Virus record (IMG/VR): IMGVR_UViG_3300046011_007272
Coordinates: 1 to 24,213 of that record
DNA: 24,213 nt
Strand: one strand, 5' to 3'
From: a virus
Below are positions 1-24,213 of the stretch, piece by piece. Positions within the stretch are counted from its first letter, which is position 1. Each line of letters opens with the position of its first letter. A model generated the notes under the pieces. The model was not told the DNA's origin, made no database searches, and worked only from the letters and a program-made list of their open reading frames with translations. The translations under genes and the position numbers were made by a program.

Positions 1-538
1 AAGGAACATCGAGCAAAGCATGAAGATCGGTTAAAGGCTCAGCACCTGCTTGATTCCATTGAGTACCATTTGAGCCACTACCTAAAGAGGCAAGAGCTGA
101 TGTATAGCTACCCCAATTTGAAGCACCAAACAGAAGATTTGCTAAACGAGCTTCACGATTTAAGAGCATTGATCTTTGCACTTTACGGAAAGATCGTTGT
201 TCTTCATTGCCTGGATATTGAGAATACTTGATATCTTCAAGAGCAATTTCATCAGATAAAGAATAGATTTTAGCTGAGAAGGTTGTGCTTGAACGATCAA
301 AATTTCCGATGCGTTGACGGTCTGCACCTGGTGCTCTTTGTGCATCAACATCGGGGGATCCCATGAAATTGCGAGTTTCTTCGATCAAGAGAGTGCCTGT
401 TGGACCGATTGCCTTAACATCAACAGCTTCGATAACTTGATCAGCGATCAGTTGTCCATCACTTGGGATTGCTTCGATCGCAAGATTTCTGAGAATGTCA
501 TTGACTGGATGGATGTTGCTATAACTTGGATTTGCCAT
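1..538 (-). CDS. Major capsid protein, N-terminal part (runs off left edge)
   Basis: An open frame starts at an ATG at 538, 7 bases after an AGGAG ribosome binding site, and continues through base 1, so only about 179 N-terminal residues are visible. The pattern resembles a known group of HK97-like phage capsid proteins: an early LIADQVIEAV segment, an RAPGADRQRI motif, an SDEIALEDI segment, then LLNREARLANLLF followed by SNWG and a segment ending DLHALLDV. It would form the icosahedral shell. It lies directly downstream of the portal, protease/scaffold and decoration genes, the classical head-gene order. The fold assignment rests on motif memory and gene order, not on a search. Confident as capsid protein; the exact family is less certain. 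Confidence 0.85.
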   Translation of the reverse strand, partial: MANPSYSNIHPVNDILRNLAIEAIPSDGQLIADQVIEAVDVKAIGPTGTLLIEETRNFMGSPDVDAQRAPGADRQRIGNFDRSSTTFSAKIYSLSDEIALEDIKYSQYPGNEEQRSFRKVQRSMLLNREARLANLLFGASNWGSYTSALASLGSGSNGTQWNQAGAEPLTDLHALLDVP

Positions 539-542
539 TTGA

Positions 543-935
543 TTAGACTCCTAAGGATACTTTAACAAGGATTTCGATTTCTTCATTTGCGCTTGCTACA
601 GGATTTGCAACATTTGGAAGATATTGACCTGCAATTTTTTGAACGCCTTCGCCTGTGCCGTCATAAGCATACACTTTGCCAGCAAGACCAGGCATAACAA
701 AAAAGTGAGTGCCTGATGTGATAGTACCACCAGCAACAACACGAGAAATGCCGCTGACGCATACATTGATAGCATCGCCACTTGCACCAGAAATTTGAGC
801 AACGCCAATAGGTGTATCAGTTGACGCGGTGCATGGAGTTACTTTTGCATCACTATCTTGTTTGACCAAGGTCAAAGCGGTGATAGATGCAGATGCGATA
901 AAGGTCTTATAGATAGCATGATTATTTAAGCTCAT
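543..935 (-). CDS. Capsid decoration/cement protein (DUF2190-like)
   Basis: This is a 130-residue protein with no membrane segment, rich in small residues, beta-branched residues and glycine. It contains DTPIGVAQISG and GDAINVCVSG, followed by GTITSGTHFFVMPG and a C-terminal EEIEILVKVSLG strand. The run 'IGVA...G..V.V...G...V..GG.I..G' is typical of the DUF2190 capsid-cement family, small beta-barrel proteins that decorate and stabilise HK97-like capsids. Its position between the protease/scaffold and the capsid gene fits: 4 bases separate it from the capsid start and about 5 from the scaffold stop. The family call is by pattern and context. Confidence 0.7.
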   Translation of the reverse strand: MSLNNHAIYKTFIASASITALTLVKQDSDAKVTPCTASTDTPIGVAQISGASGDAINVCVSGISRVVAGGTITSGTHFFVMPGLAGKVYAYDGTGEGVQKIAGQYLPNVANPVASANEEIEILVKVSLGV

Positions 936-940
936 GATTA

Positions 941-1609
941 TTATCCTTTGAAATGTTTGATGTAAGCATCAGGTTGTTCGGATCTCATCACATTTAAAGC
1001 TTCTGAAAATGTGATGCCTTTTGTCTTTTTAATTTCATTCACTTGATCAATAAAGCTGATCTCTTGAGCGGTGCTAGCATGTCCCTTTTCAGAAAGGTTG
1101 ATCGCTTGATTTGCTTTTCTTTCGCTGAATGATTGCCAAATAGCTGGAAATTTATCCTTGATATCATAGGCTGATTCAACGGCTGAAATTTCACTAGGTG
1201 CAATCTTGCCAGTGTTAAGCAAGCCGTCAACAACAAGCTTTCTTTCAGCTTGATGCTTTTCAGCTTGTAAGGTCTTGACTTGTTCAGACAAAGAAGTGAC
1301 TTGTGCATGTAGCTCATTCATCAGTTTGGCTTGTGCCTTTTCAGATAAAGCGGTGGCTTCAGACATTTTCTTTTCATCTTCCATCATCTTTTTATCTTCT
1401 TCAGCCATCATCTTTTTTTCATCTTTTTTGGCATATTCGCCTTCAAGTGAAATCTCGATCTCGCCTTCTGATTCGTCTTTAGTAAGCTCATCATTTTCTG
1501 ACTTGACGCCTTCCAACTGAGCTTCTAGTTGCTTGACTAGTTGATCTTTTTCTAGCACTAAAGCCACGAGTTGATCAGCTGTCATAGCCTTTAATTCTTC
1601 TGGATTCAT
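941..1609 (-). CDS. Nested scaffold protein from in-frame internal start
   Basis: Inside the protease/scaffold gene, codon 325 (ATG at 1609) has a GGAG at 1619-1616, 6 bases upstream, an ideal ribosome binding site. It lies exactly at the junction between the protease domain and the coiled-coil tail. Initiation here would give a 222-residue acidic, helical scaffold, beginning MNPEELKAMT, in frame with the long product. This is the arrangement of lambda C/Nu3 and Mu I/Z, where the scaffold is made in excess from a nested start. The start signal is seen directly; its use is inferred by analogy. Confidence 0.6.
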   Translation of the reverse strand: MNPEELKAMTADQLVALVLEKDQLVKQLEAQLEGVKSENDELTKDESEGEIEISLEGEYAKKDEKKMMAEEDKKMMEDEKKMSEATALSEKAQAKLMNELHAQVTSLSEQVKTLQAEKHQAERKLVVDGLLNTGKIAPSEISAVESAYDIKDKFPAIWQSFSERKANQAINLSEKGHASTAQEISFIDQVNEIKKTKGITFSEALNVMRSEQPDAYIKHFKG

Positions 1610-2581
1610 TATGTTCTCCATGAGTAAAACACGACTGATTTTATTTTTAGATTGAGCTGGTCTAGCCGTCAAGGTAACGGCTTGAAGTTGAGCAAAACCG
1701 ATTGGCTTTGGATCATCTTCCCTTGCATAAATATCACCTACTAAAAATTCAGGTGATGGATATAAAACGCCTTCGCTAGCTTTCACTAGATCAAGGCCTG
1801 CTTGAGTATATAGAGGTTTCACATAAAGTGCATCATCTTTTACATATACATCAGAGATTTCACCGTATGCCATAGATTGAGTTGGATCAGTTGGCCCGTT
1901 ATCCATAAAGGGAGATGATTGATGATTCCAATCGATGATAACAGGATCTTCATTGAGCCTTGCCTTGAATACTCTTACGATCTCAGCAAGGATCTCAGGC
2001 GTGACATCTTGAATCGTCTTCCCATTGATGCGACTGTTGACTTTACCAACAGAAAGCACCTTAATGTCTGATCCTGGATATAAAGCAATTTCTCCCAACC
2101 TGATTCTTTCTCTAAATACCTTAATGTCAGTACGATTGGAGGACGGCAAGGAAGATTCTGACAATGCCTTTTCTTTCTCATCAGCTCTCTCCATTTGTGC
2201 TAAAATTTTCTTTGCCCAAGTATAACCAGCATCACCGCCCCAACCATCCCAAGCTTGTCTACCTTTACCATATTCAGCCCATGTTGAGCCTTGCTTGTCG
2301 ACTTCGTGCCTTGTGAAATAGGCAACCATTCGCTTAATGGTATCAGGTGATAAGGTAACGCCGTTAGATAAATCTCTTGCTCTAGCAATCCCAACGGCTG
2401 TCATCCCTCTTTTTGAAGGTGGCTGTTCAGCTCGTTTCTTTAATGCTCTGATTGCTGCATCTCTTGCCCCTTGAGGTGGAGTAAAATCTATTCCATCATA
2501 TTTCTTAGGTGCATTGAGATAAGCATTAAATCTTCTATTCATCAATCTTTGTTTAGCAAGTGATATTTGTTTCTCGTTCAT
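941..2581 (-). CDS. Prohead maturation protease fused to scaffold (Mu I-like)
   Basis: A 546-residue, three-part head-maturation protein. Residues 1-135 carry a Trp/Gly-rich domain (GMTAVGIARARDL, TRHEVDKQG, then QAWDGWGGDAGYTWAKK) seen in many phage head proteins but of unclear role. Residues about 160-320 resemble Mu gpI-type prohead proteases: VIIDWNHQSS at about 214-223, YPSPEF at 274-279, and the closing AVTLTARPAQ. Residues about 325-470 are highly charged, Lys/Glu-rich and predicted coiled coil, as in scaffolds. The start ATG overlaps the portal stop (ATGA), so translation is probably coupled. The product would template prohead assembly and then digest itself and the scaffold. An internal start at 1609 probably also yields free scaffold. 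Catalytic residues are not firmly assigned. Confidence 0.8.
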   Translation of the reverse strand: MNEKQISLAKQRLMNRRFNAYLNAPKKYDGIDFTPPQGARDAAIRALKKRAEQPPSKRGMTAVGIARARDLSNGVTLSPDTIKRMVAYFTRHEVDKQGSTWAEYGKGRQAWDGWGGDAGYTWAKKILAQMERADEKEKALSESSLPSSNRTDIKVFRERIRLGEIALYPGSDIKVLSVGKVNSRINGKTIQDVTPEILAEIVRVFKARLNEDPVIIDWNHQSSPFMDNGPTDPTQSMAYGEISDVYVKDDALYVKPLYTQAGLDLVKASEGVLYPSPEFLVGDIYAREDDPKPIGFAQLQAVTLTARPAQSKNKISRVLLMENIMNPEELKAMTADQLVALVLEKDQLVKQLEAQLEGVKSENDELTKDESEGEIEISLEGEYAKKDEKKMMAEEDKKMMEDEKKMSEATALSEKAQAKLMNELHAQVTSLSEQVKTLQAEKHQAERKLVVDGLLNTGKIAPSEISAVESAYDIKDKFPAIWQSFSERKANQAINLSEKGHASTAQEISFIDQVNEIKKTKGITFSEALNVMRSEQPDAYIKHFKG

Positions 2582-3987
2582 CTGATTGCTCTCAGTCTTT
2601 CAGCCATAGCTAAAGCTGGATTTTGTGCAACAGCACGATCTTGTGCCGTCCTTGTTGCCTCAATTGGCAATTGACCAGCACCGATCTTTTGTCTGATTGC
2701 TCTCTCAAGATCATCATCAGGCGTCAATAATTGAGCTTGTACCAATGATGGCAAGCTTGCAAGTGCTTCTGCTAGTGCATCGGTATCTAAACCACTATGC
2801 ACCAAGCGAGGCAATTTAGTTGCTTCAATGTTGCCATAATTCCACCGAATGAGACGGCCAATAGTTCCGCCCCCTCGTCTATCTTGCCCACTGATTGCAC
2901 TAGCCACCAAGTCAAGAAAATTGATACATGCTCTTCTAAATACCGATAGATGCACCTCTCCAACTGATCTTGATCCAGTGTCAGAGATTCCCAAATTCAT
3001 AAATTGAGCCATAAAGGCTTGTGAGATTTGATTGTCACATTCTTGAATAACTTGTAAAGCACCATTAGCATCAAAGCCTGATGATCCTCCATAGGTATCA
3101 AAAGACACAATATTATTTTCTACTAGATAGCTTTGCTCTTGCACTACATAAGCTTGAGCTTGTTGTTGTGCTTCATTGATCATTGCCTCAACATCACCAC
3201 TTGAAATTCCCATCTGATCAACGGCTTGACGATTGACTTTGACGATTGGAGTAGGCACAGCCCACTTTTCAAGACCAATTGCCATCAGTGTTGCCGCTCT
3301 TTGCTTTTCTTTCCACCACCACCAACAAGGACGCAACAAGCCAATGCCTTCGAAGTTTGACCCTGTACGATTGAGAGTCAATAGTAAAAGTTTTGATGCT
3401 GGAATAGGTTCAGGAGTAACACCGCCAACCATGATTTGAATAACACCATCAAGATTTTGTTTATCCACTGATAACCATTGCTGATGAGATGAAGGTTCAC
3501 GATCAGCATATCTCTTTAAAAATACCTTCTCTTTGCCTATCGAGTCTTTAGCAACACAGTAAATCTCTTCTGCATATCTCCAGCCATGTGGAATAAATTC
3601 TAGCAAATAATTAAGCTGATCCTCAAAGCTGATTTCCATCATGCCGGGATAACCTTTAAAGCCAAAAGCCTCGTTTGAAAATCTTGCCAACTCTTCGCTT
3701 GTTTGATCACCATCTCGACCAGCCTTAAATTCCCATTTTGCTGACAATAGAGTTTGCTTAACCAAGCTCCAAGATCTTCTGATAATTGGATCGGTTGCCA
3801 ACATGTCTTCAGCTTCTCTCGTCCATGAACGACCTGATAAAGCTGGATTTTGTTCTTTCCCTGTGATGTAGCCACCTTGAATAGATGTCCCACTGATACC
3901 ATAAGATTGATAGTGTGGTCGTTCTTGCGATAAATATGGCATCTCTTTGGTTGAGCTTGTCATTGTCATATATGGATAAACCGTCAT
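2578..3987 (-). CDS. Portal protein (DUF935/Mu gp29-like)
   Basis: A 469-residue protein read from the ATG at 3987, preceded by TTAGGTG with about 6 bases between. A GTG at 3996 and an ATG at 3993 are alternatives. Portal-like features are the early 'DPIIRRSWSLVKQTLLSAKW' segment, FIPHGWRYAEEIY around 150, LLLTLNRTGSNFEGIGLLRP, and a Trp-rich WWWWKEKQR helix followed by a conserved-looking GLEKWAVPTPIV segment. These match the pattern of DUF935 portals that form the dodecameric DNA entry ring and bind terminase. It is the first gene of the leftward head operon and overlaps the protease/scaffold start by four bases. It is unusually separated from terL by about 3.3 kb of accessory genes. Confidence 0.85.
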   Translation of the reverse strand: MTVYPYMTMTSSTKEMPYLSQERPHYQSYGISGTSIQGGYITGKEQNPALSGRSWTREAEDMLATDPIIRRSWSLVKQTLLSAKWEFKAGRDGDQTSEELARFSNEAFGFKGYPGMMEISFEDQLNYLLEFIPHGWRYAEEIYCVAKDSIGKEKVFLKRYADREPSSHQQWLSVDKQNLDGVIQIMVGGVTPEPIPASKLLLLTLNRTGSNFEGIGLLRPCWWWWKEKQRAATLMAIGLEKWAVPTPIVKVNRQAVDQMGISSGDVEAMINEAQQQAQAYVVQEQSYLVENNIVSFDTYGGSSGFDANGALQVIQECDNQISQAFMAQFMNLGISDTGSRSVGEVHLSVFRRACINFLDLVASAISGQDRRGGGTIGRLIRWNYGNIEATKLPRLVHSGLDTDALAEALASLPSLVQAQLLTPDDDLERAIRQKIGAGQLPIEATRTAQDRAVAQNPALAMAERLRAIR

Positions 3988-4016
3988 AAACATCACCTAA
4001 AAGAATATATCAACTT

Positions 4017-4046
4017 ATCATATTGCATAAAATGCTATTATATCAA
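4017..4046 (-). promoter_or_regulatory. Leftward sigma70-like promoter for the head operon
   Basis: On the minus strand TTGATA (4046-4041) is followed after 18 bases by TATGAT (4022-4017); each hexamer matches five of six consensus positions. It sits about 30 bases upstream of the portal start, in the only non-coding gap ahead of the head genes. The -35 overlaps a block, AAATTTTATTTGA, that recurs at the two HTH-gene promoters. Activity is inferred from sequence only. Confidence 0.5.
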
Positions 4047-4061
4047 ATAAAATTTTAAATT

Positions 4062-4093
4062 GCTAGATGCTCAAAGCAGAAAAAGCACCTAGC
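4062..4093. promoter_or_regulatory. Imperfect inverted repeat in divergent intergenic region
   Basis: The arms GCTAGATGCT (4062-4071) and AGCACCTAGC (4084-4093) pair over 10 positions with one mismatch around a 12-base loop. The element lies between the divergent portal operon and the rightward gene at 4137. It has no T-run after it, so an operator or 5' leader hairpin is more likely than a terminator. Confidence 0.35.
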
Positions 4094-4136
4094 GACTCTC
4101 AAAAAAACCATACCTTAAACACATGAAAGAGAAAAT

Positions 4137-4730
4137 ATGTGCATAATCGATGATGAATTTTTTATCACCACAACAGGCAAGATTTATTTTAAAGGCAATG
4201 TTTATGATGTGGAGGCTTGCGATTTTAAAGAAGGCTCAAAGCTAGTCATCCACTATGGAGAAAAGAAAGTTGAAAAGCTACTCAAAAAGCCTAGTAAAAT
4301 AAAGGTGATCCCTGATCAGTTTATATATCAGAAAGAAGAAGATATGTTTTTAGCACCACTAGACGAGCCGATGATTATTGCACAAGCTCAACCTATCCAG
4401 CCTACCCACTCAAGCATTGAATTGCCACCTGAGATCGATCAATTTGAGCAACTCATGAAGATCACCAAAGACAATACACCACTAGCGATTATCATCTTGA
4501 TCGTTCTTATGTTTCAAAAGATGCAAAAGAAAGAACGAGAAGATAAAGATCATGCTCTTGTTTGCGACTTTGAGAGAAAAGACATTGAGAAAAAGATCAG
4601 CGTCTTAGAGAGCAAGATTGATGCACAAGCCAAAGATCAAGCTAGAATTCAAGTTGGCGATGATGATCTAGCTGATCGCCTTGATAGAGTTGAAGAGAAG
4701 ATCAAGAAGATCAGTGCTTCTATCCCTTGA
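4137..4730 (+). CDS. Putative membrane-anchored coiled-coil protein, function unknown
   Basis: A 197-residue protein that I do not recognise. Residues 1-80 are a small, probably beta-rich domain (FFITTTGKIYFKGNVYDV). A Pro/Gln-rich linker follows, then one hydrophobic segment, LAIIILIVLMF, at about residues 118-128. The rest, to 197, is a strongly charged Lys/Glu/Asp coiled coil. It could be a single-pass membrane protein with a helical tail. An AAAGAG site lies 6 bases before the ATG. It is the only rightward gene in this part of the phage; its 3' end overlaps the convergent triple-HTH gene by 11 bases. A seven-codon frame (4123-4146) overlaps its start and might affect its translation. Its opposite orientation suggests an independently regulated accessory gene. 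Confidence 0.6.
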   Translation: MCIIDDEFFITTTGKIYFKGNVYDVEACDFKEGSKLVIHYGEKKVEKLLKKPSKIKVIPDQFIYQKEEDMFLAPLDEPMIIAQAQPIQPTHSSIELPPEIDQFEQLMKITKDNTPLAIIILIVLMFQKMQKKEREDKDHALVCDFERKDIEKKISVLESKIDAQAKDQARIQVGDDDLADRLDRVEEKIKKISASIP

Positions 4731-5442
4731 ATTGACAAGTCATGCCATCAAAACGAGAATGATATAAAATCTTATATTTATCAACTAAGCCAAATTTAGA
4801 TAACCTATCTTTGATAACATGAACACTCACATTAAATCTTTTTGCCATCTTCTTTATAGAAACAAGCTCAATCAAAGCATTTTCAAAATCTTCCTTAGAG
4901 ATCATAATTTTATTTGCAGGTACATAAGCATGAGCTACAGGCCTTTGAATTGTATTTGGTCTTTGAATTGCATCAAATCTATCCCTACATTCAAAATAAA
5001 GATCATACTTTAGCAAGGTGTTTCTAAGTGCTGATTTACAGACATCAAACCTCAAGCATAATTCTTTCATTGATCCAAACTCTTTAATAGCGATAGATAG
5101 ATCTTCTTTTGATATTTTTGATTCTCTTATTTTTGGTTGTATTGGCTTAGCTTTATCTTTGGCTTTAGAATGCCGATGCAATTTCTCTTTTTTAATTCCA
5201 AGCTGATCGCATTTAAATCTAACGGCTGAAATACTCACGCCTAACTCAGAGGCTATCTCTTTCCAAGTTCGATCCGATGAAACAGCCTTGATAAGATCTG
5301 CTTCTTTAAGCCTCTTTGATTGAACGACCTTTTGTGGCTTTGTGTAGCTTTGGCGATAGCCTTGATAAACCTCGCCTCTCTCGATCATATCCTCAATCAT
5401 GCACAATCTATCATCTAACTCATAACCGAAGAATTTAGCCAT
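4720..5442 (-). CDS. Triple helix-turn-helix DNA-binding protein
   Basis: A 240-residue basic protein containing three tandem copies of a roughly 40-residue HTH-like unit: about residues 46-84 (EADLIKAV...WKEIASELGVSISAV), 112-150 (SKEDLSIAI...MKELCLRFDVCKSAL) and 182-220 (SKEDFENAL...IKKMAKRFNVSVHVI). Each ends with a short L-x-K-[FY]-[GD]-L-type tail, so the unit seems to have been duplicated within the gene. It overlaps the end of the serine recombinase gene by 8 bases, indicating one operon and co-translation. It may be an accessory DNA-binding factor for that recombinase or a repressor of the dyad upstream. No named family was recognised; DNA binding is inferred from the repeats. Confidence 0.6.
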   Translation of the reverse strand: MAKFFGYELDDRLCMIEDMIERGEVYQGYRQSYTKPQKVVQSKRLKEADLIKAVSSDRTWKEIASELGVSISAVRFKCDQLGIKKEKLHRHSKAKDKAKPIQPKIRESKISKEDLSIAIKEFGSMKELCLRFDVCKSALRNTLLKYDLYFECRDRFDAIQRPNTIQRPVAHAYVPANKIMISKEDFENALIELVSIKKMAKRFNVSVHVIKDRLSKFGLVDKYKILYHSRFDGMTCQFKG

Positions 5443-6016
5443 GATTATTCATCCTTAGATCAATTTTGATATCTCTTAAAACCCTATAAATAGAGCCTCT
5501 TGATATGCCACATACTTGACATATATCTTCAATGCTACTTCCGTTTATATACATCTCTTTGACGGCATGTTTTACACTCTCAAGCTTTCTTGATAAACCT
5601 TTAGGCCGTCCACCAATTCGCCCTCTATCTTTTGCCGCTTTCAGTCCAAGCTTCGTTCTCTCTTTGATCAAGCCAAGCTCCATCTCAGCCAAAGCCCCAA
5701 AGATATGAAAAACAAAGACGCCCATCGGTGTGCTTGTGTCGATGCCATCTGATGTCTTAAAGTGAGCACCTTTCTTCTTGATCTGTTCAACCAATTCGAT
5801 CAGATCTTTCATAGATCTTCCGAGACGATCAAGCTTTAAAACAACAAAGACATCGCCTTTCTTGATTGCTGACATTGCCTTTTTAAGTTCTGGTCTTTCT
5901 TTGGTTTTGCCAGTCATTTTCTCTTGATAAATTTTTGTACAACCGATTGATTTTAAATAGTCGATTTGTGCCTCAAGGCTTTGATCATCAGTTGATACTC
6001 TTGCATATCCAATCAT
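5435..6016 (-). CDS. Small serine recombinase (resolvase/invertase family)
   Basis: A 193-residue protein, the usual length for Tn3-resolvase/Hin-type enzymes. The catalytic domain opens with MIGYARVSTDDQ, giving the nucleophile Ser8 and Arg6. The conserved KLDRLGRS motif (Arg64, Arg67) follows, then the dimer-helix region with GALAEMELGLIKERT, a GGRPKG hinge near 137, and a C-terminal HTH (DICQVCGISRGSIYRVL). All key residues seem intact. It would cut and rejoin DNA at paired short sites by resolution or inversion. An AAAGGAG site precedes the ATG, and a 46-bp dyad lies 16 bases upstream. Finding it between terL and portal, joined to an HTH gene, is unusual. Whether it resolves phage multimers, moves the island or inverts DNA cannot be decided here. 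Confidence 0.9.
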   Translation of the reverse strand: MIGYARVSTDDQSLEAQIDYLKSIGCTKIYQEKMTGKTKERPELKKAMSAIKKGDVFVVLKLDRLGRSMKDLIELVEQIKKKGAHFKTSDGIDTSTPMGVFVFHIFGALAEMELGLIKERTKLGLKAAKDRGRIGGRPKGLSRKLESVKHAVKEMYINGSSIEDICQVCGISRGSIYRVLRDIKIDLRMNNHG

Positions 6017-6031
6017 ATTCTCTCCTTTGTG

Positions 6032-6077
6032 ATTGAGTATAAAATAATAACACTAAGACCGTTATTTTATATTCAAT
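6032..6077. promoter_or_regulatory. 46-bp dyad upstream of recombinase (res site or operator candidate)
   Basis: Sixteen-base arms at 6032-6047 (ATTGAGTATAAAATAA) and 6062-6077 (TTATTTTATATTCAAT) are reverse complements with a single mismatch, separated by 14 bases. The dyad covers the only gap ahead of the recombinase/HTH operon. A leftward TTGAAT-N18-TGTTAT promoter can be read within it. This fits a recombinase crossover/binding site, an autoregulatory operator, or both. Confidence 0.5.
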
Positions 6078-6105
6078 TAAATGCACCTTCTTTCTTTTTT
6101 CTGCA

Positions 6106-6294
6106 TCATATCATCTCCATTTTATGCATAAACAATCTAGCCTCTTTGATTTTACCTTGATAGGAATGCTCCAACTTTCTCAGCCTATCGATGATCGCTT
6201 GATCTGTCAGTTGATAGATTGCATCCAATGGAATGTAAAAATCCATGATGATGCTATCAATCGCCAACCTTGCTAAAAGTGCATTGCCTATCAT
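6106..6294 (-). CDS. Small hypothetical protein
   Basis: A 62-residue protein of unknown function, with a hydrophobic N-terminal half (LLARLAIDSIIMDF) and a basic helical C-terminal half. It looks real because its ATG overlaps the methyltransferase stop (ATGA) and a strong AGGAG lies within the end of the methyltransferase gene, 6 bases upstream of the ATG. It is the last gene of the leftward terminase/methylase run before a gap of about 90 bases. No function is proposed. Confidence 0.55.
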   Translation of the reverse strand: MIGNALLARLAIDSIIMDFYIPLDAIYQLTDQAIIDRLRKLEHSYQGKIKEARLFMHKMEMI

Positions 6295-7043
6295 GTTGCT
6301 CCTAAGTGGAAAAGTGGCTCATGGTTGTTCATTCGTTCAATGCTCTTCTTGTGATAGGTTTCATCCCTCTCAATGCAAATAAACCGCCTATTTGTATTCA
6401 TGCAAGCGATTGCCGTTGTGCCACTACCTGAGCAATTATCTAGGATCAATTCGCCTTCATTGGTATAGGTTTTGATTAGGTACTCAAACAAGGCCACCGG
6501 CTTCTGTGTTGGATGAAATCCTATCTCATTTGAAAATTCTAAAATATCACTGGGAAAATATTCACCATTATTGACTGTTGGAATTCTAACCAGTTTTTCA
6601 TCACCATAGGCACTCTTGCCACCGATTGAAGATTTCTCATTACTTATTTTATATGCTTTGCCATCTTGCATTTGAGGATTATATTTTGGCTGTTTTTTGT
6701 AAAAAATCATCACTTCCTCAAATTGCGATAAAGGTCTTCTATTTGCATTGAGAAATTGAGTTTTTAAACTCTTGATCCAAATCCATCTGTATCTAAAAAG
6801 CGATGGATTGCTTGACCATAGCTTGAAAGTAAAGACATTGTTTGCCGTTAAAACAATCGCTCCGTTATCCTTAATCACTCGTTCATAATCTTGCCAAAGC
6901 CTAGCCATATCAATGATACTATCCCATTCGCAAGCCGTTGTACCATAAGGCAAATCGCAAAGGATCATATCAACTGATTTGCTAGGAATGGATGGCATCA
7001 GGTCAAGGCAATCGCCTAAATGGATTTTGTTTTCTTCTAGCAT
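6291..7043 (-). CDS. DNA methyltransferase, beta-class N6-adenine/N4-cytosine type
   Basis: A 250-residue S-adenosylmethionine-dependent DNA methylase. The catalytic motif DLPYG (residues 30-34) comes first and the AdoMet-binding motif DNCSGSGTT (202-210, normally D-x-F-x-GSGTT) is near the C terminus, the order of beta-class enzymes. The intervening GAIVLTAN, FLNANRRPL and HPTQKPVALFEYLIKTY segments also fit. DLPY is a variant of the DPPY/SPPY motif and makes N6-adenine the more likely product. It is preceded by a putative nucleotide-modification-associated gene (7-base overlap) and followed by a small gene. No restriction enzyme gene is nearby, so it probably protects phage DNA from host restriction or marks it for packaging or replication. 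The target site cannot be read from the sequence. Confidence 0.85.
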   Translation of the reverse strand: MLEENKIHLGDCLDLMPSIPSKSVDMILCDLPYGTTACEWDSIIDMARLWQDYERVIKDNGAIVLTANNVFTFKLWSSNPSLFRYRWIWIKSLKTQFLNANRRPLSQFEEVMIFYKKQPKYNPQMQDGKAYKISNEKSSIGGKSAYGDEKLVRIPTVNNGEYFPSDILEFSNEIGFHPTQKPVALFEYLIKTYTNEGELILDNCSGSGTTAIACMNTNRRFICIERDETYHKKSIERMNNHEPLFHLGAT

Positions 7044-7315
7044 TTGTCATTCCTAGCAAGTGAAAGAATAGAATAGCCTGCTATGTCCATATAAGGACTT
7101 TCACCAAGTGGATCATTATCCCTTGCAATCCTTGAGATTTTATCAAGCATGCGAATGATCACATGAAGGTCTTTGTATTGCTCAACTCTGATCCCATTGG
7201 GATAAAGCAAAGATAGAATTTGAGTTGTCTTGTCAAAGGCGTTGCCATAGGCTTCATCTTTGATAGATAAAATTGATGCTAGATCATCAGTGATCTTTTT
7301 GAATTTGTCTTGCAT
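7037..7315 (-). CDS. Putative nucleotide-modification-associated protein (DUF1599/Nmad1-like)
   Basis: A 92-residue all-helical protein. The pattern KDEAYGNAF near residue 20, then LHVIIRMLDKISRIARDNDP and ESPYMDIAGYSILSL at the end, resembles the DUF1599 family ('nucleotide modification associated domain 1'), with its E/D-Y-G-[ND]-[SA]-F, DK-x-x-R and D-x-x-x-Y-x-I motifs. That family is found in phages, often next to DNA-modifying genes and related to MazG-like folds. It sits between terL (1-base gap) and the methyltransferase (overlap). The biochemical role is not established; the assignment comes from remembered motif spacing. Confidence 0.5.
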   Translation of the reverse strand: MQDKFKKITDDLASILSIKDEAYGNAFDKTTQILSLLYPNGIRVEQYKDLHVIIRMLDKISRIARDNDPLGESPYMDIAGYSILSLARNDKC

Positions 7316-7316
7316 T

Positions 7317-8717
7317 TTAATGACTTCTCATCGCTTTGATATGTGATTGCACCAAGTTAAGTTTGCTCTTAACTGTTGGAGATGTAGTAGGTATAGGCTT
7401 ATCAGCTATGATCTCGCTATCTCTCCAAAGCCAATTGATAACATCGTATCTCAATGCGTCTAGTGGATCTTCTCGACCGTCTTTTTTAGGCGTCTCTTTG
7501 CCATCCCAAGCATAGGATAAGATCGCCTTTCTAAAGCTGTTACCAATAGCATTTGCTCCTCTTTCCCAAACCTCAGAGGTGCATAAGATCCTTCGTTGAT
7601 GGATCAGCCGTTTAACTCTCTGAATACCGTTTAAAATGTCCGTTCGTATTGGATCAGTACACCATCGAAAAGGCATTCCTATGCCACCTTGATCAGCTGA
7701 CTTTGAAAGTTCATGAAAGGCTGATTGAGCGGTACGATCTGATCTAGCTGATCCAGCCTTATCACCACTTGCACCATCAAGCAAAATTCGATTGGGATAT
7801 TTCTTAGCCATATCTCTAGGACAAGCAATCTTTAATATCTCTTTGGCAAGCTCTGAAAGAGTGATCTCTTGTGGATTGATCTCAGCACAGATGACATCAG
7901 CTTCTAAAATAGGATCATGAGTTAAGATCAGAACGGACGGCTTTCTAAAGCCAAAGTCAATGACAATCCTTGATGACATGCTCTGATCATATCTCCAATT
8001 GCTGACAACATGGGATAAAGTCCATTCGCTATATATCACGCCTTGAGGTGGTCTAGGTTGATTCTCGACCATTGCCAACCGTTCGCTTTCAGGCAAGTTC
8101 TTGACTGCATCAAACCAAGCTTCAGATAAGTTGGCTTTGTTGACATGGCTTGCATAAAAGATTGGAGTGCATCCAGCCTTCTCAGCAAAACTCACCCACC
8201 ATGCATCCCATACAGGCAAGCCTACCATGATCAGCTTAGGCGATGGACCTGATCTAAGACGACCAAGTGTCTTTTGTGCTACTTCTTCAGAGAGAGTTTG
8301 GCACTCATCAATCAAGGCAAGACCACTTGTGATATTAAGACCCTCAAGCGGGTTATGTGTCGCATCTCTTGTGCCTGGTCTAAAGTAGGATCTACACCAA
8401 ACAACATGCCCATTTGGAGCAATCCATTTGCCGTCTTGTTGATGATAGACCCAACCATAAGGAGCAAGCCATTTCTCAAGTTCTGGACCAAGCACTGATC
8501 TATATCGTGGAGCGGTATCAGTGACTAAGAGAGATGACTTATTGGGATGAATACTTGACCAAGTCCACAAGGCAAAGACTAAAGCTGAAGTCTTGCCACT
8601 GCCCCAACCTGCTCTCACTGCAATGAAGGCATCATCAGAGTAAATCAAGCGATCAACTAGATCGATTTGCAGGGGATTGAGTTTTAGTTCAATATCAATC
8701 TTCTTCGTCTGTGCCAT
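7317..8717 (-). CDS. terL: Terminase large subunit
   Basis: A 466-residue packaging motor and headful or cohesive-end nuclease. The ATPase half shows Walker A (GWGSGKT, residues 37-43) and Walker B (LALIDE, 133-138). The RNase H-like nuclease half shows IVIDFG (Asp254), ILLDGASGD (Asp314) and a late REDPLDALRYD motif with the third acidic site. The start at 8717 (MAQTKK) puts Walker A at the usual distance from the N terminus; ATGs at 8741 and 8765 would add 8 or 16 residues, and the ribosome binding site evidence does not clearly separate them. It overlaps the TerS gene by 23 bases. The enzyme docks on the portal and cuts concatemeric DNA. Confidence 0.9.
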   Translation of the reverse strand: MAQTKKIDIELKLNPLQIDLVDRLIYSDDAFIAVRAGWGSGKTSALVFALWTWSSIHPNKSSLLVTDTAPRYRSVLGPELEKWLAPYGWVYHQQDGKWIAPNGHVVWCRSYFRPGTRDATHNPLEGLNITSGLALIDECQTLSEEVAQKTLGRLRSGPSPKLIMVGLPVWDAWWVSFAEKAGCTPIFYASHVNKANLSEAWFDAVKNLPESERLAMVENQPRPPQGVIYSEWTLSHVVSNWRYDQSMSSRIVIDFGFRKPSVLILTHDPILEADVICAEINPQEITLSELAKEILKIACPRDMAKKYPNRILLDGASGDKAGSARSDRTAQSAFHELSKSADQGGIGMPFRWCTDPIRTDILNGIQRVKRLIHQRRILCTSEVWERGANAIGNSFRKAILSYAWDGKETPKKDGREDPLDALRYDVINWLWRDSEIIADKPIPTTSPTVKSKLNLVQSHIKAMRSH

Positions 8718-9231
8718 GGTCGTTCTCATTTGGGAGTTCATGCTTGATCTCGATCGTTTGACCATGCTTCTCTTTTTGCACCTGTTGGATCACATTGATG
8801 ATCACCTTGCTATCATCGCTCTTTGTATTCATATCAATCGTTTGCTTTTCTCCAAACTCGGAAGGGAATTTGCGAGCTAGTAGCCATTGAGATGCTCTGA
8901 CATCGTTCTCTGAATGTCGCTGGATATTCTGAAGATGCTTGATCTTTAAAGAGATTTCAGCTCTCTTGATATCAGCCACCAATTCAGGATCATTCTTCAT
9001 CCAGCCATTCCAAGTACTATATGCAACACCAACAAGGGAAAGAGCATCACCTTGAGAGAGGCCTTGAGATATAAACTCAAGCACTTGCTCAATTGAGATC
9101 AGTCGCTTTTGCTTTGCGATTTCAGATTTATCCTCTTGTGGCTTTTTTGATAGTGCTGTGCTATTTTTGCCAGCTTTAGAATCAACTATATCATTTTTAA
9201 CGGTCTTATCGGTGGTTTTAGTCTTTGCCAT
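8695..9231 (-). CDS. terS: Terminase small subunit
   Basis: A 178-residue protein directly upstream of and overlapping terL. After a basic Lys/Thr-rich N-terminal tail of about 40 residues there is a helical HTH domain (VLEFISQGLSQGDALSLVGV, then YSTWNGWMKNDPEL), a central helical oligomerisation region (LKIKHLQNIQRHSENDVRASQWLLARKFP) and an acidic C-terminal tail. This HTH, 'W-x-K/R-x-DPEL' and 'ASxWLL.RKxPxEF.ek' pattern is typical of phage small terminases that recognise the packaging site. The start overlaps the end of the ribbon-helix-helix gene by 14 bases. Confidence 0.8.
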   Translation of the reverse strand: MAKTKTTDKTVKNDIVDSKAGKNSTALSKKPQEDKSEIAKQKRLISIEQVLEFISQGLSQGDALSLVGVAYSTWNGWMKNDPELVADIKRAEISLKIKHLQNIQRHSENDVRASQWLLARKFPSEFGEKQTIDMNTKSDDSKVIINVIQQVQKEKHGQTIEIKHELPNENDHGTDEED

Positions 9232-9457
9232 GATCTAGCTTTCTGATGATCTTAGTTGTGATTTTCTCAATAGCATCATCATCATCGATTTCAAGAGCAA
9301 GATCAATCTCATCTCTTTGGAGACCGTCAAGCAATATCTTTTCAGCCAACTTAGAAATCTTAACTGAATGTCTATCGCTGATTGTGTCTAGTAGGCTGAT
9401 CAGCTTAGTTGATACATATAGACTTAAAATCGATTTGCGATCTTTAGGCTTCATCAT
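9218..9457 (-). CDS. Ribbon-helix-helix-like small DNA-binding protein
   Basis: A 79-residue protein. Residues 8-45 (SILSLYVSTKLISLLDTIS, then KISKLAEKILLDGL) follow the short-strand/helix/helix pattern of Arc/CopG-type ribbon-helix-helix dimers. The C-terminal half is acidic and then basic. The start ATG overlaps the SSB stop (ATGA) and its end overlaps terS, so it is part of the leftward operon. It could regulate this operon or assist terminase at the packaging site. An antitoxin role is not supported because there is no toxin-like partner. Confidence 0.5.
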   Translation of the reverse strand: MMKPKDRKSILSLYVSTKLISLLDTISDRHSVKISKLAEKILLDGLQRDEIDLALEIDDDDAIEKITTKIIRKLDHGKD

Positions 9458-9738
9458 AGAAATACAACCTCAGAGGCAATCACTTTAATATATTGCTTGC
9501 CTTCATGTTCGTTGATAACGATGCGACCAATAACGGTGATCTTGTCACCTTTCTTTGCTTGACTCTGAACGATCTTCGCAAAGTTGCCCCACATTTCACA
9601 ATTAAACCAGGTGGTCTTCTCTTCGCCTTTGATCTTTTCACTATAGGCAACTGAGAAATTAACTACCTCTTTATCGCCAAAGCTTTTGAGTTGCGGATCG
9701 TTGCCAAGTCGTCCGATAAGTGTAAATCGATTAAGCAT
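9454..9738 (-). CDS. ssb: Single-stranded DNA-binding protein (short)
   Basis: A 94-residue OB-fold protein: MLNRFTLIGRLGNDPQLK, then VVNFSVAYSEK, TTWFNCEMWGNFAKIVQ, KGDKITVIGRI and the final strand YIKVIASEVVFL. It contains the whole bacterial-type SSB core but stops right after the last strand. It lacks the usual flexible tail and acidic DDDIPF-like tip that recruits host replication proteins, so it probably works without host SSB-partner contacts. It overlaps the preceding gene by 8 bases with an AAAGG ribosome binding site. It protects single strands during phage replication and RecT-like recombination. Confidence 0.9.
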   Translation of the reverse strand: MLNRFTLIGRLGNDPQLKSFGDKEVVNFSVAYSEKIKGEEKTTWFNCEMWGNFAKIVQSQAKKGDKITVIGRIVINEHEGKQYIKVIASEVVFL

Positions 9739-10015
9739 CTTTTTTATCCTTTAGTTGTTTGTACAAGTTTTGAATTTGCTTGATATGGTCTGTAGTGATT
9801 TTGGCTTTAGATAGATCAGCGATCTTTTCCTCAACCTCTTTATCTGAGAAATATTGTTGCTCAATTGCATTGGTATGATCATTGATCATATCGCCAAATA
9901 TGATATTGATGCAGACCTTTAAAGCTTCAGCGATATCAGGTGCATCGTCTTTGAACATTGCATCAACGACTTGCTCAAGGCAAATCAGCCTGTTGATGAG
10001 TTTGATATTTAACAT
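9731..10015 (-). CDS. Hypothetical helical protein, first gene of leftward operon
   Basis: A 94-residue mainly helical, acidic protein that I do not recognise. It has a central hydrophobic helix (AEALKVCINIIFGDMI) and a charged C-terminal helix ending KQLKDKKDA. It is the first gene of the leftward SSB-TerS-TerL-methylase unit. Its ATG is preceded by AGGAG at 9 bases spacing and by the divergent regulatory region shared with thyX. It overlaps ssb by 8 bases. Confidence 0.6.
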   Translation of the reverse strand: MLNIKLINRLICLEQVVDAMFKDDAPDIAEALKVCINIIFGDMINDHTNAIEQQYFSDKEVEEKIADLSKAKITTDHIKQIQNLYKQLKDKKDA

Positions 10016-10032
10016 AATTTTGTCTCCTGCTT

Positions 10033-10080
10033 TGTGTTATATAAACACATGAAAGTATAATATTATATAATATTATATAA
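10033..10080. promoter_or_regulatory. Divergent control region between ssb operon and thyX operon
   Basis: The 84-base gap between two divergent operons holds a dyad, TGTGTT-ATATA-AACACA (10033-10049), and next to it a direct repeat of TAATATTATA followed by further TATAAT-like sequences (10056-10080). The arrangement, operator-like dyad beside A+T-rich -10 sequences, suggests a shared switch controlling both directions. No convincing -35 hexamer was identified for either side. Confidence 0.4.
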
Positions 10081-10099
10081 TAATTTTCTAGGAGAAAAG

Positions 10100-10771
10100 A
10101 TGAAGATAAATGTATCAGATGGCTTTGTTGAATTGGTTGACCATATGGGAGATGATTTAGCAATAGTGAATGCTGCTCGTGTCTCTTATGCTGGAGCAAG
10201 TGATGAATGGACTGATCGAGATGAAAGGCTTTTGCAATATCTTTGGGATCACAATCATTCATCTCCCTTTAGACATGGCAACATAAAATTTAGAATTAAG
10301 GCACCAATCTTTATTTTAAGACAATGGATGAAACATCAAGTTGGCTGTGCATGGAATGAGCAATCAGCACGATACACCAAGATTGAAGATAGCTTCTTTT
10401 ATCCTGAACATTTTAGACTGCAAGACACTAAAAACAAGCAGGGATCAAGCGGATATTTAGATGATGATCAAGATATGAATGCTCTGGTCTTAGTCGCTGA
10501 AAGCTATAATCTGGCATACAACAATTATGAAAAGTTGCTTGAAATGGGAGTATGTAGAGAGCAAGCGAGAATGATTTTGCCCGTTGGGATTTATAGTGAA
10601 TGTATTTGGTCGGCTAGTACTCAGGCAATCATGCACTTTTTAAAGCTTCGTCTTGACCATCATTCTCAATTTGAAATGCAAGAATTTGCAAAAGCTGTAT
10701 ATACTATTGCGTCTAGTATCTTCCCAAAAACGATGGAGCTTATCGATGCAATGCCTAAGATGCCACAATGA
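10100..10771 (+). CDS. thyX: FAD-dependent thymidylate synthase ThyX
   Basis: A 223-residue flavin-dependent thymidylate synthase, which methylates dUMP to dTMP using methylene-tetrahydrofolate, FAD and NADPH. Supporting segments are FRHGNIKFRIKAPIFILRQW, then NEQSARY (86-92), GVCREQARMILPVG around 160-173 (consensus 'G..rE.AR..LP'), and the C-terminal SASTQAIMHFLKLRLD and SQFEMQEFAKAV. The signature RHR-x7-S is altered to Lys78-His79-Gln80-x8-Ser89: both arginines are replaced and one residue is inserted. An AGGAG-type site (CTAGGAGAAAAG) precedes the ATG. It starts a rightward operon with dCMP deaminase, which makes its substrate dUMP. Family call confident; activity slightly uncertain because of the motif change. 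Confidence 0.88.
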   Translation: MKINVSDGFVELVDHMGDDLAIVNAARVSYAGASDEWTDRDERLLQYLWDHNHSSPFRHGNIKFRIKAPIFILRQWMKHQVGCAWNEQSARYTKIEDSFFYPEHFRLQDTKNKQGSSGYLDDDQDMNALVLVAESYNLAYNNYEKLLEMGVCREQARMILPVGIYSECIWSASTQAIMHFLKLRLDHHSQFEMQEFAKAVYTIASSIFPKTMELIDAMPKMPQ

Positions 10772-10928
10772 AATTAGATCGACCTTAGCAGGCTCAAGTA
10801 TGGAGTATCACTATTGCAAGAGTTGTCGAGCAATACTTGATCAGAATGCAATCATCATCGCCTACGATGATATTTCTTATGATGAAAGTTGGGATGATAT
10901 CACCAAAGACGAGAGTGAAGATGAATAG
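10746..10928 (+). CDS. Small zinc-ribbon protein
   Basis: A 60-residue protein whose gene overlaps the end of thyX by 26 bases in another frame. The ATG at 10746 was chosen because GGAG lies 7 bases upstream and because the product then begins with a CxxC pair. Cys3-x2-Cys6 and Cys24-x2-Cys27 form a four-cysteine zinc-ribbon knuckle, and the C-terminal half is strongly acidic (DDISYDESWDDITKDE). It could be a nucleic-acid- or protein-binding adaptor. The gene ends by overlapping the next start. It is not a recognised family. Confidence 0.6.
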   Translation: MQCLRCHNEIRSTLAGSSMEYHYCKSCRAILDQNAIIIAYDDISYDESWDDITKDESEDE

Positions 10929-11397
10929 TTTTTTTGATGTATGCTGGCTTGTGATGGGAATGATCTTTAATCCCAATCAAGTTAAACAAGATTTAGGTTG
11001 GGAGAAGATCGTTGCTAAGTCAATCCCAAGTAGGATGAGAGCTTGCCAGCAAGTAGCTTCAACGGCTGAGAGAATGGGAGTTGATCCTAACCTGATGATT
11101 GCGATTGCTTTCTATGAGAGCAAGTTTGAGAGAGGCCTTGTATCATCTGCAGGTGCTGAAGGTATCATGCAAGTGAAAAAGCAATTTGTTGAGTGTCCTG
11201 GTTGCAATGAGATTGAGTATGGTATCAAGGCATATCAAACATGGCTGACAACAAGTCAAGGTGATGTCTGTCTTGCTCTTGGTCGCTATGCTGTAGGCAA
11301 TAAAGGCAAATGTGGAAAGAGATCTAAAGCGATCATCAAGCTTGCTTCTGAAATCGCTTGCCTTGCATCAAAGGATGATGATTGCTATGACTGTTAA
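10921..11397 (+). CDS. Lytic transglycosylase (SLT domain)
   Basis: A 158-residue protein with a soluble-lytic-transglycosylase/goose-lysozyme-like core. The catalytic glutamate is Glu66 in NLMIAIAFYESKF; SSAGAEGIMQVKKQF is the conserved substrate-binding loop; and EYGIKAYQTWL and ALGRYAVGN follow. The first 16 residues (MNSFFDVCWLVMGMIF) are hydrophobic and may be a signal or anchor. The start at 10921 overlaps the zinc-ribbon stop and has GAGAG upstream; an upstream in-frame ATG at 10837 lacks support. Many cysteines are present, including an ECPGC motif. It would cleave the glycan strands of peptidoglycan. Its place among nucleotide genes, away from the M15 endolysin, suggests a role other than main lysis, such as DNA entry, or a second lysin. 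Confidence 0.8.
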   Translation: MNSFFDVCWLVMGMIFNPNQVKQDLGWEKIVAKSIPSRMRACQQVASTAERMGVDPNLMIAIAFYESKFERGLVSSAGAEGIMQVKKQFVECPGCNEIEYGIKAYQTWLTTSQGDVCLALGRYAVGNKGKCGKRSKAIIKLASEIACLASKDDDCYDC

Positions 11398-11407
11398 GGA
11401 AAAGCTG

Positions 11408-11887
11408 ATGGAGTTGGCACAAGGTCAAGATTTTGTCACCTATGAAGTGAAAGATAAAGACAAAGCCTTTTTAGAGATAGCTCAGATCATGTCTAAACTT
11501 TCACCATGTAGTCGAGCAAAGGTTGGAGCGGTGATAGTCAAAGGTGATGTGCCCATCATATCCTCTTTCAATGGTATTGCTCGTAAGCAAAGCGGACTTT
11601 GTGGAGGTGCTGACTGTCTGAGAGATAGATGTAAGATAGCCAGTGGATCAGAAAGCCAAATAGGTTGCCACCATGCTGAATTTAATGCAATTGCGAATGC
11701 TGCTAAAAATGGAATTGCAACAGATGGATGCTCGATTTATGTCACCGCTCCACCTTGCTTGATGTGTGCTAAGTTAATTCATCATGCTGGTATCAAATCA
11801 GTTATTTATGAAGATCGAGATAATAGGTGGATCTCAACAGGTGAAGAGTATTTGAAAGCCAACGGTATTGATATTTTTAAGATTTAG
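11408..11887 (+). CDS. dCMP deaminase
   Basis: A 159-residue zinc-dependent deoxycytidylate deaminase, converting dCMP to dUMP, the substrate of ThyX in the same operon. The CDA-fold zinc site is complete: HHAEFNAI gives His89 and the proton-shuttling Glu91, and TAPPCLMC gives Cys117 and Cys120. SRAKVGAVIVKGD and YEDRDNRW are also family-typical. A cysteine-rich insert (GLCGGADCLRDRC) is usual in ComEB-type enzymes and may bind a structural zinc. The start at 11408 has AAGGA 7 bases upstream, just inside the end of the transglycosylase gene; ATGs at 11375 and 11387 are worse placed. Confidence 0.88.
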   Translation: MELAQGQDFVTYEVKDKDKAFLEIAQIMSKLSPCSRAKVGAVIVKGDVPIISSFNGIARKQSGLCGGADCLRDRCKIASGSESQIGCHHAEFNAIANAAKNGIATDGCSIYVTAPPCLMCAKLIHHAGIKSVIYEDRDNRWISTGEEYLKANGIDIFKI

Positions 11888-12034
11888 ATATATCAGCCTC
11901 AATCTTAGTCTAAATTCTGAATGATGGGTTTTGCTCTAAAAGAGAGGCTGAGATTTTTTATTTCAGATAGATCAGCCTCGATTTGAGTTTAGTATTTTAC
12001 AAGTTTCTTCACTGAAAAAAAGAGGCTGAGATTT
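11884..12034. repeat. Tandem pair of ~79-bp stem-forming elements
   Basis: Two copies with a 78-79 base period each consist of a TAGAT/CAGAT-A-x-ATCAGCCTC left end, a 42-43 base loop and an AGAGGCTGAGATTT right end (stems 11893-11900/11944-11951 and 11972-11979/12022-12029). The stems are identical while the loops have diverged, keeping only scattered matches near their starts. Only the first copy is followed by a long T-run. They lie in the 230-base gap between two converging operons, which has no gene. Confidence 0.6.
11893..11959 (+). terminator. Terminator-like stem with long loop after dCMP deaminase
   Basis: TCAGCCTC (11893-11900) pairs perfectly with GAGGCTGA (11944-11951), closing a 43-base loop. 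Two bases later comes a run of six T (11954-11959). The stem lies 5 bases after the stop codon, so it probably ends the thyX operon transcript. The loop is long for a classical terminator, and the same stem recurs downstream, so other roles are possible. Confidence 0.45.
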
Positions 12035-12035
12035 G

Positions 12036-12085
12036 TCCGCTCAATGTGCTTCGCATCAACATTCACTTCAAAGAGGTGGAGCGGA
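12036..12085. other. Third long-loop stem in the same intergenic gap
   Basis: TCCGCTC (12036-12042) and GAGCGGA (12079-12085) form a perfect 7-bp stem around a 36-base loop, which itself contains a small TGC-TTC-GCA hairpin. It directly follows the tandem 79-bp pair and has similar geometry but a different stem sequence. The remaining 32 bases up to the endonuclease stop show nothing recognisable. Confidence 0.4.
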
Positions 12086-12117
12086 TAACCTTGAACACAG
12101 ATGGAGATAAATTTATT

Positions 12118-12690
12118 TCAATCAAGCAATTTTACTTTCTGCAATATAGGATTTAATTTTAAAAATCTTTCTAAGCTTTCTTTAGCTTCTTCATCTCTTT
12201 TTTGTTTTTTTATTTTCATTTCAGCTGATCGTTTAGAGTAAATGAAAGCATTCTTTTTAACTCCTCTCAATCCTCCAGTTTGCAAATTATACATGCATTC
12301 TAAATCTTCTGAAAACCGAGACAAGACTTGATCTGTTAAAATGCTAGCTTCTGCATTCCATGCTTCCCATTGTGTTGGATAAAACTTTAAAATGTATCTC
12401 AAAAAATTATCCTTGCCTTCTTTTTTTATGGCATCAAGGATTTTAACACCTGATCCATAATAGTTTTTTAGAGGTGTTGTTGCACTACCATGACGAGCTG
12501 TTTTTTTACCGATATAGAAAAAACCATTGCTCTTATTCACAGTCAAATAAATCCAATGATAATCTCCATCATGTCCCTTAGTTGGAGTGATGTTCTCATC
12601 AATGTTATTGATAATGCTTTCAACAAAGATTTGTGCTTCATCATGGATGAAATTGATATCACCTGATGAGTAAGTTGGATTAAGTTTCAT
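12118..12690 (-). CDS. GIY-YIG endonuclease-like protein
   Basis: A 190-residue protein with a GIY-YIG-type nuclease core. WIYLTVNKSNGFFYIGKK (about residues 46-63) is the WIY...YIG pair of strands; NYYGSGVKILDAIKKEGKDNF and an E-A-S-I helix (EAWNAEASIL, carrying the likely metal-binding Glu) follow, with YNLQTGGLRG at the end of the domain. The basic C-terminal tail (about 150-180, KRSAEMKIKKQKR) may bind DNA. Phage proteins of this kind are often free-standing homing endonucleases. Its ATG overlaps the initiator stop (ATGA), so it is co-translated with the replication initiator, next to the probable origin. Homing versus a replication-linked role is undecided. Confidence 0.75.
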   Translation of the reverse strand: MKLNPTYSSGDINFIHDEAQIFVESIINNIDENITPTKGHDGDYHWIYLTVNKSNGFFYIGKKTARHGSATTPLKNYYGSGVKILDAIKKEGKDNFLRYILKFYPTQWEAWNAEASILTDQVLSRFSEDLECMYNLQTGGLRGVKKNAFIYSKRSAEMKIKKQKRDEEAKESLERFLKLNPILQKVKLLD

Positions 12691-13994
12691 ATTCTTCCCT
12701 TTTGAGAGAGTGAGATTGTTGTGTTAGAAAAACATGCTTTAAATCTATTTAAATCGCTCTTTGGCTGTGATGGTATAGGCAAGCCATTTAAATCATTCCT
12801 AGATGCTAAAATCATGCATCCATTGAAAGAGTTTGTCAGGTCAATAAATTGATCGATTGTGAGCTCAAATACAGAATTCATTCTTGATGCACTAAAATCA
12901 TCGATGCAGATGACATCCATCTTTGACAAAAGATCAGAAATAGATGGTATTGGCTTATTCTCAGCTTTGGCCTTATCATATTCTGATTTTCTCCATCGAT
13001 CGAGCTGATCTAGTGTTCCATAGAAAAACCGACCGACACCATGAAGACGATTGGCAAAATGTCGATTTGCGATGATATGCTTTAGCAAGCCAACCATGAG
13101 ATGAGTTTTTCCACTACCTGCTGATCCAGTGATAAAGATTTTTTTATCTTGATCTTTGGCCATTGATCCAAGAGCATCTTTTTGATCTTGTGATAGCATA
13201 TTGCCTTTAAAGTTTTCTCGATACATGGCTTTATGCTGTTCTGTAAAATAGCAGCTTGCCAATTGCCTGGATATGGCATTGATCCTTGATCGTTCTTTGT
13301 CGTGCTGATTTACATCTAGCAATGAGTAGCATGTACCATCATTGCGATTTGACCATTCAACAGGTGCATCTTGAAAATCAGCCACAAGACGACCGTCCTT
13401 GAATTTCATTTTATTTTCAATCTGCGACCACGCTTCACTTTTTGAGCTCGTCTTTTCTTTTACGTAGTTTTCTTTTATTTCATAATTAGTTTCATTAGTT
13501 TCATATATATATGATTGTAGTGTTTTTGGTATGTCGATTGTAGTGTTTTCAGTAGTTTCGATTGTAGTGTTTTTGGTAGTTTCGATTATACCGTTTTCAG
13601 TAGTTTCGATTGTATTGTTTTTGGTATAATCCACATTTGCCGAGCTTGCAATCATCATTTTGAATTCTGATGTCTTCATCCAGTATCGATTCACCACTTT
13701 AGGCATGATTGTGAATTGTGTTTTGCTGATCTTCTTTTTCTTTTGGATCAAGCCGAGCTCGCAAAGCTGATCAATAGACTTTGTTATCATTCGATCAGTT
13801 ACTCCCATCTGTGATGATAGATCTGAGTAGGTGCATTCAATTGTCATATCTTGATTGGAAGTTTCAAACTCGTAAAACTCAATCAATCGATACATCAAAG
13901 CAAAGCCATGAGTAACCTTTTGAAGATCTGGACATCTCAGAAGATTGCCAATAATGAACTGGAAATTGTCAAATTTTGAATTTTTTAGTTTCAT
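12687..13994 (-). CDS. Replication initiator / DnaC-like helicase loader ATPase
   Basis: A 435-residue protein in three parts. Residues about 25-95 form a winged-helix DNA-binding domain (YSDLSSQMGVTDRMITKSI, DQLCELGLIQKKKKIS). Residues about 122-185 are a repetitive Thr/Glu/Asn linker encoded by the iteron array and adjacent A+T-rich DNA. Residues about 260-435 are an AAA+ ATPase with Walker A (GSAGSGKT, 290-297), Walker B (VICIDD, 361-366) and sensor-like MILASRN. This combines an O-like origin binder with a DnaC/DnaA-type helicase loader in one chain. The gene diverges from the HTH-DnaB unit, so initiator and helicase share a control region. It probably loads the phage DnaB at the origin inside its own gene. 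Confidence 0.8.
   Translation of the reverse strand: MKLKNSKFDNFQFIIGNLLRCPDLQKVTHGFALMYRLIEFYEFETSNQDMTIECTYSDLSSQMGVTDRMITKSIDQLCELGLIQKKKKISKTQFTIMPKVVNRYWMKTSEFKMMIASSANVDYTKNNTIETTENGIIETTKNTTIETTENTTIDIPKTLQSYIYETNETNYEIKENYVKEKTSSKSEAWSQIENKMKFKDGRLVADFQDAPVEWSNRNDGTCYSLLDVNQHDKERSRINAISRQLASCYFTEQHKAMYRENFKGNMLSQDQKDALGSMAKDQDKKIFITGSAGSGKTHLMVGLLKHIIANRHFANRLHGVGRFFYGTLDQLDRWRKSEYDKAKAENKPIPSISDLLSKMDVICIDDFSASRMNSVFELTIDQFIDLTNSFNGCMILASRNDLNGLPIPSQPKSDLNRFKACFSNTTISLSQKGRI
13456..13631. other. Candidate replication origin: iterons plus A+T-rich stretch
   Basis: Within the initiator gene, five 24-bp-type direct repeats (13513-13631) abut an A+T-rich stretch (13456-13512) with ATTAGTTTC doublets and an ATATATATAT run. 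Iterons beside an easily melted region inside the initiator gene, between its DNA-binding and C-terminal domains, is the layout of the lambda O/ori region. The layout is seen directly; origin function is inferred. Confidence 0.55.
13513..13631. repeat. Five tandem 23-24-bp iterons inside the initiator gene
   Basis: Units lie at 13513-13535 (23 bp), 13536-13559, 13560-13583, 13584-13607 and 13608-13631 (24 bp each). The plus-strand consensus begins GATTGTAGTGTTTT and ends GTAGTTTC. Four units are in the same reading frame and encode variants of ETT[EK]NTTI. The fifth (13513-13535) lacks one base, so the same DNA is read in another frame (IPKTLQS). DNA identity kept across a frame change argues for selection on the DNA. 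Confidence 0.8.
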
Positions 13995-14013
13995 ACTCTC
14001 TCCTAGATTGAAA

Positions 14014-14071
14014 TTTTATTTGACTATACGATAATTATATTATAAAGATTATAAAAAAATTTCAAATAAAA
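14014..14071 (+). promoter_or_regulatory. Promoter/operator of first HTH gene and helicase
   Basis: TTGACT (14020-14025) is followed after 15 bases by TATAAA (14041-14046). The region is flanked by inverted TTTTATTTGA (14014-14023) and TCAAATAAAA (14062-14071). It lies between the divergent initiator and HTH genes. The same block and spacing recur at 15817-15851. The 15-base spacing is short for sigma70, so strength is uncertain; the inverted arms look like operator half-sites. Confidence 0.5.
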
Positions 14072-14082
14072 AAGGATTCATC

Positions 14083-14307
14083 ATGACTAAAAAATTGTCA
14101 GTGTTGCTTTTAAAGTCAAATAAGACCGTTGCTGAAATCGCAAAAGAGTCTGATATCACCGTTGGCCGTCTTTATCAAATCATGAAAGATGATGCTAGTG
14201 CACCTCTCAAACTTGCTTTAAAGCTTGAGGCAACAACAAAAATCTCTCATCAATTCTTCTTGTACTCAGCACCAACTTGCTATCAATTCGTAGGTGATCT
14301 TCTATGA
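14083..14307 (+). CDS. Small HTH regulator (paralog 1)
   Basis: A 74-residue protein with an HTH near the N terminus (residues about 15-36, TVAEIAKESDITVGRLYQ) followed by ALKLEATTKISHQFFLYSAP and a C-terminal YQFVGDLL. It resembles short Cro/YdaS-like phage DNA-binding proteins. A second copy at 15911 shares the ALKLE-x2-T-x-I-x-HQFFLY-x2-P-x4-QF pattern. AAGGA lies upstream of the ATG, and its stop overlaps the helicase start (ATGA). It probably regulates its own promoter, which carries inverted half-sites, and hence the helicase and divergent initiator. Whether it represses or activates is unknown. Confidence 0.7.
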   Translation: MTKKLSVLLLKSNKTVAEIAKESDITVGRLYQIMKDDASAPLKLALKLEATTKISHQFFLYSAPTCYQFVGDLL

Positions 14308-15785
14308 CATACTTTCAAAATCCCGAAGACGGCAACAAAGAAGTAACCTTTGAATATATCATGTCTCAATCATGGGAAAGCATGAATGATGATCGCCAAA
14401 TCCTTTTGATGAGCAGAATCAGATTTGTTTTAACTCAGCTTCTTTGGCCTTCATCTATCACATACACATACAAAGATGGATCAACAGCTGTATCTCTTGA
14501 ACAGAGAAGTGAGGCCGTTAAAATCATGATCTTCAAGATGATCCCTGATCCTCGTGTTTTTATTGATGATACATGCATCAGGCTTTTTGAAATTTGCGTT
14601 GAGCTCAGACAAGAGCAAAAGCCAATCAATTTTGAAAATGTCGCTGATCTCTATCATAGAACAGCCGAAGATAAAAAGAAGGCATTAAAAAAGATGATGC
14701 CAGCTTATCACATCATGTCATGGATCATGGAAAATCTTGATCCTTGTCATGTCTATTATGGAGGACCTGCGATGATCCATGTAGTTGAAGATCATATCAA
14801 TCGCATATATGATGACTTCACCAGCTTAAGACTATCTCAAATCTATAGATACAAAGAAATCGCACTCGCTCATGGATATTCTCTTAAAGAGATTGATGAT
14901 CTTTTCCTTGAGTCTGAAAACAAAATCAAGGATATGAAACCAAAGCCAAATGTTGGGTTGTCTCAACAATTAAATGAGTTATGGGATTCAATGGTCAACT
15001 TCAAGCAAGGTTTGACAAGTGGTCTTGATAATTTAGATCAGATCACTAAAGGATGGAAAGACGGCTGTTTATATGTGGTCGCTGGTCGTCCTGCTATGGG
15101 AAAGACGGCTGTGTCTTTGACTTTTGCTTTAAATGCGATGCGAGTTCAATCAAAGAAAGTTATGTTTTTCTCTTTGGAGATGCCAAGCACTCAACTTCTC
15201 AAGCGTCTAGCCAGCAATTGGAGTGGCATCGCTCATTCTATTTTTGATCAGCCTTATGATACTCTTAGCGATGGATTTAAAACCAGGATGGCAGAGTCTT
15301 TCTCTCAGATAAATGGGATGCCTCTTGAGATCATAGATAGAGCAGCATTATCCATTGAAGAGATGCGATCAATATGTGATGTAAAAAAGAGAAGTGAAGA
15401 TATAGGCTTGATCATAGTTGATTATCTTCAACTGATGACAGCTCCAGCTATGATCAGAGAGCAAGAGATATCTCAGATCAGTCGAGGCTTAAAAGCTTTA
15501 GCTAAAGAAATAGGTTGTCCAGTGATTGCACTTGCTCAGATCAATCGAGGAGTTGAGCAAAGAGCAAATAAACGGCCGCTATTGAGCGATCTTAGAGAGT
15601 CAGGAGCGATTGAGCAAGATGCTGATGTTGTGATGATGCTATATCGTGAACACGCCTATGATGATCTAGCATCAGAGACAGATATGGAAATCATCGTCAC
15701 AAAAAACCGCCATGGAGAATGCAAGACGGCACATGTTGAATTTTTAGGATCATGCCAAAGAATTGCAGATAGACAAAGTTTTTAA
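14304..15785 (+). CDS. dnaB: DnaB-like replicative helicase
   Basis: A 493-residue hexameric 5'-3' DNA helicase for the phage fork. The C-terminal RecA-like domain has Walker A GRPAMGKT (261-268), FFSLEM (288-293), IIVDYLQLM (370-378) and the DnaB4-type AQINRGVEQR followed by LLSDLRESGAIEQDAD (426-441). The entry segment TSGLDNLDQITKGW (238-251) is also typical. The N-terminal 220 residues are helical and match DnaB N-domain collars only in outline; there is no primase-like motif, so host primase is probably used. It is coupled by ATGA overlap to the HTH gene. Its likely loader is the divergent initiator/AAA+ protein. Confidence 0.92.
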   Translation: MTYFQNPEDGNKEVTFEYIMSQSWESMNDDRQILLMSRIRFVLTQLLWPSSITYTYKDGSTAVSLEQRSEAVKIMIFKMIPDPRVFIDDTCIRLFEICVELRQEQKPINFENVADLYHRTAEDKKKALKKMMPAYHIMSWIMENLDPCHVYYGGPAMIHVVEDHINRIYDDFTSLRLSQIYRYKEIALAHGYSLKEIDDLFLESENKIKDMKPKPNVGLSQQLNELWDSMVNFKQGLTSGLDNLDQITKGWKDGCLYVVAGRPAMGKTAVSLTFALNAMRVQSKKVMFFSLEMPSTQLLKRLASNWSGIAHSIFDQPYDTLSDGFKTRMAESFSQINGMPLEIIDRAALSIEEMRSICDVKKRSEDIGLIIVDYLQLMTAPAMIREQEISQISRGLKALAKEIGCPVIALAQINRGVEQRANKRPLLSDLRESGAIEQDADVVMMLYREHAYDDLASETDMEIIVTKNRHGECKTAHVEFLGSCQRIADRQSF

Positions 15786-15816
15786 GTATTGTTTAAAATT
15801 TTATTATTTATTTTAT

Positions 15817-15870
15817 AATTTTATTTGACTTGATTATAATTTTATTATAAACTAAGCATATCAAATCAAA
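15817..15870 (+). promoter_or_regulatory. Promoter/operator of second HTH gene
   Basis: TTGACT (15825-15830), 15-base spacer, TATAAA (15846-15851), preceded by the AATTTTATTTGA block, copies the arrangement at 14011-14046. Inverted arms TTTGACTTGAT (15824-15834) and ATCAAATCAAA (15860-15870) match at 10 of 11 positions. The gap from 15786 also holds other A+T-rich sequence with no GC-rich terminator after the helicase. Confidence 0.5.
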
Positions 15871-15910
15871 CAACATGATCATAAAGATTAGAAAGCAGAA
15901 TTGGTAAGTA

Positions 15911-16144
15911 ATGAAAAAAAATATCAAAAGCTTAACTATTCGTCTTAGATGTCAGCTTACTTTGGCAGACATCGCAAAGTTAATGGGTATTTCTAGACAA
16001 GCTCTTCATCATCACATTAAAGATGAAAATACATGCAAGTTGTCAAATGCTCTAAAGCTTGAAGAAATCACAGGTATTAAACATCAGTTTTTTTTGTATC
16101 CAATGCCTATCGCCGCTCAGTTTTTATCTGAAGAAAACCAATAA
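15911..16144 (+). CDS. Small HTH regulator (paralog 2)
   Basis: A 77-residue HTH protein (TLADIAKLMGISRQALHHH at about residues 17-35) followed by NALKLEEITGIKHQFFLYPM and AAQFLSEENQ. It is a clear paralog of the 14083 protein with a different recognition helix, so the two may read different versions of the inverted operators. The ribosome binding site is poor (GGTAAG-TA-ATG), suggesting low or regulated translation. It leads a rightward unit ending with the RecT-like gene. Together with the duplicated promoter, this points to duplication of a promoter-plus-regulator cassette. Confidence 0.7.
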   Translation: MKKNIKSLTIRLRCQLTLADIAKLMGISRQALHHHIKDENTCKLSNALKLEEITGIKHQFFLYPMPIAAQFLSEENQ

Positions 16145-16173
16145 CTAAACCACTACTTACAAAGGAGTATAAA

Positions 16174-16365
16174 ATGCACCAATCACCTAAATGCGGATTA
16201 TTCCCCACAGTCGACAAACGACACCTAGAAGAAGGCATGCGCCAAGAGTATCAAGCACAACTCAAGGCAGAGCAAAGAGCAGCATTTATTGAAAATGTTG
16301 GCCATTTCTTGCTAGTAGCCGTTTTTCATAGCATTTGGATTTACTTCGGTTTTTTCTGGAGATAA
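16174..16365 (+). CDS. Small single-pass membrane protein
   Basis: A 63-residue protein of unknown function with a strong AAAGGAG site before its ATG. The N-terminal 40 residues are polar and helical (HLEEGMRQEYQAQLKAEQRA). A C-terminal hydrophobic segment rich in aromatics (HFLLVAVFHSIWIYFGFFW, about 44-62) would place it as a tail-anchored inner-membrane protein. It lies among early replication genes. Possible roles are membrane association of replication or superinfection functions, but no motif supports either. Confidence 0.6.
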   Translation: MHQSPKCGLFPTVDKRHLEEGMRQEYQAQLKAEQRAAFIENVGHFLLVAVFHSIWIYFGFFWR

Positions 16366-16370
16366 CAAAA

Positions 16371-16610
16371 ATGGAAAAACTCACACGATTAAACATTAGG
16401 CAGCTTGATCTTCTTGGCGTTCTCATGCACAGCCTCAATCACCTTTGCATCGATTGGACGATTGACTGTGACGACATTGAAATCGTTGTATCTGAAGATC
16501 AGATGATCACTCTAAAGGTAAAAGACTTTGGCTTGCCTGCAGATTGTCATGCCAAAGACATCTATGCTCACATCCTAAATCAACTCAACTCACTCACCAA
16601 AAAGGTATAA
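16371..16610 (+). CDS. Hypothetical protein
   Basis: A 79-residue mixed alpha/beta protein that I do not recognise (MEKLTRLNIRQLDLLGVLMH, then DIEIVVSEDQMITLKVKDFG). The start at 16371 was chosen because GGAG lies 9 bases upstream, at the end of the membrane-protein gene; a longer frame from 16335 would overlap that gene without a ribosome binding site. It is followed after 4 bases by the RecT-like gene, so it is likely in the same operon. Confidence 0.55.
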   Translation: MEKLTRLNIRQLDLLGVLMHSLNHLCIDWTIDCDDIEIVVSEDQMITLKVKDFGLPADCHAKDIYAHILNQLNSLTKKV

Positions 16611-16614
16611 AAAA

Positions 16615-17490
16615 ATGGCAAATCAAAGACTTACAGAATCTCTCTCAGATTTAAATGCAATCGCTGATAGCATGGAATCAATCGTCAAGCTCGCAGGCTT
16701 TCTCACTGCAGGCACCAACTGGACCGCTCAGCAACTCGTAACAGCCTATCTCTCTTATGGCATGATGCATGGCTGGAACATTGCTCAAACAATGGAAAAG
16801 ATGAATGTCATTAAAGGCAAGATCACCTATCAAGCTTCTGCTATGTTTGGCATTGTGATTGCTTCTCCCAAGTGTAAATCATGGAAGGTTCTCTCAAATA
16901 CTGATGATGAATGCTCAATTGAATTTACAAGAGGCGATAACAATCAAAAGTATGTAGTCACCTTTACGATTGCGATGGCACAGAGACAAGGCTTGACAAG
17001 TAATCGTCAATGGCAAAATATGCCCAAGCAAATGCTTATGGCTCGATGCAAGAGCATGGCAGTCAGAGATGTTTTTGGCGATGTGATCAGCGGCTATGAT
17101 GCAATCGAGATGGCTGATAGCATGGATATGCCTGAAGATGAAAGACTTGAGATTTTAAGTCAAGAACTTGACACCCCCATCTATGCTGAGAGACAACCTG
17201 TGTCAAGAGCAAAGCCAGGCGTCAAGGCTGGAGCTGATACAAAAGCAAAGCCTTTACAAGTGCAACCTGTGCAACCTGTACAAGTGCAACCTGTACAAGT
17301 GCAGCAATCAGCACCGCCAAAGATTCAAGCACCGCCACCTGATCAAGCTTCACTATTTCCAAGCGAGCAAAAGAAAGCCGTTGAGCTTCAAGCTTATCGA
17401 GATCAAGACATGAATGTCCATAAATGGAAAGATGCAGATATGGATGAAGATGATAGTAGAGATTGGAAAGACTCATGGGGGATTAAATAA
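16615..17490 (+). CDS. RecT-like single-strand annealing protein
   Basis: A 291-residue protein. The first 170 residues follow a RecT-like phage annealing-protein pattern: TAYLSYGMMHGWNIAQTMEK, MNVIKGKITYQASAMFGIVI, VTFTIAMAQRQGLTSNRQWQ, and the characteristic MPKQMLMARCKSMAVRDVFG followed by DVISGYDAIE (about 136-165). It would anneal complementary single strands during recombination and replication. No partner exonuclease is seen next to it. A low-complexity Pro/Gln/Val linker (about 215-245) joins a short acidic C-terminal tail (DADMDEDDSRDWKDSWG), which may bind SSB or other partners. It ends 8 bases inside the convergent reductase gene. Confidence 0.75.
   Translation: MANQRLTESLSDLNAIADSMESIVKLAGFLTAGTNWTAQQLVTAYLSYGMMHGWNIAQTMEKMNVIKGKITYQASAMFGIVIASPKCKSWKVLSNTDDECSIEFTRGDNNQKYVVTFTIAMAQRQGLTSNRQWQNMPKQMLMARCKSMAVRDVFGDVISGYDAIEMADSMDMPEDERLEILSQELDTPIYAERQPVSRAKPGVKAGADTKAKPLQVQPVQPVQVQPVQVQQSAPPKIQAPPPDQASLFPSEQKKAVELQAYRDQDMNVHKWKDADMDEDDSRDWKDSWGIK
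17256..17303. repeat. Short tandem repeats encoding QVQPV linker
   Basis: ACAAGTGCAACCTGT-type units, mixed with shorter GCAACCTGT copies, repeat head to tail and encode the Gln/Val/Pro linker of the RecT-like protein. Such repeats probably expand and contract by slippage, varying linker length without shifting frame. Confidence 0.6.
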
Positions 17491-19423
17491 GGCACACACC
17501 ACCAGCACAAGCTGGCTCAACTGATGGATTTTCTTTATAGCCACCTACATTCAAATCAACCTTAGACCAATCGACCAAGAGCAATTTATTATATTTCTCA
17601 AGCATTTGCTCATTGCTATCATCAACGGTTTGATAAGGCGCATTCTCATAAACATGATCACCATAATCAGATAAAAGAGAGATACCTTTAACACTGTCTC
17701 TAAGACGCCAAATCTTATTTATAAGATCATCCCATTCATCATCTTTGACGGTGCAGGTGTTGCTTACATTATGACTTAACCCATGTTGATCTTTTTCTCT
17801 GAGTTGTGTTGTTGGCTTCACCCAATATCTCTGAATGAATGCCACCTTGTCTAAGAAGTCAGAGGCTGATAAATCTTTTCTGAGCAATGCACCTTCAGGA
17901 GCTTCACAAGCAAAAGAAACGATGCCAACCTGTGCATCTCGATCATCACATACTTCAGGGAGTTTGCTGACAATCTCTTGCCAAATAGGATTGATCTTAT
18001 TTATTCTCATCGTTCTGATGTACTTTTTAGCATGATATGGATGAATACCAGCTGAACAGCCTGCGACCGTTGACGAATTGCCTGATGGTTTAACAGTTGT
18101 GCATCTTAGAGCTGGATTGATATTGATCAGCTTTGCGATCTCAACATTTTTATCATGTACCGCCTTTGAACATTGCTTTAAAGTCATTTCATCAAAGATC
18201 ATGCTAGGATTGCTCATGATGCCTGTCATGCTTACTCCCAAGAGTGCATCTCTCTCAATGATCTTTTTAGTTGTCTCTCCAAGGTAGCCAGTTTGAGTAT
18301 AACTTGCTTGAAGTGTACCTAAGAAAGCAGCTGCTTTACATGCTTGCAAAAGATGATCAGCATCTCTCACTTTAGCAACAACAATCTCATTTAAGTTACA
18401 GACCGCCCAACCACTTGAAACATTGCCTTGATCGTCTTTGAATGTTGGATAAAGGCCAATCTCTCCACATGGATTTGTGGAAAATTCTCTATCGTAGCAA
18501 AAGAAGAAACCTGGTTCACCATATTGGCGAGCATTGGCGATGATGTCAGTAAATACAGATTTATTCTCAAAGCCATCAAGTAGGATCTGAGCTGATATAT
18601 TTGCATAAGCTCGTTGGGGGTTATCTTGCCACCAATTGCCAGTCTTAGCAGTCATCATCTCTTCATCATCAGGGGAAAAAAGAGCAATCGTAGCCGCTCT
18701 TCTTGAGCTTAAAAGTGCTGCGTGGCTTATGTGCATGAAGATGTCAAAACATTGAATTGGCTTGAGTTTTGATTGACCTTGATTAACGGCTTGATCAAGA
18801 ATAAATCTCACCTTTTCAATAGCCACTTCTAGCACTTTGGGACCAGGAGCAACTCCACCAATAGAGATAGATGCACCTTCAGGCCTTACTTGATCATAAT
18901 GAAAGCTGATGCAATGCTTGCCATCATCTTCGCTTGATGGAAGATAGCTTTTTGTAAGCACATGAATTGCTTCAGCCCAACCCTCGATTGAGTCCTCAAT
19001 GACATGCACCAAGTTTAAGCGGCTATCTCTTTGATCCTTTGTGATGAGATTTGGCAGCTTGCCAACATGATGCTTTTGTACTGAAAAGCCAACACCGCAA
19101 CCACTCATCAAAAGCCAAAAGCCTTCAGCAAAAAAGCGAACACGATCGACATACGAGGCGGTGCAATTATACATTCTCATATTGTTTCTTTTAATAGCGA
19201 TGCCACCGAATTGAGTTGATCTTTGCGATGGGAATACAACGCCGGGAAATACAAAGCCTTGAAAAACGGCTTCAATTTGTGTCCATAGATTTGGGAATTT
19301 CTCTTGATGCATTTGCTTGACTCTTGTCATCGCATCTATATAAGTTTCTCTCTTGCCATCTTTTTTGATGTGAGAATATTGAGTAGCAAAAGCAACTTTT
19401 CCTAAGATTTCATTTTGTGCCAT
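17483..19423 (-). CDS. nrdJ: Class II (B12-dependent) ribonucleoside-triphosphate reductase
   Basis: A 646-residue adenosylcobalamin-dependent reductase that makes deoxyribonucleotides without oxygen or a separate radical subunit. Seen: RMYNCTAS (redox Cys87), LLMSGCGVGFSVQ (about 104-116), NPCGEIGL with the radical-site Asn317, Cys319 and Glu321, AVCNLNEIVV (redox Cys342), KPSGNSSTVAGCSAG, and a C-terminal Cys-x4-Cys pair (CAGGVC) that re-reduces the active site. Length and motif order fit the monomeric RTPR-like class. The start at 19423 has GGAG 6 bases upstream; longer ATG starts lack this. It closes the leftward tail/lysis unit and converges on the RecT-like gene. It depends on host cobalamin. 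The 42 bases before it hold no clear promoter. Confidence 0.9.
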   Translation of the reverse strand: MAQNEILGKVAFATQYSHIKKDGKRETYIDAMTRVKQMHQEKFPNLWTQIEAVFQGFVFPGVVFPSQRSTQFGGIAIKRNNMRMYNCTASYVDRVRFFAEGFWLLMSGCGVGFSVQKHHVGKLPNLITKDQRDSRLNLVHVIEDSIEGWAEAIHVLTKSYLPSSEDDGKHCISFHYDQVRPEGASISIGGVAPGPKVLEVAIEKVRFILDQAVNQGQSKLKPIQCFDIFMHISHAALLSSRRAATIALFSPDDEEMMTAKTGNWWQDNPQRAYANISAQILLDGFENKSVFTDIIANARQYGEPGFFFCYDREFSTNPCGEIGLYPTFKDDQGNVSSGWAVCNLNEIVVAKVRDADHLLQACKAAAFLGTLQASYTQTGYLGETTKKIIERDALLGVSMTGIMSNPSMIFDEMTLKQCSKAVHDKNVEIAKLININPALRCTTVKPSGNSSTVAGCSAGIHPYHAKKYIRTMRINKINPIWQEIVSKLPEVCDDRDAQVGIVSFACEAPEGALLRKDLSASDFLDKVAFIQRYWVKPTTQLREKDQHGLSHNVSNTCTVKDDEWDDLINKIWRLRDSVKGISLLSDYGDHVYENAPYQTVDDSNEQMLEKYNKLLLVDWSKVDLNVGGYKENPSVEPACAGGVCLI

Positions 19424-19465
19424 GATCGTCTCCATGTGAAAGGGATGATCATTAAAACACAATTC

Positions 19466-19708
19466 TTATTTATTTTTCAAAAAATCAACATTGGTTTCTA
19501 TTCTTTCAAGAATAACTGTGTGCTGATTGAGAGTCTTGTTGATCATATCCAACTCAGCATCTGTCTTTTCTTGCTTGACTAGTAAAGACATTGTTTGATG
19601 TTCGAGCAAGGCGATCCTTTTATCGTATGATGAGAAAGCTCTTAAAGCTGGCAATAGAGCGGTGATGACTGCAGTGAGAGCAGAAATTGAGATCATATCT
19701 GAGTTCAT
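19466..19708 (-). CDS. Membrane lysis protein: holin-like or i-spanin-like
   Basis: An 80-residue protein from the ATG at 19708, preceded by AAGGGTG at 8 bases. One hydrophobic segment (ISALTAVITALLPALRAF, about 7-24) is followed by a long charged coiled coil (about 30-80, HQTMSLLVKQEKTDAELDM). It sits directly after the M15 endolysin, where holins or spanins occur. A single N-terminal anchor with a coiled-coil ectodomain fits an Rz-like i-spanin or a one-pass holin; no o-spanin lipoprotein was found. An upstream start inside the endolysin gene is possible but lacks a ribosome binding site. Confidence 0.55.
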   Translation of the reverse strand: MNSDMISISALTAVITALLPALRAFSSYDKRIALLEHQTMSLLVKQEKTDAELDMINKTLNQHTVILERIETNVDFLKNK

Positions 19709-19712
19709 GTTG

Positions 19713-20090
19713 TCACCCTTGCCATCTTGCTCTTGTGCCTCTGATATCATAATGCACAAAGTTTGAATCTAAATACTTACCAAGACCGCCATCTTTGATC
19801 TTGCCTTGAGCAATCAATTTCTCAATACGATTATAGATCTCTTCAGTTGGTACACCAGCGATCTTGATATCAGCCGCCTTTGCATGCAAATGTTGAGATT
19901 TATCAGCACCACCAACAGATGCATTTCTAGCAGGTGAACGATAGCCACTTATGATGATAATAGGCTTTTGAAAATGATCTCGAATGATCTGAAGATTTTG
20001 CAAAAGCTCGATTGCACTTGCGATCTTTTCAGCAGGGATTGGATCGCTAAACTCAAGCTCAGACAATTTGAAATTTTTAGTTACTTGCAT
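19713..20090 (-). CDS. M15-family endopeptidase (endolysin)
   Basis: A 125-residue zinc peptidase that cuts peptide cross-links in peptidoglycan. SGYRSPARNASVGG (48-61) leads into SQHLHAKAADIKI, giving the zinc ligands His67 and Asp74 (H-x6-D). FVHYDIRGTRARW supplies His113 near the C terminus. This is the compact Peptidase_M15_3 form common in phages. No cell-wall-binding domain or signal peptide is present, so release would depend on the adjacent membrane lysis gene, which follows by 4 bases. It is the likely main lysis enzyme. Confidence 0.88.
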   Translation of the reverse strand: MQVTKNFKLSELEFSDPIPAEKIASAIELLQNLQIIRDHFQKPIIIISGYRSPARNASVGGADKSQHLHAKAADIKIAGVPTEEIYNRIEKLIAQGKIKDGGLGKYLDSNFVHYDIRGTRARWQG

Positions 20091-20100
20091 TTTTAGGCTC

Positions 20101-20562
20101 TCAGTCTGTGTAAAAAATCTGAATACCCGAGTTTACAATATAGGCATCAGATGAGTTTTGAATAAATGTACTTGCCCCCGCATGAATAGATTTTCTCAGC
20201 GAGATTGTCAGGTCGCTAGTAGGTGCAACCACAACCATCATCGTGCCGTCATATGTGTCCGCATTTGCATTAGTTGACGCATAGTAGACATAGCATGCGC
20301 TTTGAAAGGTCAATTTTGTCGATGTTCCATCATCATAAAAACTAAACTCTGCATTGTTTCCAGTTGCTTGGGAAAAATTGAGGTTAGCAGTGATAAAATA
20401 TGAGCGGCCAGCTGGTAAAATCAAAGTATCTCCGCTTTTAGTGATCACACTAGAATCGGAAATTGTTCCAAGTGCAACAGTGGTCAAGCTCGAAACCGTT
20501 GAGGTTGGGATTGTGATTTGAGTTGATTTTAGTGACATCGCTGCGATAGGTTGATAACTCAT
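20101..20562 (-). CDS. Small beta-rich structural protein, probably tail/receptor-related
   Basis: A 153-residue Ser/Thr-rich protein from the ATG at 20562, which has a strong AAGGGG site 5 bases upstream. The middle and C-terminal strands (LILPAGRSYFITANLNF, NAEFSFYDDG, DAYIVNSGIQIFYTD) suggest a jelly-roll/C1q-like fold seen in phage receptor-binding and head-fibre tips, but this is only a pattern impression. It lies in the leftward fibre cluster, just before the endolysin. Confidence 0.5.
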   Translation of the reverse strand: MSYQPIAAMSLKSTQITIPTSTVSSLTTVALGTISDSSVITKSGDTLILPAGRSYFITANLNFSQATGNNAEFSFYDDGTSTKLTFQSACYVYYASTNANADTYDGTMMVVVAPTSDLTISLRKSIHAGASTFIQNSSDAYIVNSGIQIFYTD

Positions 20563-20564
20563 TT

Positions 20565-20984
20565 TTACCCCTTTATAGGCATGATCAGCATGCAAAAGCC
20601 ACTGTTTAAAACTTGATCCCCCGAATCCCAAATTGTATTTGTGAGGGAAATGCCTTTACTAGATACAAAAAAAACATTGTTGGGTACATACGACCGTTGA
20701 TTGACATTTGTAGATGAAGCTACTTGACTAGCGATGCGACTATCTTGTGATGTGGCATCTGCTACGAGCATAGAGCAAATTGGCACCTGAATATCCCCAT
20801 CGCTCCTACATGCCAAAACAGGCAAGATCATCGATGCACCGCTTGAAAAGACAAAGTTTTCATTTGATAGCGATTGTTGAGGAGTCAAGACAGACTCAAA
20901 GAGACCATCAGTGACAACTTGAGTTGTGGCATTTAAGATCATCATCGATGACATGGATGTTGAAAAATTTGCAAGATATGTCAT
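20565..20984 (-). CDS. Hypothetical structural protein in fibre cluster
   Basis: A 139-residue Ser/Thr-rich, mostly beta protein of unknown function (MTYLANFSTSMSSMMILNAT, then ENFVFSSGASMILPVLAC). Its ATG overlaps the stop of the gene upstream (ATGA), and its stop lies 2 bases before the next gene's start, so three small proteins downstream of the fibre are translated together. Probable tail tip, fibre accessory or chaperone; no motif decides. Confidence 0.5.
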   Translation of the reverse strand: MTYLANFSTSMSSMMILNATTQVVTDGLFESVLTPQQSLSNENFVFSSGASMILPVLACRSDGDIQVPICSMLVADATSQDSRIASQVASSTNVNQRSYVPNNVFFVSSKGISLTNTIWDSGDQVLNSGFCMLIMPIKG

Positions 20985-21457
20985 TTGTCTATCTCCATCA
21001 AGTACAAGATTGAGCCACCGTTCAATGTGTAATTGTAGATATTAGCAATTGCAGCAGCGGCTGTTTTTTTATAGTAAATTGTGAGCACATCCCCAGCAGT
21101 GGCTGAGTAGGAGAAAAAAAGCGGCTGATATCTAGTAAGATTCGCTATCGATGACATCGAACTGACAGCGCTTTTAAATGCCTTATTTTGTGTTGAAAGC
21201 AAGCTGCCATTGACCTTTACATAAAATTCAAATTGGTCTGACCCCGACATATAAGGCTTGAAAAAACCTAGATAGTTTTTTCCTGCAAGGGATACTGATC
21301 CACTTGATAGAGTCGCAGAAATGCCTGTACCACTAAGGGATGAATCTAAAGAATAAATTTGTTCCGTTACGGTTGATGATGAAACAGCGACATTTGTTGA
21401 TCTGCCAAATGAGCCCATTTTAACAGGCTTGTTCTGTGTTTTTAAATTAAATGTCAT
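20981..21457 (-). CDS. Hypothetical structural protein after the fibre gene
   Basis: A 158-residue beta-rich protein starting at 21457, where ATGA overlaps the fibre stop. Segments GKNYLGFFKPYMSGSDQFEF, YVKVNGSLLSTQNKAFKSAV and GDVLTIYYKKT look like a beta-sandwich, and the sequence is rich in Ser and Thr. As the first gene after the fibre it may be a fibre tip, a fibre-assembly chaperone or a separate receptor-binding subunit. Family not recognised. Confidence 0.5.
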   Translation of the reverse strand: MTFNLKTQNKPVKMGSFGRSTNVAVSSSTVTEQIYSLDSSLSGTGISATLSSGSVSLAGKNYLGFFKPYMSGSDQFEFYVKVNGSLLSTQNKAFKSAVSSMSSIANLTRYQPLFFSYSATAGDVLTIYYKKTAAAAIANIYNYTLNGGSILYLMEIDK

Positions 21458-23916
21458 ATCAAAATCCAATTTGTACCTGTTGAGATTACAGTAGCATTTA
21501 CATACTGAGCTAAGAGCTGAATTGTGGCTTGACCGTCAATTGTTTGAGCACCATTACAAGCGACTGTTGTCGTGGCTGTACCAAGCCTCTTGATATCATA
21601 TCGTATGCCTGAGCAGGCTGTAGCATCTGGAAGTGTGATAGTGACAGCCGATGAGCCTGATACTGTATAGACCTCTTGAAAAACATTTGAGGATGGAGTT
21701 GAGATTGTAAAATTTGATGTCTTATCTAAAACAGAAGGTCTTGATGCTGATGATGCTGTTGAGATCACCCCGTTTGTGATAGAAATGCCACTGCCTGCAC
21801 TAAAAGCACCTCTCGCAAGAGTATCGCTGAAATATTTGTTTGTTGTACCTTCTGAGAGATTATCTGTACTAAAAGATGCTAAAGACACGGTGCTATCAAT
21901 ACGATTTGAGCCATCGATATATGAATAAGAGATGCCTGTATGTGTGCCACCTGTGAAGATCGCAGCTGCTTGATCTTGAGCTTGCTCATCAGTGTATTGT
22001 GTGATCGTGGATGCGATTGTGCCTGATGTGATAGAAATACCAGTGCCTGCAGTGTAGTAGGATTTCACCGAGGACACAGATGGAGCCTGATCGGTTTGAG
22101 TGCCTGCCATTGAGTTTACAACAGCGGCGCTCTTTGCGAGTGTATCAGTGTATTGTGTGATTGTACTTGCGATTGTACCACTAGACAAAGAAATGCCTGT
22201 GCCTGCTGTATAGTATGATTTCACCGATGAAACAGATGGAGCTTGATCGGTTTGAGTGCCTGCCATGCTATTTACAACCGCGGCAGTTTTTGCAAGGCTT
22301 GATGAAAAATATTTATTTGTAGAGCCTTCAGTTAAATTATCGGTTGTCTTTAAAGCAAGTCGATCATCCCATCTTGTCGTGGTATAGTAAAGATTTGTGC
22401 CTTCAGCGATGTCGCTAGTAGTCAAAGAGACTGTACCTGTTTGTCCATTGACAGACAAAACACCGCCGCTGATCCCAAACTGCACCCATGTTGTGCCGTC
22501 ATAAATCCAACTAGAGCTATCATCTGTTTGAATAGCGACATCACCCTCTTGAGCAGTCAAGGCAAGTCTAGCGGCTTGATCAGCCACAACATGGACATCA
22601 GTGATTGCCAAAGGTGGTAGGTGATTTGTAGGCACAAGACCATTTGCATCAAGCTCGCAAAGACCATTGTTTTGCCCTTTTTGAGCTGTGATTCTAGCGT
22701 CTGCATCTGTGTCTGTGTATTGTGTGATTGTGCTTGCGATTGTGCCTGTAGTGATAGAAATCCCTGTACCTGCACTAAAAGCGCCTCTCGCAAGAGTATC
22801 GCTAAAATATTTGTTTGTTGCACCTTCTGAGAGATCATCTGTATCAAAAGAAGCAAGGGAAACAGTCGCATCGATACGATCTTGAGCATCACTATTTACA
22901 AAGCTGATGCCAACATGACTACCATTTGCCAAGGCTGTGCCTGCTGCATCTCTTGCCATCTCATCGGTATATGCACTTGGGATTGTTGGCAAATCTCTAA
23001 GCTCGCTATATGATCCACTAAATGAGGTTGTCGCACCTGTGAGCAAATTGTAAACATATTTTGAATTGCTTGTATATTGTGAAACCGTGTTGTTTGCAAA
23101 GCCTGTACGACCTACAAAAACAAGACCAACTAAATTTGCTTGGCTTGCATTGATGCCATCGCAATCAGCTAAAATGCACTGAGTAGGAGTAGCAAGACTA
23201 GATGAAATCGCAACACCACCAAAAGAACAGCGATTAAAATAAATTGTAGCTGTTACACTTGATGCAATAGTCACAGCCCCCGCAAACTCGCAATCTTCGA
23301 AAGTGATAAAATTCGCAGTCGCATTTGTGATTGTTGTAGTGCCTAAAAAGGTGACATCTTTAAAAATATGACGGCCTTGAGTACCATTGATCAATGTATT
23401 GCCCTCAACTTGAAGGCTTCTAATCCTGATTCTTGTACAGTCAACGCCGCTGATTGTCAGACCTCGACCACCAGCGAGCTCGCAAATATCACCAACACCA
23501 CCAGCAGGTGGCAAGATTAAAAAATTGCTCTTTGTGAGTGATAAGGTTGATCCACCATATGATCCACTAGATACAAAAATAACATCACCTTGACCAAAAG
23601 AAGCATCATCATGAACGGCTTGAATGTCGTTGACACCATCATTTACATAGAAAGAATTGCTGTAAAGCCTATTGGCTTCAAGTGATGCAATATCACTTTC
23701 AGCTGTATCGACTCGACCTTCAAGCGTTGTCAAATCGCTATCTGTTGCCTTAGCATCTAAATCAGTTTGAAGAGCTGATGTAAAATATTGACGATCAGCA
23801 TTTAAGCCTGCATCAATATTATCGGTTGTTAAAACAACAACTCCAGTTTCACCATTCACTGAATCAACAGCACCACCACCGCCACCACTTACAGGAGGTT
23901 TGATAATAATAGCCAT
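21454..23916 (-). CDS. Tail fibre/tailspike with beta-helix domain and internal repeats
   Basis: An 820-residue adhesin read from 23916 (AAAGG upstream, 9-base spacing). It opens with a glycine run and the virion-attachment-like VNGETGVVVLTTDNI motif, then a short coiled coil (VDTAESDIASLEANR). Residues about 80-260 form a probable right-handed parallel beta-helix (repeating strands such as RIRIRSLQVEGNT, HIFKDVTFLGTTTIT, NFITFEDCEFAGAV). A second VNGQTGTVSLTTSDI module and several repeats with LSEG-[AST]-TNKYFS and TGIS-[IL]-x-[ST]-GTI follow. The end (about 730-820) is a compact beta module. It probably binds, and may degrade, surface polysaccharide. No catalytic residues could be assigned. 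Confidence 0.8.
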   Translation of the reverse strand: MAIIIKPPVSGGGGGAVDSVNGETGVVVLTTDNIDAGLNADRQYFTSALQTDLDAKATDSDLTTLEGRVDTAESDIASLEANRLYSNSFYVNDGVNDIQAVHDDASFGQGDVIFVSSGSYGGSTLSLTKSNFLILPPAGGVGDICELAGGRGLTISGVDCTRIRIRSLQVEGNTLINGTQGRHIFKDVTFLGTTTITNATANFITFEDCEFAGAVTIASSVTATIYFNRCSFGGVAISSSLATPTQCILADCDGINASQANLVGLVFVGRTGFANNTVSQYTSNSKYVYNLLTGATTSFSGSYSELRDLPTIPSAYTDEMARDAAGTALANGSHVGISFVNSDAQDRIDATVSLASFDTDDLSEGATNKYFSDTLARGAFSAGTGISITTGTIASTITQYTDTDADARITAQKGQNNGLCELDANGLVPTNHLPPLAITDVHVVADQAARLALTAQEGDVAIQTDDSSSWIYDGTTWVQFGISGGVLSVNGQTGTVSLTTSDIAEGTNLYYTTTRWDDRLALKTTDNLTEGSTNKYFSSSLAKTAAVVNSMAGTQTDQAPSVSSVKSYYTAGTGISLSSGTIASTITQYTDTLAKSAAVVNSMAGTQTDQAPSVSSVKSYYTAGTGISITSGTIASTITQYTDEQAQDQAAAIFTGGTHTGISYSYIDGSNRIDSTVSLASFSTDNLSEGTTNKYFSDTLARGAFSAGSGISITNGVISTASSASRPSVLDKTSNFTISTPSSNVFQEVYTVSGSSAVTITLPDATACSGIRYDIKRLGTATTTVACNGAQTIDGQATIQLLAQYVNATVISTGTNWILI
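21776..21905. repeat. Dispersed 130-bp repeat in fibre gene, copy 1 (copy 2 at 22751-22880)
   Basis: The segment starting GTGATAGAAAT and ending near ATACGAT recurs at 22751-22880 at the same length. It encodes the NKYFSDTLARGAFSAG module plus the flanking LASF and GISIT segments. The two copies bracket the tandem 156-bp pair, so recombination between them could delete about 975 bp in frame. Confidence 0.7.
21988..22299. repeat. Tandem 156-bp repeat in the fibre gene
   Basis: Two head-to-tail copies, 21988-22143 and 22144-22299, each start ATCAGTGTATTGTGTGAT and encode 52-residue units containing NSMAGTQTDQAPSVSSVKSY. Many differences are silent, so the copies have been diverging while keeping the protein. 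Confidence 0.75.
22751..22880. repeat. Dispersed 130-bp repeat in fibre gene, copy 2
   Basis: Direct repeat of 21776-21905 in the same orientation, encoding NKYFSDTLARGAFSAG with flanking GISITTGTI. The shared stretch around ACCTCTCGCAAGAGTATCGC differs at only one or two bases between copies. Confidence 0.7.
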
Positions 23917-23917
23917 G

Positions 23918-24213
23918 TTAAACAACCTTTCTATTGAATGCACAAATCAATTTTAGATCATCACCACTTGCACCCTTTTTATAGGCGATAGTTGTGATTG
24001 CTCCTCCTTTTGTACCACCGCATTGAATATCAATAGCACCACCAGCCAAAACAAAAATTTCATTTGTTGTACTATCTGATGAAGTAGTACGAGCACGAAG
24101 TTTAAAGAAGGCGGTTGATGATCCTGGATTATAGACGCTAATGTCACAAAAAGCGAGATCTGCATCAAGTGCTGATCCTGTTGTGCTATCAATGAAATCG
24201 CTTGAGTTTAGAT
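23918..24213 (-). CDS. Tail structural protein, C-terminal part (runs off right edge)
   Basis: An open frame enters from the right edge with no start in the window and ends at a TAA at 23918-23920, 1 base before the fibre ATG. The visible 97 residues are beta-rich and Ser/Thr/Gly-rich: AFFKLRARTTSSDSTTNEIF, then VLAGGAIDIQCGGTKGGAIT and a final DLKLICAFNRKVV strand. It is probably a virion surface or tail component just upstream of the fibre. Family not recognised. Confidence 0.55.
   Translation of the reverse strand, partial: LNSSDFIDSTTGSALDADLAFCDISVYNPGSSTAFFKLRARTTSSDSTTNEIFVLAGGAIDIQCGGTKGGAITTIAYKKGASGDDLKLICAFNRKVV

Follow-up and report, generated by a model that had tools for sequence, protein, structure and literature searches.

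The replication-initiator gene of an uncultured phage holds, between its DNA-binding part and its loader-like part, a tandem array of direct repeats abutting an A+T-rich tract. Judged from the sequence and its comparison with relatives, this array is very probably the replication origin of the phage, placed inside its own initiator gene in the manner of lambda and SPP1, with initiator and helicase loader fused. The window, i.e. the whole stretch of DNA analysed here, comprises 24,213 bases and is the record of an uncultured phage. Its relevant features, with the evidence for each, are as follows.

12687-13994, minus strand: initiator gene (ORF, 435 aa)
13644-13994, minus strand: winged-helix domain, residues 1-117, candidate iteron-binding domain (AlphaFold, Foldseek, weak PHROG matches)
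13608-13631, minus strand: iteron 1, in frame, GATTATACCAAAAACAATACAATC (repeat analysis, weight matrix)
13584-13607, minus strand: iteron 2, in frame, GAAACTACTGAAAACGGTATAATC (repeat analysis, consensus scan, weight matrix)
13560-13583, minus strand: iteron 3, in frame, GAAACTACCAAAAACACTACAATC (repeat analysis, consensus scan, weight matrix)
13536-13559, minus strand: iteron 4, in frame, GAAACTACTGAAAACACTACAATC (repeat analysis, consensus scan, weight matrix)
13513-13535, minus strand: iteron 5, out of frame, nearest the A+T-rich tract, with an 18-bp core ACCAAAAACACTACAATC at 13513-13530
13452-13512, minus strand: A+T-rich tract ATATATATATGAAACTAATGAAACTAATTATGAAATAAAAGAAAACTACGTAAAAGAAAAG, candidate DNA-unwinding element (stability, frozen synonymous sites)
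12690-13202, minus strand: DnaC-like AAA+ helicase-loader domain, residues 265-435 (Walker motifs, PHROG, Foldseek)
14304-15785, plus strand: phage DnaB-type replicative helicase (PF03796, 2.7e-83; phrog_19, 6.4e-77)

A winged-helix part and a loader-like part in one reading frame

Residues 1-117 were modelled by AlphaFold as a winged helix with the order H-H-E-H-H-E-E-H (mean pLDDT 70). Among the Foldseek neighbours of this part in a viral library are replication initiators, replisome organizers, RepL and an entry resembling the N-terminal part of lambda gpO, and those in the PDB are mostly winged helices of the MarR/ArsR type. The PHROG families annotated as 'replication initiation O-like' match weakly, at 0.003-0.004 for the window protein and at best 2.7e-5 for its relatives, and Phage_rep_O, the lambda O family, is absent from the Pfam families listed for the window protein at E values up to 0.1. 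The C-terminal part has the hallmarks of a DnaC-type loader, namely a Walker A motif (GSAGSGKT, residues 290-297), a Walker B motif (CIDDF, residues 363-367) and an AAA+ fold, the latter taken from a low-confidence model. PHROG families of DnaC-like loaders were matched by 7 of the 7 family members tested (best E value 9.5e-10), and the Foldseek list for the full-length model had two DnaC AAA+ structures, 3ecc and 3ec2, in third and fifth place (E values 6e-3 and 1e-2). Confidence in the structure models is low to moderate; the full-length one is poor (mean pLDDT 43), and the order of folds alone was taken from it. The initiator falls short of the PF01695 (IstB/DnaC) cut-off, with 14.4 bits against 24.1, and all of its NCBIfam scores lie below the respective cut-offs. 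These data confirm that a winged-helix part and a loader-like AAA+ part are fused in one chain, as a preliminary description of the sequence had proposed in contrast to lambda. The dnaB gene is transcribed divergently from the initiator gene and is its neighbour also in the relatives; judging from this neighbourhood, the phage DnaB is the likely cargo of the AAA+ domain.

Repeats in mixed reading frames beside an A+T-rich tract

The array at 13513-13631 begins at about codon 122 of the initiator, between the winged-helix and AAA+ domains, and consists of five direct repeats of 23-24 bp that follow each other at steps of 24, 24, 24 and 23 in gene order. Four units are in frame and encode octapeptides of the ETT[EK]N type. 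The spacing to iteron 5 is 23 instead of 24, so that its reading is shifted by one base and yields PKTLQS in place of TKNTTI. TRF reported 4.6 copies of a 24-bp unit, and a scan with the 24-mer consensus allowing up to 3 mismatches recovered 3 copies, compared to 0.00 expected in shuffles. A weight matrix trained on the four in-frame copies alone ranked iteron 5 fifth in the whole window, with 22.2 bits, followed by the next site with 13.0. The earlier observation of five such repeats between the two domains, the last of them one base short and read in another frame while matching the others as DNA, is thus borne out. With the same weight matrix, no second repeat cluster was found in the window or in two relatives of 30-31 kb.

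On its 3' side the array abuts the A+T-rich tract, in which a 60-bp window ranks among the 0.6% of lowest stability in the record. An A+T-rich stretch at 13456-13512, noted beforehand, is therefore real and overlaps the tract as delimited here. Equal or greater A+T-richness and instability are seen in three intergenic stretches (10031-10090, 14013-14072 and 15792-15851), which are probably promoters. In codon choice the tract is frozen: for codons 161-181, 18 of the 18 codons whose amino acid is invariant across four lineages are invariant as DNA, too, while the corresponding numbers elsewhere in the gene are 26 of 68, 12 of 42 and 53 of 111 (about 40% for the rest of the gene). Such a long run of frozen codons was not reproduced in any of 100,000 shuffles. 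A search with the tract as a pattern returned family members and, apart from these, an unrelated 'NTYIYETNHLQC' gene.

Codon conservation also climbs over residues ~380-430, at the gene's 3' end, which may be explained by co-conversion with the adjacent gene for a GIY-YIG (SegE-like) homing endonuclease. Co-conversion cannot account for the frozen tract, since the most diverged stretch of the gene separates the tract from the 3' end. The GIY-YIG gene itself (12118-12690, minus strand) overlaps with its start the end of the initiator gene by 4 bases. Its product is 100% identical in relative L017, whose initiator is 83% identical; the gene is missing from this spot in L007, the initiator of which otherwise resembles that of L005, and in L011, and it lies elsewhere in L012. 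This suggests that it invaded recently and rewrote the last few residues of the initiator.

Constraint on the DNA among relatives

The initiator has relatives on 16 IMG/VR contigs with 72-100% protein identity, one of which is a fragment without the repeat region. They form few lineages, four of them well separated, which are not fully independent. Among INPHARED phages and GTDB genome contigs no relative of the initiator was found, and an alignment search with the AAA+ part alone yielded no further lineages. All relatives that cover the region possess the array, an out-of-frame last copy and the A+T-rich tract at the same place, with the number of in-frame copies varying from 3 to 5 among close relatives. 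In L017 an in-frame TAA (L017:6325-6327) occupies initiator codon 109, between winged helix and array, with Met codons soon after; this reflects a sequencing error, a defective gene, or a gene naturally divided into a DNA-binding and a loader part.

The out-of-frame copy tracks the lineage-specific changes of the in-frame copies in the window, in L011 and in L012/L013: it reads ACCAAAAATAGTAAGATC alongside in-frame units ACCAAAAATGGTATAATC in L011, and ACCCAAAAAGGTAGAATC alongside ACCCAAATGGGTATAATC in L012/L013. An exact repeat as last copy would create an in-frame TAA in L011 or L012, and this is dodged with different bases (AGA, GAA). To quantify the match, the peptide of the out-of-frame copy was held fixed and random synonymous encodings were scored against each lineage's own units. 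For iteron 5 of the window, 162 of 200,000 encodings match the repeats equally well; for five relatives the counts per 200,000 are 240, 1383, 608, 45 and 61. Over the repeat region as a whole, the protein is less conserved than the rest in the majority of distant comparisons, and codon choice is usually more conserved.

Between L011 and L012 every copy exchanges TKNG for TQMG in the peptide, and the DNA goes from TACCAaaaaTGGTA to TACCCAaaTGGGTA, the dyad being retained and improved. Hereby both arms shift jointly, from TACCA...TGGTA to TACCCA...TGGGTA, and the first copy of L012 is a 24-bp near-palindrome with 11 of 12 pairs. Significance of the dyad is confined to the first copies of L012/L013. 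The units of the window lineage are weak palindromes, for which reason dyad symmetry was rejected as a family-wide trait and little weight is put on it here. Taken together, the comparison of homologues supports the notion, as put forward in the preliminary description, that selection acts on the repeat DNA and not on the peptide: relatives alter the peptide yet keep the dyad, and the last copy is always out of frame. This is the reverse of a kept peptide encoded by scrambled DNA.

Could the repeats simply be Thr/Asn/Glu linker repeats expanded by slippage, with a young fifth copy that recently lost a base? Copy number does differ between close relatives, and in-frame E/T-rich 24-bp GAAACTAC repeats are common in unrelated phage genes: a scan of IMG/VR for GAAACTAC-N16-GAAACTAC gave at least 120 stretches, and among the matches listed an initiator is encoded by known family members only, the others being mostly E/T-rich coding repeats or chance. 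For this reason the in-frame copies alone prove nothing, and the argument for DNA-level selection stands on two other findings, the copy in the shifted frame and the constraint on synonymous sites. The out-of-frame arrangement must be old, as it is common to lineages with codon identity of just ~60% at shared residues. Together with the tracking of lineage-specific unit changes by the out-of-frame copy, and with the freezing of synonymous sites in the A+T-rich tract, which slippage cannot produce, this makes a slippage origin very improbable.

A role of the repeats as operators, be it for autoregulation of the initiator or for a repressor, for instance the Cro-like HTH protein of gene 14083-14307, we regard as very improbable. 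The array lies ~360 bp into the coding region, comprises 4-6 copies and abuts the frozen tract, and according to the weight matrix the divergent promoter region (13995-14082) is devoid of any copy, even though the palindromic units of L011-L013 resemble repressor operators and there is a small HTH gene immediately upstream. Finally, the constraint might act on the mRNA, with repeat hairpins regulating translation or stability. The array of L012 surpasses shuffles in folding by a wide margin (z = -7.1), but that of the window reaches z = -2.0 with one long-range hairpin; RNA hairpins were thus rejected as the common denominator. As direct repetition is family-wide while RNA structure is not, and a search against Rfam gave no match, a constraint on the mRNA is exceedingly improbable.

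The putative origin, known systems and neighbouring genes

An intragenic origin is expected to combine tandem direct repeats between the DNA-binding and C-terminal parts of an initiator gene, a neighbouring A+T-rich unwinding element and conservation at the DNA level; the window has the repeats, the tract at 13452-13512 and both mixed frames and constrained synonymous sites. We infer that such an array would exert origin activity by iteron binding, tract melting and helicase loading. Cooperative binding of the 24-bp iterons would fall to the N-terminal winged-helix domain, which is probably dimeric; once occupied, the array would strain and melt the A+T-rich tract that adjoins it in the 3' direction. 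To the strand thus opened, the DnaC-like AAA+ domain of the same polypeptide would then deliver the phage DnaB helicase. What iterons and tract encode would merely be a tolerant linker peptide, acceptable in any frame and at variable length provided that no stop arises. On balance we favour the more specific assumption that one polypeptide combines origin recognition with helicase loading and carries the origin in its own linker codons, the iterons co-varying with the protein across lineages.

GC skew, for which a switch at the repeats had been anticipated, does not show one there. The cumulative skew has its minimum at ~9.7 kb, in step with a switch in gene orientation. At third codon positions, the sign of the skew is inconsistent to the left and to the right of 13.5 kb. 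GC skew is hence neither for nor against an origin at the array.

The suggested likeness to the O/ori region of lambda holds in position, frame usage and flanking DNA. In the lambda record, O codons 117, 123, 131 and 139 mark the beginnings of the four annotated iterons, whose codon phases are 0, 2, 2 and 1, so that out-of-frame iterons are the rule there; they are 18-bp units around an A tract, spaced by 20, 24 and 23 and read in three frames. As in the window, where the array starts at about the same codon, they lie in mid-gene, and an A+T/purine-rich tract follows on the 3' side. There is no detectable sequence kinship, neither of O nor of the iterons, and O and P of lambda are separate proteins, whereas the window phage has a fused AAA+ loader-like domain and its own DnaB. 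To our knowledge, lambda P is not an AAA+ DnaC homologue.

Stx phages carry 6 iterons and 13 additional O residues (PMC7466680), which resembles the copy-number variation in the family described here. In vitro, lambda needs no more than the two iterons closest to its A+T tract (PMC7466680). In oriL of Bacillus phage SPP1, direct repeats and an A+T-rich DUE are situated inside gene 38, which encodes the origin-binding protein (PMC6316719). SPP1 resembles the window phage in these intragenic elements and in having a phage DnaB-type helicase, gp40 (PMC6316719), and differs from it in that gp38, the loader gp39 and gp40 are separate proteins and in its second origin, oriR, no second array being found in the window. 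Other phages, Escherichia phage PhiR49_2 being an example, likewise have an O-like initiator, a DnaC-like loader and a helicase side by side, but as three separate genes in one orientation instead of a fusion divergent from dnaB. Compared to DnaC/DnaI loaders (PDB 3ec2/3ecc), with which the window protein shares the AAA+ domain according to Foldseek and PHROG, its N-terminal part is a winged helix-turn-helix followed by an iteron-encoded linker, and the curated cut-offs are missed.

Intragenic iteron origins as such are already known; what appears new is the lineage and the fusion of an initiator with a DnaC-like loader in the gene that holds the putative origin. A literature search of incomplete coverage returned nothing on point for fused initiator-loader phage proteins. 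If the origin reading is true, the gene would be a minimal, single-gene version of lambda O/P/ori, a self-contained module of initiator, loader and origin. Such a system would allow one to ask how an iteron-bound initiator passes DnaB to the melted strand without handover by a separate loader. It would also illustrate neatly how a DNA-binding constraint can rule a coding sequence, with the peptide free and the DNA fixed, and an out-of-frame repeat copy could serve as a cheap, general diagnostic of intragenic origins in uncultured phages.

Around the replication genes, several further features were noted. Two small Cro-like HTH genes flank dnaB (14083-14307 and 15911-16144, plus strand), the former being ~43% identical to a second copy in the relatives. 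Tandem 15/24-bp repeats at 17251-17303 encode VQPVQVQ within an ORF without Pfam match (16615-17490), and two 156-bp tandem repeats (21988-22321) lie in a large tail-fibre-like ORF (21454-23943). L002 and L003 have the same initiator as the window, yet their copies of the ThyX-like gene (10100-10771 in the window) are only 78% identical, and this divergence is a sign of mosaic exchange beside the replication module.
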